A stretch of DNA of 64,000 bases from Streptomyces durmitorensis (GTDB taxonomy: Bacteria > Actinomycetota > Actinomycetes > Streptomycetales > Streptomycetaceae), in the NCBI RefSeq assembly GCF_023498005.1, contig NZ_CP097289.1, forward strand, positions 1,736,001 through 1,800,000, read 5' to 3'. Below, one piece after another: positions 1-64,000 of this stretch (positions are counted from its first letter, which is position 1; each line of letters opens with the position of its first letter). The notes under the pieces are model-generated. The model did no database searches. It had not been told where the DNA came from and saw nothing but the letters and a program-made list of their open reading frames with translations. Made by a program: the position numbers and the translations under genes.

Positions 1-131
1 CGGACGCACTCGCCGAAGCCGTCGACGTCGGGCTCGAGGCGCTCCTGCACGCTGACCCGCTGGCGCTCGGTGATGCGCTGCGGGTGCCGATGCCGCCGTT
101 TCCGGAGCCGTACCGCCTGACTGAGCTGTAG
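1..131 (+). CDS. 3' end of an unidentified protein (partial)
   Basis: The frame starting at base 3 is open from the window edge to a TAG at 129-131 and encodes 42 residues ending in PEPYRLTEL. Third positions are G/C-rich, as in real genes here. The visible piece is acidic at first and proline-rich near its end and shows no recognisable motif. Its start and function lie outside the window. The next gene begins about 160 bases downstream on the same strand. Confidence 0.5.
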   Translation, partial: DALAEAVDVGLEALLHADPLALGDALRVPMPPFPEPYRLTEL

Positions 132-293
132 CCCACTGACGCCCTGCCCGGTCCGTGCGGGACGTCCGCCGTCCTGGAGCCCCCGTGCCGTGCACCATTT
201 CCGTTGCTTGGGTGGGTTGTTCGCCGATTCTCGTTGGCAGCCGGGCGCTCCTGTGATTGCGTGCCGTGTGGCTTTCGTTCTTGAGGGACGTGT

Positions 294-950
294 GTGATGT
301 CTGCTGGGTTGTGTCTGGATGCTGCCCGTCGCGTGTGCGAGGTGGCGGCCGGTGGTGCCCTGCTGCCGGGTTCGACAGTGGTCGAGGTCGAGGTGCGGGG
401 TGTTTCGGCGGTGCTGGCGGTTCGAATGAACGCCGGGGAGGTGGAGCGCAGGGCCGCGGAGGGTGTGGCGCCGCTGCTGGACATGTCGGCGCTAGATGCG
501 TTGTTGCAGTTACCGGCTGGTCTTCCGGTGCCGGAGTTGTCGTTGACGCCTCGGGAGCGGCTGCGGCTGCGCCGTTGCCCGCATGGTGCCATCGAGCAGG
601 GCGACGGGCAGCTGGTACGCCGTCTGGTGTCGCCGCTAGAGGTCGATGTGGCGGCGACTCGGACACGGCGGGCGGGCCGGACTGCATTGATGCGGGCGGG
701 GCGTTTCGGTGCGTATGCGGCGTCGACGGTGTGGCTAGACGGTCCGGCTGCCGGTTCGGAGCTGATGGTGATTGAGGCTGGTGTCTATGGTCTCGGGGTG
801 GTGCGTACTGTCGACGGGGAGTCGCCGGAGCTGCTGGTGGCGCCTCGGTCGTCGTTGCGGTTCGGGCATACAGCTGCGGGCTGGCTATTCCACGAGCAGG
901 TGTACGAGCAGCTACTCGGCGCTAGTCAGGATCTCCTGCCCACACCCTGA
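294..950 (+). CDS. Hypothetical protein with atypical codon use and a TTA codon
   Basis: A 218-residue (or 217-residue) protein of unknown function. GTG at 294 and ATG at 297 are adjacent candidate starts; a GAGGGA stretch at 282-287 suits either. The sequence is rich in Val, Leu and Arg, has no signal peptide or clear membrane segment, and I recognise no domain. Codon choice is unlike the rest of the window, with many GGT, GTT, TTG and CTA codons and a TTA at 510-512. In Streptomyces TTA codons make translation depend on the bldA tRNA. This suggests recent acquisition. Its 3' end overlaps the convergent gene 922-2070 by 29 bases. Confidence 0.6.
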   Translation: MMSAGLCLDAARRVCEVAAGGALLPGSTVVEVEVRGVSAVLAVRMNAGEVERRAAEGVAPLLDMSALDALLQLPAGLPVPELSLTPRERLRLRRCPHGAIEQGDGQLVRRLVSPLEVDVAATRTRRAGRTALMRAGRFGAYAASTVWLDGPAAGSELMVIEAGVYGLGVVRTVDGESPELLVAPRSSLRFGHTAAGWLFHEQVYEQLLGASQDLLPTP

Positions 951-2070
951 GCCAGCGCGGCGTTTCCAGGGCCCCCGGATTCGAGATCTCTTCGCGGAGG
1001 TCCTGGTGGGCGTTGCGGGCGTCGTGGCAGAGCTGCTGCCACACGGAGCGCCGGTCGGAACCCGCAGCGGTCTGTTGCAGGTCTTCGGCCCAGGGCAGCC
1101 AGGTTGCGATGTTATGCCGGTTGGCCTCCTCTTGATCTCGAAGGTTGTGGTCGAAGCGGATCAGACTGCGGCCCGCGCAGACCGTGCAGTGACAGAGCGG
1201 TTCCGGCAGCTTGCCGTAGAGCTCTCGCAGCGTGTCGGCCCGAAAGTAGTCCATGAGCTGCGGGTGCAGCACCATCGTCGTATACCTGTATCTCCTTGGG
1301 CCCGTTGGTCCTCCGCTGCCTGGCTTTCGGACGTGCCGCATCGCGGTCTGCATGCCGAGCGCGGTGAACAGGGCGCCATAGGCGTAGGCGTCGAGCCCGG
1401 CGAGGTCGGTGCGGATGACGGCGACCCGCTGAAGACTGCCGACCAGTTGGCGCAGACCGGCGACTGCGCCTTTGGCGGCGAGCGGGTTCCTGGCGGCGCC
1501 GAGGGCGAGGGCCTTGATGTGGGGAAGGTCGGCGAGCTGGGTGACGAGGTAGTCGCGGTCGTCAGGTTCGCGCAGCCACTGTTGGTCGAGTGGCAGGGTG
1601 AGGATGGTCTGCTGCGGGTCGAGGTCACGGACGGCCTGGACGGCAGCGGCGACAGCCTGGCGGTCGCCGCCCTTGATGTATCGGGTAGGCGTGAGGCCGG
1701 CCGTGGTGCCGTTGTGGAGCTGCCCTTGCTGGTCGTTGCGGAGTTCGTCTGCTTCGGTCTCGTCGAAGAGTGACGGCTGGTCGCTGCGGCTGCGGTAGGG
1801 CAGTTGGAAGGGCTCGTCTGCAGTGGCGTAGTCGTCGTAGCTGTCGGGGTCGACGAGTTGGAGCCGATGGCTGTTTCCATGACGGTGTCCGGTGCCGACG
1901 GTCGGTATGGCGTCGGTGCCGCAGAGGATGATCCCGTCGTGTTCACTGGTGGCGCGCACGTGGTTCGTGCCGTCTCTGCTGCTGGCCCTGGTGTGTACGA
2001 GGATCGCGTCTTGAAGTAGTTGCCATGCGGGCTGTGTTCGGCGTAAGTGGTCGCCGGGCTGTTCCGTCAT
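922..2070 (-). CDS. Putative TGT-like (tRNA-guanine transglycosylase-related) zinc-binding protein
   Basis: A 382-residue protein started by ATG at 2070 behind a strong GGGGGAGGGG ribosome site. Residues 293-298 read CHCTVC, and an HN pair follows 21 residues after the last Cys. This resembles the C-x-C-x2-C...H zinc site that closes the TIM barrel of tRNA-guanine transglycosylases, where the His is also followed by Asn in bacterial enzymes (a 25-residue gap there, about 22 in archaeal ones). The middle part (residues 150-250), with alternating hydrophobic stretches and a DLAGLDAYAYGALF segment, is compatible with a barrel. I could not locate the catalytic Asp motifs, so activity is unproven. 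Relatives such as DpdA modify DNA rather than tRNA, but no other dpd gene is present. It could instead be an unrelated zinc protein. Confidence 0.5.
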   Translation of the reverse strand: MTEQPGDHLRRTQPAWQLLQDAILVHTRASSRDGTNHVRATSEHDGIILCGTDAIPTVGTGHRHGNSHRLQLVDPDSYDDYATADEPFQLPYRSRSDQPSLFDETEADELRNDQQGQLHNGTTAGLTPTRYIKGGDRQAVAAAVQAVRDLDPQQTILTLPLDQQWLREPDDRDYLVTQLADLPHIKALALGAARNPLAAKGAVAGLRQLVGSLQRVAVIRTDLAGLDAYAYGALFTALGMQTAMRHVRKPGSGGPTGPRRYRYTTMVLHPQLMDYFRADTLRELYGKLPEPLCHCTVCAGRSLIRFDHNLRDQEEANRHNIATWLPWAEDLQQTAAGSDRRSVWQQLCHDARNAHQDLREEISNPGALETPRWLRVWAGDPD

Positions 2071-2584
2071 CCGCCCCTCCCCCGGTCACGGATCGCAATG
2101 TCCCCGTTTCAAAGAGTGCAAGCGGCAGGTGACGGCGGCAAGGGGGCGTTCGCAATGAAAACGGGCTGCGTCTCATTGACCTCGGCGTAGCGCCTGCGCT
2201 CGTCCGTTTCCGGAGGGAGCCGCTCGGCTCCACCACCCGCTTGCCTTACCGTCGTCCTCGTTGTCCTGCAGCGTCCCGCCCCCCGTCCCGCCGACGTAGT
2301 TTCCCGCAGGCTGGCAACTTGGCCTCAAGGAGCCGCCGGGTCAGGTTGGTGAGCGCGTACCGCCAGTCGCCTTCGAGGGCAGGAAGGTGCTTGCGGTCGA
2401 CTCACCCCATGGCGCCTCCTTTCGGTCGCTGTCAGGGTCCCATCGCCCGGACGCCCTGCAGCCCCCCGCAGTGCATGAGGCGGACGGAGCGTGATGAGCG
2501 GCCCGCCTGCCACGAGGCTCACAAACGGGCGGGCCGCCCCTTCCCGTGCCGCGGGCTGTTCGACGTAGCCACGGCGCGGGGGCC
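2071..2584. other. Gene-poor stretch with a broken ORF
   Basis: This 514-bp stretch has no intact gene I can support. On the minus strand an AAAGGAGG site precedes ATG at 2410, but the third codon is TGA (2402-2404). Beyond it the same frame is open to TAA at 2246-2248 and reads like protein (VDRKHLPALEGDWRYALTNL...). This may be the remains of a small gene. Confidence 0.35.
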
Positions 2585-2749
2585 TCAGGACTGCGTGCGG
2601 CGCACGTACCCCGCCCGTTTCGCGCACGTCTCGTGCCAGGTGATGGTGGCGCCGCCGGCCGAGATGGACACCTTCAGGAAGGTCACAGCGGGCTGCCCCT
2701 GGGCGATTGGCTGATCGCAGCGTCCACAGAACCGGGCGCCTTCGCTCAT
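2585..2749 (-). CDS. Small Cys/His (zinc-finger-like) protein
   Basis: A 54-residue protein starting MSEGARFCGRC and ending YVRRTQS. It has a CxxC pair near the N-terminus and a WHETC motif near the C-terminus, which together could bind one zinc ion. The ATG at 2749 overlaps the stop of the upstream gene (2746-3078) by ATGA, so the two are translationally coupled. Longer frames starting at 2818 have no ribosome site and would overlap more. Function unknown; pairs of small Cys-rich proteins next to an XRE/TPR regulator are common in Streptomyces. Confidence 0.6.
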   Translation of the reverse strand: MSEGARFCGRCDQPIAQGQPAVTFLKVSISAGGATITWHETCAKRAGYVRRTQS

Positions 2750-3078
2750 CGCCGCGCCTCCTTCAGCGTCTGCCGCAACGCGTGGCCTACCGCGCAGCGG
2801 GCCGGGTCGTCGGCGCACTGCTCACAGCTCTGTATGTGGGCGAGGAGCGCCAGGTACGCAGGCCGGGACGCACAGAGCCGACAGCCGCGGGGGAACCAGG
2901 TGAAGCCACCTTCAGACCGGACGCCGAGCTCGACGGCCGTCTCGGTGGTGAGGACGACCGCACACCACACGCACGCACGGCCGCACGTCTGCGCCACGGA
3001 CAGCCTCTCGACGGGCGGTACCGACAGAACTGCCCGTTCAACGGTGCCATTGCCCGGTGGGCCCACGTCTCTGCTCAT
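2746..3078 (-). CDS. Cys-rich small protein, probable zinc binder
   Basis: 110 residues with Cys clusters: CGRACVWC (about 32-39), CRLC (about 66-69) and CEQC followed by a further Cys (about 84-93). This arrangement suggests two zinc sites. The C-terminus is basic (LKEARR). It is the first gene of a two-gene minus-strand operon and is divergent from the XRE regulator at 3222, sharing a 143-bp promoter region. Function unknown; a role as a partner or target of the neighbouring regulator is inference from position only. Confidence 0.6.
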   Translation of the reverse strand: MSRDVGPPGNGTVERAVLSVPPVERLSVAQTCGRACVWCAVVLTTETAVELGVRSEGGFTWFPRGCRLCASRPAYLALLAHIQSCEQCADDPARCAVGHALRQTLKEARR

Positions 3079-3171
3079 GACGTCAAGGTTGTCCGAAGTG
3101 TCCTGTTCCGCATCAGGACGGATCCGGGGCAGTTACTCGCAGCCGACCGGACAGTTTTAACCAGCGGCGGA

Positions 3172-3191
3172 CGACGGTAGGTCTACCGTCG
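3172..3191. promoter_or_regulatory. Perfect 20-bp palindrome, probable operator
   Basis: CGACGGTAG-GT-CTACCGTCG: two perfect 9-bp arms around a GT spacer, 31 bp before the start of the XRE gene. A weak -35/-10 pair (TTTAAC at 3156, TAGGTC at 3178, 16-bp gap) would place the palindrome over the -10. This position suits autoregulation by the XRE protein (inference). Confidence 0.5.
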
Positions 3192-3221
3192 AGAGACGCG
3201 GGCGCACGGTGGGGGACGGTC

Positions 3222-4493
3222 ATGCCCAAGCAGCGGAACACCAAGCTTGAGGCCCTGCTTGTGGAGTTCGGCTACACCCATCAGCAGCTGGCCGACGAGG
3301 TGAACCAGACCGCGCAGGACGTGTTCGGCAAGCCTACGCAGTGCACCGACCGTCATGTACGCCGCTGGATCGCGGGCAACGTGCAGTGGCCATGGTCCCG
3401 CTACCTTCTGCCCCTGCAACAGATCTTCGGCCGCAGCCCGGAGGCCATGGGCTTCATCCCGCGCAACTCCTCACGCGTACCGGCCCCGCCACGGCGGTCG
3501 GCGCCCGTGAAGGAGGAACGCCCCGTGAGACGCCGGGAGTTCATCGCGGCCGGCCTGGCTGCCGCCCTCGGCCTCGACGCCATCCCCTCCGCGGGCCGCC
3601 TCGGGACCGCGGACGTCGAGCGGATCCGGGCGATCGTCCCGGCCCTGTACAACCACGACCACGCGCTCGGCGGGGGCGCCCTGCATACGGTCGCCGAGCA
3701 GGCGCTGCGGTTCGTCCACTACGCGCTCAACCACTGCACCTACGGCTCTCGCGTCGAGCGCGCCCTGTACGCCGCGACCGGGGACCTGGCGGCGTCGGCC
3801 GGCTGGTTCGCCTACGACGCCGGGCTGCAGGAGGACGCGACGAGCCTGTACAGCGAGGCGTTGCAGGCGGGCATGCTCGCCGGGGACGGCATGTTACAGG
3901 CCCGTGTCTGGTCCAACCTCGCCATGCAGGCCCGCCTGTTGGACCGCGATCAGGAGGCGCTGCGGATCGGCCGGGCCGCGGTCGAGACGCGTCAGGCAAA
4001 GGCGGATCCGTGGCTGATGTCGCTGCTGCACTGCCGCCAGGCCGTAGGTCACGCCCGCGTCGGTGAGCGCGCCCGCGCCGAGCGATCCCTCGCACGGGCT
4101 GAGAGTGCCTACGACCGCACGAACGGCGAGCCTGCGGCCTGGCTTTCGTTCCTCACCCCCGCGGAGCTCACCGGGCTCGCCGGGGCCACGCATCAGGCCC
4201 TCGGCCGGTACGGGCAGGCGCAGGAACTCACCGCTTCCGCGCTGGACATGCTCGAGCCGCGCTTCGAACGCAACCGGGTCTACTACACCGTGCAGAGCGC
4301 ACAGGCCCTTCTCGACGGCGGGGAGGTCGAGCAGGCCGTAGCCGAGGCCGGGCGTGCTACGGCCATAGGTGAGCGTGTGCAGAGCGAGCGGGTGCAGGGC
4401 AAGCTCGACGGGCTACGCCAGCAGATGCGCCGCCACGCCCACGTGCCCGCGGCGGCGGACTTCCTCGAGCAGACACGACGGACGGGGGCGTGA
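3222..4493 (+). CDS. XRE-type regulator with TPR-like sensor region
   Basis: 423 residues. The N-terminus (about residues 5-60) is a helix-turn-helix of the Streptomyces XRE group (YTHQQLADEVNQ, then RHVRRWIAG). A basic linker with RRREFIAAGLAAALG follows, a segment shared by this family that resembles but probably is not a Tat signal. From about residue 130 the chain is helical and Ala/Leu/Arg-rich with repeated pairs typical of tetratricopeptide repeats, such as GDLAASAGWFAYDAG and AVGHARVGERARAERS. Such proteins control development or secondary metabolism and are thought to bind a peptide or partner through the TPR part. The GTGA overlap with the GNAT gene at 4490 indicates an operon. Confidence 0.85.
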   Translation: MPKQRNTKLEALLVEFGYTHQQLADEVNQTAQDVFGKPTQCTDRHVRRWIAGNVQWPWSRYLLPLQQIFGRSPEAMGFIPRNSSRVPAPPRRSAPVKEERPVRRREFIAAGLAAALGLDAIPSAGRLGTADVERIRAIVPALYNHDHALGGGALHTVAEQALRFVHYALNHCTYGSRVERALYAATGDLAASAGWFAYDAGLQEDATSLYSEALQAGMLAGDGMLQARVWSNLAMQARLLDRDQEALRIGRAAVETRQAKADPWLMSLLHCRQAVGHARVGERARAERSLARAESAYDRTNGEPAAWLSFLTPAELTGLAGATHQALGRYGQAQELTASALDMLEPRFERNRVYYTVQSAQALLDGGEVEQAVAEAGRATAIGERVQSERVQGKLDGLRQQMRRHAHVPAAADFLEQTRRTGA

Positions 4494-5038
4494 GCGTGGA
4501 CGGCATGCGGCTGGAACGACGGGACGCGGCAGGGCTCAGCGAGATCCGTCCCCGACTCCTCGACGTGTACGCGGAGATCTTCGCCGACCGGCTCGGCGAA
4601 GAGTTCCACAGCGTCGAACGCTTCGACGAGCGGCTCGAGTGGAACACCGAAGTGCCCGGCTTCGCCGCGGTCGTGGGCTACCTCGACGGGCAGCCGGTCG
4701 GTTACGCCTACGGGTGCGCGCTGCAGGCTGGCACACGGTGGTGGAACGGGCTACGAACTCCGGTGCCGGACGGCGCAATCGTCGAGGACGGGGGCCGCAC
4801 GTTCGCCCTGTCCGAGTTGATGGTCGTCGGCAAGGTCCGCGGTACCGCGGCGGCGAAAGCGATTCATGACGAGCTGCTCCGCGGCCGACCCGAGCAGCGG
4901 GTGACGCTCCTCGTCGAGCGGGAGCACCCCAAGGTGCGCGACCTGTACGAGGCGTGGGGGTACGAGTGGTTTGGCGAGGTGCTGCCGTTCGCCGACTCGC
5001 CGCTTTACGACGCGATGAATCTACAGCTCAAGCCCTGA
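4490..5038 (+). CDS. GNAT-family N-acetyltransferase
   Basis: 182 residues with GTG start at 4490 overlapping the previous stop (GTGA), so it is translationally coupled to the XRE regulator. The fold is recognisable by the order of its strands: an FAAVVGYLDGQPVGYAYG strand pair, the LSELMVVGKVRGTAAAKA region corresponding to the acetyl-CoA pyrophosphate loop, and the C-terminal LVEREHPKVRDLYEAWGY motif. The substrate cannot be told. Its pairing with a regulator and divergent zinc proteins is a conserved-looking Streptomyces cassette, not evidence for a particular pathway. Confidence 0.8.
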   Translation: MSVDGMRLERRDAAGLSEIRPRLLDVYAEIFADRLGEEFHSVERFDERLEWNTEVPGFAAVVGYLDGQPVGYAYGCALQAGTRWWNGLRTPVPDGAIVEDGGRTFALSELMVVGKVRGTAAAKAIHDELLRGRPEQRVTLLVEREHPKVRDLYEAWGYEWFGEVLPFADSPLYDAMNLQLKP

Positions 5039-5088
5039 ACGCCGAGGTCCCCGCCCGATCTCCGGACGGGGGCTTTCACTGCGGGCGC

Positions 5089-5274
5089 TTACTTACCTTC
5101 CAGCCTGCATCCCCTCTTGCAGCACGGTTCAACGTCCCAGGCCACGCTACGGCCGGGGCCCGCAGTTGGCGGCGCCACGACCTTGATCTGATTCCTCGGA
5201 GTACCGCACGCGCGGCAGGGTATAGCTGGCCTTGCCTGAACTTCGGGTGAATCACCCTGGTTTGCACTATTCAT
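5089..5274 (-). CDS. Small Cys-containing hypothetical protein
   Basis: A possible 61-residue protein starting MNSANQGDSPE and ending CKRGCRLEGK, with CRAC and CC...C pairs that could bind metal. ATG at 5274 lacks a clear ribosome site. The longer frame reaching 5745 is mainly the antisense shadow of the excisionase gene, so only this C-terminal part is proposed. It faces the GNAT gene tail to tail. Confidence 0.35.
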   Translation of the reverse strand: MNSANQGDSPEVQARPAIPCRACGTPRNQIKVVAPPTAGPGRSVAWDVEPCCKRGCRLEGK

Positions 5275-5287
5275 AGCTGGAGCGTAC

Positions 5288-5322
5288 TGCCACCGTCCGA
5301 GTCGCTGGCACGGACGGTGGCA
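5288..5322. terminator. 12-bp perfect inverted repeat
   Basis: TGCCACCGTCCG and CGGACGGTGGCA flank an 11-nt loop (5300-5310). There is no T-run. It could terminate transcription or act as an operator upstream of the excisionase-like gene. Downstream, 5340-5413 holds a short open stretch ending STLTAENILRSAVEPFRKN plus stop, which reads like the tail of a lost gene. Confidence 0.4.
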
Positions 5323-5436
5323 GAGGGGACACGAGTGAAAACAAGGGCGGAAAAGCACGCTCACCGCGGAGAACATCCTGCGTAGCGCCGTCGAGCCGTT
5401 CCGCAAGAACTGAGTAGAAGGTGAGAAAGCAGCCTC

Positions 5437-5736
5437 GTGCCTAGGCACCCACAGAAGATTCCGCCGCCCCCACCTGGATGCGTGTGGATCGATGAAGCGG
5501 CTGATCGCGTCGGCCTCACCAAGACCACGCTCTACAAATGCCGGCAGACAGGGAAAGGGACGATGTCGTTCACCGTCGGCCGCAGGGCGACCTATCGCGT
5601 CGCGGACCTCGACGCCTACATCGAGGCGTTGTATCAAGCAGCGAGGAGTCCGGAGCCGAACCCGGAAATGCGGCCGCCGGAGCCACGGCGGCCGCCGCTG
5701 CCCCGCGGTTCCGCCCGACGCCCACCCTCGCCGTAA
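5437..5736 (+). CDS. Excisionase/AlpA-like helix-turn-helix protein
   Basis: 99 residues with GTG start at 5437 and a purine-rich AAGGTGAGAAAG site upstream. Residues 16-65 form a winged-helix HTH_17/excisionase domain: VWIDEAADRVGLTKTTLYKC, then TVGRRATYRVADLDAYIEAL. The last 30 residues are a Pro/Arg-rich tail. Such proteins direct excision by tyrosine integrases or activate promoters in integrated elements. No integrase, replication or transfer gene lies nearby, so this is either a relic of an integrative element or an independent regulator. Confidence 0.75.
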   Translation: MPRHPQKIPPPPPGCVWIDEAADRVGLTKTTLYKCRQTGKGTMSFTVGRRATYRVADLDAYIEALYQAARSPEPNPEMRPPEPRRPPLPRGSARRPPSP

Positions 5737-5786
5737 CCCCTCCATGGGGTGGTCTTGGAGCGCAGCGCTCCGGAAAGACTCACGGA

Positions 5787-6044
5787 GTGCCTCGTACCTC
5801 TAAGCCCTCCAGCAGCGACCGCCCGCGCTGGCACTGGATCATCACCATCACCTGGGGTGTCCGTGACGTGGAGACGGTGACCGCCACGGGGACCGTTGCC
5901 CCGCTGCCGGGCAAGACCCGTCAGGAGATGTTCGATTTCCTATACGACCGAACCGTGCGACAGGCAAACGCCCAAGAGGCCTTTGTCCTGTTCTTCTCAC
6001 TAGAGCCGGACGCTCTGCGCCACGGCGCCGAGCAACGCCTGTAG
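5787..6044 (+). CDS. Small hypothetical protein
   Basis: 85 residues from GTG 5787, preceded by GGAAAG. Frames extending upstream to 5538 merely shadow the excisionase gene. The protein-like core HWIITITWGVRDVETVTATG, followed by a helical QEMFDFLYDRTVRQA part, suggests a small beta-alpha fold. It lies 50 bp after the excisionase-like gene on the same strand and probably belongs to the same element. No family recognised. Confidence 0.5.
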   Translation: MPRTSKPSSSDRPRWHWIITITWGVRDVETVTATGTVAPLPGKTRQEMFDFLYDRTVRQANAQEAFVLFFSLEPDALRHGAEQRL

Positions 6045-6064
6045 CCACTTAATGCGCTGGCAGT

Positions 6065-6217
6065 GGATCAAGGTGTCAGCTCGCGCGCGCACGCGCATTG
6101 ACCTAAGGCGGGAAGGGGTGTCAGCGGTTCTGACACCCTCGCTGACACCTTGATCAGCTGTCAGCGCCTAGTCAGTGGGTGGCACCGCAGGTCAGATGGG
6201 TGTCAGCAAGGTGTCAG
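6065..6217. repeat. TGTCAG/CTGACA repeat cluster with nested hairpins
   Basis: TGTCAG or its complement occurs seven times (6075, 6119, 6130, 6142, 6159, 6201, 6212). A 16-bp inverted pair (6065-6080 and 6141-6156, 15 of 16 matching, GATCAAGGTGTCAGC) encloses a smaller hairpin with 9-bp arms GGGTGTCAG/CTGACACCC (6116-6138, 5-nt loop). The pattern resembles iteron or multi-site binding regions at replication or recombination loci. Confidence 0.7.
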
Positions 6218-6278
6218 TCGTTCCAAACCCCCACCCTGACGAACCATCAGGAGAAGGGGGCGCAAGCAGGGCCAGTCG

Positions 6279-6430
6279 GGTGCTCAGTAAGGTGCTCAGC
6301 AACTGCTCAAGGGTGCTCGACCGCAGGTCAGCCACGTCTGGCCAACTGCTCAAGTCGCCGCTCAAAGTTCCGCGAGCACCTGCTTGAGCAGCAGCTTGAG
6401 CGGCTGTGACCTGCGGTCGAGCAGTGCCGA
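6279..6430. repeat. TGCTCA repeat cluster with 17-bp inverted repeat
   Basis: GGTGCTCAG occurs at 6279 and 6291, and CAACTGCTCAAG-like copies at 6300 and 6343. Inverted CTTGAGCAG/CTTGAGCGG copies lie at 6383 and 6395. A perfect 17-bp inverted repeat, TGCTCGACCGCAGGTCA (6314-6330) against 6407-6423, encloses them. It follows directly on the TGTCAG cluster and together they fill the space between the excisionase-side genes and the gene at 6550. Confidence 0.7.
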
Positions 6431-6553
6431 GCACCTCGCGAGCAGTACCGATACCACGGCCAGCTGTACCGAGCCCGGATGCGGGCGGGCATCGAGCCGA
6501 TCCCGGTCTCGGAGTACCGCGGGACCGGGAGCAGCTGGCAGTACGGCAGCTAG
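6410..6553 (+). pseudogene. Possible gene remnant
   Basis: After a TGA at 6407-6409 the frame is open to TAG at 6551 and reads like a real C-terminus (EQYRYHGQLYRARMRAG ... VSEYRGTGSSWQYGS). The same frame upstream of the TGA (6179-6406) is repeat-derived and unconvincing. No start codon fits. It probably is the tail of a lost gene. The end overlaps the convergent gene at 6550. Confidence 0.3.
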
Positions 6554-7161
6554 TCGTCCGGCCACTGCCCGGCTTTGTACGCCGGGGGTGCATCGAATGG
6601 GGCGCGCGACGGGTTGAGCCTGAGACCTCGCCAGTAACGCACCCAGCCGCTCAGCTTGCACAGGTCCGTCTGCTCGTAGGCGGACCCGTTCCTTTGCAGA
6701 GCTCGGCGCAGGTAGGCAAAGCCTTCTTCTGAGCTGCGGGCGTTGATGGCTTCCCACTCGTCAGCGACAGGCCAACGGGCTGTCTGAGTCTGCATGGCTG
6801 CTAGCCATTCCTGCCACGTCGCATCAGAGATCATGCCCCGGTGGCGGGTGCGCACCTCGTCGTCGCACATGCGCTGGTATAGCAGTGCCAGCCGACTGAC
6901 GTTGATTTCGCCGCCTTGCTGGTCGTCGACGATCTGTACGGGATGTGTGTCGATCTGCGGATGACTCGCTGGGTTCGCCGGGTCCGTTCCACGCAGCGCC
7001 TCCACCGGAGCCTGATCTTGCAGCTCCCAGTACCGGGTGAGGTAGAACTGCTCGATCTCGCGGATGTGCTGGCGCCTGCCTTCGAGCCCGCCGTGGACGA
7101 GGGGCGCGAGCAGTGCGACTACAGAGATCGCCAGAGCCGTGATTGCAAGACTGCTATCCAT
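6550..7161 (-). CDS. Hypothetical membrane-anchored protein
   Basis: 203 residues when started at MDSSLAITALA (ATG 7161); the frame extends to 7194 but those residues are not hydrophobic. Residues 5-25 form one membrane segment (ITALAISVVALLAPLVHGGL), followed by a charged stretch and a soluble helical domain rich in Trp and Arg (WQEWLAAMQTQTARW, VRYWRGLRLNPSR). This looks like a signal-anchored protein with its bulk in the cytoplasm, a layout seen in many Streptomyces DUF4760-type proteins; that family name is only a guess. It is divergent from ligC. Confidence 0.6.
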   Translation of the reverse strand: MDSSLAITALAISVVALLAPLVHGGLEGRRQHIREIEQFYLTRYWELQDQAPVEALRGTDPANPASHPQIDTHPVQIVDDQQGGEINVSRLALLYQRMCDDEVRTRHRGMISDATWQEWLAAMQTQTARWPVADEWEAINARSSEEGFAYLRRALQRNGSAYEQTDLCKLSGWVRYWRGLRLNPSRAPFDAPPAYKAGQWPDD

Positions 7162-7264
7162 GGCGCACCTCGGACTTGCTCCCCGAGTACACATTCCATG
7201 GTCCTCTTCGGTCTCCTACGCAGCCACTCGGCGTCGCCTCGCAACCTGCGCTGTGCGGCCCGCC

Positions 7265-7300
7265 CGTCTCACACATTTTTCACAGATCTGGTGTGAGACG
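7265..7300. promoter_or_regulatory. 10-bp perfect inverted repeat upstream of ligC
   Basis: CGTCTCACAC (7265-7274) and GTGTGAGACG (7291-7300) are separated by 16 A/T-rich bases, the lowest-GC patch nearby. It lies between divergent genes (6550-7161 and ligC) and could be an operator or the terminator-like element of an antisense transcript. Confidence 0.4.
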
Positions 7301-7381
7301 GTGGCCGCAGTGCGGCTGACCTGGTCTTTATGGACGCTGGCTGAACAGGCGGACTACCTGGACGCCCCATAGATTTGAGCC

Positions 7382-8443
7382 ATGGATCTGCCGGTCATGC
7401 CCCCCGTCAAGCCCATGCTCGCCAAGCCCGTGGCGAAGATCCCGCCGGGCATGCAGTACGAGGCCAAGTGGGACGGCTTCCGTGCGATCGTCTTCCGGGA
7501 CGGCGCCGATCTGGAGATCGGCAGCCGTACGGGCAAGCCGCTGACCCGGTACTTCCCCGAGCTGGCGGAGGCGCTGCTGGAGCGTCTTCCCGCCCGCTGC
7601 GTCCTGGACGGCGAGATCGTGATCGCCAGGGACGGGCGGCTCGACTTCGACGCGCTCACGGAGCGCATCCACCCCGCCGCGTCCCGGGTGCGGACGCTCG
7701 CCGAGCGGACCCCGGCGTCGTTCGTGGCCTTCGACCTGCTCGCCCTGGACGACGAGGCCCTCGTCGACACGCCCCTCACCGACCGGCGCGCACGGCTGAC
7801 CGAGGCCCTGGAGGGCGTGAGCGCCCCCGTGCATCTCGCGCCCGCCACCATGGACCCGGAGGTGGCCCGGACGTGGTTCGAGCAGTTCGAGGGCGCGGGC
7901 CTGGACGGCGTCATCGCCAAACCGCTCGATCTGCGCTACCGCCAGAACGAACGCCTCATGTTCAAGATCAAGCACGAGCGCACGGCGGACTGCGTGGTCG
8001 CGGGCTACCGCTTCCACAAGAGCGGCCCCATCGTCGGCTCGCTCCTCCTCGGCCTGTACGACGTCGGGGGCACCCTGCAGCACGTCGGCGTCTGCGCCGC
8101 CTTCTCCATGCAGCGGCGCGCTGAGCTGGTGGAAGAGCTCGAGCCACTGCGCATGGAGTCGGCCGATGGCCACCCCTGGGCGGCCTGGGCGGACGAGTCG
8201 GCGCACGAGACATCCCGGATGCCGGGTGCGCCGAGCCGCTGGTCGGGCAAGAAGGACCTGTCCTGGGTGCCGCTGCGCCCCGATCGCGTGTGCGAGGTGG
8301 CGTACGACCACATGGAGAACGGGCAGCGCTTCCGGCACACGGCGCGGTTCCGCACCTGGCGACCGGACCGCACTCCTGACAGCTGTACGTTCGCCCAGCT
8401 GGAGGAGCCGGTCCGGTACGACCTGGCGGATGTGCTGCGCTAG
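7382..8443 (+). CDS. ligC: ATP-dependent DNA ligase, LigC type
   Basis: 353 residues, the usual length for LigC-type ligases of actinomycetes. Nucleotidyltransferase motifs appear in order: KWDGFRAI with adenylated Lys29, GSRTGKPLTRYFPE, LDGEIVIARDGRLDF, DGVIAKPLDLRY, and FKIKHERTADCVVAG, which leads into the C-terminal OB domain. It seals nicks in DNA using ATP and, in mycobacteria, backs up end-joining and repair. LigD-type polymerase and nuclease domains are absent and no Ku gene is adjacent. ATAGATT lies just before the ATG, so the mRNA may be leaderless. Confidence 0.9.
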   Translation: MDLPVMPPVKPMLAKPVAKIPPGMQYEAKWDGFRAIVFRDGADLEIGSRTGKPLTRYFPELAEALLERLPARCVLDGEIVIARDGRLDFDALTERIHPAASRVRTLAERTPASFVAFDLLALDDEALVDTPLTDRRARLTEALEGVSAPVHLAPATMDPEVARTWFEQFEGAGLDGVIAKPLDLRYRQNERLMFKIKHERTADCVVAGYRFHKSGPIVGSLLLGLYDVGGTLQHVGVCAAFSMQRRAELVEELEPLRMESADGHPWAAWADESAHETSRMPGAPSRWSGKKDLSWVPLRPDRVCEVAYDHMENGQRFRHTARFRTWRPDRTPDSCTFAQLEEPVRYDLADVLR

Positions 8444-8457
8444 CGGGCGTCAGCGGG

Positions 8458-9780
8458 TCACGCGGCGTACTGGCTGTCCGGGCGTGCGAGACCGTAGTGG
8501 TCGCGCAGGGTCGTGCCCGTGTACGCGGTGCGGAACAGGCCGCGGGCGCGCAGGATCGGCACGACCTGGTCGGCGAAGAGGTCGAAGCCCCCGGGCAGTC
8601 CCGGCGGCATGACGTTGAATCCGTCGGCGGCCCCCTGCTCGAACCACTCCTGGATCTGGTCGGCGACCTGTTCGGGCGTGCCCGCGATGACCCGGTGCCC
8701 GCGCGCCCCGGCCAGACGGTGCAACAGGCCGCGCACGGTGGGCTGTTCGCGGTCGATGATGTCGAGGATCACCTGGAAACGGCTGCCGTTGCCGCGCTCG
8801 CCACCGGTCTCGATGAGCTCGCGGGGCACGGGACCGTCCAGCTGCTCGGCGGTGAGACGCAGGCCGAGCATGCGGTGCAGGAGCTGCAAGGAGTACTCGG
8901 GCTGGGTGAGTTCGTTGTACTCGTCGTGCAGGGCGCGCACCTCGGCCTCCGTGGAGCCGATGAAGGGGCTGATGCCGGGCAGGACGAGCACCTTCTCGGG
9001 GTCACGCCCGAGCCCCGCGGCCCGCTTCTTGAGGTCGGCGTAGAAGTCCTGGCCGTTGCCGAGCGTCTGGTGCGCGGTGAACACCGCCTCCGCGTACCGC
9101 GCGGCGAAGGCACGGCCGTCCTCCGACGAGCCCGCCTGTACGTAGACGGGGCGGCCCTGCGGTGTGCGCGGGGTGTTGAGCGGGCCGCGCACCTTCAGGT
9201 GCGGCCCTTCGTGGTCGATGGCGTGGATGCGGTCGGTGTCGGCGAAGAGCCCGGTCTCCTGGTCGGCGACGAGCGCATCGTCCTCCCAGCTGTCCCAGAG
9301 CTTGGTGACGACGTCGAGGAACTCCCGTGCCCGGTCGTACCGTTCGGCGTGCACGGGGTGCGCGTCGAGGCCGAAGTTCAGGGCGGCCTGCGGTGCTCCG
9401 GTGGTGACGATGTTCCAGCCCGCACGGCCGCGGCTGAGGTGGTCGAGCGAGGCGAAGAGGCGGGCCAGGTTGTAGGGCTCGCTGTAGGTGGTGGACGCGG
9501 TCGCGATGAGGCCGATGCGCCGCGTGACGGCGGCGATGGCCGAGAGCCAGGTGAAGGGCTCCAGGCGGAAGCGGCTGGCGTAGCGGACGTTGTCGGCGAG
9601 GGCCGGGCCGTCGGCGAAGAAGATCCCGTCGAAGGTGGCGGCCTCCGCGCGCCGTGCGAGGTCCTGGTAGAACTCGACGTCCAGGATCCGCGCGGGATCG
9701 GAGCCGTGGTGGCGCCAGGCGGCCTCGTGGTGCCCGCCGGGGTAGACGAAGAGATTGAGGTGCAGCTCGCGGCGGCTCAC
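8458..9780 (-). CDS. LLM-class flavin-dependent monooxygenase (NtaA/SnaA/DszA family)
   Basis: 440 residues, typical for the NtaA/SnaA/DszA branch of bacterial luciferase-like enzymes. Family landmarks include FDGIFFADGPAL near residue 50, EPFTWLSAIAAVT, then GRAGWNIVTTG, and RPVYVQAGSSEDGRAFAA in the middle. These FMNH2-dependent enzymes split C-S, C-N or similar bonds. The start at 9780 overlaps the ABC ATPase stop by 4 bp, making it the last gene of a four-gene import operon, so the imported compound is probably its substrate. A sulfonate or other organosulfur substrate is favoured by the transporter type and leader peptide; no flavin reductase is present here. Confidence 0.85.
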   Translation of the reverse strand: MSRRELHLNLFVYPGGHHEAAWRHHGSDPARILDVEFYQDLARRAEAATFDGIFFADGPALADNVRYASRFRLEPFTWLSAIAAVTRRIGLIATASTTYSEPYNLARLFASLDHLSRGRAGWNIVTTGAPQAALNFGLDAHPVHAERYDRAREFLDVVTKLWDSWEDDALVADQETGLFADTDRIHAIDHEGPHLKVRGPLNTPRTPQGRPVYVQAGSSEDGRAFAARYAEAVFTAHQTLGNGQDFYADLKKRAAGLGRDPEKVLVLPGISPFIGSTEAEVRALHDEYNELTQPEYSLQLLHRMLGLRLTAEQLDGPVPRELIETGGERGNGSRFQVILDIIDREQPTVRGLLHRLAGARGHRVIAGTPEQVADQIQEWFEQGAADGFNVMPPGLPGGFDLFADQVVPILRARGLFRTAYTGTTLRDHYGLARPDSQYAA

Positions 9781-11258
9781 GCGCGGCTCACCTCCGCGGC
9801 TCGCACGCCGATGGCCGGGGCGTCACCGGCGGGGGCGTCACCGGCGGGGGCGTCACCGGCGGGGGCAGCACCGGCGGCGGCAGCACCGGCGGGGGCGTAA
9901 CCGGCGGGGGCGTCACCGACAGAGGCAGCACCAGCGGCGGCGTCACCGGCAGAGGCAACACCGGCGGCAGCAGCACCAGCAGAGGCAACGCCAGCGGCGG
10001 CGTCACCGACAGAGGCAACACCGGCGGCAGCGTCACCGGCAGAGGCAACACCGACAGAGGCAGCACCAGCACCGGCAGAGGCAACACCGGCGGCAGCGTC
10101 ACCAGCGGCGGCAGCACCAGCAGAGGCAACACCAGCGGCAGCGTCACCAGCAGAGGCAACACCAGCGGCAGCGTCACCGACAGAGACAGCACCAGCGGCA
10201 GCAGCACCAGCACCGGCAGAGGCAGCACCAGCACCGGCACCGGCAGAGGCAGCACCGGCGGGTGCGCCGTCCGCCGGGACGGTGGACGCACGGGCGGCGC
10301 CCTCAGAACCGCCACCCTCAGAACCGCCGCCCGCAAGACCGACCGCGGCAGCACCCTCACCCGCCGGATCGACGGCCACCGCGCCTTTCGGGCCGCCCAC
10401 CGCATTCGGGGCTGCCCCCGCTCCAACGGCGGCATCTTCCGCCGGGCCGTGACCCTGCGCATGGGCAGCGCCACGCCCGACCGGCTCGATACCGTCCGAC
10501 TCGATGCCGTCCAGCTCCACCCCCAGCTGCCGCAGCAGCCTCCCCCGCAGCGCCGCGTACGCGGGGCTCCCCTGGCCTCGTGGAGCGGGAAGCTCCACCC
10601 GTACGTCGGCCGCGATCCGCCCCGCGTCCAGGACGACCACCCGGTCGGCGAGTGCGATCGCCTCGTCGACGTCATGGGTGACCAGGAGCACGGCGGGGCG
10701 GTGCGCCTCGCAGAGGCGTCGCAGCAGGGCGTGCATGCGGATGCGCGTGAGCGCGTCAAGCGCGCCGAACGGCTCGTCCGCGAGCAGGAGTTGAGGCTCG
10801 CGGACCAGGGAGCGGGCGAGCGAGACCCGCTGCTGTTCACCGCCGGACAGGTCCGCGGGCCAGGCGTCCTCGCGGCCCGCGAGGCCCACCTCGGCGAGCG
10901 CCGCGTGGCCGCGCTCACGGGCCCCGGTGCCCGTCAGGCCGAGGACGACGTTGTCCAGGACCCGCTTCCAGGGCAGCAGCCTCGCGTCCTGGAAGACCAC
11001 CGAGACATCGCCGGGCGCGGACAGCTCGCCGCTGCCCTCGACCTCGTGGTCGAGCCCCGCCAGGGCCCGCAGGAGCGTGGACTTCCCCGAGCCACTTCGG
11101 CCCAGGAGGGCCACGAACTCGCCTTCCCCGATGGAGAGTTCGAGACCGTCCAGGATCTTCCGGTCGCCGAAGGAGCGGATAAGCCCCTCGATGTGGACGG
11201 CTGCGCCGGCGCGGACGGCCGCGCCCGCCTCCCTCAGCCCGCCAGCGTGCGTCGCCAT
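9777..11258 (-). CDS. ABC transporter ATPase (SsuB/TauB type) with repeat-derived tail
   Basis: 493 residues from ATG 11258, preceded by GAGGAAGG; the longer frame to 11435 lacks support. Residues 21-250 are a complete nitrate/sulfonate/taurine-type ATPase: Walker A GRSGSGKST (53-61), Q-loop FQD near 90, signature LSGGEQQRVSL (137-147), Walker B LLLADEP (157-163) and switch His in THDVDEA (194-200). Normal family members end near residue 260. Here about 240 further residues are almost only Ala, Gly, Val, Ser, Asp and Pro and are encoded partly by 15/30-bp tandem repeats. The tail is probably disordered. It energises uptake with the permease at 11234-12100. Confidence 0.88.
   Translation of the reverse strand: MATHAGGLREAGAAVRAGAAVHIEGLIRSFGDRKILDGLELSIGEGEFVALLGRSGSGKSTLLRALAGLDHEVEGSGELSAPGDVSVVFQDARLLPWKRVLDNVVLGLTGTGARERGHAALAEVGLAGREDAWPADLSGGEQQRVSLARSLVREPQLLLADEPFGALDALTRIRMHALLRRLCEAHRPAVLLVTHDVDEAIALADRVVVLDAGRIAADVRVELPAPRGQGSPAYAALRGRLLRQLGVELDGIESDGIEPVGRGAAHAQGHGPAEDAAVGAGAAPNAVGGPKGAVAVDPAGEGAAAVGLAGGGSEGGGSEGAARASTVPADGAPAGAASAGAGAGAASAGAGAAAAGAVSVGDAAAGVASAGDAAAGVASAGAAAAGDAAAGVASAGAGAASVGVASAGDAAAGVASVGDAAAGVASAGAAAAGVASAGDAAAGAASVGDAPAGYAPAGAAAAGAAPAGDAPAGDAPAGDAPAIGVRAAEVSRA
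9815..10275. repeat. 15/30-bp coding minisatellite in the ABC ATPase gene
   Basis: Tandem degenerate units of 15 bp (for example GGCGTCACCGGCGGG on the plus strand), often arranged as 30-bp pairs, fill about 460 bp. All are multiples of three, so the ATPase frame stays open and encodes GDAAAGVASA-like decapeptides. The most uniform copies lie at 9815-9865, at the gene's 3' end. Confidence 0.85.
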
Positions 11259-12100
11259 GACAGCGCCTTCCTCTCCACGAGCCGGACGAGTGCGTCCGAG
11301 ATGAGACCGAGGAGGCCGTACACCACGAGGCCGACGATGATGATGTCGGTCTGCCCGTAGGTGCGGGCGAGCTCCATCATGTAGCCGATGCCACTCGTGG
11401 CGTTGACCTGCTCGACCACGACGAGCGAGAGCCACGCCGCGGTGACCGCGAACCGCATGCCGAGCAGGAAGCCCGGCAGCGCCCCCGGCAGGACGACGTG
11501 CAGCACGAACCCGGTGCGCGAAAGCCCTACGGTTTCGGCGAGTTCGGCGTATCGGCCGTCGATGGTCCGAAGGCCGTTGTGGGTGTGGATGTAGACGGGC
11601 ACGCAGACGCCGAGCGCGATGGTGATGACCTTCATCGACTCGCCGATGCCGAACCAGAGGATGAGCAGCGGGATCAGCGCGAGCGACGGGATGGCCCGCT
11701 TGATCTGCACGGGTCCGTCGATGATGCCCTCACCGATCCTGCTCAGCCCCGCGGCGATCGCGAGGGCGAGCCCTGCCGCGGTGCCGAAGAGCAGCCCGAG
11801 CAGGGCGCGTTCGGCGGAGGTGGCGAGGTTGGACTGGAGTCGCCCTTCCGCGATCAGGTCGCCCGCGGTGCTCACCACGGTCCAGGGCGCGGAGAGATTG
11901 CGGGCGTCGATGAACCCGGCGGCCGACCCCGCCGACCAGAACGCGAGGAGCAGCAGGGGGCCGATCGCCCAGCCGTACGGGACGGGGCGGCCGGGGCCGA
12001 GCCTGCGGCGCCCGGGCCGGGGCCGGGGCCGGCGGCGCGCCTGGACCTCGGGCTCGGTCCGGGTGACGGCCTTGGTCAGAGCGGGAGCTTCGGCGCTCAT
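11234..12100 (-). CDS. ABC transporter permease (SsuC/TauC type)
   Basis: 288 residues. A basic, Arg/Pro-rich cytoplasmic N-terminus (about residues 1-45) precedes about six membrane segments. The EAA loop that contacts the ATPase lies in the segment AELAETVGLSRTGFVLHVVLPGALPG, typical of the nitrate/sulfonate permease group. The stop overlaps the ATPase start by 25 bases and its start overlaps the binding-protein gene by ATGA. It forms the channel of an importer with 9777-11258 and 12097-13161. Confidence 0.88.
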   Translation of the reverse strand: MSAEAPALTKAVTRTEPEVQARRRPRPRPGRRRLGPGRPVPYGWAIGPLLLLAFWSAGSAAGFIDARNLSAPWTVVSTAGDLIAEGRLQSNLATSAERALLGLLFGTAAGLALAIAAGLSRIGEGIIDGPVQIKRAIPSLALIPLLILWFGIGESMKVITIALGVCVPVYIHTHNGLRTIDGRYAELAETVGLSRTGFVLHVVLPGALPGFLLGMRFAVTAAWLSLVVVEQVNATSGIGYMMELARTYGQTDIIIVGLVVYGLLGLISDALVRLVERKALSWRRTLAG

Positions 12101-13161
12101 GTGCCCTCCCCCTCACCGGAGTTGACGGCATCCGCGGCGACCGACTCGTACCGCCGGTCGAAGAGAACCTCCGCGTCGAAGGACTCCTTGCCGGTCTCCT
12201 TCGCCAGCAGATCGACGGTCTTCTGCTGCCGCGCGATGGCGGCGGTCCAGTCGGCGGGTATGTCGGGGTGGCCTACTCCCTTGACGAGGTACTCGCCGTC
12301 CGCGCGGGTCAGGCCCTGGTCCTTGACGTAGTACCCGTCGATCCACTCGTCGGGGTGCTGATCGGCCCATTCGGCGGCCCGCGCCCAGTACTTCACGAAC
12401 TCCCTGATGGCTGCCGCCTTCTGGGGATCCTCCACCGACTCGGTCGGCACCCACAGGTGGCCCGGGTCGTCCCGGAGGCCGTGCTGGATCGTCTTCGCGC
12501 CGTCCTTGCCGTACTTCGCGGGATAGCGCTTGATGTTGACCCCGCCGAGCGGCGCCGCGTCGACCTGGCCGTTGCCGAGCGCGGACGGGTACACGTCGCC
12601 GGTGCTCGGCAGTTCTACGAGTTCCACGTCGCCCTTGGCGAGTCCTGCCTTGGCGAGGATCCGCAGGACGAGTGCGCCCTGCGCCTGCCCCGGGCTGTAG
12701 GCGATCTTCTTGCCGCGCAGGTCCTTCAGGGTGTCGATGTCGGCGCCGGGCGCGATACCGATTTCGTACGTGGGGTGCTTCAGCGGGTCCTTGCGGAATT
12801 TGGCGGCCACCAGTTTTGTGTCGAGTCCCGTCCAATGCGCGTGAATGGACGGAATTTCAGCGGCCGAGCACACGTCGAGAGAATGCGCCCTGAATGCCTC
12901 GGAGCACTGGGGGCCACCGCTGATGTTGGCCCATTTCACCTTGAAGGGCAGCTTGTCGAGCTGTCCTGAGAGTTTCAGGGCGACCTGGGCGTCCGGCGCG
13001 CCGACGGTGATGGTGGTGCCCGGATCCACTTTCTCCGGGATCTTGGCGGAGACCTGCTTGGCGTCGACCGTCGTGGTCGACGAGGTGGTGTCGGCGCATC
13101 CCGCAAGGAGCAGCGGGGCGACGAGGGCAGCGCCGAGCGCCGCCCGTGCATGTGTGGGCAT
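12097..13161 (-). CDS. ABC transporter substrate-binding lipoprotein (SsuA-like)
   Basis: 354 residues from ATG 13161. The N-terminus is a lipoprotein signal: MPTHARAALGAALVAPLLLAGC with the lipidated Cys at residue 22. The mature part is a periplasmic-binding fold of the aliphatic sulfonate/nitrate type (KLSGQLDKLPFKVKWANISG, VCSAAEIPSIHAHWTG, DIDTLKDLRGKKIAYSPGQAQGALVLRILAKAG). It would capture the solute outside the membrane. It is the first full gene of the operon; a leader peptide at 13247-13321 precedes it by 85 bp. Confidence 0.88.
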   Translation of the reverse strand: MPTHARAALGAALVAPLLLAGCADTTSSTTTVDAKQVSAKIPEKVDPGTTITVGAPDAQVALKLSGQLDKLPFKVKWANISGGPQCSEAFRAHSLDVCSAAEIPSIHAHWTGLDTKLVAAKFRKDPLKHPTYEIGIAPGADIDTLKDLRGKKIAYSPGQAQGALVLRILAKAGLAKGDVELVELPSTGDVYPSALGNGQVDAAPLGGVNIKRYPAKYGKDGAKTIQHGLRDDPGHLWVPTESVEDPQKAAAIREFVKYWARAAEWADQHPDEWIDGYYVKDQGLTRADGEYLVKGVGHPDIPADWTAAIARQQKTVDLLAKETGKESFDAEVLFDRRYESVAADAVNSGEGEGT

Positions 13162-13246
13162 GGGCTCTTTCCCGGGAGTGCGGACGTGCACGGAAGAGGG
13201 AGAAGCCTGGAATTCCCGAGGCTTCCTACGAGAAACGTTCCGAGCG

Positions 13247-13321
13247 TCAGCTACACAGAGCGGTGGCGACGCGCATCAGATCAACAGCGCGCCGCTGCTT
13301 GAACCGCCGGGATATTCGCAT
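13247..13321 (-). CDS. Leader peptide of the sulfur-uptake operon
   Basis: A 24-residue ORF beginning MRISRRFKQRR and ending VDLMRVATALCS, ATG at 13321, TGA at 13247. It fits the actinobacterial leader-peptide pattern (R/H)xVDLxRVxxxLC found ahead of sulfur-assimilation genes. Related cysteine-containing short leaders in mycobacteria act as cysteine-responsive attenuators. There is no ribosome site. Instead a promoter-like pair lies upstream such that transcription would begin at or next to the ATG, so it is probably leaderless. It supports a sulfur role for the ABC/monooxygenase operon. Confidence 0.8.
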   Translation of the reverse strand: MRISRRFKQRRAVDLMRVATALCS

Positions 13322-13328
13322 GGCGTCG

Positions 13329-13359
13329 AAACTAGCCACGGCGCCAAGAGAGGGTCAAG
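13329..13359 (-). promoter_or_regulatory. Candidate promoter for the leader peptide/ABC operon
   Basis: On the minus strand TTGACC (13359-13354) and TAGTTT (13334-13329) are 19 bases apart, a HrdB-type arrangement. The expected start point falls about 7 bases after the -10, at the leader-peptide ATG (13321). Confidence 0.55.
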
Positions 13360-13562
13360 TCATCTCACGCGCCCCGGCTTTCCGGAAACGCAGCCTTCGT
13401 ACTCCGGCCATACGCACGTCACACCACCGCCCGGCACCGCTGCCGGGAACGCATTCACGCCAATGTTCGGCCCCGCGACCTCGCGCCGCTTCCCCGTCAC
13501 GGGCGCCGACCGTAAGCTCCCTCGCCTGATACGGGAGTTACTAACGGTAAGGGGGCCGGTTC

Positions 13563-15356
13563 ATGGGGTACTCGGGAGCTGCGGGCAGTACGAGGCGGAC
13601 GTTCGTCGCGGGGGCGGCCGCGGCGGGCGGCGTGGCGGCCCTCGGAGTGGGGGCGCTGCCGGCGGGGGCCGACGACCGCGCCCCGCGGGCGGATCAGGCG
13701 CAGCAGTCCGTGGCCGTGCTCGGCGGCGGCGTCGCCGGTCTCACCGCGGCCCATGAACTGGCCGAGCGCGGCTTCGCCGTCACGGTCTACGAGCGCAGGG
13801 CGCTCGGCGGCAAGGCCCGCAGCATGGACGTACCGAACAGCGCGAAGGGCAACCGCAGGCCGCTGCCCGGTGAGCACGGGTTCCGCTTCATCCCGGGGAT
13901 CTACCACAACCTCCCGGACACGATGCGCCGCATCCCCTTCCCGGGGAACGCGAACGGCGTCTGGGACAACCTCGTGGCGCCGCGCGAGATGTCGTTCGCG
14001 CGCACCGGGCGCGAGGACATCCGGATGCCGATCCCGTGGCCGGGCAGCGAGCCGGAGAAGCTCACCCTCGACGACCTCGCGCGGGCGCTCACCGCGCTCC
14101 TGGACACCGCCTTCAACCTCCCCGCGCACGAGGTCGCGTACTTCGTGAACCGCGCCCTGATCTTCCTCACCAGCTGTGACGAGCGCCGCGACGACACCTG
14201 GGAGGCGATGCCCTGGTGGGAGTTCGTGCGCGCCGCGAAGATGTCGAAGGACTACCAGCGCATCCTCGCGATCGGCGTCACCCGCAACATCGTCGCCACC
14301 AAGGCCGAGGAGGCGAGCACCCGCACCGTCGGCACGCTCGGCGAGGCCTTCGTCTTCAACGCGCTCGGCCAGGGCGCGGACGGCCCGCCGGACCGCGTAC
14401 TGAACGCGCCGACGAACGAGGCGTGGATCGATCCCTGGGTGACCCATCTGAAGTCGCTCGGCGTGGAGTTCCGCATGGGCTGGAACGTGCGGCAGCTGGG
14501 CTTCGCCGGTGGCCGGATCACGAAGGCCGTCGTCGAGGATCCCGACGGCGTACGCCGCGACGTCACCGCCGACCACTACATCCAGGCCATGCCGGTGGAG
14601 CACGCGCGCAGGACGTGGAGCGCGGAACTGAAGGCGTCCGACCCGCAGTTGGCGCGCTGCGACAAACTGGAGACGGACTGGATGACGGGCATCCAGTTCT
14701 ATCTGACGGAGCGCCCGCCCGTGGTGAAGGGCCACTTCAACTGCATCGACTCCCCCTGGTCGCTCACCGGCATCGCGCAGGCGGGGCACTGGCCGGACCG
14801 TGACTTCCCCGCGGAGTACGGGGACGGTGTCGCGGTCGAGTGCCTCTCCGTGGACATCTCCGAGTGGGACAAGCCGGGGATCCTCTACGGCAAGACGGCC
14901 AAGCAGTGCACGCGCGACGAGGTCGCCAAGGAGGTGTGGGCGCAGCTCAAGGCCGCGCTCAACGACACCGGCAAGGTGGTCCTGAGCGACGGCAAGCTGC
15001 ACTCGTGGTTCCTGGACCCGGGCGTCGACGGCATCGGGACGCCGAACCCGACCAACGAGGACGAGCTGCTCATCCACCCGGTCGGCACGCTCCACAACCG
15101 CCCGTCGGCCGCCACGAAGATCCCCAACCTCTACCTGGCGGGCGACTACGTGGCCGTGCCGATCGACCTCGCGACCATGGAGGGCGCCAACACGTCGGCA
15201 CGCCAGGCGGTGAACGCTCTCCTGGAGAGGGTCGGCTCGGATGCCGCACCGTGCACGGTCGCCTCCTTGTTCCGCGCCCCCGCGATCGAGCTCCTCAAGC
15301 GCCATGACCGCACCCGCTACCGGCTCGGCCTGCGCAACGCCCTCGATCTGGGCTGA
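13563..15356 (+). CDS. Tat-exported FAD-dependent oxidoreductase (phytoene-desaturase-like)
   Basis: 597 residues. Residues 10-37 are a twin-arginine signal (TRRTFVAGAAAAGGVAALGVG ending in PAGA). The dinucleotide-binding motif VLGGGVAGLTAAHELAERG follows near residue 58, then ERRALGGKARS, and the C-terminal FAD site LYLAGDYVAVPIDLATMEGA near 540. This order is that of amine-oxidase/carotenoid-desaturase flavoproteins, including hydroxysqualene dehydroxylase-like enzymes. The substrate is not evident. It is monocistronic or leads the DUF3048 gene 47 bp downstream. Confidence 0.8.
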   Translation: MGYSGAAGSTRRTFVAGAAAAGGVAALGVGALPAGADDRAPRADQAQQSVAVLGGGVAGLTAAHELAERGFAVTVYERRALGGKARSMDVPNSAKGNRRPLPGEHGFRFIPGIYHNLPDTMRRIPFPGNANGVWDNLVAPREMSFARTGREDIRMPIPWPGSEPEKLTLDDLARALTALLDTAFNLPAHEVAYFVNRALIFLTSCDERRDDTWEAMPWWEFVRAAKMSKDYQRILAIGVTRNIVATKAEEASTRTVGTLGEAFVFNALGQGADGPPDRVLNAPTNEAWIDPWVTHLKSLGVEFRMGWNVRQLGFAGGRITKAVVEDPDGVRRDVTADHYIQAMPVEHARRTWSAELKASDPQLARCDKLETDWMTGIQFYLTERPPVVKGHFNCIDSPWSLTGIAQAGHWPDRDFPAEYGDGVAVECLSVDISEWDKPGILYGKTAKQCTRDEVAKEVWAQLKAALNDTGKVVLSDGKLHSWFLDPGVDGIGTPNPTNEDELLIHPVGTLHNRPSAATKIPNLYLAGDYVAVPIDLATMEGANTSARQAVNALLERVGSDAAPCTVASLFRAPAIELLKRHDRTRYRLGLRNALDLG

Positions 15357-15403
15357 GGGGCCCAGGAACGGGAGAGCAGGGGCGAACGGGGTAAGAAGCC
15401 AGT

Positions 15404-16354
15404 ATGGGAACGGGAGCGGGAACGCGGAAACGACGCATGACGGTGGCGGCGGTGGCGGCCGTCGCCGCCTTGGGCCTAGCGCCCGGCTGCACCCCGACCG
15501 ACACCGACGGACGCGACGGCAAGTCCGCCGACGGCGGGCGCGTACTCGCCGTGAAGATCGACAACGTGGGCCCGGCACGCCCGCAGACGGGCCTGGAGGC
15601 CGCCGACGTCGTGTACGCGGAACAGGTCGAGGCGGGTCTCAGCCGCCTGATGGCGGTGTACGCCACGGGCCGGCTGCCGTCCATCATCGGGCCGGTGCGC
15701 AGCGCACGGGAGACGGATCTGGAGCTGCTGCGGCAGTTCGACGATCCGGCTCTCGCGTTCTCGGGGGCGCAGTCGAAGCTCCTGCCGCTGATCTCGGAGG
15801 CTTCCCTGCGACCACTGTCTCCCGGCAAGGCACCGGAGGACGCCTACTACCGGAGCGGTGCCAAGCCGGCCCCGCACAACCTCTTCGTACGCCCGGAAAG
15901 GCTCGACGCCGACCTGGGCGAGGGAGGCCTGGAGAGCACGGGCTTCCTGTTCGGCCCGCGTCCCGAGGGCGGCACCCCGGAACACGAGCACACGGTCCGC
16001 TTCCCGGCGGCGCGGTTCACCTTCACCTGGTCGGCCGGGCAGGAGCACTGGCTGGTCTCCATGGACGGCGCGCAGGCCCGCACGGTCGACGGAAAGCCCC
16101 TGGACGCGTCGACGGTCGTCGTGCAGTACGTGAACGTGCGCGAGTCCCGTTTCCACGACCGCTCCGGCAACAACACGCCGTTCACCGAGACCGTCGGCTC
16201 GGGCAAGGCACGGGTCCTGCGGGACGGCCGCGCCTACGAAGCGCGCTGGGAGCGGCCGTCCCCGCAGGACGGCACGGAGTTCACGACGGCGGACGGCGGC
16301 GAGGACCTGCCGTTCGCGAGGGGCAAGGTGTGGGTGGTGTACGCGAAGGCGTGA
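15404..16354 (+). CDS. DUF3048-domain lipoprotein
   Basis: 316 residues. A basic start (TRKRR) and hydrophobic AAVAAVAALGLAPGC lipobox with Cys at residue 29 indicate a lipoprotein. The rest carries the DUF3048 (YerB-like) pattern: VKIDNVGPARPQTGLEAADVV, GLSRLMAVYATG, GPVRSARETDLELLRQFD and, at the C-terminus, DGTEFTTADGGEDLPFARGKVWVVYA. The family is extracytoplasmic and of unknown biochemical function. Stop at 16354 is one base from the stop of convergent pcaV. Confidence 0.85.
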   Translation: MGTGAGTRKRRMTVAAVAAVAALGLAPGCTPTDTDGRDGKSADGGRVLAVKIDNVGPARPQTGLEAADVVYAEQVEAGLSRLMAVYATGRLPSIIGPVRSARETDLELLRQFDDPALAFSGAQSKLLPLISEASLRPLSPGKAPEDAYYRSGAKPAPHNLFVRPERLDADLGEGGLESTGFLFGPRPEGGTPEHEHTVRFPAARFTFTWSAGQEHWLVSMDGAQARTVDGKPLDASTVVVQYVNVRESRFHDRSGNNTPFTETVGSGKARVLRDGRAYEARWERPSPQDGTEFTTADGGEDLPFARGKVWVVYAKA

Positions 16355-16355
16355 C

Positions 16356-16847
16356 TCAGGTGCTGCCCGCGGTGAGGGGCTCCGCGGGGTTGCGCAGGTT
16401 CTCCGCCGCGTCCGAGACCCGCTGGATCAGGTCGAAGAACAGGGTCTGCTCGTCCGCGGAGAGCGGCCCGAGGAAGACCTGGTTCATCCGGGCCGTGCGC
16501 ACGGTCAGCTTGCGGTGCGTGCGCTTGCCCTCGTCCGTGAGGTGCAGCAGATAGCGGCGGCCGTCCTGCGGGTCGCGCACCTTGTCGAGCAGCTCGCGGC
16601 GCATCAGGCGGCTGATGACCTCCGCGATCGTGGACCGGTCGAGGCCGACCCGCTCGCCGACGGTGCGCTGATCGAGGCCCGGCTCGGCGACGAGCGCGTT
16701 CAGGACGGCGAACTGCGGCGAGGTGATCTCCTCGGAGACCATCGTGTTCCACAGGAGATAGTGCGCCTGCTGGAGACGCCGGGCCAGGTGCCCGGGGTGG
16801 GTGGTCAGGTCCACCGCGGCCATGAGTTCCTCCACTGCCTTGTGCAC
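16356..16847 (-). CDS. pcaV: MarR-family repressor PcaV
   Basis: 163 residues. The winged-helix core runs from TSPQFAVLNALVAEPGLDQRTVGERVGLDRSTIAEVISRLMRR to the wing DPQDGRRYLLHLTDEGKR. It is divergent from pcaI exactly as S. coelicolor pcaV is, where the protein represses the pca genes and is released by protocatechuate. The assignment to PcaV rests on family plus this context. It should bind in the 155-bp intergenic region, but I could not define its operator confidently. Confidence 0.88.
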   Translation of the reverse strand: MHKAVEELMAAVDLTTHPGHLARRLQQAHYLLWNTMVSEEITSPQFAVLNALVAEPGLDQRTVGERVGLDRSTIAEVISRLMRRELLDKVRDPQDGRRYLLHLTDEGKRTHRKLTVRTARMNQVFLGPLSADEQTLFFDLIQRVSDAAENLRNPAEPLTAGST

Positions 16848-17002
16848 GGGATTTTCCGTAGGTGCACTGAACAGTACTCGCCCTTGACGACCTAGGGAAC
16901 GAGTGGCAGCGTAAGTTCAACCTCGCCGAAATAGTCAGTGCCCTGATTAATGTGCGAGGCATGGATGGGCATCGAAGGCCTGGAAGAGATGGGGCTCGAC
17001 GG
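16848..17002. promoter_or_regulatory. pcaV-pcaI divergent control region
   Basis: 155 bp between the divergent starts, with A/T-rich patches unusual for this DNA (TAAGTTCAAC at 16912, AAATAGTCAG near 16930, TGATTAATGTG near 16944). PcaV binding is expected here from its known role. No promoter pair with normal spacing stands out. Confidence 0.5.
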
Positions 17003-17785
17003 ATGGACAAGGTGGTGGCCTCCGCCGCCGACGCGGTGGCGGACGTGCCGGACGGCGCGTCGCTCGCGGTGGGCGGATTCGGTCTCAGCGGTGTGCCGGG
17101 CGTACTGATCGGGGCGCTGTACGAGGCCGGGGTTTCGGGCCTGCGGGTGGTGTCCAACAACTGCGGGGCGATGGAGTCGGGGCTCGCTGTGCTGCTCTCG
17201 GCGGGCCGGATCGCGCGGGTGACCGGGTCGTACATCGGCGCCAACAAGGAGTTCGCCCGCCAGTACCTGGGCGGTGAGCTGGAGGTCGAGATGATCCCGC
17301 AGGGCACGCTCGCCGAGCGGCTTCGCGCCGGAGGGTGCGGGATCCCCGCGTTCTTCACGCCGGCCGGGGTGGGCACGCAGGTCGCCGACGGCGGGCTGCC
17401 GTGGCGCTACGACGGCTCGGGCGGGGTGGCGCTCGCCTCTCCGGCCAAGGAGGTGCGGGAGTTCGACGGCCAGGAGTACGTCCTGGAGCGCGGCATCAGG
17501 ACCGACTTCGCGCTGGTGCGGGCCGCCAGGGGCGACCGGCACGGGAACCTCGTGTTCAACAAGTCCACCCGCAACTTCAACCCCCTCGCCGCGATGGCCG
17601 GGCGGGTCACGATCGCCGAGGTCGAGGAGCTGGTGGACCCGGGCGAGATCGACCCCGACGCGGTGCACCTGCCGGGGATCTACGTACAGCGGGTCGTCGA
17701 GCTGACCCCGGAGCAGGCAGCGGACAAGGGCATCGAGCGGCGCACGGTCTCCGCGCCCGAGGCACGAGGGACGGTGGGCAACTGA
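17003..17785 (+). CDS. pcaI: 3-oxoadipate CoA-transferase, alpha subunit
   Basis: 260 residues from ATG 17003 ([12 protein letters not shown]), with GGGG about 10 bases upstream; the frame extends to 16952 without a conserved sequence. Family-I CoA-transferase alpha features: [16 protein letters not shown] near residue 25 and [10 protein letters not shown] before the middle. With PcaJ it moves CoA from succinyl-CoA to 3-oxoadipate in the beta-ketoadipate pathway. Its stop overlaps the pcaJ start (TGATG), and it leads the operon pcaIJFHGBL. Confidence 0.92.
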
Positions 17786-18452
17786 TGGCCTGGACCCGTG
17801 AGCAGATGGCCGCACGCGCCGCACGCGAGCTGCGCGACGGTCAGTACGTGAACCTGGGCATCGGACTGCCCACCCTGATCCCCAACTATCTCCCCGAGGG
17901 CGTCGAGGTGGTCCTGGAGTCCGAGAACGGCATCCTCGGCGTGGGCCCCTACCCCACGGACGCCGAGGTCGACCCGGACCTGATCAACGCGGGCAAGGAG
18001 ACGGTCACCGTCCGGCCCGGAGCCTCCTACTTCGACTCCGCGCTGTCCTTCGGGATGATCCGCGGCGGCCACATCGACGTCGCCGTGCTCGGAGCCATGC
18101 AGGTCTCCGCGCGCGGGGACCTGGCCAACTGGGCGATCCCCGGCAAGATGATCACGGGGATCGGCGGGGCGATGGACCTGGTGCACGGGGCGCGCACGGT
18201 GATCGTGGCGATGACGCACACCGCCAAGGACGGCTCGCCCAAGATCCTTCAGGAGTGCGCGCTGCCGCTGACCGGCCGGGCCTGCGTGAACCGGATCATC
18301 ACCGACCTCGGCGTCCTCGACATCACCGAAACCGGCCTGGAACTCGTCGAGTTGGCCCCTGGAGTCACCACGGACGAGGTCATCGCCAAGACCGCAGCCA
18401 AGGTCCACGTCCCCGAAGCCGCCTCTGCCGCCGTCCCCGAAGGAACCCCGTC

Positions 18453-18456
<4 letters not shown>
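17785..18456 (+). CDS. pcaJ: 3-oxoadipate CoA-transferase, beta subunit
   Basis: 223 residues from ATG 17785. The catalytic SENG motif is present ([14 protein letters not shown], Glu near residue 52) and carries the covalent CoA thioester during transfer. The usual [13 protein letters not shown] start and [15 protein letters not shown] segment are also clear. It forms a heteromer with PcaI. It is coupled to pcaI by TGATG and to pcaF by ATGA. Confidence 0.92.
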
Positions 18457-19661
<1,205 letters not shown>

Positions 19662-19716
19662 GCCGTCGCCCACTCCCACCGTCGCCACCACGCCGTACCT
19701 CACGGAGCCGAGAGAC

Positions 19717-20487
19717 ATGACCCTCACCGAACCCCTGCCCGACGGGCTCAGCCAGCAGGAGATAGACACGGAGGTCGCCAAGGCGCAAGCCGCCGCTGCG
19801 CCCGCCGATCACCCGCCGCGCGACTATCCCCCGTACCGCAGCAGCCACTTCCGCCACCCCAAGCAGCCGCTGATCCCGCTGCGCGACCCGGAGGCGGTGG
19901 AACTGAGCGGCCCCGCTTTCGGCGCCACGGACATCACGGCGCTCGACCGTGACCTGACCCGCCAGCACCTGGGCGAACCGCTCGGCGAGCGGATCACCGT
20001 GTCCGGCCGCGTCCTTGACTGCCAAGGACGGCCGGTGCGCGGCCAGTTGGTCGAGCTGTGGCAGGCCAACGCGTCCGGCCGCTACGCCCACCAGCTCGAC
20101 CAGCACCCGGCGCCGCTCGACCCGAACTTCACGGGCTTCGGCCGCTGCCTGACCGACGACGAAGGAACGTACTCCTTCACGACGATCAAGCCGGGCGCCT
20201 ACCCGTGGCGCAACCACGTCAACGCGTGGCGCCCCGCGCACATCCACTTCTCGCTCTTCGGCACGGCGTTCACGCAGCGCCTGGTGACGCAGATGTACTT
20301 CCCCGGCGACCCGCTGTTCGCCTACGACCCGGTCCTGCGCTCGGTCACCGACGAGTCGGCGCGAGCGCGCCTCGTCTCCGCCTACGACCACGACCTGTCC
20401 ACCCCCGAGTGGTCGCTCGGCTACCGCTGGGACATCGTCCTCGACGGCCCCTCCGCGACGCTCTTCGAGGAAGGCGACCACCACTGA
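19717..20487 (+). CDS. pcaH: Protocatechuate 3,4-dioxygenase, beta subunit
   Basis: 256 residues from ATG 19717 (GGAGCCGAGAG upstream). Intradiol dioxygenase fold; the non-haem Fe(III) ligands can be placed as Tyr123 (GRYAHQ), Tyr162 (GAYPWRN), His175 and His177 (RPAHIHFS). This subunit therefore carries the iron and the active site. It opens protocatechuate between its two hydroxyl carbons to 3-carboxy-cis,cis-muconate. A 55-bp gap separates it from pcaF, the largest in the operon, and TGATG couples it to pcaG. Confidence 0.93.
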   Translation: MTLTEPLPDGLSQQEIDTEVAKAQAAAAPADHPPRDYPPYRSSHFRHPKQPLIPLRDPEAVELSGPAFGATDITALDRDLTRQHLGEPLGERITVSGRVLDCQGRPVRGQLVELWQANASGRYAHQLDQHPAPLDPNFTGFGRCLTDDEGTYSFTTIKPGAYPWRNHVNAWRPAHIHFSLFGTAFTQRLVTQMYFPGDPLFAYDPVLRSVTDESARARLVSAYDHDLSTPEWSLGYRWDIVLDGPSATLFEEGDHH

Positions 20488-21041
20488 TGTCGTACGCTCC
20501 GACTCCCTCCCAGACGGTCGGCCCCTTCTACGGCTACGCGCTGCCCTTCCCGCGGGGCGGCGAGGTCGCGCCGACCGGCCACCCGGACACGATCACCCTG
20601 CACGGGTACGTGTACGACGGCGCGGGAAACCCCGTGCCCGACGCCCTCGTCGAGACCTGGCAGCCCGCGCCCGACGGCTCCCGCACGGGCGCGCCGGGAT
20701 CGCTGCGGCACGACCCGGTCACGGGCGAGGTCATCGGCCGTGACGGGCTCGCGTTCACCGGGTTCGGCCGCGTCCCGACCGACGCGGACGGCCACTTCAC
20801 GGTCCGTACGCTCCCGCCGGGCGGCGTCTCGTACATCGCGGTCGCGGTCTTCGCACGCGGTCTGCTCCACCACCTGTACACGCGCGCCTACCTGGTCGAC
20901 GAGCCGGGCGACACGCTCCTCGGCTCCCTCGACCCGGCGCGGCGCACAACGCTGATCGCCCGCCCCGAGGCGAGCCACACGTACCGTTTCGACATCCGCC
21001 TTCAGGGCGAGGGCGAAACGGTGTTCCTGGAGTTCCAGTGA
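20487..21041 (+). CDS. pcaG: Protocatechuate 3,4-dioxygenase, alpha subunit
   Basis: 184 residues beginning MSYAPTPSQTVGPFYGYALP, the classic PcaG opening. It keeps the intradiol beta-sandwich (HGYVYDGAGNPVPDALVETWQP, GFGRVPTDADGHFTVRTLPPG) but lacks the HIH iron-ligand motif, as expected for the non-catalytic chain. It pairs with PcaH. Starts at TGATG after pcaH and ends in GTGA with pcaB. Confidence 0.93.
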   Translation: MSYAPTPSQTVGPFYGYALPFPRGGEVAPTGHPDTITLHGYVYDGAGNPVPDALVETWQPAPDGSRTGAPGSLRHDPVTGEVIGRDGLAFTGFGRVPTDADGHFTVRTLPPGGVSYIAVAVFARGLLHHLYTRAYLVDEPGDTLLGSLDPARRTTLIARPEASHTYRFDIRLQGEGETVFLEFQ

Positions 21042-22765
21042 GTCTTGAAGGTACCGATGTCGGCCTGCTCGCCCCCGGGCGAGCGGGCTCCCCGGCCGAG
21101 GCGGCGACGGGCGACACCGCCTTTCTACAGGCGATGCTGGACGCGGAGGCCGCGCTGACGCGGGCCCAGGCTACGGTGGGCCTGGCCCCGGCACAGGCGG
21201 CCACGGCCGTCGCCGAAGCCGCCCGCGCCGACCGCTTCGACGTACGCGACATCGCGCTGCGCGCGCGGGACGGCGGCAATCCCGTGATCCCGCTGGTCGC
21301 GGACCTGACGGCGGCGGTGCCCTCGGATGCGGCGCCGTACGTCCACCGGGGTGCGACCAGCCAGGACATCATGGACACGGCGATGATGCTGGTCGCGCGG
21401 CGCACGCTGGACCTGATCCTGGCGGACCTGACCCGCACGGAGGCAGCCCTCGCCCTCCTCGCCGCGGAGCACCGGGACACGGTGATGGCAGGCCGCACCC
21501 TGACGCAGCACGCGGTCCCTACGACGTTCGGCCTCAAGGCCGCGGGCTGGCGCGCGCTGGTGCTCGACGCACGGGACAGGGCACGGTCGGTGCGCGACGC
21601 CCTTCCGGCTCAACTGGGCGGTGCGGCAGGCACGTTGGCCGCCTTCGGGGCGTACGCGGGCGACTCGCGACCGGGGGCGTTCCCGAGTGCGGGCGACTCA
21701 CCATCGGAAGCGTTCCCGGACGCGGGCCACTCACCATCGGAGGCGTTCCCGAACGCGGGCCACTCACCATCGGAGGCGTTCCCGAACGCGGGCCACTCAC
21801 CATCGGAAGCGATCCCGGACACGGGCCACTCACCATCGGAAGCGATCCCGGACACGGGCCACTCACCATCGGAAGCGATCCCGGACACGGGCCACTCACC
21901 ATCGGAGACGACCCCGAACACAGGCCACTCACCATCGGAGACGACCCCGAACACAGGCCACTCACCATCGGAGACGACCCCGAACACAGGCCACTCACCA
22001 TCGGAGACGACCCCGAACACAGGCCACTCACCATCGGAGACGACCCCGAACACGGGCGGGCTCGGGGAGAGCCTTGTCGCGGCCTATGCCCGCCATCTCC
22101 CGCTGGCCGAACCCACCCTTCCCTGGCACACGCTCCGCACCCCGGTCGCCGATCTCGGCGCGGCTCTCGCCTTCACCGCCGGAGCCCTGGGCAAGGCGGC
22201 CACGGACATCCTCACCCTCAGCCGCACGGAGCTCGCCGAGCTCTCCGAGGGGGCGGGGGGTGGTTCATCCGCCATGCCGCACAAGGCGAACCCCGTCCGT
22301 TCCACCCTCATAGCGGCCGCCGCCCAACGCTCCCCCGGCCTGGCGGCGGCGCTCCACGCGTCGATGGCCGCCGAGGACGAACGCCCGGCGGGCGCCTGGC
22401 ACGCGGAGTGGGAACCCCTGCGCGACCTCCTGCGCACGGTCGGCGGCGCGAGCCGCCACGCGGCGGAGCTCACCGAGAACCTCCGGGTCCACCCGGACGC
22501 GATGCGCGAACACCTCGGCCTCACCCACGGGTTGATCGTCTCCGAACGCCTCACGGCGGAGCTGACCCCGCTCCTGGGCAGGGCCCGCGCGAAGGAGCTC
22601 CTCACGTCGGCGGCCCGCCGCACCCGGGACGAGGGCAGGTCCCTCGCGGACGTCCTCGCCGAAGAGCCCGCTCTCTCGGCCGTCGACCTCACCGAACTCA
22701 CCGACCCCACCCGTTACACCGGCTCCGCCGGAGCCCTCACGGACCGAGCCCTGGAGCGACGATGA
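21038..22765 (+). CDS. pcaB: 3-carboxy-cis,cis-muconate cycloisomerase with repeat insertion
   Basis: 575 residues with GTG start at 21038 overlapping the pcaG stop. It belongs to the fumarase/aspartase superfamily: RGATSQDIMDTAMM near residue 105, TLTQHAVPTTFGLKAAGW near 155, and the signature GGSSAMPHKANP near residue 410. The enzyme lactonises carboxymuconate. Residues 207-338 are twelve 11-residue repeats (AGHSPSEAFPN-like) inserted between LAAFGAY and GGLGESLVAAYARHLPL. Removing these 132 residues leaves 443, a normal PcaB length. The frame is intact on both sides, so a functional enzyme with a long surface loop is plausible but untested. Confidence 0.9.
   Translation: MSLEGTDVGLLAPGRAGSPAEAATGDTAFLQAMLDAEAALTRAQATVGLAPAQAATAVAEAARADRFDVRDIALRARDGGNPVIPLVADLTAAVPSDAAPYVHRGATSQDIMDTAMMLVARRTLDLILADLTRTEAALALLAAEHRDTVMAGRTLTQHAVPTTFGLKAAGWRALVLDARDRARSVRDALPAQLGGAAGTLAAFGAYAGDSRPGAFPSAGDSPSEAFPDAGHSPSEAFPNAGHSPSEAFPNAGHSPSEAIPDTGHSPSEAIPDTGHSPSEAIPDTGHSPSETTPNTGHSPSETTPNTGHSPSETTPNTGHSPSETTPNTGHSPSETTPNTGGLGESLVAAYARHLPLAEPTLPWHTLRTPVADLGAALAFTAGALGKAATDILTLSRTELAELSEGAGGGSSAMPHKANPVRSTLIAAAAQRSPGLAAALHASMAAEDERPAGAWHAEWEPLRDLLRTVGGASRHAAELTENLRVHPDAMREHLGLTHGLIVSERLTAELTPLLGRARAKELLTSAARRTRDEGRSLADVLAEEPALSAVDLTELTDPTRYTGSAGALTDRALERR
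21656..22051. repeat. Twelve 33-bp tandem repeats inside pcaB
   Basis: Twelve contiguous 33-bp units in frame. The core CACTCACCATCGGA is invariant from unit 3 on, and units fall into runs encoding AGHSPSEAFPN, TGHSPSEAIPD and TGHSPSETTPN. The last five units are near-identical, so the array has grown towards its 3' end. The first unit is the most diverged. Confidence 0.95.
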
Positions 22766-23877
22766 CCCCCGCGAAGCTGCCGCACCACACCATCGAGGGC
22801 GCCCCTGCCGCGCCCCCTCTCCTCCTCGGCTCCTCCGTCGGCACGTCCACCGCCCTGTGGGACGCCGTGGCACCCGAACTCTCCACCACCCACCGGGTCG
22901 TACGCTGGGACCTGCCCGGCCACGGCAAGTCCCCCGCCGACCTGATCGGCCCGGGAGCCACCGTCGCCGACCTGGCCGCACTCGTCCTCGCGCTCGCCGA
23001 CTCCCTCGGCATCGACCGCTTCGCGTACGCGGGCGTCTCCCTCGGCGGCGCCGTCGGCCTGCACCTGGCCGCGCACCATCCGGAGCGGGTGGAGAGCCTC
23101 GCCGTCATCTGCTCCTCGGCGCACTTCGGCGGCAGCGCCCGCTGGGAGGAGCGCGCGGCACTTGTACGCCGCGAAGGCCTCGCCGACCTCGCCCGGAGCG
23201 CGCCGGACCGCTGGTTCACGCCCGGGTTCACGGTCCCCCGCCTGGTGGACGACCACCGCGGCACCGACCCCGACGCGTACGCCGCGTGCTGCGACGCCCT
23301 GGCGGCGTACGACATCAGGGAGTCGCTGGCGGCGATCACCGCGCCCACACTCGTCATCGCGGGCCGCGAGGACCCGGCGACGCCGCCCGCCCACGCGCGC
23401 GAGATCGCCGACGCGGTGCCGGGCGCCTCCCTCACCGAGCTTGCGGGCGCCTCGCATCTGGCGCCGGCCGAGCGGCCGGAGGCCGTGGTCGCCGCGCTGC
23501 GCACGCACTTGACGGGAGCGGCCGCGAGCGGGACGGCCGTGCGGCGAGCGGTCCTGGGTGACGCGCACGTGGACCGCGCGCAGGGGAACACCACGCCCTT
23601 CACGGCCCGCTTCCAGGACTTCATCTCGCGCTACGCCTGGGGCGAGATCTGGACCGACCCCACCCTCGCGCACCGCGAGCGCAGCATGATCACCATGACC
23701 GCCCTGGTCGCGCACGGGCACTACGACGAGCTGGCCATGCATGTCCGTGCGGCCCGCCGCAATGGGCTCACCCCCGAGGAGATCGGAGCGGTACTGCTGC
23801 AGACGGCCGTCTACTGCGGCGTCCCCGCGGCCAATTCGGCGTTCGCGGTGGCGCAGCGGGTGCTGGCGGAGGAGTAG
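22762..23877 (+). CDS. pcaL: Fused 3-oxoadipate enol-lactonase / 4-carboxymuconolactone decarboxylase
   Basis: 371 residues from ATG 22762 (ATGA with pcaB). Residues 1-255 are an alpha/beta hydrolase (PcaD part): nucleophile Ser in GVSLGGAVGL, acid in GREDPATP, His in GASHLAP. Residues 265-371 are a carboxymuconolactone decarboxylase (PcaC part): DFISRYAWGEIWTDP, HGHYDELAMHVRAARRNG, EIGAVLLQTAVYCGVPAAN. The PcaD-PcaC fusion is typical of actinomycetes. It converts gamma-carboxymuconolactone via the enol-lactone to 3-oxoadipate and closes the operon. Confidence 0.93.
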   Translation: MTPAKLPHHTIEGAPAAPPLLLGSSVGTSTALWDAVAPELSTTHRVVRWDLPGHGKSPADLIGPGATVADLAALVLALADSLGIDRFAYAGVSLGGAVGLHLAAHHPERVESLAVICSSAHFGGSARWEERAALVRREGLADLARSAPDRWFTPGFTVPRLVDDHRGTDPDAYAACCDALAAYDIRESLAAITAPTLVIAGREDPATPPAHAREIADAVPGASLTELAGASHLAPAERPEAVVAALRTHLTGAAASGTAVRRAVLGDAHVDRAQGNTTPFTARFQDFISRYAWGEIWTDPTLAHRERSMITMTALVAHGHYDELAMHVRAARRNGLTPEEIGAVLLQTAVYCGVPAANSAFAVAQRVLAEE

Positions 23878-23938
23878 CGGTCATGGGCACCCTTTAGGCT
23901 GCTGCTGATCAGGGGGTCAGGGGAGAGCAGGGGGGCAC

Positions 23939-25630
23939 GTGGCGATGAACGATGCGACTGAGGTGTTCCAGCCGTTGCAGGCGGACGATCCGCCCGTGGT
24001 GGCCGGCTACCGTCTCGCCGCCCGGATCGGCGCGGGCGGCATGGGCCGGGTCTACCTGTCGCACACGCAGGGCGGCCGACCGCTGGCGATCAAGGTGGTA
24101 CGGCCCGAGCTGGCCGACGACCCGGCCTTCCGGCGGCGGTTCAGCCGGGAGATCAAGGCGGCCCAGCGGGTCCGGGGCGCCTACACGGCCGAGTTGATCG
24201 ACGCCGACGCGGACGGCGTGCCGCCCTGGCTGGCCACGCTGTACGTGCCGGGTCCCTCGCTGTCGGATGCGGTCGCCCGGAGCGGACCGCTGCCGGTGCC
24301 CGCGGTGCTGTGGCTGATGGCGGGGGTCGCCGAGGCGCTGCAGGCCATCCACGGCGCGGGGATCGTGCACCGGGACCTGAAGCCCTCGAACGTGCTCCTC
24401 GCCGCCGACGGGCCGCGCGTGATCGACTTCGGCATCTCGCTGGCCTCCGGCGCCACATCCCCGCACACCGCCACGGGCAGCGTCGTCGGCACGCCCCAGT
24501 TCATGGCTCCCGAGCAGGCGTCCGTGGGCGAGGTCACCGCCGCCACCGACGTCTTCGCGCTCGGCCAGACAGCGGCCTTCGCGGCACTGGGCGAGCCGCT
24601 GTACGGGGACGGGCCCTCGGTCAGCGTGCTGTACCGGATCGTGCACTCGGAGCCCGATCTCTCCCTGCTGCCCGCGCAGCTGCGTCCGCTGTTCGCCCGG
24701 TGCCTGGCCGCCGATCCGGCGGAGCGGGCCACCCTGGCGGAGATCGTCGACTGGTGCAGGCAGCGGCTCGGCCCGGGTGCCGACGCGGGCGCGGGGCCTG
24801 CCGTCTGGCGGGAGGTCACCGGTCCTGAGGTGTCGGTCCCGGCGCCGGTCCCGCACCCCACGCGGATGCACACGCAGCCGTTGTTCGCGCCGCCGCGGCC
24901 GACCGTGCCCACGGGGCAGGACGAGCGGCGGGCCCGCCGAAGACGCAACGCGCTCATCACGGGCATCGTGACGGGCAGCGCGCTGCTGGTGCTCGGCCTG
25001 ACGTGGATGGTGATGGACGCGACGGATCTGCTGCGCCACCGGGACACCTCCGCGAAGTCCGGTTCGTCGGCGTCCGAGCGGTCGTCGGGATCCGGCGCGG
25101 CGTCCGGGTCGGCAGCCGGTGGGTCTTCGGGAGACGGCGAGAGGGCAGCGACCGGCGAGGACTCGGGCACCGGCGACAAGAGCGACGGAGCGGCAGGCGC
25201 CTCGCGCCCCTCCTCAGGCTCTTCGTCGACCGCGAACACTCCTCCGCAAGCCGTCGCGTACCCCCAGGAGTGGTTCGACGAGAAGAACTCCGTGAGCCTC
25301 AGGGAGCCGGTGGACCGCAAGGACCGCAAGGGCGACATCCGCTTCGTCTGCGGGGAGAACAGCTGCGCGCTGGAGAGCGACAAGAGCGTGATCACCTTGC
25401 TGTACAGCAAGCCGGGGGCCACCCTCGACTCGTGCCGTACCGCTCTCACGGGCGCCGACAGCCACGACCTCCCGCTGGCCGCGGTGGCGGCCGGCAGCGA
25501 GATCTGCGTGAGGAACCCTGCCGGAGACATCGCCCTGCTCGTGGTCCAGGTGAAGTCGACCGCGCTGCCGAACGGCGGGTTCAGCTTCTTGAGCGCGGAC
25601 ATGACGGTCTGGCGGGATCGGGCTTCGTAG
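23939..25630 (+). CDS. PknB-type serine/threonine protein kinase, membrane-anchored
   Basis: 563 residues from GTG 23939; ATG 23945 is better spaced from the GGGGG site and may be the true start. Kinase domain about 20-275: GAGGMGRVY loop, catalytic Lys in LAIKVV, HRDLKPSNVLL loop, DFGISLA, and APEQ in the activation segment. A basic RRARRRRN patch and one membrane helix follow near residue 340 (ITGIVTGSALLVLGLTWMVM). A Ser/Gly/Asp-rich linker then leads to a C-terminal domain outside the cell with two Cys (CGENSC). That exterior domain has no PASTA repeat, so its ligand is unknown. Monocistronic. Confidence 0.9.
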   Translation: MAMNDATEVFQPLQADDPPVVAGYRLAARIGAGGMGRVYLSHTQGGRPLAIKVVRPELADDPAFRRRFSREIKAAQRVRGAYTAELIDADADGVPPWLATLYVPGPSLSDAVARSGPLPVPAVLWLMAGVAEALQAIHGAGIVHRDLKPSNVLLAADGPRVIDFGISLASGATSPHTATGSVVGTPQFMAPEQASVGEVTAATDVFALGQTAAFAALGEPLYGDGPSVSVLYRIVHSEPDLSLLPAQLRPLFARCLAADPAERATLAEIVDWCRQRLGPGADAGAGPAVWREVTGPEVSVPAPVPHPTRMHTQPLFAPPRPTVPTGQDERRARRRRNALITGIVTGSALLVLGLTWMVMDATDLLRHRDTSAKSGSSASERSSGSGAASGSAAGGSSGDGERAATGEDSGTGDKSDGAAGASRPSSGSSSTANTPPQAVAYPQEWFDEKNSVSLREPVDRKDRKGDIRFVCGENSCALESDKSVITLLYSKPGATLDSCRTALTGADSHDLPLAAVAAGSEICVRNPAGDIALLVVQVKSTALPNGGFSFLSADMTVWRDRAS

Positions 25631-25645
25631 GACCGACGGGAGCGG

Positions 25646-26662
25646 CTAGGTGGCGCTCCGCTCGCTCGCCTCGCGGTAGCGCCGCTCCATCTCGTCGATG
25701 TACGTGTCGTCGCCCGGCCGCCCCGCCCGCAGCAGGCGCCACCACTGATCGATGCTCCAATTGGCCGGTTCCGTCGCCCCGATGAACTCCTCGACGAGCG
25801 AGAGGAAGCGCGCGGGGTCGGCGTGAAAGGGGAAGTGCCCGGCGTCCGGGAAGATTTCGAGGCGGCTGCCGGGCATCGCCTCGTGCGCGGTGAACGCGTG
25901 GTCGACCGGCAGGACGCCGTCCCGGTCGCCCCAGACGAGGAGCGTGGGCATGCCCTGGGCGAGGTAGCAGCGGTCCAGCATGGTGACCACCTGGCCGCGC
26001 CAGTCGACGACGGACCGCAGGGTGCGGATGAACGCGGCCCGCGCCCACACGTCCGGCAGCGCGTCGACCAGGCCCATCAGCTCGGGGGCGTCCCGCCCGA
26101 GACCGGTGTCGAGCAGCCGGAGCAGCGCCACCACCGCCCGCACCGGCACATCGGCGCCGGGCAGGCCGAGCAGGGAGAGCAGCAGCGCGGCGCCCGGCAG
26201 CGAGACGCCCCGCAGCACGGGGGTGACCTGCGGGCCGACGCCTCCCGTGCTCACCAGGACGAGCCGGTCCACGCGCTCGGGGAACTGGTAGGCGAACTGC
26301 ATCGCGACACCGCCGCCGAACGAGTGCCCGACGAGGGTGACCCGCTCGACACCGAGCACGCCGAGCAGGTCCCGCACTCCGTTGGCGTACGCGGCCACCG
26401 AGTAGTCGGCCCGTGGCTTCTCGGAGGCGCCGTGGCCGAGCAGATCGGGGGCGATGACCGTGTGACTGCGGGCCAGTTGGGGGATCAGCGGGGACCACGT
26501 CGCCGATGAGTCGCCGATGCCGTGGATCAGCAGAATCGCCGGTCCCTCACCGGCGACGCGGTACGCGCGCCGGTAGCCGTGCACGGTTCGGAACTGCAGC
26601 AGGGCCCCGCTCTCGTCGCCGGTGGGAAGCCGCCTGGGCTGGAAGGGCAGGATCCGCGCCAT
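25646..26662 (-). CDS. Alpha/beta hydrolase
   Basis: 338 residues from ATG 26662 (MARILPFQPRR). The frame extends to 26854 but those residues are not conserved-looking. Landmarks: oxyanion HGIGDSSATW, nucleophile GHSFGGGVAMQFAYQFPERV, acid WGDRDGVLPVDHA, and catalytic His in DAGHFPFHADP. A cap domain with many Leu and Ala lies between the nucleophile and the acid, suggesting a lipid-like or hydrophobic ester substrate. There is no ribosome site; TACACT 7 bases upstream may be a -10 for a leaderless mRNA. It is convergent with the kinase gene. Confidence 0.82.
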   Translation of the reverse strand: MARILPFQPRRLPTGDESGALLQFRTVHGYRRAYRVAGEGPAILLIHGIGDSSATWSPLIPQLARSHTVIAPDLLGHGASEKPRADYSVAAYANGVRDLLGVLGVERVTLVGHSFGGGVAMQFAYQFPERVDRLVLVSTGGVGPQVTPVLRGVSLPGAALLLSLLGLPGADVPVRAVVALLRLLDTGLGRDAPELMGLVDALPDVWARAAFIRTLRSVVDWRGQVVTMLDRCYLAQGMPTLLVWGDRDGVLPVDHAFTAHEAMPGSRLEIFPDAGHFPFHADPARFLSLVEEFIGATEPANWSIDQWWRLLRAGRPGDDTYIDEMERRYREASERSAT

Positions 26663-26849
26663 GGGCCGGAGTGTAGGTGTGCGGTGCGTTGGGGTGGTTT
26701 CGGCGGGGTTTCGGGTGGCGCAATAGGGGCGCCGATCCGTCCGCGGAAGCCACGTGGCGGCGTAGCACCCCAGTGCCCGCACGCTCTGCCCGCGCAAACA
26801 CGTCACGTACGCCTGATCGAAGGGTGGCTGTCGCGCCATGTCACCGCCG

Positions 26850-26863
26850 GTCACCCAGGTGAC
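26850..26863. promoter_or_regulatory. Short palindrome upstream of 26894
   Basis: GTCACC-CA-GGTGAC, with flanking partial copies (CATGTCACC at 26838, GGTGACCATG at 26887). It lies 31 bp before the gene at 26894 and between divergent genes, a suitable place for a regulator. No regulator can be assigned. Confidence 0.35.
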
Positions 26864-26893
26864 ACATCTGACGGGTTAAGTTACTTGGTGACC

Positions 26894-27304
26894 ATGCGAG
26901 TTACGCGGCCACGTGAGGGATTTGCCACTGTGACGGGAGCCGGAGTGCGCAGGCGGGTGCTGCCCGCGGTGCTGCTCGCCGTGCTCCTGGTGACCGTCCA
27001 GTTCTTCGCGCACGGGGTCAACGAACCCACGCACGGCGCGGAATCCCGCATCCCACCGGCCACGGCACCGTACGCGCACTGCGGCGACGACACGCACCCG
27101 GAGGAGACCTCCGAGCGCTTCCGGGCGCGCGGCCGGCCTCTCTGCCGCGACCTCACCCCCGACACGACCCCGCATCTCCAGGCCCACGCGGTCACTCCCG
27201 CGGACGACGGCACGCCCGCGCGGCGCCCCGTGGCCGCCGCCCACCACGAGACGAGACCAGCGGGCCGCGAGCTCCCGGCCCTGCTCCAGGTCTTCCGCTG
27301 CTGA
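26894..27304 (+). CDS. Hypothetical signal-anchored or secreted protein
   Basis: 136 residues from ATG 26894. A basic N-terminus (MRVTRPREG, then VRRR) precedes one hydrophobic segment, VLPAVLLAVLLVTVQFFAHG (about 21-40), so it is exported or membrane-anchored. The remainder is hydrophilic, rich in Arg, Pro and His, with three Cys. No domain recognised. It lies 120 bp upstream of the SulP gene on the same strand and may be transcribed with it. Confidence 0.55.
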   Translation: MRVTRPREGFATVTGAGVRRRVLPAVLLAVLLVTVQFFAHGVNEPTHGAESRIPPATAPYAHCGDDTHPEETSERFRARGRPLCRDLTPDTTPHLQAHAVTPADDGTPARRPVAAAHHETRPAGRELPALLQVFRC

Positions 27305-27425
27305 TCGGTTCCTCCGGCACGGCCGTGCCGCCAGGCACACGCGTCCGACGCGTCCGCCGGCCGGACCCGAACACCGGTCCACGTCACACCGATGCGCCCC
27401 CCACGGCGCTCAGGAGTCAACCGAC

Positions 27426-28928
27426 ATGCAGCCTTCCCCCGCCTCCGTACTCGACCGCGCCCGCTCCCTGCTCAGGGCACCCGACAGCGCACGGCACGAC
27501 GTCGCCGCCTCCGTGGTCGTCTTCCTCGTCGCCCTGCCCCTGTGCGTGGGCGTGGCCGTCGCCTCCGGAGCACCCGCCGAACTCGGCCTGATCACCGGCA
27601 TCGTCGGCGGTCTGGTCACCGGCCTACTGCCCGGCAGCAGCCTCCAGGTCAGCGGTCCCGCCGCGGGACTCACCGTCCTCGTCTACGAGGCCGTGCGGGA
27701 GTACGGTCTCGCGGCGCTCGGCGCCCTCGTGCTCGTCGCCGGGATCCTCCAGCTGGCCATGGGCGCCCTCCGGCTCGGCCGCTTCTTCCGCGCCATCTCC
27801 GTGGCCGTCGTCGAGGGCATGCTCGCCGGCATCGGACTCGTTCTGATCGCCGGGCAGTTGTACGCCATGGCCGACCGCGAGGCTCCCGCGAGCGGCCTCG
27901 ACAAGATCACCGGGCTGCCGGGGATGCTCACCGGGATCATCGGCTCGGAGCGCGCCCTGACCGCCTTCGGACTCGGCCTCGGCACCATCGCGGTGCTCGT
28001 GTCCTGGCACCGGCTCCCCGCGAAGCTCCGCGTGGTGCCCGCACAGCTCGCCGCCGTGGCGCTCGCCACGGGTGCCACGCTGCTCTTCTCCCTGCCGGTG
28101 GCCACGGTCGAGGTGCAGGGGCTCGTCGAGGCGGTGCGGATGCCGGACGCCGCCGCCTTCGGGGGTCTGCTGAGTCTCGGCGCCATCGGCACCGTCCTCG
28201 CGTTCGCCCTGATCGCGTCGGCCGAGAGTCTGTTCAGCGCGGCCGCGGTGGACCGTCTGCACGACGGCCCGCGTACGTCGTACGACAAGGAACTGATCGC
28301 GCAGGGCGCGGGCAACACCGTGTGCGGGCTGCTCGGCGCACTGCCGATGACCGCCGTCATCGTCCGCAGCTCGGCCAACGTGCGGGCGGGCGCGCGGACG
28401 AAGGCGTCCCGCGTCCTGCACGGCGTCTGGCTGCTCCTGTTCGCGGCGCTGCTGCCCGCCGCGCTCGCCCTCATCCCGGTCGCGGCGCTCGCGGGCGTCC
28501 TCGTGCACGCGGGCTGCAAGCTGATCCCCGTACGGCAGTTGGCGGAGCTGTGGCGCGAACACCGCGGTGAGGCGGTCGTCCTGGCCGTGACGGCCGCGGC
28601 GATCGTCACGGTGAACATGTTCGAGGGCGTCCTCATCGGTCTCGCCCTCGCCGTCATGAAGACCGCGTGGGAGACGTCGCACGTGCACGTGGAGGTCGTC
28701 GACAAGGGCGCGGGACCGATCCGCGTCCACCTGACGGGCAATGCCACGTTCCTGCGCCTCCCCAAGCTCCTCGACGCGCTGGAGGCGCTGCCCCAGGACC
28801 GCCCGATCGATCTCGACCTCTCGGACCTGCGGCATCTGGACCACGCGTGCCGTACGTCGCTGGAGAGCTGGGCGGAGCGGCACAGTGCGGAGGGGACTGA
28901 TCCGGTGCGGGTGGCGTCCGGGGCCTGA
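27426..28928 (+). CDS. SulP-family inorganic anion transporter with STAS domain
   Basis: 500 residues. About 11-12 membrane segments begin with VVVFLVALPLCVGVAVASGAPAELGLITGIVGG, the SulP entry motif, followed by GSSLQVSGPAAGLTV. A C-terminal STAS-like part (about 410-490: HLTGNATFLRLPKLLDAL, DLSDLRHLDHACRTSLE) faces the cytoplasm. Members carry sulfate, bicarbonate or other small anions; the lack of an attached carbonic anhydrase here leaves the substrate open. It ends before a strong terminator hairpin. Confidence 0.88.
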   Translation: MQPSPASVLDRARSLLRAPDSARHDVAASVVVFLVALPLCVGVAVASGAPAELGLITGIVGGLVTGLLPGSSLQVSGPAAGLTVLVYEAVREYGLAALGALVLVAGILQLAMGALRLGRFFRAISVAVVEGMLAGIGLVLIAGQLYAMADREAPASGLDKITGLPGMLTGIIGSERALTAFGLGLGTIAVLVSWHRLPAKLRVVPAQLAAVALATGATLLFSLPVATVEVQGLVEAVRMPDAAAFGGLLSLGAIGTVLAFALIASAESLFSAAAVDRLHDGPRTSYDKELIAQGAGNTVCGLLGALPMTAVIVRSSANVRAGARTKASRVLHGVWLLLFAALLPAALALIPVAALAGVLVHAGCKLIPVRQLAELWREHRGEAVVLAVTAAAIVTVNMFEGVLIGLALAVMKTAWETSHVHVEVVDKGAGPIRVHLTGNATFLRLPKLLDALEALPQDRPIDLDLSDLRHLDHACRTSLESWAERHSAEGTDPVRVASGA

Positions 28929-28945
28929 GGGTGTCACCATCCTGC

Positions 28946-28976
28946 GCCGGACGGGCTCGGGCAGAGCCCGTCCGGC
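28946..28976. terminator. Bidirectional terminator hairpin
   Basis: 13-bp perfect stem GCCGGACGGGCTC/GAGCCCGTCCGGC with a 5-nt loop, between the convergent SulP and SDR genes. No T-run, as usual for Streptomyces. Confidence 0.75.
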
Positions 28977-28991
28977 GGCATTCCGCCCTGC

Positions 28992-29942
28992 TCACCTCGC
29001 CCCGTACACCGGTTGGGGCGCCTGTGCCCCGGCGAGCAGCTTCAGCGTCGCGTCGCCCGCCTCCGCCGGGGTCCAACGGGCCCCCTTGTCGGCCGTCGGT
29101 CCCGGCCGCCAGCCCTCCATGACGGTGATGCGCCCCGCCTCGGCCTCGAAGACGCGGCCGGTGACTGGGGCGGACGCCTCCGAGCCGAGCCACACCACGA
29201 CGGGCGACACGTTCTCCGGAGCCATCGCGTCGAAGCCATCTCCTTCGGGTGCGGCCATGGTCTGTGCGAAGGTCTGCTCCGTCATCCGCGTCCGCGCGGC
29301 GGGCGCGATCGCGTTGACCCGCACTCCGTAGGAGGCGAATTCGGCCGATGCGACCATCGTGAGCCCGAGGATCCCGGCCTTGGCCGCGCTGTAGTTGCCC
29401 TGCCCGACGCTCCCCAACAGCCCGGCCCCCGAGCTGGTGTTGACCACGCACGCGTGCCGCGCGCGCCCCGCCTTCGCCTCGCCGCGCCAGTACGCGGCCG
29501 CGTGCTTGAGCGGCAGGAAGTGCCCCTTCAGATGCACCCGCATCACCGCGTCCCAGTCGTCCTCGTCGAGGTTGACCAGCATCCGGTCCCGCAGGAAACC
29601 CGCGTTGTTGACGAGGGTGTCGAGCTGTCCGTACGTGTCGAGTGCCGCTCGCACCAGGGACGCTGCGCCCTCGGACGTGGCGATGTCACCGCCGTGTGCG
29701 ACGGCGTCGCCGCCCGCCGCGCGGATCTCCGCGACGACGTCGTGCGCGGGCCCGCCGGACGCCCCGGAGCCGTCGGGCCCCACACCCAGGTCGTTCACGA
29801 CGACCTTGGCGCCCTCGGCGGCGTACGCGCGCGCGTGCGCTCTGCCGAGGCCGCGGCCCGCGCCGGTGACGATCACGACGCGGCCCGCGCAGATGCCGGG
29901 GCCCGGCTCGTCGGCTGCGGTCATGGGGAACTCCTCGGTCAT
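28992..29942 (-). CDS. Short-chain dehydrogenase, Rv3548c-like (steroid cluster)
   Basis: 316 residues from ATG 29942, or 310 from ATG 29924; both are preceded by GAGGAGTTCC. NAD(P) site VIVTGAGRGLGRAHA, VNNAGFLRD, active-site Ser in NTSSGAGLLG, and YSAAK Tyr-Lys pair identify a classical SDR; the NDLGVGPDGSG segment is typical of the multifunctional beta-oxidation-type subgroup. Its place before a second SDR and divergent from echA20-ipdABC mirrors Rv3548c-Rv3549c in M. tuberculosis. The exact step in steroid-ring breakdown is not established. Confidence 0.82.
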   Translation of the reverse strand: MTEEFPMTAADEPGPGICAGRVVIVTGAGRGLGRAHARAYAAEGAKVVVNDLGVGPDGSGASGGPAHDVVAEIRAAGGDAVAHGGDIATSEGAASLVRAALDTYGQLDTLVNNAGFLRDRMLVNLDEDDWDAVMRVHLKGHFLPLKHAAAYWRGEAKAGRARHACVVNTSSGAGLLGSVGQGNYSAAKAGILGLTMVASAEFASYGVRVNAIAPAARTRMTEQTFAQTMAAPEGDGFDAMAPENVSPVVVWLGSEASAPVTGRVFEAEAGRITVMEGWRPGPTADKGARWTPAEAGDATLKLLAGAQAPQPVYGAR

Positions 29943-29980
29943 GCGGAACTCCTCGGATACGTTCGGTGGTTGACGTACGT

Positions 29981-30748
29981 TCAGTGATTGACGGACGCGG
30001 CGTCCAGGAACGCGGGGCGTTCGCCGCCGCCGTGCAGGTGCAGTGCGGCGCCGCTGATGTAGCACGCGCTGTCGGAGGCGAGGAAGACGCACGCGTCCCC
30101 GACGTCCGACGGATCGGCGAGCCGCCCGAGCGGGACGGTGCGGGCGACCTGCGCGATGCCTTCCTCGTCGCCGTAGTGCAGATGGGCGCTCTCGGTGCGG
30201 GCGAGGCCGAGCACGACGGTGTTCACGCGCACCTTCGGGGCCCACTCGACGGCCATCGTGCGCGCGAGGTTCTCCAGGCCCGCCTTGGCCGCGCCATAGG
30301 CGCCGCTGCCGGGTGAGGGACGGGAGCCGCTGACACTCCCGATCATCGTGATGCTGCCCCCGCCGGGCTCCTGGCCGCGCATCACCTCGTACGCCGCCAG
30401 GGACGCGTACAGCGGGGCCAGCAGGTTGAGTTCGACGATCTTGGCCTGGCGGACGGGGGCCGACTCGGCGAGCAGCCCGAAGGGTGTGCCGCCCGCGTTG
30501 TTCACCAGGGCGTCCAACCGGCCGTGATCGGCGGCCACATCGGCGAAGAACGTGTGTGCCGCCCCCGCGTCGCGCAGGTCGAGCGGCCTGAACTCGGCCG
30601 CGGAGCCCGCCGCTTCGACCGGGCGCTCCGGCGGTCTGCGGGCGCAGACGACGACCCGCGCACCGGCGGCGAGGAAGCTGCGGGCGATACCGGCGCCGAC
30701 GCCTCGGGTGCCGCCGGTGACGACCACCACCTGTCGGGTGTCAGTCAT
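29981..30748 (-). CDS. Short-chain dehydrogenase, Rv3549c-like (steroid cluster)
   Basis: 255 residues from ATG 30748. SDR motifs: TGGTRGVGAGIA cofactor loop, VNNAGGTPFG, catalytic Ser in MIGSVSG, Tyr-Lys in YGAAK, and LASDSACYISGAALHLHGG at the end. It heads the two-gene minus-strand unit and is divergent from the EchA20-like gene, with a KstR2-type box between them. This arrangement matches the KstR2-controlled Rv3549c/Rv3550 region. Reaction inferred only as oxidation or reduction of a CoA-linked steroid fragment. Confidence 0.82.
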   Translation of the reverse strand: MTDTRQVVVVTGGTRGVGAGIARSFLAAGARVVVCARRPPERPVEAAGSAAEFRPLDLRDAGAAHTFFADVAADHGRLDALVNNAGGTPFGLLAESAPVRQAKIVELNLLAPLYASLAAYEVMRGQEPGGGSITMIGSVSGSRPSPGSGAYGAAKAGLENLARTMAVEWAPKVRVNTVVLGLARTESAHLHYGDEEGIAQVARTVPLGRLADPSDVGDACVFLASDSACYISGAALHLHGGGERPAFLDAASVNH

Positions 30749-30767
30749 CGCTGCTACCTTCCTAACT

Positions 30768-30781
30768 AACAAATGTTTGGT
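30768..30781 (-). promoter_or_regulatory. KstR2-type operator, site 1
   Basis: Read on the minus strand the site is ACCAAACATTTGTT. It fits the published mycobacterial KstR2 box AnCAAGnnCTTGnT at most fixed positions and shares 15 of 16 bases (ACCAAACAYTTGTTAG) with site 2 at 40487. It sits in the 67-bp gap between divergent SDR and enoyl-CoA hydratase genes. Confidence 0.75.
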
Positions 30782-30815
30782 TGAAGGGCCTGGATGAAAG
30801 GTAGCGGATCCTCTG

Positions 30816-31586
30816 ATGTCTGTCTCCACCTCCACCCCGGACAAGGGCGTCGCCGTCGTCACGGTCGACTTCCCTCCCGTCAACGCCCTGCCCGTGCAGG
30901 GGTGGTTCGACCTGGCGTCCGCGGTGCGCGCGGCCGGTCGCGATCCCGGGACGCGCTGCGTCGTCCTCGCCGCCGAGGGCCGCGGTTTCAACGCGGGCGT
31001 GGACATCAAGGAGATGCAGCGCGACAGCGGCCACAGCGCACTGATAGGCGCCAACCGCGGTTGCTATGAAGCGTTTTCGGCGGTCTATGAATGCGAGGTG
31101 CCGGTCGTGGCCGCGGTGAACGGCTTCTGTCTGGGCGGCGGCATCGGCCTCGTGGGCAACGCGGACGCGATCGTGGCGAGCGAGGACGCGACGTTCGGCC
31201 TGCCCGAGCTGGACCGGGGCGCGCTCGGCGCCGCGACGCATCTCGCCCGCCTGGTCCCGCAGCACCTGATGCGCGCCCTTTACTACACCTCGCGCACGGC
31301 CACCGCGGCCGAACTGCACGCGCACGGCTCCGTGTGGCGGGTCGTGCCGCGCGATGAACTGCGCGATGCGGCACTGGAGTTGGCGCGCGAGATCGCGCAG
31401 AAGGACGGCACGCTGCTGCGGTTCGCCAAGGCCGCGATCAACGGCATCGACCCCGTCGACGTGCACCGCAGCTACCGCTTCGAGCAGGGCTTCACCTTCG
31501 AGGCGAACTTGAGCGGCCTGGCGGACCGCGTCCGCGAGGACTTCGGCACAGGCTCCGGAAGGAAGAAGGAGGAGGGCAGGGCATGA
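30816..31586 (+). CDS. echA20: EchA20-like enoyl-CoA hydratase/ring hydrolase
   Basis: 256 residues of the crotonase superfamily: oxyanion loop AAEGRGFNAGVDIKEMQRD (about 50-68) and second loop NGFCLGGGIGLVGNADAIVA (about 106-125), then FGLPELDRGALGAATHLARLVP. In M. tuberculosis EchA20 (Rv3550) hydrolytically opens the last five-membered steroid ring of an indene-carboxyl-CoA. The assignment rests on this gene being followed by ipdA, ipdB and ipdC in the same order as in mycobacteria. GTGA-type overlap (31583-31586) couples it to ipdA. Confidence 0.85.
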   Translation: MSVSTSTPDKGVAVVTVDFPPVNALPVQGWFDLASAVRAAGRDPGTRCVVLAAEGRGFNAGVDIKEMQRDSGHSALIGANRGCYEAFSAVYECEVPVVAAVNGFCLGGGIGLVGNADAIVASEDATFGLPELDRGALGAATHLARLVPQHLMRALYYTSRTATAAELHAHGSVWRVVPRDELRDAALELAREIAQKDGTLLRFAKAAINGIDPVDVHRSYRFEQGFTFEANLSGLADRVREDFGTGSGRKKEEGRA

Positions 31587-32446
31587 CGGACAAGACCATG
31601 ACGCCCGACGCGATCGTGGGGCGGCTGCGGAGCGGGATGACGCTCGGCATCGGCGGCTGGGGTTCGCGCCGCAAGCCCATGGCGCTGGTGCGGGCCCTGC
31701 TGCGGTCCGGGATCACGGACCTCACCGTCGTGGCGTACGGCGGCCCGGACATCGGCCTGCTCGCCGCGGCGGGGAAGATCCGCAAGCTGGTCACTGCGTT
31801 CACTACCCTCGACTCGATCCCCCTGGAGCCGCACTTCCGCGCGGCGCGCGAGCGCGGCGCCTTCGAACTGGTCGAGCTGGACGAGGCGATGTTCATGCAG
31901 GGCCTGACGGCCGGCGCCCAGCGGCTGCCGTTCCTGCCGATCCGCGCGGGCCTCGGTTCGGACGTCCTGCGGGTCAACCCCCAGCTGCGTACGGTCACTT
32001 CGCCGTACGAGGACGGGGAGGAGCTGGTCGCCGTGCCCGCCCTGCGGATGGACGCCGCGCTGGTCCATCTCAACCGCGCCGACCGCCTGGGCAACGCCCA
32101 GTATCTGGGCCCGGATCCGTACTTCGACGACCTGTTCTGCGAGGCGTCCGACACGGCGTACGTGTCGTGCGAGCGGATCGTCGCATCGAGCGAGCTCACC
32201 GAGCAGGCGGCACCGCAGACGATGCTGATCTCCCGGCACGCGGTGACGGGCGTGACGGAGACACCCGGGGGCGCGCACTTCACGTCGTGCGTGCCGGACT
32301 ACGGCCGGGACGAGCCCTTCCAGAAGGCGTACGCGACCGCCGCGGGTGACCCGGACGCCTGGAAGGAATTCGAGGACCGCTTCCTGACCGGCACCGAGCA
32401 GGACTACCAAGCGGCCGTCCAGGCCTGGCACAAGGAGCAGCGATGA
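31583..32446 (+). CDS. ipdA: IpdA-like CoA-transferase-family hydrolase, alpha subunit
   Basis: 287 residues. Family-I CoA-transferase alpha fold, with LRSGMTLGIGGWGSRRKPMALVRALL at the N-terminus and the CVPDYGRDEPFQKAYA tail typical of IpdA. With IpdB it does not transfer CoA but hydrolyses the ring-C beta-diketone of COCHEA-CoA in steroid catabolism. The start ATG 31583 overlaps echA20; the stop overlaps ipdB by ATGA. The function is inferred from family and gene order. Confidence 0.86.
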   Translation: MTDKTMTPDAIVGRLRSGMTLGIGGWGSRRKPMALVRALLRSGITDLTVVAYGGPDIGLLAAAGKIRKLVTAFTTLDSIPLEPHFRAARERGAFELVELDEAMFMQGLTAGAQRLPFLPIRAGLGSDVLRVNPQLRTVTSPYEDGEELVAVPALRMDAALVHLNRADRLGNAQYLGPDPYFDDLFCEASDTAYVSCERIVASSELTEQAAPQTMLISRHAVTGVTETPGGAHFTSCVPDYGRDEPFQKAYATAAGDPDAWKEFEDRFLTGTEQDYQAAVQAWHKEQR

Positions 32447-33246
32447 CGCAGACCGACCCGACCGCGGCGGCCGGCGCACCTGAGGCGGCCGCTTCCTCGG
32501 TCACCCGCGCCGAGTACTGCGTGATCGCCTGCGCGGAGGCCTGGCGGGGCGCAGGGGAGATCCTCGCATCGCCGATGGGCACGGTCCCGGCGATCGCCGC
32601 ACGCCTGGCCAAGCTGACGTTCTCGCCGGACCTGCTGCTCACGGACGGGGAGGCGCTGCTGATCGGCGATGTGCCCGCCGTGGGGGCGCCGTCGGCGGTG
32701 ACGGAGGGCTGGCTGCCGTACCGCAGGCATCTGACGATGGCCATGGGCGGCAGGCGCCACGTGATGATGGGCGCGAGCCAGATCGACCGTTTCGGAAACC
32801 AGAACATCTCCTGCATCGGCGACTGGGAGCGGCCCAGGCGCCAGCTGCTCGGGGTGCGCGGTGCTCCGGTCAACACCCTCAACAACCCCGTGAGTTACTG
32901 GATCCCCCGGCACTCGAAGCGCGTCTTCGTCGAGAAGGTCGACATGATCAGCGGCGTCGGTTACGACAGCGCGGCGGCCGCCGGTCCTTCCGCCACCCGC
33001 TTCCACGACCTGCGCCGGGTCGTGTCGGACCTCGGCGTCTTCGACTTCGGGGCGGCGGACCACGCGATGCGCCTGGTGTCCCTGCATCCGGGCGTGACGG
33101 TCGAGCAGGTGCGTGAGTCGACCGGCTTCAGGCTCGCGGAGGCGGATGAGGTTCCGTGCACCCGCGAGCCGACCGCGGAGGAACTGCGGCTGATCCGGGA
33201 CGTGGTGGACCCGCGCGGTCTGCGCGAGCGCGAGGTGCGCCCGTGA
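32443..33246 (+). CDS. ipdB: IpdB-like CoA-transferase-family hydrolase, beta subunit
   Basis: 267 residues. Beta-chain features include GMxA-like MAMGGRRHVMMGASQIDRFGNQNIS and VEKVDMISGVGYD. The classic SENG catalytic motif of true CoA-transferases (seen in PcaJ of this window) is missing, as expected for IpdB, which acts as a hydrolase with IpdA. N-terminus (EYCVIACAEAWRGAGEI) resembles mycobacterial IpdB. Coupled to ipdA by ATGA and to ipdC by GTGA. Confidence 0.86.
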   Translation: MTQTDPTAAAGAPEAAASSVTRAEYCVIACAEAWRGAGEILASPMGTVPAIAARLAKLTFSPDLLLTDGEALLIGDVPAVGAPSAVTEGWLPYRRHLTMAMGGRRHVMMGASQIDRFGNQNISCIGDWERPRRQLLGVRGAPVNTLNNPVSYWIPRHSKRVFVEKVDMISGVGYDSAAAAGPSATRFHDLRRVVSDLGVFDFGAADHAMRLVSLHPGVTVEQVRESTGFRLAEADEVPCTREPTAEELRLIRDVVDPRGLREREVRP

Positions 33247-34310
33247 CGTCGGCTCCGCCGGGCATGGAGACGGCGCTGACCAAACTGGTCGGTGTGCGGT
33301 ACCCCGTCGTGCAGACCGGCATGGGCTGGGTGGCGGGCCCCCGGCTGGTCTCCGCGACGGCGAACGCGGGCGCCCTCGGCATCCTCGCCTCCGCGACGAT
33401 GACCGTCGACCAGCTGCGCTCGGCCGTCCGGGAGGTCAAGTCCCGTACGGACGAGCCCTTCGGGGTCAACCTGCGCGCCGACGCGGGTGACGCGCGGGAC
33501 CGGGTGCGGGTCATCGTCGACGAGGGAGTGCGGGTCGCGTCCTTCGCGCTCGCCCCCTCGAAGGAGCTGATCGCGGAGCTGAAGGGCGCCGGGGTGGTCG
33601 TCATCCCGTCCATCGGGGCGCGACGGCATGCCGAGAAGGTCGCGGCGTGGGGCGCGGACGCGGTCGTCGTGCAGGGCGGCGAGGGCGGCGGACACACCGG
33701 CGAGGTCGCGACGACCGTGCTGTTGCCGCAGGTCGTGGACGCGGTGGACATCCCGGTGATCGCGGCGGGCGGCTTCTTCGACGGCCGGGGGCTCGTCGCC
33801 GCGCTCGCCTATGGCGCGGCGGGGGTCGCGATGGGCACACGCTTCCTGCTGACGTCGGACTCGACGGTGCCGGACGCGGTCAAGGCCCGCTATCTGTCCG
33901 CGTCGGTCAAGGACGTCACGGTGACCACCCGGGTGGATGGTCTCCCCCACCGGATGCTGCGGACGGATCTCGTCGCCTCGCTGGAGAAGTCAGGACGAGC
34001 GACGTCCCTCGCACGGGCCGTGCGGCACGCGGCGGCGTTCCGGAAGATGTCCGGGATGGCTTGGGGCGAAATGATCCGGGACGGACTCGCGATGCGGCAC
34101 GGAAAGGGGATGACGTGGAGCCAGGTCCTGCTGGCCGCGAATACGCCCATGATGCTGAAGTCGGCGATGGTGGACGGGGTACCGGAAGCGGGGGTCATGG
34201 CTTCCGGTCAGGTAGCGGGAGTAATAGAGGACCTGCCCTCGTGCGAGGAGCTGATCACGCGGGTGATGCTGGAGGCGACTGAGGTGGTGGGACGCCTACG
34301 ACTGACCTGA
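33243..34310 (+). CDS. ipdC: IpdC-like flavin-dependent reductase/nitronate-monooxygenase family
   Basis: 355 residues from GTG 33243 overlapping ipdB. TIM-barrel FMN protein of the 2-nitropropane dioxygenase family: RYPVVQTGMGWVAGPRLVSATANAG, VVVQGGEGGGHTGE (phosphate loop), PVIAAGGFFDGRG and GAAGVAMGTRFLLTSDS. In mycobacteria IpdC (Rv3553) acts on a hydroxylated indene-carboxyl-CoA before ring opening. The last twelve codons and the stop are the first part of a 115-bp tandem duplication that continues downstream. Confidence 0.85.
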   Translation: MTSAPPGMETALTKLVGVRYPVVQTGMGWVAGPRLVSATANAGALGILASATMTVDQLRSAVREVKSRTDEPFGVNLRADAGDARDRVRVIVDEGVRVASFALAPSKELIAELKGAGVVVIPSIGARRHAEKVAAWGADAVVVQGGEGGGHTGEVATTVLLPQVVDAVDIPVIAAGGFFDGRGLVAALAYGAAGVAMGTRFLLTSDSTVPDAVKARYLSASVKDVTVTTRVDGLPHRMLRTDLVASLEKSGRATSLARAVRHAAAFRKMSGMAWGEMIRDGLAMRHGKGMTWSQVLLAANTPMMLKSAMVDGVPEAGVMASGQVAGVIEDLPSCEELITRVMLEATEVVGRLRLT

Positions 34311-34735
34311 ACGAAGGCCTCCGGCCGGGTTCACCTCGACTCCGCCCCGCCCCCTGCGGCGGGATACAGATCGGCTCCGAGGGATGGGGGCGACTGAGGC
34401 GGTGGGACGCCTACGACTGACCTGAACGAAGGCCTCCGGCCGGGTTCACCCCGACTCCGCCCCGCCCCCTGCGGCCGGATACAGATCGGCCCCGAGAGAT
34501 GAGGGCGACTGAGGCGGTGGGACGCCTACGACTGACCTGAACGAAGGCCTCCGGCCGGGCTCGCCCCGACTCCGCCCCCCCTGCGGCGGGATACAGATCG
34601 GCTCCGAGGGACGGGGGCGACTGAGGTGGTGGGACGCCTACGGCTGACCTGAGCGGAGGCCTCCGGTGGGCTCTCCTCCGTCCCGCCCCGCGCCCTGATG
34701 CGGCTCGGCTCCGAGGGATGTAGGCGGCTGAGATG
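34275..34735. repeat. 115-bp tandem repeats copying the 3' end of ipdC
   Basis: Units start with GCGACTGAGG at 34275, 34390, 34505 and 34617 (spacings 115, 115, 112), and a degenerate fifth copy begins near 34722. Each unit contains the final ipdC codons and stop plus about 80 bp of 3' flank. Copies 1-3 are almost identical; copy 4 diverges. The remaining DNA to 34996 is G/C-rich and holds no gene I can support. Confidence 0.92.
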
Positions 34736-34996
34736 GCAGGGCGGCCGCTGAACTGGTGGGCGGGGGCGGCAGAGCTGGGCGGCGGCCTCCGGCGGGCCCC
34801 GGGGCCACCTGCGGCCGCTGCGCTGTCCCGCCGCGCCGCCCCGTACTGGAGGCCCGCCCCGTACCGGAAGCCCGCTCCGCCGGTCAGGCTCTTGCGCGCC
34901 CTCTGCCACGGCTCCGCCTTGCCCACCGAGCCACGCACGTCCGCCAAGTTCGCTTCAGGTCGGACGGGGGGCCGGGATCCTGCCCAGCCCCCTGTC

Positions 34997-37645
34997 TCAG
35001 ACCCCCGCCACCTCCAAAGACGCCCGCGCCCGTGCGGCCATCCCGTCTGCTCCGCAGGATTCGGCCAGGGCCAGGCCCCGTGCCAGTTCGCTCGCGGAGC
35101 CTGCCGCGATGCCGTACTCGACTCGTGCGACCGCGTGTTCATAGGCGCACGGCGACGCCTCCAGGCAGGCCACCGCCCGTGCGTACAGCGCGACCGCGCG
35201 CTGCCCGCTCTCCAGGGACGCCGCGCACCGCAGCGCCTCGCCGATCGCCGTGTCCGTGCCGAAGAGCTCCGCCTGGACCCGTGCGTCCGCGACCAGCTGG
35301 GCGGCGCGCCCTGGGTCGTCCACGGCGATTGCGCGGGCGAGGTCGTACGCCCAGGGGTTGACCACCGGGTTGTAGCAGCCGCGTTCGTTCGCCGTCTTCG
35401 CCGCCACCTCCAGTTCGCTGATGCCCTCAGGCCGTTGTCCCGTGGTGATCAGCAGGCGGCCCCGCACGGAGTGGATGTCGGGCAGGAGAATCGTGGAGGG
35501 GAAGGGCGGCGCGATGCCGTAGCGCTCGGCGGCCTCCTGGGCCTCGTCGATCTTCCCGCGGGCGAGCAGCGTGTCGATGAGCTTGCACGCGGCGTCCCAG
35601 TGCATCGGGAGGCCGCTGCCGACGCGGTCGGTGAGACGCAGGCTCTCCCGCAGCGAGGCCTACGCCTCGGCGAGACGTCCGCGCCTGCGGTACACCAGAC
35701 CCAACCAGGCCTTGGCCACGGCCAGATGGCCGCCGCTCCAGCCCGCGGCCTCGTAGGCACGGACCCCCTCGGCGAAGACGCTCTCGGCACGGTCGAGGCG
35801 GTCGGTGAAGATGTAGGCGCCGCCCAGCATCGTCAGGAGCTCGAAGCCCCACTCCGTGTCGGTCCAGCCGAGGCCCGGCGCGAGACGGCCGTTGACGAGG
35901 GTGCGGTCGCAGAGCTCGACGATCTCCTCCGCGTTCTCCCCGCGGGTCATGGCGTCGAAGGCGCGCAGGATCAGCAGGGCGCGCTCGGAGTTGTCGCGTC
36001 CCGGCAGTGGTCCGGCGAGCGCGGCAAGGCGGCGCGAACGTCCCGTCGCGTCGTCCTCGCGCGCGTGGATGCCCTCCCACATGTAGTGGACCCCCTCCAA
36101 CCGCATCCGGTCGGGTCCGCTCTCGAGACGGTCGGCCTCCGCGTCCACGACACGCAGGGCCTCCTCCAACTGGTCGTTGTGCACCAGGGCTTGGGAGAGT
36201 CGGCAGACGGCGTCCACGCGCAGCCCGCGGTCGAGCCCCGGCGTGTGGAGCGCCTCGCGCAGGTGGCCGATGGTCGTGGCGGGCGAGGTGAGGAGCGTGG
36301 CGCAGCCCAGTTCGTAGAGCACGCGCGCGTGGGTCTCGGGCAGCGGTGGTTCCCGCAGGGCACGTTCGAGGCAGCGGCGGGCCGCGTCCGGCGCACCGAC
36401 CGCAAGATGCTCGGCCGCCGCCTCGCGCAACTGCTTGACCAGCTCGGGGTCGTCGTCCGGATGGACCTCGAGGAGATGCCGCGACGCGGCTGCCGCACCA
36501 CGGCCCGACAACGTGACTGCCCACGCGGCCTGGCCATGCATCGCGGTGCGGGTGGCGGGCGGGATCGAGCGGTAGACGGTGCTGGCGATCAGTGGATGGA
36601 CGAATTCCAGGCCCTGGTCGGCGCCGAGCAGGATGCGCGCGGTGCGCAGCCGCTCCGCGCACCGCTCGGCCGCCTCACGGGTCATCCCGGCGAGCGAGGC
36701 GGCGAGGTCGAGCGGAATGGAGGTGCCCAGGATCGCCGCCGCCCACGCGAACCGCGTGACGTCCGTGCCGAGCCCTTCGAGACGGGCGACGAGACCGCGG
36801 CCGCGCGCCGAGCGGTTCAGGGCGCGCAGTTCGGCGGCGGAACTCTCCACCGGATCGAGCTCGCTGTCCTGCACCTTGGCGAGCAGTTCCACGGATTCGT
36901 ACGGATTGCCGCCGGTGACCGCCCACACCTCGCGGCAGAACGGGGCGTCCGCGTGCTCGCCGAGCGTGGCGCGGGTGAGTCCGGCCGCCGCGTCCGGGGT
37001 GAGCGCGCGCAGCGGGGGCGTGGGGCGGGCCGCCGCTCCGACGGCCGCGAGGTGGCGCGCGCTCTCGCCGACGGCGTCGTCCGGCCGGTGGGCTACCACC
37101 ACGAGGACGGGCAGTTCGTCGAGGCGCTGGGCGAACGCGGCGAGCCAGTGCAGGGTCTCCTGGTCGGCCCAGTGCGCGTCGTCGATGAGAAGGACGAGCG
37201 GCCAGTGCAGCCCCGAAAGCCGCGCCACCGCCTCGACCAGACCGTCGCACACGCCCTGGGGGTCGGCCTGGACTCCCGTGGGCTCGGCTATGCCGAGCGC
37301 GGGGCCCGCGATCTCGTACCAGTCGCCGAGATACTCCCGTGCCTCCTCGGGAGAGAGCGCGACGAGAGCCGGCTGCAGCAGCTGGCGTACGACGTTGAAG
37401 GGGACGGAGGTGACGGTCTCGCCGCCTCGCGCGGACCACACCATGGCCCGCCCTTGTGCGATGCGGCGCACCTCCGACAGCAGCGCCGTCTTGCCGATCC
37501 CCGCCTCGCCCTGGAAGACGAGCAGCCCGCCCGCCGTCGTCGAGTCGGAGCACAGCTCGTCAACGGCCCGCGCGGCCGCGGCGAGTTCCGCATCGCGCTC
37601 CCACAGCGGGGCCCAGATGGCACCTCCGGGCCGTCCCTGCGTCAT
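34997..37645 (-). pseudogene. LuxR/LAL-family ATPase regulator, broken
   Basis: The frame starts at ATG 37645 and encodes a LAL-type regulator: Walker A QGEAGIGKTALL near residue 46, Walker B LVLLIDDAHWAD near 158, then TPR-like helices. A TAG at 35660-35662 stops it after 661 residues (GRLAEA). The same frame resumes at once (ASLRESLRLTDRVGSGL) and runs to a TGA at 34997 (SLEVAGV). Even with read-through the C-terminal LuxR helix-turn-helix that should follow is missing, so it could not bind DNA in the normal way. The end lies next to the 115-bp repeat array, suggesting that rearrangement removed the HTH. Confidence 0.82.
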
Positions 37646-37774
37646 CGCGCTACCTCCCGAGGTCGCTCAATCGACGTACAGACATCGAGACTAGCTGGGG
37701 AGAGGGCCTCGCGGTGCGGGGTCCGGCCAGCAACTCCCGCAAGGAGTGAGGCAGGCGCCGGGAACTGGACGCGT

Positions 37775-38932
37775 TCAGAGGCGCTCGATGATGGTCACGT
37801 TCGCCTGACCGCCACCTTCGCACATGGTCTGGAGGCCGAACCGGCCGCCTGTGCGCTCCAGTTCGTGCAGGAGCGTCGTCATCAGCTTGACGCCGGTCGC
37901 GCCGAGGGGATGGCCGAGGGCTATCGCACCGCCGTTGACATTGACCTTCTCCGGGTCCGCACCGGTCTCCTTCAACCAGGCGAGGACGACCGGCGCGAAG
38001 GCTTCGTTGATCTCGACGAGGTCGATGTCTCCGATGCTCATTCCGGTCTTCTTGAGGGCGTACGCGGTGGCGGGGATCGGCGCGGACAGCATCCGGATCG
38101 GGTCCTCGCCGCGCACCGAGAGGTGGTGGATGCGGGCGCGGGGCGTCAACCCGTGCTCCCGCACGGCCCGTTCGCTCGCGACGAGCAGCGCGGCGGCGCC
38201 GTCCGAGACCTGCGACGAGCACGCGGCGGTGATGGTGCCCTCGTCCAGGACGGGCCCCAGGCCCGCCATCTTCTCCAGGGTCGTGTCGCGGCGCGGGCCC
38301 TCGTCGGTGGTCACGTCCGCGTACGCGGTGAGTTCGCGGTCGAAGCGGCCCTCGTCGATCGCGCGGACGGCCCGCTGGTGCGAGCGGAGCGCGAACTCCT
38401 CCATGTCACGGCGGGTGATGCCCCACTTCTCGGCGATCAGCTGTGCGCCGTGGAACTGGTTGACGGGCCGGTCCCCATAGCGGGCGCGCCAGCCCTCGCT
38501 GCCCGCGTACGGGCCTTCGGTGAGGCCGAGCGGTTCGGCGGCCTGCCGGGAGGCGAAGGCGATGGGGATCATCGACATGTTCTGTGTGCCGCCCGCGACG
38601 ACGAGGTCCTGGGTGCCGGACAGGACGCCCTGGGCCGCGAAGTGCACGGCCTGCTGCGAGGATCCGCACTGCCGGTCGATCGTCACGCCGGGCACCTCTT
38701 CGGGCAGCCCAGCCGCCAGCCAGGAGGTGCGGGCGATGTCCCCGGCCTGTGGGCCGACCGTGTCCAGGCAGCCGAAGACGACGTCCTCGACGGCGGAGGG
38801 GTCGATGCCGGTGCGCTCGACGAGCGCCTTCAGGACATGGGCTCCCAGGTCGGCGGGGTGGACGGCCGAGAGGCCGCCCTTGCGCCTGCCGACGGGGGTG
38901 CGGACCGCTTCGACGATGTAGGCCTCGGCCAT
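37775..38932 (-). CDS. fadA6: FadA6-like acetyl-CoA acyltransferase (thiolase)
   Basis: 385 residues. Nucleophilic Cys in DRQCGSSQQAVHFAAQG (near residue 91), NEAFAPVVLAW, His in GGAIALGHPLGATGVK and final Cys in LQTMCEGGGQAN. FadA6 of the KstR2 regulon (Rv3556c) performs thiolytic cleavage late in breakdown of steroid rings C and D. It is immediately downstream of kstR2 on the same strand, as in mycobacteria. Distinct from PcaF at 18453, whose Cys motif is NRLCASG. Confidence 0.86.
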   Translation of the reverse strand: MAEAYIVEAVRTPVGRRKGGLSAVHPADLGAHVLKALVERTGIDPSAVEDVVFGCLDTVGPQAGDIARTSWLAAGLPEEVPGVTIDRQCGSSQQAVHFAAQGVLSGTQDLVVAGGTQNMSMIPIAFASRQAAEPLGLTEGPYAGSEGWRARYGDRPVNQFHGAQLIAEKWGITRRDMEEFALRSHQRAVRAIDEGRFDRELTAYADVTTDEGPRRDTTLEKMAGLGPVLDEGTITAACSSQVSDGAAALLVASERAVREHGLTPRARIHHLSVRGEDPIRMLSAPIPATAYALKKTGMSIGDIDLVEINEAFAPVVLAWLKETGADPEKVNVNGGAIALGHPLGATGVKLMTTLLHELERTGGRFGLQTMCEGGGQANVTIIERL

Positions 38933-38992
38933 GACTGCGTACTCCTCGTGCTCCTCGGGCGGTGCGCGGTCGCCGGGGTGACGACGCGCTCT

Positions 38993-39625
38993 CTACGTGC
39001 GTACGGCGATGCCGTCCAGGACCATCGAGAGGTACTGGCGGGCGATCTCCTCGGGGCTGTGGCCTCCCCCGGGGCGGTACCAGGACGCGGCGACCCAGAC
39101 GGTGTCGCGCACGAAGCGGTAGGCGAGCCGGATGTCCAGGTCGTCGCGGAAGACGCGCTCCTCGACTCCGCGCTCCAGCGTCGTCAGCCAGGTCTTCTCG
39201 AAGCGCTGCTGCGAGTCGGTCAGGTACTGGAAGCGGGCCTGCGCGACCAGGTGCCTTGACTCCTTCTGGTAGATGGCGACGGCGGAGCGGTGCCGGTCGA
39301 TCTCCCGGAAGGACTCGGTGACGAGCGCCTCGAGGGTCTCGCGGGGGCCGAGCTGCGACTGGAGCACGGTGTCGTACCCGTCCCACAGCTCGGTGAGGAA
39401 GGTGGAGAGGATCTCTTCGAGCATCGACTCCTTGGAGTCGAAGTGGTAGTAGAGGCTGCCGGCGAGCATGCCGGCGGCGTCCGCGATCTTGCGGACCGTG
39501 GTCGCGTTGTACCCCTGTTCGGCGAAGACGTCGGCCGCGATGGCGAGGAGTTCGCTGCGGCGCTCGGGCGAGGGACTCACCGCGGGCTTCTTCTTTGTGG
39601 TGCTGCTCTGCTTCGGTTTCGACAC
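38993..39625 (-). CDS. kstR2: KstR2-like TetR repressor
   Basis: 210 residues. After a Lys/Ser/Pro-rich head, the TetR HTH spans about 25-70 (FAEQGYNATTVRKIADAAGMLAGSLYYHFDSKE). The ligand domain contains VAIYQKESRHLVAQARFQYL and a C-terminal YRFVRDTVWVAASWYRPGG, closely resembling the corresponding parts of M. tuberculosis KstR2 as I recall it. KstR2 represses the steroid CD-ring genes and is released by HIP-CoA. Boxes matching its operator lie in both divergent promoters of the cluster. Confidence 0.88.
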   Translation of the reverse strand: MSKPKQSSTTKKKPAVSPSPERRSELLAIAADVFAEQGYNATTVRKIADAAGMLAGSLYYHFDSKESMLEEILSTFLTELWDGYDTVLQSQLGPRETLEALVTESFREIDRHRSAVAIYQKESRHLVAQARFQYLTDSQQRFEKTWLTTLERGVEERVFRDDLDIRLAYRFVRDTVWVAASWYRPGGGHSPEEIARQYLSMVLDGIAVRT

Positions 39626-39640
39626 ACGGTCATTCTCCGC

Positions 39641-40423
39641 CTAGGCGTGCTGGTTGCTGACCGAGACCGTCTCCCCTGTCATGTACGAGGAGTACTCGCT
39701 GGCCAGGAAGACGATGACGTTGGCTATCTCCCAGGGCTCGGCGTGCCGCCCGAACGCCTCTCGGGCGGTGAGCTCCTCGAGCAGCTCGGGCGATGTGACC
39801 TTCGCGAGGTGCGGGTGCATGGCGAGGCTGGGCGACACCGCGTTGATCCGTATGCCGTGGGGCGCGGCTTCGAGGGCGGCGCAGCGCGTGAGGGCCATGA
39901 CGCCGGCCTTCGCCGCGGCGTAGTGCGCCTGGCCTGCCTGGGCGCGCCAACCGAGCACCGAGGCGTTGTTCACGATCACGCCGCCCCGGTCGGCGGCCCG
40001 CATGCGGCGCAGGGCGGCCCTGGTGGAGCGGAACGTGCCGTTCAGTGTCACGTCGATGACTCTGTCCCACTGCTCGTCGGTCATCTCGGTGAGCTCGGCG
40101 GTGCCGCCGAGTCCCGCGTTGTTCACGACGACGTCCAGGCCGCCGTGGCGCTGCTCCGCCAGGTCGTACAGAGCCTGCACCTGGGCTTCGTCCGTGACGT
40201 CGCACGACGTCCCGTCGACCCGGTCGGCGCCGAACTCCCCCGCCAGCGCCTCCACCGTCTCCTTCGTGCGGCGCGGGTGGGCGTCGCCGATGACGATGCG
40301 GGCGCCCTCCTCCAGGAAGCGGCGGGCCGTGGCGCCGCCGATGCCCGCTCCGGCCGCCGCGGTGATGACGGCGGTGCGGCCCGCGAGCAGACCGTGCCCC
40401 GGCACGTACGTGGGTGCGTCCAT
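39641..40423 (-). CDS. ipdF: IpdF-like short-chain dehydrogenase
   Basis: 260 residues. SDR motifs: TAAAGAGIGGATAR cofactor loop, VVNNAGLGGTAEL, Ser in VNNASVLGW, and Tyr-Lys in HYAAAK. It heads the minus-strand unit ipdF-kstR2-fadA6 behind KstR2-type site 2. In M. tuberculosis Rv3559c occupies the same position beside kstR2 and oxidises a hydroxy-indanone CoA intermediate. The gene symbol follows that synteny and is provisional. Confidence 0.8.
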   Translation of the reverse strand: MDAPTYVPGHGLLAGRTAVITAAAGAGIGGATARRFLEEGARIVIGDAHPRRTKETVEALAGEFGADRVDGTSCDVTDEAQVQALYDLAEQRHGGLDVVVNNAGLGGTAELTEMTDEQWDRVIDVTLNGTFRSTRAALRRMRAADRGGVIVNNASVLGWRAQAGQAHYAAAKAGVMALTRCAALEAAPHGIRINAVSPSLAMHPHLAKVTSPELLEELTAREAFGRHAEPWEIANVIVFLASEYSSYMTGETVSVSNQHA

Positions 40424-40486
40424 GCTCGATCGACCCCCTTGACTGTCGACTCGCTCTCGACGACTGACTCGACCTCAGGGTAATCT

Positions 40487-40500
40487 ACCAAACACTTGTT
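40487..40500 (+). promoter_or_regulatory. KstR2-type operator, site 2
   Basis: ACCAAACACTTGTT matches AnCAAGnnCTTGnT at every fixed position except one (A for G at position 6). It lies between the divergent ipdF and acyl-CoA dehydrogenase starts and so could control both transcripts. Confidence 0.8.
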
Positions 40501-40505
40501 AGGGA

Positions 40506-40555
40506 AGACCGTAGCAGACCGTAGCAGACCGCAGCAGACGGCAGCAGACCGCTGG
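40506..40555. repeat. Five 10-bp tandem repeats in a 5' leader
   Basis: AGACCGTAGC occurs twice exactly, then as AGACCGCAGC, AGACGGCAGC and AGACCGCTGG. The array lies just after KstR2-type site 2 and before the acyl-CoA dehydrogenase start at 40586. The period is about one helical turn. Confidence 0.85.
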
Positions 40556-40585
40556 AGAAGCACCGACCGAAGAGGTGGGCTACTG

Positions 40586-41740
40586 ATGGACCTCGACTTC
40601 ACCGCCGGGGAAGGGGAGTTCAGGCAGCGGGCGCGCGCATGGCTGGCCGGGCACGTGCCGGGCCAGCCACTGCCGTCGCTGGAGACCCGGGAGGGATTCG
40701 CGGCCCACCGCGCCTGGGAGGGCGAGCTCGCGGCCGACCGCTGGTCGGTGGTGTCCTGGCCCGAGGAGTACGGCGGGCAGGGCGTCGACATCGTCAAGTG
40801 GCTGGTGTTCGAGGAGGAGTACTTCGCGGCGGGCGGCCCCGGCCGCGTCTCGCAGAACGGCATCAACCTCCTCGCGCCGACCCTCTTCGACTTCGGCACC
40901 GACGAGCAGCGCGCGCGGATCCTGCCCCCGATGGCGAGCGGCGAGGTGATCTGGGCGCAGGCCTGGTCCGAGCCTGAGTCCGGCTCGGACCTGGCGTCGC
41001 TGCGCTCCACCGCCCGCCGCACGGAGGGCGGTTGGCTGATCAGCGGGCAGAAGACCTGGTCGTCGCGGGCCGCGTTCGCCGACCGCGCGTTCGGCCTGTT
41101 CCGCAGCGACCCCGCCGTCGACGCCGCCAAGCCGCACCGGGGCCTGACGTACCTGATGTTCCCGCTCGACGCGGACGGCGTGACCGTCCGCCCCATCGGG
41201 CGTCTGGACGGCAAGCCCGCGTTCGCCGAACTCTTCCTCGACGACGTCTTCGTGCCGGACGACGACGTGATCGGCGAGCCGGGCCAGGGCTGGCGGATCG
41301 CCATGTCGACGACGGGCAACGAACGCGGTCTGACGCTGCGCTCCCCCGGCCGCTTCGTCGCCACGGCCGACCGCCTGGTGCGGCAGTGGCGCGCGCACGG
41401 CGGCCCCGGGGACACCGCGCTGCGCGACCGGGTGGCCGACGCCGTGATCGGGGCCCGCGCCTATCAACTGTTCACCTGGGCCAACGCCTCGCGCTTCGCG
41501 GCGGGCGAGACGATCGGCGCGGAGTCGAGCCTGAACAAGGTCTTCTGGTCCGAGTACGACATCGCGCTGCACGAGACCGCGCTCGATCTCCTGGGCGCGG
41601 AGGGCGAGTTGGCGGACGGCGGCGACTGGGCGGAGGGGTACGTCTTCTCGCTCGCCGGGCCGATCTACGCGGGCACCAACGAAATCCAGCGCGACATCAT
41701 CGCCGAGCGGCTGCTCGGACTGCCGAAAGGACGCCGCTGA
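40586..41740 (+). CDS. Acyl-CoA dehydrogenase (steroid-type, FadE30/FadE31-like)
   Basis: 384 residues from ATG 40586 (MDLDFTAGEGEFRQRARAW). FAD/substrate motifs: WAQAWSEPESGSDLASLRS near residue 130 and YAGTNEIQRDIIAERLLGLP at the C-terminus. The latter is the half-site that binds FAD. The length and the adjacent smaller paralogue suggest an alpha2beta2 enzyme as described for steroid-degrading FadE/ChsE pairs. It is the first gene of the plus-strand KstR2 unit; TGATG couples it to the second dehydrogenase. Which FadE number applies is unresolved. Confidence 0.87.
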   Translation: MDLDFTAGEGEFRQRARAWLAGHVPGQPLPSLETREGFAAHRAWEGELAADRWSVVSWPEEYGGQGVDIVKWLVFEEEYFAAGGPGRVSQNGINLLAPTLFDFGTDEQRARILPPMASGEVIWAQAWSEPESGSDLASLRSTARRTEGGWLISGQKTWSSRAAFADRAFGLFRSDPAVDAAKPHRGLTYLMFPLDADGVTVRPIGRLDGKPAFAELFLDDVFVPDDDVIGEPGQGWRIAMSTTGNERGLTLRSPGRFVATADRLVRQWRAHGGPGDTALRDRVADAVIGARAYQLFTWANASRFAAGETIGAESSLNKVFWSEYDIALHETALDLLGAEGELADGGDWAEGYVFSLAGPIYAGTNEIQRDIIAERLLGLPKGRR

Positions 41741-42735
41741 TGAGGTTCCTCCTCGACGACGAGCAGCGGGAGTTCGCGCGCTCGCTCGACGCGATGCTGA
41801 CGGCAGCCGACACCCCGGCGGCCGCGAGGGCCTGGGCCGCCGGGGACTTCGCGCCGGGGCGTGCCGTGTGGGGGCGCCTCGCTGATGCCGGCGTGTTCGC
41901 CCTCGCCGTCCCGGAGGAGCACGAGGGGATGGGGCTGCTCCCGGTCGAAACAGCCGTCGCCTTTGTCGAGTTGGGGCGACATGCGGTGCCGGGACCGGTG
42001 GTCGAGACGGTGGCGGCGGGCGCGCTGCTCTCCCGGCTCGCCGGGCTGGGCGACGCGGCCCCGGCCAAGCGGCTTCTTCCGTCCCTGGCCTCCGGGGACG
42101 CCGTCACGACGCTCGCTCTTCCCGAGGGGGGTCCGTTCGCGCTGGACGCGGACGCGGCGACCCTGCGGCTGACCGCCACGGGCGGTGAGCTGCGCCTGGC
42201 CTCCGGGCACGCGCGCGTAGAGCGGTCCCTGGACCCCGTACGGCGCCTGGCGCGCCTGCGGCCGGACGGCGAACTCCTCGCCTCGGGCCCCTCGGTGACG
42301 GAGGCTTCCCGGTACGCGGCGGACTGGGCCTCGCTCGCGACGGCGGCGCAGGCGCTGGGGGTCGGACTCGCCCTCCTGGACAGGACGGTCGCGTACGTGA
42401 AGCAGCGCACCCAGTTCGGCACGCCGATCGGCGGCTTCCAGGCGGTCAAGCACCGGCTTGCGGACGTCCTGATAGGCCTCGAATTCGCCCGGCCCCTGCT
42501 CTACGGAGCAGCACTGACCCTGAAGACGCCAGATGTGGCCGCGGCGAAAGCGGCGGCGGGCGAAGCGGCGTACGGCGCCGCGCGGGCGGCACTGCAACTC
42601 CACGGGGCGATCGGCTACACCGCGGAGTACGACCTTTCGCTGTGGCTGACCAAGGCGCGAGCGCTGCGCAGTGCGTGGGGCAGCCCCGGGGAGTGCCGGC
42701 GGCTGGTGCTGTCCGGAGGGCGCGGGGTCGGCTGA
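41740..42735 (+). CDS. Acyl-CoA dehydrogenase, small partner subunit
   Basis: 331 residues, shorter than ordinary acyl-CoA dehydrogenases (about 380). It begins MRFLLDDEQREFARSLDAML and keeps the C-terminal helical region (RTQFGTPIGGFQAVKHRLADV, ALQLHGAIGYTAEYDLSLWL), but the FAD-binding middle sheet is weak. This matches the partner chain of heteromeric steroid acyl-CoA dehydrogenases such as FadE32/FadE33. Start overlaps the previous stop (TGATG), consistent with a 1:1 complex. Confidence 0.85.
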   Translation: MRFLLDDEQREFARSLDAMLTAADTPAAARAWAAGDFAPGRAVWGRLADAGVFALAVPEEHEGMGLLPVETAVAFVELGRHAVPGPVVETVAAGALLSRLAGLGDAAPAKRLLPSLASGDAVTTLALPEGGPFALDADAATLRLTATGGELRLASGHARVERSLDPVRRLARLRPDGELLASGPSVTEASRYAADWASLATAAQALGVGLALLDRTVAYVKQRTQFGTPIGGFQAVKHRLADVLIGLEFARPLLYGAALTLKTPDVAAAKAAAGEAAYGAARAALQLHGAIGYTAEYDLSLWLTKARALRSAWGSPGECRRLVLSGGRGVG

Positions 42736-42811
42736 CGCGGGGCGCAAGCGAAGGCCCCCTGGTTGCCTTGATTTTCTTGGTTCCTTTGGTTCCTTTCATG
42801 CGCCGCCTGCC

Positions 42812-43803
42812 TCATGCGTACTCCCATCCCCCCTCGCCCACCTGCTCGCGGGCGATCCGGTGCCACTCCTGGACACCGCCCGGGAGCGGCCAGGCCCACG
42901 TGGGGCGGTGTCCGGTGCGCAGCTCGCCGAGGCGGCGGGCAAGGACCGGGCCCGCGAACTCGGCGCCGTCGGGCACGCGCTCGCCCTGCGCGGCGCGCAG
43001 CTCGGTGAACCGCGCCAGCTCCGCCTCGTACGTCGCCACGGCACGCTCCGTGCCGGTGTCCACCTCGTCCTGGGAAGCGGTCCGCTGGAGTTCCAGGACG
43101 GCCGGTTCCACGGACTCGGCGATCGCCGCGGCGAGGCGGGCATGGCCGTCCAGGACGAGATGGCTGTCGAGTCCGCTCACCCACCAGAGCAGGACGGGCG
43201 GCAGCGTGCCGTCCCTCGCCTGCTTGCGGTACGCCTTGACGCGGGGGTCGTCGGCGTCCGGCATCGCCCGCAGCGGAAAGATCTCCCACGAGCCGTTGTG
43301 GACCCACCAGTCGATGTACCGTCGGGATCGCCCTCGATGAGCAGCGAGCGCCAGTACTCCCCGGCTCGCTCGCCCACAGGCTTCCACCGGCGCAGCGGCG
43401 GGTCCGGGTTCAGCACCCAACGCCCGTCGTGAAGAGGGCTGTCGGGTGACGCGGCGAGCAGGGTCGCGAAGTGGTGCGCCCAGCGCTGTGGGGAACCTCC
43501 GTGGGCGCGGGCCATGTGTGCGCGCAAGGGTGGGACGAGGGAGCGGTGGCGGCCGGTCCGGCAGAAGTCGACCCCGCCGTGGCGCGGGTCCACCAGGGCC
43601 AGCAGCAGCGGGTCGGCGGCCGCTCCCTGCGCCAGGAGCAGGCGGTTCTCGGCGGTCCGCAGGCACAGTCCGGGCCGTGGCCGTGCGCGCACCTCCAGGA
43701 GCAGGCCGCTCCAGGTTCCGTCGGTTCGGGTGAGGTTCGTGCGCCGCGTCTCGGCGCGTGGAGCGAGTGGTCCCGTGGTGAACCCCGTGGCGGACATGGT
43801 CAA
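42812..43803 (-). pseudogene. Conserved hypothetical gene with a frameshift
   Basis: The N-terminal half is read from TTG 43803 or ATG 43797 (strong GGGGAGGGGG site) through WRSLLIEGDPD. The C-terminal half continues in another frame from RYIDWWVHNGSWEIFPLR to the stop at 42812. One missing C near 43318-43322 (GACGG for GACCGG) would join them into a protein of about 329 residues. The C-terminal part includes VLDGHARLAAAIAES, reminiscent of ParB-like folds, but no function is known. Either a real mutation or a sequencing error. Confidence 0.7.
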
Positions 43804-43917
43804 GTCGCCCCCTCCCCTTGCGTCGACGACTTGAACTGGATCGTACGTGCGAGTGCGCGCGCGCCGTCATCGCTGCGATGATCAAACACCAGGTGAGGAG
43901 AGCGAGAGGGGCAGCAC

Positions 43918-45087
43918 GTGCGCGTAATCGGGCTGATGTCGGGGACTTCGTACGACGCCATCGACGCCGCGGCGGCCGACCTGACGATCGACGGCGACCG
44001 TCTGCTGCTCTCGCCGCTGGGTCTCATCACCCGCGGGTACGACGAGGCGCTGCGGACGGCACTGGGCGCCGCGCTGCCGCCCGCCGCCACCACCCTTGCG
44101 GAGGTCTGCCGCCTCGACACCCGCATCGGCCAGGCCTTCGCCGCGGCGGCGGCCGAGGCGGACCGTGAACTGTGCGACGGGCGCGCGGAGTTGGTCGCCT
44201 CGCACGGGCAGACCGTCTACCACTGGGTGGCGGACGGTCAGGTGCACGGCACGCTGCAGATCGGGCAGCCCGCGTGGATCGCCGAGCGGACGGGGCTTCC
44301 GGTGGTCGCCGACTTCCGCCCCCGTGACATCGCCGCGGGTGGCCAGGGCGCGCCCCTGGTCAGCATCGTCGACCGGATGTGGCTGCGCGGCAGGCCCGGC
44401 GCCCCCGCCGCGCTGAACCTCGGCGGGATCGCCAACATCACCGCCCCGGACGGCACCGCCTTCGACACGGGCCCCGCCAACGCCCTCGTCGACGCCGCCG
44501 TGCGCGAACTGACGCGGGAGCGGCTCACGTACGACATCGACGGCGAGATGGCCGCGCGCGGCACGGTCGACGAGGGGCTGCTCGCCGTCCTGCTCGGCGA
44601 GCCGTACTACGCGCGGCCCGCGCCGAAGACCACCGGCAAGGAGCTCTTCCACCTGCCCTATCTGCGGGCGGCCCTCACCGGGTACGAGGACCTGGCCCCG
44701 CAGGACGTCGTGGCCACCCTCACCCGGTTGACCGCACGCACGGTCGCCGACGCCGTCAGGTCGGTCCACGCCTCCGAGGTCATCGCCTCGGGCGGCGGCA
44801 CGCGCAATCCGACGCTGATGGCGTTCCTGCGGGCTGAGTTGGGCGGCAAGGTCCCGGTGCGCACCTCCGACGAGCTCGGCCTGCCGTCCGCCGCGAAGGA
44901 GGCGTACGCCTTCGCGGTGCTCGGCTTCCTGACGGCACACGGGCTGCCGGGGACGGTGCCGGAGAGCACGGGGGCGCGGCATGCGAGCGTGCTGGGGTCG
45001 ATCACTCCGGGGCGGGCCGGGGTGCGGGTGCCGGCGCCGGAGGGCGGCGGACCGGTGAGGCTTGTGGTGGACGGACGGGAGAGGTGA
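43918..45087 (+). CDS. anmK: Anhydro-N-acetylmuramic acid kinase
   Basis: 389 residues from GTG 43918 with a GAGAGGGG site. The N-terminal LMSGTSYDAIDAAAADL ATP loop, ASHGQTVYHW, LNLGGIANIT, and the C-terminal ASGGGTRNPTLMAFL and PSAAKEAYAFAVLGF define AnmK. It phosphorylates and opens 1,6-anhydroMurNAc to MurNAc-6-P in cell-wall recycling. Usual length (about 370-390). It is monocistronic, and no murQ is nearby. A long repeat array follows its stop. Confidence 0.93.
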   Translation: MRVIGLMSGTSYDAIDAAAADLTIDGDRLLLSPLGLITRGYDEALRTALGAALPPAATTLAEVCRLDTRIGQAFAAAAAEADRELCDGRAELVASHGQTVYHWVADGQVHGTLQIGQPAWIAERTGLPVVADFRPRDIAAGGQGAPLVSIVDRMWLRGRPGAPAALNLGGIANITAPDGTAFDTGPANALVDAAVRELTRERLTYDIDGEMAARGTVDEGLLAVLLGEPYYARPAPKTTGKELFHLPYLRAALTGYEDLAPQDVVATLTRLTARTVADAVRSVHASEVIASGGGTRNPTLMAFLRAELGGKVPVRTSDELGLPSAAKEAYAFAVLGFLTAHGLPGTVPESTGARHASVLGSITPGRAGVRVPAPEGGGPVRLVVDGRER

Positions 45088-45109
45088 GCTCGCGTCCCCT
45101 GGGCGGGAG

Positions 45110-45700
45110 GGTCGAACACATCTCCCCGGGCGGGAGGGGCGAGCTCGCACCCAGGGCCGCAAAGGCAAGCCCCCAGGCCGGAGAAGCAAACGCACACCCC
45201 CAGGCCGGAAGGCCGAGCACGCACCCCCGCGGCCGGAGAGACGAAAACACACACCCCAAGCCGGAAAACGAACTCGCACCCCGACCGCAAAGACGAACCC
45301 ACCCCCACGAACCGAAGAGCCGAGCTCACCCCCCCCAAGCCGCAAAGACGAGCACACACCCCCGCAGCCAGAAAGACGAAAACACACACCCCAAGCCGGA
45401 GAACAAACTCGCACCCCCCGACCGCAAAGACGAACCCACCCCCACGAACCGAAGAGCCGAGCTCACACCCCCAAGCCAGAAAGACGAAAACACACATCCC
45501 GAGCCGGAGAACAAGCTCGCACCCCCGGACCGGAAACGCGAACCCACCTCCGCGAACCGGAGAGCCGAGCTCACACCCCCCAAGCCGGAAAGACGAGCTC
45601 GCATCCTCCGGGCAGGAGAAGCCAACGCACACACCCCAGGCCGGAGAGACGAACCCTCGCCCCCGGCCGGAAGGGCGAACTCGCCTCTCCCCGGGGCGAA
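45110..45700. repeat. 27-bp-period degenerate tandem array
   Basis: About 22 degenerate units of roughly 27 bp, with cores such as CACACCCCAAGCCGGA and AGACGAA. Higher-order copies of ACGAAAACACACA begin at 45241, 45376 and 45484 (135 and 108 bp apart, 5 and 4 units). The plus strand is nearly free of T. The 689 bp between anmK and 45777 hold nothing else I can support. Confidence 0.85.
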
Positions 45701-45776
45701 GAGAGCTGCCGAACGGTGACCTCCGTACCGGCCCCCCTCTCATCCCGTTTTCACCGAATGCTCATACGCTGACGCC

Positions 45777-46808
45777 ATGACCCAGGTAACCCCTCCCGGC
45801 TGGTATCCCGACCCCGGCCAGACAACTGACGGTCCCCGCACCGAGCGCTGGTGGGACGGGAACGTATGGACGGACCAGGTCCGCGCGGTGGGTTCCGCCG
45901 CCGGGTGGGGTGGTTCCGCCCCTGCGGCTCCCCCGGCCCATCCGCCCGCGCCCCCGGCAGGCGCCCCGACCGTCTCCGCACCGGGCGCGTACCCGGCCTA
46001 TCCCTCCTACCCGGGACAGCCCACCGCCCCGCGGCGCGGCCTGCGCACGGGCATAGCCGTGGGCGTGGCCCTCGTGGTGCTCGCCGGGATAGGCGGCGGC
46101 GTCTACTTCCTGACCGCCGACGACGACGGGGACGGCGACAGCGCCGCCAAAGCCCCCTCGTCCTCCGCCCCGTCGAAGCCCGGCGCGCCCCAGAACCCTC
46201 AGGACCCGCAGAACCCGCAGGACCCCGAGCAGTCCCAGCCTCCCGGCGCCCCCTCCGCCCCGCCCAGCGAGGAGGGTTACGCCACCGACATCTTCAGCGG
46301 GATCAGTCTCCCCGTGCCCGACGGCTGGACCGGCCAGGCCGCCGGCGGCGGTGCCTCGGTGACGACCGGGCCCTACCCCTGCCCCAGGGAAGCATCCAAG
46401 ACATGCTCCCGCGGCGGCGTGTACTCGGGGCCCGCCGAACGATTCGAGGTCGACGCCAAGACGGCGGAGGCGGCCGCCAAGGCCGACATCGCCGTCAACG
46501 CCAAGGAGTCCTACGGCGGCAAGACCTACGGCAAGATCACCTCGCACAAGGAGCTGGAGTCCAAGGCGGTCACCGTCGCGGGCCAGAAGGGCTACCTCGT
46601 GCGCTGGAAGGCCGTCACGGAGAAGAGCGACGACGGCTATGTCCAGTCGCTCGCCTTCCCCTCTCCCACCGTGAAGTCCGAGCTCGTCATCGTCCGCTTC
46701 GGCATCGACGTCAACGACAAGTCCCCGAAGCTGTCCGTCATGGACGAGATCACCAAGGGGATCAAGGCCGCGGCGGGCGGCGGGGGCGGGAACGGCCAGG
46801 AAGTCTGA
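45777..46808 (+). CDS. DUF2510 membrane protein
   Basis: 343 residues. Residues 6-35 form a DUF2510 domain (PPGWYPDPGQ, RWWDGNVWTDQ). A Pro/Ala-rich linker leads to one membrane helix near 85-110 (GIAVGVALVVLAGIGGGVYFLTA), then an Asp, Ser and Pro-rich stretch and an extracytoplasmic C-terminal domain with two Cys (YPCPREASKTC). No ribosome site precedes the ATG; CATACG lies 8-10 bases upstream, so it may be leaderless. Function of DUF2510 proteins is unknown. A strong terminator follows. Confidence 0.85.
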   Translation: MTQVTPPGWYPDPGQTTDGPRTERWWDGNVWTDQVRAVGSAAGWGGSAPAAPPAHPPAPPAGAPTVSAPGAYPAYPSYPGQPTAPRRGLRTGIAVGVALVVLAGIGGGVYFLTADDDGDGDSAAKAPSSSAPSKPGAPQNPQDPQNPQDPEQSQPPGAPSAPPSEEGYATDIFSGISLPVPDGWTGQAAGGGASVTTGPYPCPREASKTCSRGGVYSGPAERFEVDAKTAEAAAKADIAVNAKESYGGKTYGKITSHKELESKAVTVAGQKGYLVRWKAVTEKSDDGYVQSLAFPSPTVKSELVIVRFGIDVNDKSPKLSVMDEITKGIKAAAGGGGGNGQEV

Positions 46809-46844
46809 CGGGGCCAGGAACGGACGGGCCCCGGGAACGTCAGA

Positions 46845-46885
46845 GCCGGGCGGGCCGGAACCACGGGGGTTCCGGCCCGCCCGGC
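46845..46885. terminator. Bidirectional terminator hairpin
   Basis: 18-bp perfect stem GCCGGGCGGGCCGGAACC with its complement around an ACGGG loop, between the convergent DUF2510 and TetR genes. Confidence 0.8.
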
Positions 46886-46972
46886 CAAGGGCGGCCACGC
46901 CACCCCCGTCCCCACGGTGCGGCGCGGCTCAGGCAGATCGGGGCCCGTCATCCATCGGGCCCCGGTCCACGA

Positions 46973-47608
46973 TCAGGTGGGTCTGGTCAGACCCAGTGCG
47001 GGCAGCAGGCACGCCTCCACGAAGGCGGACAGATACTCCTCGTCCGCGTGCTTGCCCTCCAGGACCGGGCGGGCCCGGACCACGCCCATGAGCTGAGCCG
47101 TGATGAACCTCGTCGCCGGATGGTCCGCGGCGATCTCACCCCGTGCCACCCCCCGCGCGACCAGCTCGTCGAGCGCCCGGGTCTCCGGCTCCACCAGCGC
47201 CTCGCGCAGCGCGCTGCGCAGATCCTCGTCCTGTAGGACCGCGTGACTGAGCGCCTGGACCAGCATGCTGTCCTGGGTCGACCACTCCCCCGCGGCCCGC
47301 GCCGCCTCGCGCAGATCCCCGGCGAGCGTGCCGGTGTCGATGCCCGCGAAACGCACGCAGCGGTTGGCGCGCAGCGCGGCGGCGACGAACTGGGGCTTCG
47401 TCTTCCACTGGCGGTAGAGCGTGGACTTGCTGCACCGGGTGGTCGAGGCCACGCCCTCCATGGTCACGGCGTCGTACCCGCACTCGCGGAGCTGGTCGAG
47501 GACGGCGTCGTAGAACTCCTGCTCACGCTCGGGCGTGATCTTGGAGCGGCGCGACGAGCCCACGGGGTCCACTGCGCCTGCGTCTGCTGCCTGATCCGGC
47601 GACGTCAT
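46973..47608 (-). CDS. TetR/AcrR-family regulator
   Basis: 211 residues from ATG 47608 (AGGAGAAGAGAC upstream); the longer frame to 47725 runs through the operator repeats. The HTH spans about 30-75 (DAVLDQLRECGYDAVTMEGVASTTRCSKSTLYRQWKTK) and the C-terminal ligand domain is of the TetR_C type. It is divergent from the PAP2 phosphatase gene, and the 167-bp gap holds a 20-bp perfect inverted repeat, so it likely represses itself and that gene. Ligand unknown. Confidence 0.87.
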   Translation of the reverse strand: MTSPDQAADAGAVDPVGSSRRSKITPEREQEFYDAVLDQLRECGYDAVTMEGVASTTRCSKSTLYRQWKTKPQFVAAALRANRCVRFAGIDTGTLAGDLREAARAAGEWSTQDSMLVQALSHAVLQDEDLRSALREALVEPETRALDELVARGVARGEIAADHPATRFITAQLMGVVRARPVLEGKHADEEYLSAFVEACLLPALGLTRPT

Positions 47609-47645
47609 GTCTCTTCTCCTCGATGCGGCGGCTTCGACCGACCCT

Positions 47646-47715
47646 ATCGATACGTCAGTGTACCGGTACGCCTCCGTATCGGTACACTGGCGTATCGGTA
47701 CACTGACGTATCGAT
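47646..47715. promoter_or_regulatory. Multi-copy TetR operator region
   Basis: A perfect 20-bp inverted repeat (ATCGATACGTCAGTGTACCG at 47646-47665, complement at 47696-47715). Between the arms lies a further CGTATCGGTACACTG at 47675 that directly repeats the right arm. CGGTACACTG therefore occurs three times (one inverted), giving two overlapping palindromes with different spacing. Confidence 0.85.
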
Positions 47716-47775
47716 GAGCGGGCACCCCCCACTCACTACCCGCACCACCCAGTCATCACGTAAAGGGGCCGGGGG

Positions 47776-48588
47776 ATGGAATCCCGAACCGAGCCTGCCG
47801 AAAGGGAACCGGACATATCCGTCCGGGAGCCGGACACATCTGCCCGACCGCCCCTCGTCCGCGAGCTCCTCCTCGTCGTAGGACTCTTTCTCGTCTACAA
47901 ATTCGGCAGGCAGCTGGCCAACGGCCACACCGGTGAGGCCTTCCGCAACGCCCACCACGTGTGGGACGCCGAACGCACCCTGCGCCTTCCGGGCGAGGGC
48001 GCCGTGCAGGACGCGCTGCTCAGCAGCGACACCCTGGTGCACATCGCGAACACCTACTACGCGACCGTGCACTTCCCGGCCACCGCGCTGTTCCTGATCT
48101 GGCTCTATCTGCGCCGGCCCCGGCACTACGTATGGAGCCGCCGGGTGCTCGCCGTGCTCACCGCCGCGGCCCTCGTGCTGCACCTGACGTTCCCGCTGGC
48201 GCCGCCCCGGATGCTGGAGGCGGCGGGGCTCGTGGACACCGGGCAGGTGTACGGGCCGACGGTCTACGGCGCGTCCCCGCAGACGGACTCGATGGCCAAC
48301 CAGTTCGCCGCGATGCCGTCCCTGCACTTCGGGTGGGCGCTGATGCTCGCCGTCGGGCTCATCGCAGCGACCTCTTCGCGCTGGCGCTGGCTGTGGCTGC
48401 TGCATCCGCTGATCACCCTGCTCGTGGTGGTCGGGACCGCCAATCACTACTGGCTCGACGCCATCGTGGTGACCGCGCTGCTCGGCATCGCGCTCGCCGT
48501 GATCAAGCTGCCGGATCCCGCGCGCTCGCGCGTCGTGCGGCGGCACACGCCCGCGCCCGAGCTCGCGGCCCCGGGGGTCCGACGGTGA
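47776..48588 (+). CDS. PAP2-superfamily phosphatase/inositolphosphotransferase-like membrane protein
   Basis: 270 residues. An acidic N-terminus precedes about five membrane segments. The phosphatase motif is MPSLHFGWALMLAVG followed by NHYWLDAIVVTALLG; the first (KxxxxxxRP) motif is replaced by a FPLAPPRML loop as in the Aur1/Ipt1-like branch. It probably acts on a lipid-linked phosphate at the outer face of the membrane. Its promoter overlaps the TetR operators, and GTGA overlap couples it to the EamA-type gene. Confidence 0.82.
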   Translation: MESRTEPAEREPDISVREPDTSARPPLVRELLLVVGLFLVYKFGRQLANGHTGEAFRNAHHVWDAERTLRLPGEGAVQDALLSSDTLVHIANTYYATVHFPATALFLIWLYLRRPRHYVWSRRVLAVLTAAALVLHLTFPLAPPRMLEAAGLVDTGQVYGPTVYGASPQTDSMANQFAAMPSLHFGWALMLAVGLIAATSSRWRWLWLLHPLITLLVVVGTANHYWLDAIVVTALLGIALAVIKLPDPARSRVVRRHTPAPELAAPGVRR

Positions 48589-49523
48589 ACGCCACCCTCC
48601 TCGCCGTCGCGCTCTCGCTCGTGTCGGCCGCCGCGTACGCCAGTGCCGCCGTGGCCCAGGAACGCCTCGCCGCCCGCATCACGGGCACCGGCGACGGCTT
48701 CCTGCGGCTGCTCGGCAGCGGGGCCTGGTGGTCGTCCGTCGGGCTCAACGCGTGCGCGGCGCTGCTGCACGTGGCGGCCCTGAAGTACGGTCCGCTCACC
48801 CTGGTCCAGCCGCTGGGCGCGCTCACGCTGGTCGTCGCCGTGCCGCTGGGCGCGCGGATCGCGGGCCGGCGGGTCACCCCGCTGGAGTGGCGTGGCACGG
48901 GGCTCACGCTGATCGGCCTCGGCGCCCTGCTCCTGACCGCATCGGGGCCCGCGCCCGACGACACGCTGACCCTGACGGAGGCGCTGGCCGTCGCGGGCCT
49001 CACGATGGCCGTGATCGGCGTCCTCTCCCGTCCGGGTGCGCGGCCGGGGCTGCGTCACGCGACGGCTTCCGGGTTCGCTTCGGGCGTCGCGTCCGCGCTC
49101 ACCCAGACCGTGACGGTCGCCGCGACGGACCGCTCGGGTCCGCTCCTGAGTCCGCAGGTGATCGTCGTGGCGCTGCTCGTCGCCGCGTTCGCCGTGGGCG
49201 GCCTCTTCCTGTCCCAGACCGCCTACCGCGGGGGCCTCGGGGCACCGCTCGCCGTCGTCACCCTGGCCAATCCCGTGGCCGCCGCCGCCATCGGCCTGCT
49301 GCTGCTCGGGGAGCGGCTCCAGGGCGGCGTGGCCGGTCTTTTCCTGGCGGCCGGGGGTGCGGCGATCGCGGCGTACGGCGTGGTCGTACTGACACGGTCA
49401 CCGCGGGACGAGGTGCACGCGAAGGCACCTTCGGAGCTGTCTTCGGAGCTGTCTTCGGAGGACTTCATGCCCGCCATCCCCGGCCAACCGGAACCCGCCG
49501 CCCTACACCTCTCGAGCCCCTGA
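48585..49523 (+). CDS. EamA/DMT-type multi-pass membrane transporter
   Basis: 312 residues from GTG 48585 (GTGA with the PAP2 gene). Nine to ten hydrophobic segments are arranged as two related halves; ALKYGPLTLVQPLGALTLVVAVPLGARIAGRRVTPLEW and PLAVVTLANPVAAAAIGLLLLGERLQGG correspond to the DMT signature regions. Substrate unknown. Likely co-repressed with the phosphatase by the TetR protein. The C-terminus is a hydrophilic tail (ELSSELSSEDF) encoded by a short duplicated motif. Confidence 0.82.
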   Translation: MNATLLAVALSLVSAAAYASAAVAQERLAARITGTGDGFLRLLGSGAWWSSVGLNACAALLHVAALKYGPLTLVQPLGALTLVVAVPLGARIAGRRVTPLEWRGTGLTLIGLGALLLTASGPAPDDTLTLTEALAVAGLTMAVIGVLSRPGARPGLRHATASGFASGVASALTQTVTVAATDRSGPLLSPQVIVVALLVAAFAVGGLFLSQTAYRGGLGAPLAVVTLANPVAAAAIGLLLLGERLQGGVAGLFLAAGGAAIAAYGVVVLTRSPRDEVHAKAPSELSSELSSEDFMPAIPGQPEPAALHLSSP

Positions 49524-49524
49524 A

Positions 49525-49590
49525 CGGGGGCGCCCCGTAAGGGGCGCGGGGAACTGCGCGACAAGCCACGACGCACCCGCGGACTCACAG
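49525..49590. repeat. Dispersed Streptomyces intergenic repeat
   Basis: GGCGCCCCGTAAGGGGCGC then GGGGAACTGCGCGAC and a CCACGACGCACCCGC tail. I recognise this as a very common intergenic element of Streptomyces chromosomes; it forms a GC-rich hairpin after the stop of the EamA-type gene. Confidence 0.7.
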
Positions 49591-49601
49591 AAAGAAACGG
49601 C

Positions 49602-49635
49602 ATCGGCGGCGCCCCGGATCCAGGGCGCCGCCGAT
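49602..49635. terminator. Bidirectional terminator hairpin
   Basis: 13-bp perfect stem ATCGGCGGCGCCC/GGGCGCCGCCGAT with an 8-nt loop between convergent 48585-49523 and 49658-50641. Confidence 0.75.
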
Positions 49636-49657
49636 ACCGTTTCCGAGAGGAACAACC

Positions 49658-50641
49658 TCACCCGAAGCCGCGCGAGTCCTGCTTCAGGGCCGTGTCGACC
49701 GTCAGGGCCGTCGCCACGACGAGGCTCAGGAGCGGCTCGGGCAGCTGGTAGTGGATCTGCAGGACGTAGTTGTCCGCGGTCGTGAACATCGTCTTGGCGA
49801 GTCCTTCCCAGGTCTTCGTGATCCGGGCGACCTCGTTGTCCGCGTGGTCGACGATCGAGAAGTTCCAGGCGCGCCAGTTCTCGGCCTTGATCGCACCGGC
49901 CTGCTGGCCGTTGACCATGATCGCGAAGTTGATCTTCCCGATCATGTTCTGCTGGACGATCTCGCCGATCGGCTGGCCGTCGGCGCGCTCGACGACGACC
50001 CGCGACTTCATGAACTTGCGGGGCCGCGTCAGCTGCATCACCGGCTGGCCGTACGCGTCACGGATCTCGAGCTTGTGGGTCATGAACTGGTCGATGCTGG
50101 AGACAAAGCGCGCGACCTTCTTCAGCGTGCTCTGACCGACCTGGACGACCGAGCCGAGCACGTTGCCCGACTGGTCCATGACGCTGTACTCGTTCGTCAG
50201 CTCGATGAGCTTGGCCTTCTGGTTCACCACGAGGACCGGCTCGGTGAAGAGCGTGCCGCCGCCCTGCGACGAGGGCGCGACGCCCGCCTGCTGCTGCACC
50301 TGACGCTGCACCTTGGCGGGGTCGGCCTGCGGGACCGCCTGCTGGGGGTGACCGTACTGGGCCTGCTGCGGAGGCTGCTGATGCGCCTGCTGACCGCCGA
50401 ACTGCCCTTGCTGCTGGCCGTATTGAGCCTGCTGCTGGCCGTGCACGGCCTGCGCCTGCTGCTGAGCCGGCTGCTGCTGGGCCTGCTGCGGCACCTGCTG
50501 CGCCTGCGCGGGCTGACCGCCGGCCTGCTGGTTGGGGCTGGTGTGCTGGGTCCACTGGGAACCGTCCCACCAGCGCAGCAGCTGGGCCGCGCCCTGGGGG
50601 TCCGAATACCAGCCTGCAGGAGTGTTCGAATGCGTCGTCAC
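49658..50641 (-). CDS. DUF2510 plus scramblase-domain protein
   Basis: 327 residues. N-terminal DUF2510 (AGWYSDPQGAAQLLRWWDG, about 9-35); then a Gln/Ala/Pro-rich linker (about 36-120), encoded by CTG-rich repeats on the opposite strand; then a C-terminal phospholipid-scramblase/LURP-like beta-barrel (about 130-327: LFTEPVLVVNQKAKLIELTNEYSV, EIRDAYGQPVMQLTRPRKF, NFSIVDHADNEVARITKTW). Bacterial members have no proven activity. It may tether to membrane through the final hydrophobic helix (LSLVVATALTVDTAL). Confidence 0.87.
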   Translation of the reverse strand: MTTHSNTPAGWYSDPQGAAQLLRWWDGSQWTQHTSPNQQAGGQPAQAQQVPQQAQQQPAQQQAQAVHGQQQAQYGQQQGQFGGQQAHQQPPQQAQYGHPQQAVPQADPAKVQRQVQQQAGVAPSSQGGGTLFTEPVLVVNQKAKLIELTNEYSVMDQSGNVLGSVVQVGQSTLKKVARFVSSIDQFMTHKLEIRDAYGQPVMQLTRPRKFMKSRVVVERADGQPIGEIVQQNMIGKINFAIMVNGQQAGAIKAENWRAWNFSIVDHADNEVARITKTWEGLAKTMFTTADNYVLQIHYQLPEPLLSLVVATALTVDTALKQDSRGFG

Positions 50642-50706
50642 CCGGGCACACTACCCCGCAGGCAGGGGCGGTCCGCCAGCCCTGCGCGGCCCCTGTGACG
50701 TCGGCC

Positions 50707-53277
50707 TCACCGTGGCGCGTTCTCGACGTCGACCTCGACCCTCAGCGGCGCCTCGTCCTCCCGCAGTTCAACCGCCCCGGCCCGCCCCGCGGCCCGGACG
50801 TCCGCCTGCGCGAGCGCGAAGCGGTCCAGGCTCGCCCGCGGGCCAAAAACCACCACTCCCGTGACCTCCGCCCGCATGGAGAGCCGCGCCTCCGACTTCG
50901 CCCTGCGGATCGCCGCGATGACCTCCGATGCGGTCGACAGGACCGAGGCGTCCGCTCCGGCAGGGACCTTTGGGGTGGGCCACGCCGCGCGGTGGACCGA
51001 GCCGGTGGCGCACCAGGACCACACCTCCTCCGTCACGAAGGGAAGGACCGGCGCGAAGAGCCTCAGCAGCGCGTCAAGGGCGGCCCGCAGCGTCACCCGC
51101 GCCGACTCCGTCCCGGCACCTTCCCCCTGGTCGCCGTACGCCCGTGCCTTGACCAGCTCCACGTAGTCGTCGCAGAACCGCCAGAAGAACCGCTCCGTAC
51201 GCTCCAACGCCCGCGCGTAGTCGAAGTCGTCGAAGGCCGCGGTGGCCTCCTCGACCGTCGCGGCGAGTTCGGCGAGCAGCGCGCGGTCCAGCGGCTCGGT
51301 GACCGGAGCCAGGTCCGATCCGTCCGCCGCACCGAGGCTCAGCACGAACTTGCCGACGTTCAGGATCTTCGTCGCGAGGCGGCGGCCGACCTTCATCTGG
51401 CCGACGTCGAACGCCGTGTCCGTGCCGGGCCGCCCGCTCGCCGCCCAGTAGCGGACCGCGTCCGAGCCGTGCTTCACGAGCAGGTCCCCGGGCGTGACCG
51501 TGTTCGACTTGGTCTTCGACATCTTCTTGCGGTCGGGGTCGAGGATCCAGCCGGAGATCGCGGCATGACGCCACGGCAGTTCCCCCTGCTCGGCGTGCGC
51601 GCGCACCACCGTCGAGAACAGCCAGGTACGGATGATCTCGTGCGCCTGCGGCCGGACGTCCATCGGGAAGACCCGCGCGAACAGATCGGGGTCCGAGCGC
51701 CACCCGCCCGCGATCTGCGGGGTGAGCGAGGAGGTGGCCCAGGTGTCCATGACGTCCGGGTCGCCGGTGAAACCGTGCGGCGCGCCGCGCAGGGCCTCCT
51801 CGTATCCGGGCGGCGCCTCCGCGCTCGGGTCGACGGGCAGGGCGGCCGCGTCCGGGACGATCGGGTGGCCGTGGTCGGGCTCGCCGTGGCCGTCCAGCGG
51901 GTACCAGACCGGGATCGGCACGCCGAAGAAGCGCTGGCGGCTGACCAGCCAGTCGCCGTTGAGACCGCCGACCCAGTTCTCGTAGCGCACCCGCATGTGC
52001 GGCGGATGCCACGTCAACTCACCGCCACGCGCCATGAGTTCGTCCCGCAGGGGCTCGTCACGGCCGCCGTTGCGCAGGTACCACTGCCGGGTGGTGACGA
52101 TCTCCAGGGGCCGGTCGCCCTTCTCGTAGAACTTCACGGCGTGCGTGAGGGACCGTGGCTCGCCCTGAAGTTCACCGCTCGCCCGCAGCAGCTCCACGAC
52201 CCGCTCCCGCGCGGTGTGCGCCGTGGCACCCGCCAGCTTCGCGTACGCCGCGACGGCCGCCGCCGATGCGACACCGCTCGGCGGCTGCGCGAGGAAGCGG
52301 CCGTCCCAGCCGATCACCGGGCGCGTGGCGAGCCGCAGCTCGCGCCACCAGGTGACGTCGGCCGTGTCGCCGAACGTGCAGATCATCGCGATGCCCGTGC
52401 CCTTCTCCGGGACCGCGGCGCGGTGTGCCACGACGGGCACGTCGACGCCGAAGAGCGGGGTGCGGACCGTCGCTCCGACCAGGTGCCGATGGCGCTCGTC
52501 GTCGGGGTGCACGACCAGGGCGACGCAGGCCGGGAGCAGTTCGGGCCGGGTCGTGTCGATCGCGACCGGCCGCCCTTCCGGGCCGTGGAAGGTCAGCCGG
52601 TGGTAGGCGCCGGGGCGCTCCCTGTCCTCCAGTTCGGCCTGTGCGACGGCCGTGCGGTAGGTGATGTCCCACAGGGTGGGCGCCTCGGCGATGTAGGCCT
52701 CGCCGCGCGCCAGGTTGTTGAGGAACGCGAGCTGCGCGGTGGCGCGCGCCTCGGTGCCGATCGTGCGGTACGTACGCGACCAGTCGACGGAGAGACCGAG
52801 CAGCCGCCACAGTTCCTCGAAGGCCTTCTCGTCCTCGACGGTGAGGCGCTCGCACAGCTCGATGAAGTTCCGCCGGGAGACGGGGAGTTGCTGCTTACCC
52901 GGCTTCGCGGGCGGCTCGAACGACGGGTCGTACGGCAGCGCCGGATCGCACCGCACCCCGAAGTGCATCTGGACGCGGCGTTCGGTCGGCAGGCCGTTGT
53001 CGTCCCAGCCCATCGGATAGAAGACTTCCTTGCCGCGCATGCGCTGATAGCGGGCGACGGTGTCGGTGTGCGTGTACGAGAAGACGTGTCCGACGTGCAA
53101 GGAGCCGCTGACCGTGGGCGGCGGGGTGTCGACGGAGAAGATCTCCTCACGCGTCCTGGAGCGGTCGAAGGCGTATACGCCCGTCTCGTCCCATCGCCGC
53201 GACCATTTCTCTTCGAGCCCGTCGAGAACAGGCTTGTCGGGGACGCCGTCCGCGCTCGTGCGATGGGGGAAGGTCAT
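50707..53277 (-). CDS. valS: Valyl-tRNA synthetase, archaeal/rickettsial type
   Basis: 856 residues, class Ia synthetase. HIGH motif SGSLHVGH (near residue 58), KMSKS motif KKMSKTKSNTVTPGD (near 600), editing domain between (FHGPEGRPVAIDTTRPELLPAC), and a C-terminal anticodon-binding region. The GWDDNGLPTERRVQ segment after HIGH distinguishes the archaeal-like ValS form from the ordinary bacterial form. The usual Streptomyces valS lies beside folC and clpX, which is not the case here, so this may be a second enzyme. It charges tRNA-Val. Confidence 0.9.
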   Translation of the reverse strand: MTFPHRTSADGVPDKPVLDGLEEKWSRRWDETGVYAFDRSRTREEIFSVDTPPPTVSGSLHVGHVFSYTHTDTVARYQRMRGKEVFYPMGWDDNGLPTERRVQMHFGVRCDPALPYDPSFEPPAKPGKQQLPVSRRNFIELCERLTVEDEKAFEELWRLLGLSVDWSRTYRTIGTEARATAQLAFLNNLARGEAYIAEAPTLWDITYRTAVAQAELEDRERPGAYHRLTFHGPEGRPVAIDTTRPELLPACVALVVHPDDERHRHLVGATVRTPLFGVDVPVVAHRAAVPEKGTGIAMICTFGDTADVTWWRELRLATRPVIGWDGRFLAQPPSGVASAAAVAAYAKLAGATAHTARERVVELLRASGELQGEPRSLTHAVKFYEKGDRPLEIVTTRQWYLRNGGRDEPLRDELMARGGELTWHPPHMRVRYENWVGGLNGDWLVSRQRFFGVPIPVWYPLDGHGEPDHGHPIVPDAAALPVDPSAEAPPGYEEALRGAPHGFTGDPDVMDTWATSSLTPQIAGGWRSDPDLFARVFPMDVRPQAHEIIRTWLFSTVVRAHAEQGELPWRHAAISGWILDPDRKKMSKTKSNTVTPGDLLVKHGSDAVRYWAASGRPGTDTAFDVGQMKVGRRLATKILNVGKFVLSLGAADGSDLAPVTEPLDRALLAELAATVEEATAAFDDFDYARALERTERFFWRFCDDYVELVKARAYGDQGEGAGTESARVTLRAALDALLRLFAPVLPFVTEEVWSWCATGSVHRAAWPTPKVPAGADASVLSTASEVIAAIRRAKSEARLSMRAEVTGVVVFGPRASLDRFALAQADVRAAGRAGAVELREDEAPLRVEVDVENAPR

Positions 53278-53342
53278 GCATCCGCATGCTAGGCGCGGGC
53301 AGGATCTGACGGCCTCCTGTTTTCGACGGCAGGGGCGCGAAA

Positions 53343-53377
53343 GGGCCGCCGCCGGAACTGTGGTCCGGCGGCGGCCC
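53343..53377. terminator. Terminator hairpin after the phospholipase gene
   Basis: 14-bp perfect stem GGGCCGCCGCCGGA/TCCGGCGGCGGCCC with a 7-nt loop, just past the phospholipase C stop (53388, minus strand) and before valS. Confidence 0.75.
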
Positions 53378-53387
53378 CTTCGGGGAG

Positions 53388-55445
53388 TCAGGCGGAAATG
53401 ATCGCCGGGTCGCTGACCCCGGCCTGGCCGTTCTCCACGTGCCCTGCCAGGCGCCGCAGGAAGGTGCCGTCCGCGTCGGACTTCACCGTCACGTCGTACC
53501 AGCGCTTGCTCGACCGCAGGTCGACGGTGTGCTCGACGGTGCCTCCCGCCTTCACCTTGAACGTCTGGGCCGCGCCGCCGTAGGCGTTGGAGACGCTGAG
53601 GTTCACGTCGGCGCCGCCCGCGTTCTTCAGGGTGAGCTTGAGGTTGCCGGTCGCCTTGTCGTGGCGGGCGGTGACCTCGGGGCCCGCGGTCTTGCCGGGT
53701 CCCTTGAAGACGCGCAGGAAGCCGTTCGGGCCGAACACCGACAGGTCGTACGCGTCCTTCGAGTACGCCGAGTTCCAGGTGTCGGAGATCGTCTTGCCGG
53801 CCTCCGTGGTGTAGGTCCAGGGGCCGTCCGTGCGGTTGCCGGAGCGAACGTGGAAGCAGACACCCGCCGTGTCGCCGCCGCTGAAGGTCAGCGTGAACTT
53901 GCCGTCGGCGGGCGCTGCCGCACCGTCCACCAGCGGGGCGTACGGCAGCGGGCGCGCGGGCCGGGAGCCGGACTCCTGCTTGGGCAGGTTCGCCTTCGCG
54001 GGCGCCTTGGGCACGTAGTCGGGGTGGCGCTCGTTGTCCGGCGGCTCGTAGGCGCCGGTGTCGGGCAGCTGCGCGGGGTCGGTGTCCTTGCCGCCGAAGT
54101 CGAAGGCGGAGGTGAGGTCACCGCAGATGGCGCGCCGCCACGGCGAGATGTTCGGCTCCTTGACGCCGAAGCGCGTCTCCATGAACCGGATGATCGACGT
54201 GTGGTCGAAGACCTCGGAGTTCACGTATCCGCCGGTGCTCCACGGCGAGACGACGACCATCGGGACGCGCTGGCCCAGGCCGTAGTGTCCGGCGGCGTAC
54301 TGCGCGTTGCCCGGGAAGTAGTCGAGCGTCGTGTCGACGGTCGACTTGCCCTGGTTCGCGTCCTTCGGGGTGTACGGCGGGACGACGTGGTCGAAGTAGC
54401 CGTCGTTCTCGTCGTACGTGATGAACAGCGCCGTCTTGGCCCACACGTCGGGGTTGGAGGTGAGCGCGTCCAGGACCTGCGCGATGTACCAGGCGCCGTA
54501 GTTCACGGGCCAGTTCGGGTGCTCGCAGAAGGCCTCGGGCGCGGCGATGTAGGAGACCTGCGGGAGCTTGTCGGCCTTGACGTCGGCCGTCAGGAGGTCG
54601 AAGTAGCCGTCGCCCGCCTTCGCGTTGGTGCCGGTGCGCGCCTTGTCGTAGAGGGGGTCGCCGGGCTTGGCGTTGCGGTACTTGTTGAAGTAGAGCAGCG
54701 AGTTGTCGCCGTAGTTCCCGCGGTAGGCGTCGTCGATCCAGCCCCAGTGCCCTGCGGCGTCGAGGCCGTCGCCGATGTCCTGGTAGACCTTCCAGGAGAC
54801 CCCGGCCTGCTCCAGGCGCTCGGCGTACGTCGTCCAGTCGTAGCCCGCCTCCTGGTTGCCGAGGACCGGGCCGCCGCCCTTGCCGTCGTTGCCGACGTGG
54901 CCGGTGAGCATGTAGTAGCGGTTGGGGTCGGTGGCCCCCATGAACGAACAGTGGTAGTCGTCGCAGACGGTGAACGCGTCGGCGAGGGCGTAGTGGAACG
55001 GAATGTCGTCGCGCGTCAGGTACGCCATCGTCCGCTCGGACTTGGCGGCGATCCAGTTGTCGTACTTGCCGTTGGCGAAGGCGCTGTGGCCGCCCGCCCA
55101 GTCGTGGTCGAGACCCGCGATGAACTGCATGCCGAGGTCCTCGGCGTCCGGGTGGAAGGGCAGCACCTCTTTGCCGCCGCCCGACTGGTTCCAGACGGGT
55201 TTCCCGCTGGGCAGGGTCACCGGGCGCGGGTCGCCGAAGCCGCGTACGCCCTTCATCGTGCCGAAATAGTGGTCGAAGGAACGGTTCTCCTGCATCAGGA
55301 CGACGACGTGCTCGACGTCCTCGATGGAGCCGGAGCGGCGCTGGGCGGGCAGGGCGGCTGCGCGGGCGATGCTCTGCGAGAGCGTCGCGAATGCTGCGGT
55401 GCCGCCGGCGAGTTGCATGAACCGGCGCCGATTGAGTTCTGGCAT
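53388..55445 (-). CDS. plcC: Phosphocholine-type (non-hemolytic) phospholipase C, Tat-exported
   Basis: 685 residues from ATG 55445. Residues 1-30 are a Tat signal (NRRRFMQLAGGTAAFATL, ending ARAAA). The alkaline-phosphatase-like catalytic domain starts VVVLMQENRSFDHYFGTMKG, with metal ligands in ENRSFDH, and continues with ITYDENDGYFDHVVPP and RVPMVVVSPWSTGGYV. Two C-terminal DUF756 beta-domains follow, as in Pseudomonas PlcN/PlcC. It cleaves phosphatidylcholine-like lipids outside the cell, releasing phosphate esters. It is divergent from the Mg2+ ATPase gene. Confidence 0.9.
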   Translation of the reverse strand: MPELNRRRFMQLAGGTAAFATLSQSIARAAALPAQRRSGSIEDVEHVVVLMQENRSFDHYFGTMKGVRGFGDPRPVTLPSGKPVWNQSGGGKEVLPFHPDAEDLGMQFIAGLDHDWAGGHSAFANGKYDNWIAAKSERTMAYLTRDDIPFHYALADAFTVCDDYHCSFMGATDPNRYYMLTGHVGNDGKGGGPVLGNQEAGYDWTTYAERLEQAGVSWKVYQDIGDGLDAAGHWGWIDDAYRGNYGDNSLLYFNKYRNAKPGDPLYDKARTGTNAKAGDGYFDLLTADVKADKLPQVSYIAAPEAFCEHPNWPVNYGAWYIAQVLDALTSNPDVWAKTALFITYDENDGYFDHVVPPYTPKDANQGKSTVDTTLDYFPGNAQYAAGHYGLGQRVPMVVVSPWSTGGYVNSEVFDHTSIIRFMETRFGVKEPNISPWRRAICGDLTSAFDFGGKDTDPAQLPDTGAYEPPDNERHPDYVPKAPAKANLPKQESGSRPARPLPYAPLVDGAAAPADGKFTLTFSGGDTAGVCFHVRSGNRTDGPWTYTTEAGKTISDTWNSAYSKDAYDLSVFGPNGFLRVFKGPGKTAGPEVTARHDKATGNLKLTLKNAGGADVNLSVSNAYGGAAQTFKVKAGGTVEHTVDLRSSKRWYDVTVKSDADGTFLRRLAGHVENGQAGVSDPAIISA

Positions 55446-55929
55446 GAGTGGATTCGACCTCGTGTTGTGGGGTGTGGGGGACGTGAGCGGGTGAAGTGTT
55501 TCAAGGGGAGCAAGGATCAGGGAAGGGGCCGTGACCTGGATGTGAAGAGAAGTCCAACCCTTGGTGGTGGGGACACAAGTCCCGACTTCATGAGGCCCAA
55601 AGTCCCGTATTTGACATATACGAACTGACATGCCTGACTTGGCCCTGCACCGCTCGATGGTGCGTTCTTCCGTGTCCCGCGATCGCAAGGAGGTGTTCGG
55701 GATGAGTCCCGAAGGAAGTCCTTGCGTCAGCGTCACGTCTCACTGAAGCGGCTCCGCTTCCCCGGCTGAGGCGCCACCCTGCCTCGCCCCTCTTTTCCGT
55801 CCTGCGGTGAATGCTCGCGCAGTCATGCCTGCGCGGTAGTCCGTCATGCCCGCAGGCGGCCACCCATCACTTCTACGTCCCTGTGCACGGGCGTGCTTCG
55901 CCATGCCCCCGCACGGAGGGAGGTCTGCC
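55446..55929. other. plcC-mgtA divergent leader region with a nested hairpin
   Basis: 484 bp without a supported gene. A two-part hairpin stands out: outer arms GCAAGGA (55685-55691)/TCCTTGC (55719-55725) and inner arms TTCGGGA/TCCCGAA around a TGAG loop (55696-55713). It has no T-run. Its placement about 200 bp upstream of the Mg2+ ATPase start could make it part of that gene's leader RNA. No standard M-box was recognised. Confidence 0.45.
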
Positions 55930-58641
55930 ATGAACAAGCTGATTCCCCAGGTACGCCCGGCGACGCCGGGCGAGAACCCCGTGAACAAGCGCGAGCGCAA
56001 GGCCGCCGAGCTGGACGCCCGCACCCGCGAAGTCGGCGCCCGTCTGGCCGAGTTGAGCGCGAAGCCCGCCCGCGACGTCCTGCGGGACCTCGGCACGGAC
56101 ACCCGCGGACTGCGCCAGGACCAGGTCCTGGAGCGCCTGGAGCGGCACGGCGAGAACGTCGTCGCCCAGGAGCGCGCGCCGCACTGGACGACGCAGCTCG
56201 CCAAGTCCTTTTGCAACCCCTTCATCGGCGTCCTCATCGTGCTCGCCGCGGTCATGTACTGGCAGGACCCGGCCGACCCCGGCGTCTGGATCCTCACCTC
56301 GATGGTGCTAATCAGCGGACTGCTGCGGTTCTGGCAGGAGTTCCGCTCGACCAGGTCGGCCGAGGCGCTGAAAGCCCTGGTCACCACCTCCTGCGCGGTC
56401 CAGCGCCGGTGGAGCGAGCGCCCCGGCACCGAAGAGATCCCCATGGAGCAGGTCGTCCCCGGCGACCTCGTGAAGCTCGCCGCGGGCGACATGGTCCCGG
56501 CCGATCTGCGGCTGCTCACCGCCAAGGACCTGATGGTCAGCCAGGCCGCCCTGTCGGGCGAGTCGCTGCCGGCCGCCAAGGCGGACACGCGCGCTCCCGA
56601 CCTCGGCCAGAGCGCGACCGCCGACCCCGTCGAGGCCGACAACCTCTGCCTGATGGGTACGTCGGTGACCTCGGGCACGGCGACCGGTGTGGTCGTCGCC
56701 ACCGGCTCGGACACCTACTTCGGCTCGATGGCGGGCGCCCTGGTCGGCGACCGCCCGCAGACCGCCTTCGACCTCGGCGTGCGGCGGGTCAGCTTCCTGC
56801 TCATCCGGTTCATGCTGGTGATGGTCCCGATCGTCTTCGCGATCAACGGCTTCACCAAGGGCGACTGGGACCAGGCGCTGCTGTTCTCCATCTCCGTGGC
56901 GGTCGGGCTCACCCCCGAGATGCTGCCGATGGTGGTCTCGGCGAACCTGGCGCGCGGCGCGGTCGCCATGTCCAAGCACAAGGTCGTCGTCAAGCAGCTC
57001 AACGCGATCCAGAACCTGGGCGCGATGGACGTGCTGTGCACCGACAAGACGGGGACTCTCACCGAGGACCGCATCGTCCTCGACCGCTACCTCGACGCGC
57101 ACGGCCACGAGGACCGCGAGGTGCTCGAATACGCCTACCTCAACGCGCACTTCCAGACGGGCCTGCGCAATCTGATGGACCAGGCGGTCATCGACCGCAT
57201 CGACGAGGCCGAGGAGGTTGTCGTCGACCGGCTCTTCACGATGGTCGACGAGATCCCCTTCGACTTCGCCCGGCGGCGGATGTCCGTCGTGCTGCGCCGC
57301 GAGGAACTGTCCGGGCCCGCCGCCGAGCACACGATCGTCACGAAAGGAGCGGTGGAGGAGGTCATCGAGCGGTGCGGCCACGTCATGGACCGCGGCGAGC
57401 GCGTCGAACTCACCGGTCAACTGCGCGCCCACGTCACGCACATCAGTGAGCGCCACAACCGCGAGGGCCTGCGGGTCCTCGCCGTCGCGACGCGCAGCGT
57501 GCCCGCCGACCGCGACACCTACACGGCGGCGGACGAGTCGGACCTGACCCTCGTCGGGTTCCTGGCCTTCCTCGACCCGCCGAAGCAGGACGCCGCGGAC
57601 GCGCTGCGCGCGCTCGCCGAGAACGGCATCGCGGTCAAGGTCGTCACCGGCGACAACGAACTGGTCGCCGCGCGCGTCTGCGCGGACGTCGGCCTCGACG
57701 TCAGCGAGCTGATCACGGGCGCCACGATCGACCTGGTCGACGACGCGGAGCTGATCGAACTCGCCCGTACGACCACGGTGTTCGCGAAGGTCAACCCGGT
57801 CCAGAAGGCACGGATCGTACGGGCCCTCAAGGCCGACGGACACACCGTCGGGTTCCTCGGGGACGGCATCAACGACGCCGCGGCGCTGCGCGAGGCCGAT
57901 GTGGGCGTCTCCGTGGACACGGCCGTCGACATCGCCAAGGAGTCCGCCGACATCATCCTCCTGGAGAAGGACCTGATGGTCCTGGAACAGGGCGTGTTGA
58001 TGGGCCGTCAGACCTTCGGCAACACCATCAAGTACATCAAGATGACGGCGTCGTCGAACTTCGGGAACGTCTTCTCGGTCCTGGTGGCATCGGCGTTCCT
58101 CCCCTTCCAGCCGATGCTCGCCATCCACCTCCTGGTGCAGAACCTCTGCTACGACATCAGCCAGCTGTCGATCCCCTGGGACCGGATGGACAAGGAGTAC
58201 CTGCGCAAGCCGCGCGCGTGGGACGCGAAGGGCATCGGCCGGTTCATGATCCGGATCGGTCCGATCAGCTCGGTCTTCGACATCACCACGTTCCTGGTGA
58301 TGTGGTACGTCTTCCAGGCGAACTCGCCCGCGCAGCAGACCCTCTTCCAGACGGGCTGGTTCGTGGAGGGTCTGCTGTCGCAGACGCTGATCGTGCACAT
58401 GATCCGTACCCGCAGGATCCCGTTCATCCAGTCCCGCGCGTCACTGCCGGTGCTCCTGATGACGGGCGCGGTGATGGCCTTCGGCCTCTGGCTGCCGTTC
58501 TCGCCGCTGGCGTCGGCCCTGTCGATGGAGCCGCTGCCGATGAGCTACTTCCCGTGGCTGATCGGGACGCTGCTCGCCTACTGCGCGCTCACCCAGGTGG
58601 TGAAGGTCTGGTACATCCGGCGCTACGGCAGCTGGCTCTGA
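55930..58641 (+). CDS. mgtA: Magnesium-importing P-type ATPase
   Basis: 903 residues from ATG 55930 behind GGAGGGAGG. P3B-type ATPase: actuator SGESLP (near residue 218), phosphorylation motif DKTGTLTED (near 375), nucleotide domain VTKGAVEEVIERCG, hinge GDGINDAAALREADVGVSV, then the C-terminal six-helix block including LSIPWDRMDKEYLRKPRAW, typical of MgtA/MgtB. It imports Mg2+ across the membrane. Probably induced by low Mg2+, perhaps through its 5' leader. Confidence 0.9.
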   Translation: MNKLIPQVRPATPGENPVNKRERKAAELDARTREVGARLAELSAKPARDVLRDLGTDTRGLRQDQVLERLERHGENVVAQERAPHWTTQLAKSFCNPFIGVLIVLAAVMYWQDPADPGVWILTSMVLISGLLRFWQEFRSTRSAEALKALVTTSCAVQRRWSERPGTEEIPMEQVVPGDLVKLAAGDMVPADLRLLTAKDLMVSQAALSGESLPAAKADTRAPDLGQSATADPVEADNLCLMGTSVTSGTATGVVVATGSDTYFGSMAGALVGDRPQTAFDLGVRRVSFLLIRFMLVMVPIVFAINGFTKGDWDQALLFSISVAVGLTPEMLPMVVSANLARGAVAMSKHKVVVKQLNAIQNLGAMDVLCTDKTGTLTEDRIVLDRYLDAHGHEDREVLEYAYLNAHFQTGLRNLMDQAVIDRIDEAEEVVVDRLFTMVDEIPFDFARRRMSVVLRREELSGPAAEHTIVTKGAVEEVIERCGHVMDRGERVELTGQLRAHVTHISERHNREGLRVLAVATRSVPADRDTYTAADESDLTLVGFLAFLDPPKQDAADALRALAENGIAVKVVTGDNELVAARVCADVGLDVSELITGATIDLVDDAELIELARTTTVFAKVNPVQKARIVRALKADGHTVGFLGDGINDAAALREADVGVSVDTAVDIAKESADIILLEKDLMVLEQGVLMGRQTFGNTIKYIKMTASSNFGNVFSVLVASAFLPFQPMLAIHLLVQNLCYDISQLSIPWDRMDKEYLRKPRAWDAKGIGRFMIRIGPISSVFDITTFLVMWYVFQANSPAQQTLFQTGWFVEGLLSQTLIVHMIRTRRIPFIQSRASLPVLLMTGAVMAFGLWLPFSPLASALSMEPLPMSYFPWLIGTLLAYCALTQVVKVWYIRRYGSWL

Positions 58642-58661
58642 GGCTGCCGTGCATGACGCCG

Positions 58662-60827
58662 TCAGCTCGTGAGGACGACGAGTTGCTGGGTCGCCCGGGT
58701 CATCGCCACATAGCGGTCGACCGCTCCTTCGATCCCCTCACCGAAGTTCTCGGGGTCGATGAGGACGACCAGGTCGAACTCGAGCCCCTTCGCGAGCTCC
58801 GGGGTCAGTGACTGGACGCGGGACATCTCCCCGAAGGCGGGATCGCCGATCACACAGGCGATCCCGTCGGCGTGGGCGGCGAGCCAGGTGTCGAGGACCG
58901 ATTCCAGGTCCGCGACGGATCCGTGGGCGACGGGGACACCGCTGCTGCGGACGGAGGTCGGCACGTTGGCGTCCGGGAGCGCGGCCCGGATGACCGGCTC
59001 GGCCTGAGTCATGACCTCTTCCGGCGTCCGGTAGTTGACGCTCAGGGACTCCACATTGACGCGGTCGAGCCCGATCCGCTCCAGGCGTTCCTGCCACGAC
59101 TCCGTGAAGCCGTGCCTGGCCTGCGCCCGGTCACCGACGATGGTGAAGCTCCGGGACGGGCAGCGGAGCAGCAGCATCTGCCACTGGGCGTCGGTCAGCT
59201 CCTGGGCCTCGTCCACGACGATGTGGGCGAACGGTCCCGCGAGCCGGTCCGGGGCGGCGGGCGGCAGCTCGGACTCGTCGACGAGGCTGACCTGGGCGTC
59301 CTGGCCGCGCAACATCGTCACCAGGCCTTCGCCGTCGTCACCGTCGGCGCCGGAGGCGGCCGCCGCGTCGATCAGGTTGTCGACGACCTGGGCCATCTGC
59401 TCGCGCTGCGCGGCGAGGACGGCCTCCTGCCTGCGCCTGTGCCGGGCCGCTGCCGGGTCGCCGAGCCGCTGGCGTGCCGCGTCCAGGAGCGGCAGATCGG
59501 ACACCGTCCAGGCCTGGGGCGCCTCCTTGCGGAGCAGGGTGCGCACCTCGTTCCGGTCGAGCCAGGGCGCGCACATCCGCAGATAGGCGGAGTTCGACCA
59601 CAGGTCTGCGACGAGGTCCGCCGCTTCGAGCAGCGGCCATGCGCGGTGCAGGGTCGTGACCAGTTCCTCGTCGTGCCGCAGCGACCGCTCGAAGAGCTCA
59701 CCGGGAACGTCGCCGTCGAGTTTGTCGAGCAGGATCGCGACGAGTTCCTCCCACACCTGCTCGCGCGCCTCGTTGTGCGGAGTGCCGCCTCTCGCCGCGT
59801 CGAAGGCCTCGGCCCAGTCGTCGGCGCTCAGCCGGACGTCGGCCCAGTCGGTCGAGACCGTCATCCCCTTGGTGGGCGGCTCCTCGTAGAACCTGACGGC
59901 CTTCTCGATCGCCTTCACCATGTCCGCGGACGACTTCAGGCGAGCCACCTCCGGGTCGGCCTCGACCGCCGCCCCGGCACCCTCGGCGACGAGGTCCTCC
60001 AGGATGCAGGTCTGCACGCCCTCCTCGCCGAGGCTGGGCAGGACGTCGGAGACGTAGTTCAGGTAGGGCCGGTGCGGGCCGACGAACAGCACGCCGCCCC
60101 GGTTGTGGCCGAGGCGGGGGTCGGAGTAGAGGAGATAGGCGGAGCGGTGCAGGGCGACGACGGTCTTGCCCGTGCCGGGGCCGCCGTCGACGACGAGGGC
60201 GCCGCGGGAGCCCGCGCGGATGATGGCGTCCTGGTCGGACTGGATGGTGGAGAGCACGTCCCGCATCCGCGCCGACCGGTTGCTGCCCAGGCTGGCGATG
60301 AAGGCGGACTGGTCGTCGAGCGCCGCGTGGCCCTCAAGGCCGTCGGCGGTGAACACCTCGTCCCAGTAGTCGCTGATCCGGCCGTCGGTCCAGCGGTACC
60401 TGCGGCGGCTGGCCAGACCCATCGGGTCGGCGTGCGTGGCCGCGAAGAACGGCTCGGCCGCGGGGGCGCGCCAGTCGAGCAGCAGCCGACGGCCCTCGCT
60501 GTCGGTGAGGCCGAGCCGCCCGATGTACACGGGCTCGGAGTCGTCCGCGCCGACGATGTGCCCGAGGCACAGGTCGAGCCCGAAGCGGCTCAGGGTGCGC
60601 AGGCGGGCGGTCAGCCGGTGGATCTCCAGGTCCCGGTCCATCGCTTCCCGGCCGATGCCGCCGGGCGCCTTGCGCTGGACGTCGAGGCGGGCGGACACGT
60701 CGGCGATGGTCTGCTCGAGGCTCTGCGCGAGGGCAGCGAAGTGCTTCTCGTCGCCGGCGATCAGCGTGGGGTCGGCCTTGGGGGCGAGATGGGCAGGAAG
60801 GTCGAACGCAGACAGCAAGGCAGGCAC
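58662..60827 (-). CDS. helR: HelR-like RNA polymerase recycling helicase
   Basis: 721 residues from GTG 60827 with GGAGA upstream. UvrD-like motor without a nuclease: Walker A GGPGTGKTVVALHRSAYLLY (near 199), Walker B HIVVDEAQELTDAQW (near 540), GDRAQARHGFTESW, SVNYRTPEE and YVAMTRATQQLV. The segment GRRLLLDWRAPAAEPFFAATH is characteristic of the HelD/HelR group. HelR of S. venezuelae pulls rifamycin-bound RNA polymerase off DNA and confers rifamycin tolerance. A perfect rifamycin-associated element lies 60-79 bp upstream, which supports HelR rather than generic HelD. Confidence 0.93.
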   Translation of the reverse strand: MPALLSAFDLPAHLAPKADPTLIAGDEKHFAALAQSLEQTIADVSARLDVQRKAPGGIGREAMDRDLEIHRLTARLRTLSRFGLDLCLGHIVGADDSEPVYIGRLGLTDSEGRRLLLDWRAPAAEPFFAATHADPMGLASRRRYRWTDGRISDYWDEVFTADGLEGHAALDDQSAFIASLGSNRSARMRDVLSTIQSDQDAIIRAGSRGALVVDGGPGTGKTVVALHRSAYLLYSDPRLGHNRGGVLFVGPHRPYLNYVSDVLPSLGEEGVQTCILEDLVAEGAGAAVEADPEVARLKSSADMVKAIEKAVRFYEEPPTKGMTVSTDWADVRLSADDWAEAFDAARGGTPHNEAREQVWEELVAILLDKLDGDVPGELFERSLRHDEELVTTLHRAWPLLEAADLVADLWSNSAYLRMCAPWLDRNEVRTLLRKEAPQAWTVSDLPLLDAARQRLGDPAAARHRRRQEAVLAAQREQMAQVVDNLIDAAAASGADGDDGEGLVTMLRGQDAQVSLVDESELPPAAPDRLAGPFAHIVVDEAQELTDAQWQMLLLRCPSRSFTIVGDRAQARHGFTESWQERLERIGLDRVNVESLSVNYRTPEEVMTQAEPVIRAALPDANVPTSVRSSGVPVAHGSVADLESVLDTWLAAHADGIACVIGDPAFGEMSRVQSLTPELAKGLEFDLVVLIDPENFGEGIEGAVDRYVAMTRATQQLVVLTS

Positions 60828-60886
60828 TTAGTGAATCTCCCGTTTCCGCAGGTCCTGGCTTTGGCCTGCGATTGTGCGGCATCACC

Positions 60887-60906
60887 GGGGCCTTGCCGCA
60901 AGCCCC
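60887..60906. promoter_or_regulatory. Rifamycin-associated element (RAE)
   Basis: Minus strand GGGGCTTGCGGCAAGGCCCC, containing the published 19-bp RAE inverted repeat exactly. RAE drives rifamycin-inducible expression of inactivating enzymes and HelR in actinomycetes. Both arms contain -35-like hexamers: TTGCGG towards helR, with CACAAT 19 bases on, and TTGCCG on the plus strand, with TATAAA exactly 17 bases on (60916-60921). Confidence 0.92.
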
Positions 60907-60930
60907 CCACTGCGCTATAAATTAAGAGTG

Positions 60931-60964
60931 GCAAGGAGTGGGAACACCTCCTTGCCTTTCTTTT
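60931..60964 (+). terminator. Intrinsic terminator just downstream of the RAE
   Basis: 8-bp stem GCAAGGAG (60931-60938)/CTCCTTGC (60948-60955) followed by CTTTCTTTTTTCTCT. Such a T-rich terminator is rare in this window. It would stop plus-strand transcripts started at the RAE-linked TATAAA after about 35-40 nt. Confidence 0.7.
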
Positions 60965-61073
60965 TTCTCTCCTGCCCGCCGCCTTTTTCTCTCCTGCCGC
61001 CGCACTCTAGGTGCCGTGGGCAACCATGCGCGAGGATGTGGCGGGCCGGCGCTTCCAGCGATCGAGGAGAGTC

Positions 61074-62258
61074 ATGACCGCACGCATCCATGGCACCTGT
61101 GCCCCCGGATTCGAGGGCGTACGCGAGGAGTTCGAGCGGAACTTCACCGAGCGCGGCGACCTCGGTGCGGCCGTCGCGGCCACCGTGGACGGCCAATTCG
61201 TCGTCGATCTGTGGGGCGGTGACGCCGACAAGACGGGCACGCGCGCGTGGGAGCGCGATTCGCTGGTGAACGTGTACTCCACGACCAAGGGGATGACCGC
61301 GCTGTGCGCGCATCTGCTCGTGGACCGGGGCGAGCTCGACCTGGACGCGCCGGTCGCACGCTACTGGCCCGAGTTCGCCCAGGAGGGCAAGGCGGACATC
61401 CCCGTGCGCTGGCTCCTGAGCCATCGCTCCGGGGTGATCGCGCCGCGCGAGCCCATGACGTCGGACGACCTCTACGACTGGGAGAAGGTCTGCGCGGCGC
61501 TTGCCGCGACGCCGCCGTGGTGGAAGCCGGGTTCGGCGCAGGGGTATCACGCACTGAGCTACGGCTATCTGGTCGGCGAGGTCGTCCGGCGGATCACGGG
61601 CGTCTCGCTCGGTACGTTCCTGCGCAGCGAGGTCACCGGGCCGCTGGGAGCCGATGTCTTCGTGGGCACGCCTCGGAGCGAGCACGGCCGGTGCGCGAAC
61701 ATGGCGAAGCCGCTCGCTTCGGACGGCCCGCGCAGCGCGCTCGGCTCCGCTCCCCCGCCTGCCCCGCCGGTGCGCTCGATCGACGACCACCCGATGGCCG
61801 TCGTCACGCTCGCCCTGCAGTATTTGCCGGTCGGCAACGTGAACAGTGCGGCGTATCGGTCCGCAGAGATCCCCGCGGCCAACGGGCACGCGTCCGCGCG
61901 GGGTCTCGCGACGGTGTACGCGGCCCTGGGCGGCGGGGAGCTGGTGAGTCCGGCATCGCTTGAGCGGCTCAGGACGCGACAGGGGGAGCCCGACGAGCCG
62001 GACCTGGTGCTCGCGGCGGGCACGGCGTGGGGCGAGAAGTGGGACTGGGGTCTCGGCTACATGCTGAACCTGTACGGGCAGGCCGGGCCCAATCCGCGGG
62101 CCTTCGGGCACGGCGGCGCGGGCGGGTCCTACGCGTTCGCCGATCCCGAGAACCGGGTCTCGTACGCGTACGTGATGAACCGGATGGGCGGCGGCACCTC
62201 GGGGGAGGATCTGCGGAGCGTGCATCTGGTGGGGGCGCTGTACCGAAGCCTGAGGTGA
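61074..62258 (+). CDS. Beta-lactamase-family serine hydrolase (class C-like esterase)
   Basis: 394 residues from ATG 61074 (GAGGAGAG site). The catalytic SxxK is STTKGMTALCAHLLVDRGEL (near residue 70), the Tyr motif YGYLVGE near 165, and an HGGAGGSYAFAD block near the end replaces KTG, as in EstB-like esterases. There is no signal peptide, so it is cytoplasmic and more likely an esterase than a beta-lactamase. It is divergent from helR, with the RAE and terminator between them. Confidence 0.85.
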   Translation: MTARIHGTCAPGFEGVREEFERNFTERGDLGAAVAATVDGQFVVDLWGGDADKTGTRAWERDSLVNVYSTTKGMTALCAHLLVDRGELDLDAPVARYWPEFAQEGKADIPVRWLLSHRSGVIAPREPMTSDDLYDWEKVCAALAATPPWWKPGSAQGYHALSYGYLVGEVVRRITGVSLGTFLRSEVTGPLGADVFVGTPRSEHGRCANMAKPLASDGPRSALGSAPPPAPPVRSIDDHPMAVVTLALQYLPVGNVNSAAYRSAEIPAANGHASARGLATVYAALGGGELVSPASLERLRTRQGEPDEPDLVLAAGTAWGEKWDWGLGYMLNLYGQAGPNPRAFGHGGAGGSYAFADPENRVSYAYVMNRMGGGTSGEDLRSVHLVGALYRSLR

Positions 62259-62285
62259 GGGGCTCGGGGAACGTAATCTGCCCCC

Positions 62286-62963
62286 ATGGAGCAGCACACC
62301 CCCCGCCACCGCCCGACAGGGCAGTACGCCGCCGCCGACCCCCGCAGAGCGGCCATCATCGACGCGGCTCTCGCGCTCTTCGCCAAGGCGGGCTATCTGA
62401 ACTCGTCCCTGGCGAAGATCGCCGCGGAGGCGGGCACCTCCGCCACGGTCATCACCCACCACTTCGGGTCGAAGCAGCGCCTTCTGATGGCGGTCCTCGA
62501 AGCCCGCGAGGAGCGCACGGTGCGTACGTTCGGGCGGCTGGGCCCCGGCTCCGGCGGCGACGACGTGCGGGCGCTGTTCAGGGAGGTGCTCGCGCTTGCC
62601 GCGTACAACCTCACCCAGCCGGGGCTCATCCAGCTCTACACCAGGCTTTCGGCGGAGGCAGGAGACCCCTCGCACCCGGCACACGGCTACTTCGCCGAGC
62701 GGTACGAGCGCGTCGCGCACTCCCTCGCCGCCGCGCTGCAACGCTCGGTCGAGGCAGGGCAGTTGAGGCCGGAGACCGACCCGGAGAGCATCGCCCGCGA
62801 GATCCTCGCGGTCTCCGACGGGCTCCAGGTGCAGTGGGCCGTCGCCGAAGGGCGCCTGGACTTCGTCGGGTTGTACCGCGCCCACCTGGACCGGCTCGCC
62901 CAGGCCCTCACCCTGGACGGGCAGGGCCTGGGCGAGCCGACCGGGGCGGAGCGGCTCCCCTAG
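62286..62963 (+). CDS. TetR/AcrR-family regulator
   Basis: 225 residues. HTH about 20-65 (RAAIIDAALALFAKAGYLNSSLAKIAAEAGTSATVITHHFGSK), then a helical ligand domain ending LAQALTLDGQGL. It lies 27 bp after the serine hydrolase on the same strand. TAATCT 6 bases before the ATG suggests its own leaderless promoter. A role with the upstream hydrolase or the downstream beta-glucosidase is possible. Ligand unknown. Confidence 0.85.
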   Translation: MEQHTPRHRPTGQYAAADPRRAAIIDAALALFAKAGYLNSSLAKIAAEAGTSATVITHHFGSKQRLLMAVLEAREERTVRTFGRLGPGSGGDDVRALFREVLALAAYNLTQPGLIQLYTRLSAEAGDPSHPAHGYFAERYERVAHSLAAALQRSVEAGQLRPETDPESIAREILAVSDGLQVQWAVAEGRLDFVGLYRAHLDRLAQALTLDGQGLGEPTGAERLP

Positions 62964-63007
62964 GCCGTCACCTCAGTGGTACTGGCGGCGATCTGGGTCC
63001 CTGCCGC

Positions 63008-64000
63008 TCAACGCGCCACCCCCGTCAGCCGGATGTCGCGCGACGACGACCCGACGTACACCGCGCGCCGCCCCTCGGGGCGCACCCAGCGACCGCGGTC
63101 CGTGTCCCAGTACGACAGCTGCCGCTCGGCGACGCGCACCGTGACCCGGCGCGACTGCCCCGCGCGCAGTTCGACGCGCTCGAAGGCGGCCAGCGTCTTC
63201 ACGGCCATCTCGACATCGGCGCCGCGCGGCGCGCCCACGTACACCTGCGGGACTTCCGTGCCCGTGCGCCGCCCCCGGTTGGTCACCGTGAACGACACCT
63301 CGTAGCCCGTGCCCTCCCGGCGCACGGACAGGTCGCGGTAGCCGAACTCCGTGTAGGACAGGCCGTGTCCGAAGGGGAAGAGGGGCTCGATGTCCGCCTT
63401 GTCGAAGCCTCGGTAGCCGGTGAAGATGCCCTCGCTGTACGTGACCACTCCGTCGACGCCGTAGTAGCGCTCGGGGTGGGCCGGGTCCAGCGTGGGGTGG
63501 TCCGTGTCCTTCTTCGGCCAGGTCACCGTGGCCTTGCCGCCCGGGTTCGCGCGGCCGGTGAGGAGGTCGGCGGTGGACCAGCCGCCCTCCTGGCCGACGT
63601 AGCCGGTGTGCAGGATCGTGCCGACGTCGCGGCGCCAGGGCATCGTCGCCGGGCAGCCGGTGGTGAGGACGACGACCGTACGCGGGTTGGCCTTCGCGAC
63701 CGCCGCGATCAGCTCGTCCTGGTGGGCGGGGAGCGTCAGCGTGGTGAAGTCGCCGCCACCGCCCACCGAGCCGCCCGAGCCGTTGAAGGCGAAGACGACC
63801 GGGGTGTGGACGCGCCGGGCCAGCTTCGCGGCGGCGGCGATGGAGGCGGTGCGCCGCTCGGGGGTCACCCAGGCGAACCGCACCTGGACCGGGCCGCGTT
63901 CGGCGATGGTCGCGGCCCAGCCGGTGGCCTTGACGACGACCTGGTAGGACGTGCCGCCGGTGAGCTCGACGGGTTCGGCCTGGCCGTTGTCGAGGCCGTC
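63008..64000 (-). CDS. GH3 beta-glucosidase, C-terminal part (partial)
   Basis: The frame is open from the window end to a stop at 63008. The visible 330 residues begin in a PA14-like insertion (YQVVVKATGWAATIAERGPVQVRF), followed by the GH3 C-terminal domain: VVVLTTGCPATMPWRRDV, then WSTADLLTGRANPGGKATVTWP and EGIFTGYRGFDKADIEPLFPFGHGLSYTEF. A fibronectin-III-like domain with VPQVYVGAPRGADVEM ends the chain. PA14 within GH3 is typical of beta-glucosidases acting on oligosaccharides. The N-terminal catalytic barrel lies beyond 64000. It is convergent with the TetR gene. Confidence 0.9.
   Translation of the reverse strand, partial: DGLDNGQAEPVELTGGTSYQVVVKATGWAATIAERGPVQVRFAWVTPERRTASIAAAAKLARRVHTPVVFAFNGSGGSVGGGGDFTTLTLPAHQDELIAAVAKANPRTVVVLTTGCPATMPWRRDVGTILHTGYVGQEGGWSTADLLTGRANPGGKATVTWPKKDTDHPTLDPAHPERYYGVDGVVTYSEGIFTGYRGFDKADIEPLFPFGHGLSYTEFGYRDLSVRREGTGYEVSFTVTNRGRRTGTEVPQVYVGAPRGADVEMAVKTLAAFERVELRAGQSRRVTVRVAERQLSYWDTDRGRWVRPEGRRAVYVGSSSRDIRLTGVAR

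Follow-up and report, generated by a model that had tools for sequence, protein, structure and literature searches.

The helR locus and its RAE

The window, by which we mean the whole 64,000-nucleotide stretch of DNA analysed, carries on its minus strand a gene for the RNA polymerase recycling motor ATPase HelR (1268.7 bits against NCBIfam NF041254 motor_HelR, cut-off 750), whose nearest solved chain is 6yxu_H, HelD. Upstream of it stands an exact copy of the RAE (Table 1), and on the other side of the RAE a serine beta-lactamase-fold hydrolase is followed at 62286-62963 (+) by a TetR-family regulator (ScbR/BetI-like), possibly in one unit with the hydrolase. The RAE was reportedly described in Spanogiannopoulos 2014, Surette 2022 and Hurst-Hess 2022. 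The letters of our search pattern are what we take to be the RAE consensus; at up to three mismatches 0.05 matches are expected per window. By sequence the site belongs to the RAE class as an exact match to a palindrome that recurs before resistance genes, and by position as an element upstream of a rifamycin-resistance gene, HelR scoring above the NCBIfam cut-off. The 9.86-Mb genome holds a single exact copy and a second RAE with one mismatch (G000:C1:8186368), located before a rox-class gene. Allowing up to three mismatches gives 9 and 6 genomic matches on the two strands compared to 11 and 8 for the reversed pattern, and since the reversed pattern matches as often, these weaker matches are noise.

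In the available parts of the published accounts, the RAE is a 19-bp palindrome upstream of rifamycin-resistance genes (PMC10719064, PMC8655204, PMC12802891, PMC10194278), possibly bound by an unknown factor, and it overlaps the -35 of the gene-side promoter, the start of which has been mapped in M. smegmatis (PMC10719064). An earlier note on this DNA had proposed that the two RAE arms act as -35 elements of two divergent promoters, with TTGCCG on the plus strand 17 bp from TATAAA and TTGCGG on the minus strand 19 bp from CACAAT, and that the plus-strand transcript soon meets a stem-loop (GGCAAGGAG...CTCCTTGCC) followed by the T-tract TTTCTTTTTT. All of these motifs are where the note had placed them, the reading of the arms as two -35 elements fits at the level of sequence, and so does the hairpin, which lies no more than about 30-40 nt from the divergent start. 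The start itself, put near 60928 by the note, is likely to be at ~60930 instead, as inferred from the register of the -10 (see below). A generic consensus promoter and terminator scan of the window, working with 16-18 bp spacers and loops of up to 8, listed neither the divergent promoter nor its terminator, a miss that we put down to the scanner's spacer and loop limits. At 60840-60870, and in the gene-side flank of many other sites, there is a conserved start region (~CGCYGGCCgaGGCCAG...CCTGCGG), which forms a small palindrome at the predicted helR start.

Table 1. Coordinates of the promoter module, its neighbours and the related sites with a second palindrome core
Feature	Position	Strand	Remark
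RAE, exact 19-bp near-palindrome GGGGCTTGCGGCAAGGCCC (gene-side orientation)	60888..60906	-	holds both overlapping -35 hexamers
-35 of helR-side promoter, TTGCGG	60896..60901 (60901-60896)	-	
-10 of helR-side promoter, CACAAT	60871..60876 (60876-60871)	-	at N19; first base C
-35 of divergent promoter, TTGCCG	60893..60898	+	
-10 of divergent promoter, TAAATT	60918..60923	+	at N19; overlaps TATAAA 60916-60921 at N17
Predicted start of divergent RNA (G, hairpin's first base)	60930	+	inferred: 7 nt past -10, conserved TGG
Hairpin GGCAAGGAG-TGGGAACAC-CTCCTTGCC of predicted divergent RNA	60930..60956	+	
T-tract TTTCTTTTTT 3' of hairpin, intrinsic terminator	60957..60966	+	sequence
helR, RNA polymerase recycling motor ATPase HelR, gene-side target	58662..60827	-	NCBIfam and structure match
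Serine beta-lactamase-fold hydrolase, divergent-side neighbour	61074..62258	+	outside conserved module
CTCATGAG before helR in L336, L338, L339, L340, L341, L342, L345, L346	~1.5 kb into each locus; L345 nearer its start		

Paired -10 elements around the palindrome

With up to one mismatch, the RAE was found in 127 of 150 genomes of the same genus, many of which carry two or three such sites, and across the class a looser pattern matched 194 of 394 genomes and 62 of 137 genera. The sites studied further are a partial sample, made up of 129 sites from 131 loci (L101 and L104 were dropped, their sites being within 150 bp of a contig end) and at least 121 exact sites from 119 stretches of further genomes, 40 of the further same-genus sites being taken from the matches listed. 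BLAST clusters (helR, rox, rph, rgt, arr) gave the gene assignments, and each site was oriented by its gene. Sites with no classified gene were left out, namely nine of the 129 (L029, L043, L061, L084, L089, L100, L115, L131 and L136) and six of the 121 (L160, L179 and L244, which show the layout described below, and L168, L194 and L199, which do not), as were one classified site without both flanks, sites less than 110 bp from an end and duplicates. The 231 merged sites go with helR (100), rox (73), rgt (23), rph (22) and arr (13). The arr representative exceeds its NCBIfam cut-off (rifampin_ARR, 143.3 bits, cut-off 130); the rox and rph representatives, both incomplete sequence pieces, reach 764.9 bits (rif_monoox, cut-off 800) and 823.4 bits (RIF_Ptrans_rph, cut-off 999). 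Since the rgt representative stays below the cut-off over nearly the whole model (glycotrans_Rgt, 519.1 bits, cut-off 800), rgt is a family label only.

Both -10 elements stand at exactly N19 in 222 of 229 unique gene-classified sites across the five classes, a count which omits both rows of L248, where one of two sites is wrongly oriented; the 231-site counts include them. On the divergent side TAnnnT is found at N19 in 224 of the 231 sites, and in at most one site at every other spacer from N14 to N26, while nAnnnT occupies N19 on the gene side in 228. The -35 of the gene-side promoter reads TTG in 120/120 sites, partly by construction of the search pattern. The module consists of a -10, 19 bp, the overlapping -35s of the palindrome, another 19 bp and a second -10, it is found with five gene classes, and its orientation follows the gene, not the motif. 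At 226 of 231 sites the divergent -10 opens with T, and at 213 the gene-side one opens with C (G in 14, T in 3, A in 1), so that at nearly all sites the better -10 aims away from the resistance gene. The gene-side arm thus has a weakened -10, CAnnnT. Discriminators are purine-rich on the divergent arm and G+C-rich on the gene-side arm. These counts confirm that the RAE plus divergent promoter layout is real, far beyond chance.

The earlier note was thus right about the existence of a divergent -10, which the survey extends to RAE sites in general, and wrong about its register. TATA does occur at N17 on the divergent side in 101 of 120 sites, where TATAAA is part of a longer conserved string, TATAnnTT. 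As the -10 itself the N17 TATAAA is ruled out, TAnnnT being present at N17 in 1/120 sites versus 117/120 at N19, and the N19 register survives also where sites read GATATCCT, CGTAAAGT or CCTATAGT.

Seven sites depart from the double N19 layout (L069, L097, L110, L150, L202, L226 and L239), among them one-base spacer shifts (L150, L202) and proteobacterial records (L226, L239). As a negative control, none of 11 RAE-like sites with two or three mismatches in the window's own genome has paired -10s, and exact RAE matches in Euryarchaeota, Nitrospirae and Paraburkholderia records and in one viral contig lack the layout. In the reverse test the divergent start region GCTATANNTTGARAGTGG, at up to one mismatch, matched in 51 of 61 same-genus genomes (reversed control, 0). 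All 30 loci among the matches listed carry an RAE with at most one mismatch in exact register (28 of them mismatch-free), and the gene-side -10 lies at N19 in 29 and at N20 in the other. In these 30 loci the outer GGG and CCC arms of the palindrome are invariant, though absent from the search pattern.

The divergent side offers no common gene. Among the divergent flanks of the 231 sites (up to ~1.4 kb), no reading-frame family (at least 120 aa) was common to more than five, no RAE-binding regulator linked to the sites was found, and the serine hydrolase of the window was seen only in its own genome. As no divergent neighbour is shared, the module is tied to the resistance gene rather than to the neighbour. 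The purpose suggested in the earlier note, that read-through of the divergent transcript would reach the hydrolase, finds little room here: the hydrolase is on the same strand and its start codon lies 117 bp past the first T of the T-tract, as a leader or attenuator would have it, but it adjoins only 1 of the 231 sites, and elsewhere the module is kept with unrelated neighbours. We give this explanation next to no credence. Read-through by rifamycin-bound polymerase in particular is unlikely, as rifamycin blocks RNA beyond 2-3 nt according to the part of PMC12802891 available.

Not every close helR ortholog has a complete RAE. The core is kept and one outer arm lost before the helR orthologs L263 and L264, and two (L322, L329) of the nine examined out of 14 close orthologs lack an RAE within 175 bp upstream of the start (L327, L331, L332, L334 and L335 make up the rest of the 14); the L322 genome has one RAE elsewhere on the same contig. 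A HelR search in 36 genomes, out of the 200 of the class that lack an RAE match, gave four close orthologs (66-78% identity), the remaining matches being at 43% or less. Two of these four are L263 and L264, and the other two, L262 and L265, show another palindrome, CTCATGAG, flanked on both sides by a -10 at N16. Searched with one mismatch allowed, a pattern derived from L262 and L265 hit 11 of 394 genomes, with 4 matches for the reversed control. Of the 11 hits, eight (both seeds plus six others, spanning six families in all) are located before helR (Table 1), and L337, L343 and L344 are not. The divergent -10 at CTCATGAG sites is of TGn-TAnAnn type, no TTG is visible by eye at the -35 place, and the two -10s are 40 bp apart versus 41 in the RAE. 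One genome (G188) has a classic RAE at rox (L114) and the CTCATGAG core at helR (L341).

The module was also seen in less expected surroundings. A 14-kb Streptomyces plasmid (L348, NZ_CP117713.1), one of two records examined among the 43 returned by the plasmid search at E up to 1, carries the full RAE module with rph, adjoining thiazolylpeptide bacteriocin and lantibiotic dehydratase genes. RAEs beside rph, rox or arr homologs occur in L205, L223, L253, L218, L226 and L239, from records titled Chloroflexi, Xanthomonadaceae, Aerophototrophica and Mesorhizobium, and reflect either transfer or misbinned contigs.

A predicted hairpin RNA on the divergent side

The predicted divergent RNA of the window (60926-60972) folds at -20.1 kcal/mol, with a z of -3.0 against 200 dinucleotide shuffles; two of the shuffles fold as well or better. 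Hairpins of 7 bp or more near the start are present in 212 of 231 divergent flanks, 112 of 231 gene-side flanks and 894 of 1155 shuffled divergent flanks; when four or more T among the following 8 bases are also required, the counts become 125/231, 9/231 and 172/1155. The hairpin by itself thus barely exceeds the shuffles, whereas the hairpin with its T-tract clearly does. Fold z averages -1.83 for divergent flanks and 0.09 for gene-side flanks. Of the features that the earlier note wished to see at other RAE sites, the terminator has a narrower reach than the divergent -10: all 68 sites within the genus have the hairpin and 57 of them hairpin and T-tract, compared to 144 and 68 of the 163 sites elsewhere. 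Termination may not be needed at every site, the T-tract being absent from most of those outside the genus. In the window the terminator appears to belong to the divergent RNA, since the T-tract lies on the plus strand and no likely gene ends there from the left.

The pairing of the stem is what the sites retain. At offset 25, the stem pair varies on both sides (C-G 131, A-T 44, G-C 13, unpaired 39, n=231). In a MAFFT alignment of 121 divergent RNAs the 3' arms were not aligned by structure, and pairs were not counted on it; instead, we used a half-swap test, in which 3' halves were taken from sites with a different 5' arm. Native RNAs fold at a mean of -17.2 versus -13.4 with swapped halves (20 repeats, -14.0 to -12.9), a difference of ~4 kcal/mol, and a fraction of 0.87 of native versus 0.72 of swapped RNAs has at least 7 of 12 arm positions paired. 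Native folds were better both within the genus (-19.9 vs -16.3) and elsewhere (-16.1 vs -13.6). Because pairs change on both sides and native folds beat swapped ones, we conclude that the hairpin arms evolve together.

This bears on two other accounts of the divergent arm. A palindrome containing TTGC automatically gives a -35 on both strands, and the arm could be a functionless by-product of a palindromic operator; such an origin leaves the fixed N19 -10, the conserved start region and the co-evolving hairpin unexplained, and we consider it very improbable. The short hairpin RNA could, on the other hand, be an effector acting in trans on polymerase, on a regulator or on mRNAs, an idea to which the 5' arm GGCAAGGAG, shared by 67 of the 231 sites, and the frequent presence of two or three RAE sites per genus genome lend some appeal. 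Yet there are 99 distinct 9-nt arms in the 231 sites, pairing being what is kept, and no Rfam family fits (best score 15.6 bits against a cut-off of 75, E 0.72, on the opposite strand), which leaves the trans-acting role improbable as well, if not quite to the same degree. Within the stem, 60945-60953 (+) reads CACCTCCTT, which resembles the anti-Shine-Dalgarno end of 16S rRNA, and the 5' arm is Shine-Dalgarno-like; this likeness is probably a by-product of a purine-rich stem.

How the paired promoters might respond to rifamycin

How the RAE senses rifamycin is called open in a 2026 paper (PMC12802891). In the parts of the RAE literature covered, there is no mention of a divergent -10 in mirror position, of the T/C bias or of a short hairpin RNA, nor is an RAE-binding regulator named; the founding papers are outside this coverage, and an earlier mention there is possible. 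The mirror layout makes drug sensing by the RAE directly testable. It points to a second promoter and a tiny RNA, a side that study of the gene-side promoter alone would miss, it predicts what 5'-end mapping, mutated promoters and assays with purified polymerase should give, and it connects the rifamycin responses of actinobacteria and Bacillus without equating them.

The closest parallel is the helD/pps rifampicin alarm of Bacillus subtilis, as set out in the available text of PMC12802891. There a stronger non-coding, antisense promoter, whose spacer is 19 bp long, makes a short terminated RNA opposite a weaker gene promoter, and the target genes are related. Polymerases from the stronger antisense promoter run into the slow sense promoter, sub-inhibitory rifampicin stops this, and inducibility is abolished when the promoters are moved 17 bp closer. 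RAE sites likewise have, judging by sequence, two sigma-A-type promoters of which the non-coding one is the better match, and an intrinsic terminator on the non-coding RNA in the window, at most genus sites and at a minority elsewhere. The Bacillus promoters, however, are convergent, with 39 bp between starts, whereas both RAE promoters diverge from the palindrome, share the -35 region and have predicted starts 66 bp apart (assuming a 7-nt distance from the -10). This diverging geometry rules out a Bacillus-type collision as the inducing step.

A second comparison is with the bidirectional promoters of Warman, Grainger and colleagues, in which, in the portion of PMC12825309 at hand, symmetry similarly offers polymerase two opposite, competing binding modes. 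Their divergent starts are most often 18 bp apart (commonly 10, 18 or 23), in contrast to the 66 bp predicted here, and in the RAE it is the -35 that is shared, each arm having its own -10. The same source reports that at a bidirectional promoter in E. coli strong initiation in one direction can repress the other, and that none of the five bidirectional promoters tested had enough basal activity for competition. In a steady-state model with a single binding place common to both promoters, none of 200000 parameter draws gave induction (best ratio 0.95), and when drug-bound polymerase was allowed to leave 10-1000 times faster none exceeded 2-fold (best ratio 1.00). Pure occlusion as the inducing step is ruled out by this simple model. 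With diverging promoters and occlusion failing, what is left is either a factor that reads the palindrome or an additional step by polymerase, for example its recycling once it has terminated.

We favour the first, and hold the chances about evenly balanced that the divergent arm restrains the gene-side promoter and that a dimeric factor on the palindrome mediates the effect of rifamycin. The divergent arm would be a working promoter which wins the shared -35 and draws polymerase into a short, self-ending transcript; without drug, this competition would set the off state and keep the resistance gene low, and the divergent hairpin would spare the neighbouring gene. On drug input the putative dimeric factor would shift the balance to the gene-side arm, by neither head-on polymerase collision as in Bacillus nor occlusion alone. 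A factor fits the invariance of the outer arms in 30 sites and the appearance of CTCATGAG as another core in the same layout, both of which point to a protein reader.

Alternatively, polymerase itself may be the drug sensor, such that rifamycin-bound polymerase arrested at the divergent promoter frees the gene-side promoter with no regulator involved. The Bacillus alarm makes this attractive: its genes are related (helD/helR and rifamycin-modifying pps/rph), and it too sets a weaker gene promoter against a stronger non-coding one that yields a short terminated RNA (PMC12802891, available part). The conserved first-base bias of the -10 is in keeping with this, and the module occurs, as would suit a self-contained device, with rph on a 14-kb plasmid and next to homologs of resistance genes in Chloroflexi- and Proteobacteria-titled records (L226 and L239 without the exact layout). 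Against it, the collision step of Bacillus is impossible between diverging promoters, exclusion at a shared site gave no induction in the model above, and Nonomuraea has retained the RAE before helD although it has a polymerase subunit resistant to rifampicin (PMC8655204, as far as its text is available). An extra step would be needed, for instance local recycling of terminated polymerase, which in vitro, according to the accessible parts of PMC6978322 and PMC7957599, usually remains bound to DNA and is able to restart, frequently in the reverse direction. We think polymerase sensing unlikely. A specific form, in which polymerase recycling on the short terminated arm shuts the gene arm, rifamycin breaks this loop and the same regulator-free, self-contained chassis accepts the CTCATGAG core, is in our estimation rather doubtful.

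Separately from the favoured reading of arm competition with a palindrome-bound factor, M. smegmatis has an upstream sense promoter, P1, starting ~20 bp upstream of the RAE (PMC10719064, available part). A P1-like promoter is probably not the reason for the conservation, no fitting TAnnnT-like -10 being visible by eye on that strand in the window or at the genus sites inspected. At one site, L122 (probably of the mycobacterial family), TTTAAT lies inside the hairpin loop on the gene-side strand (~1545-1575), a possible upstream gene-side promoter that would be convergent with the divergent arm.
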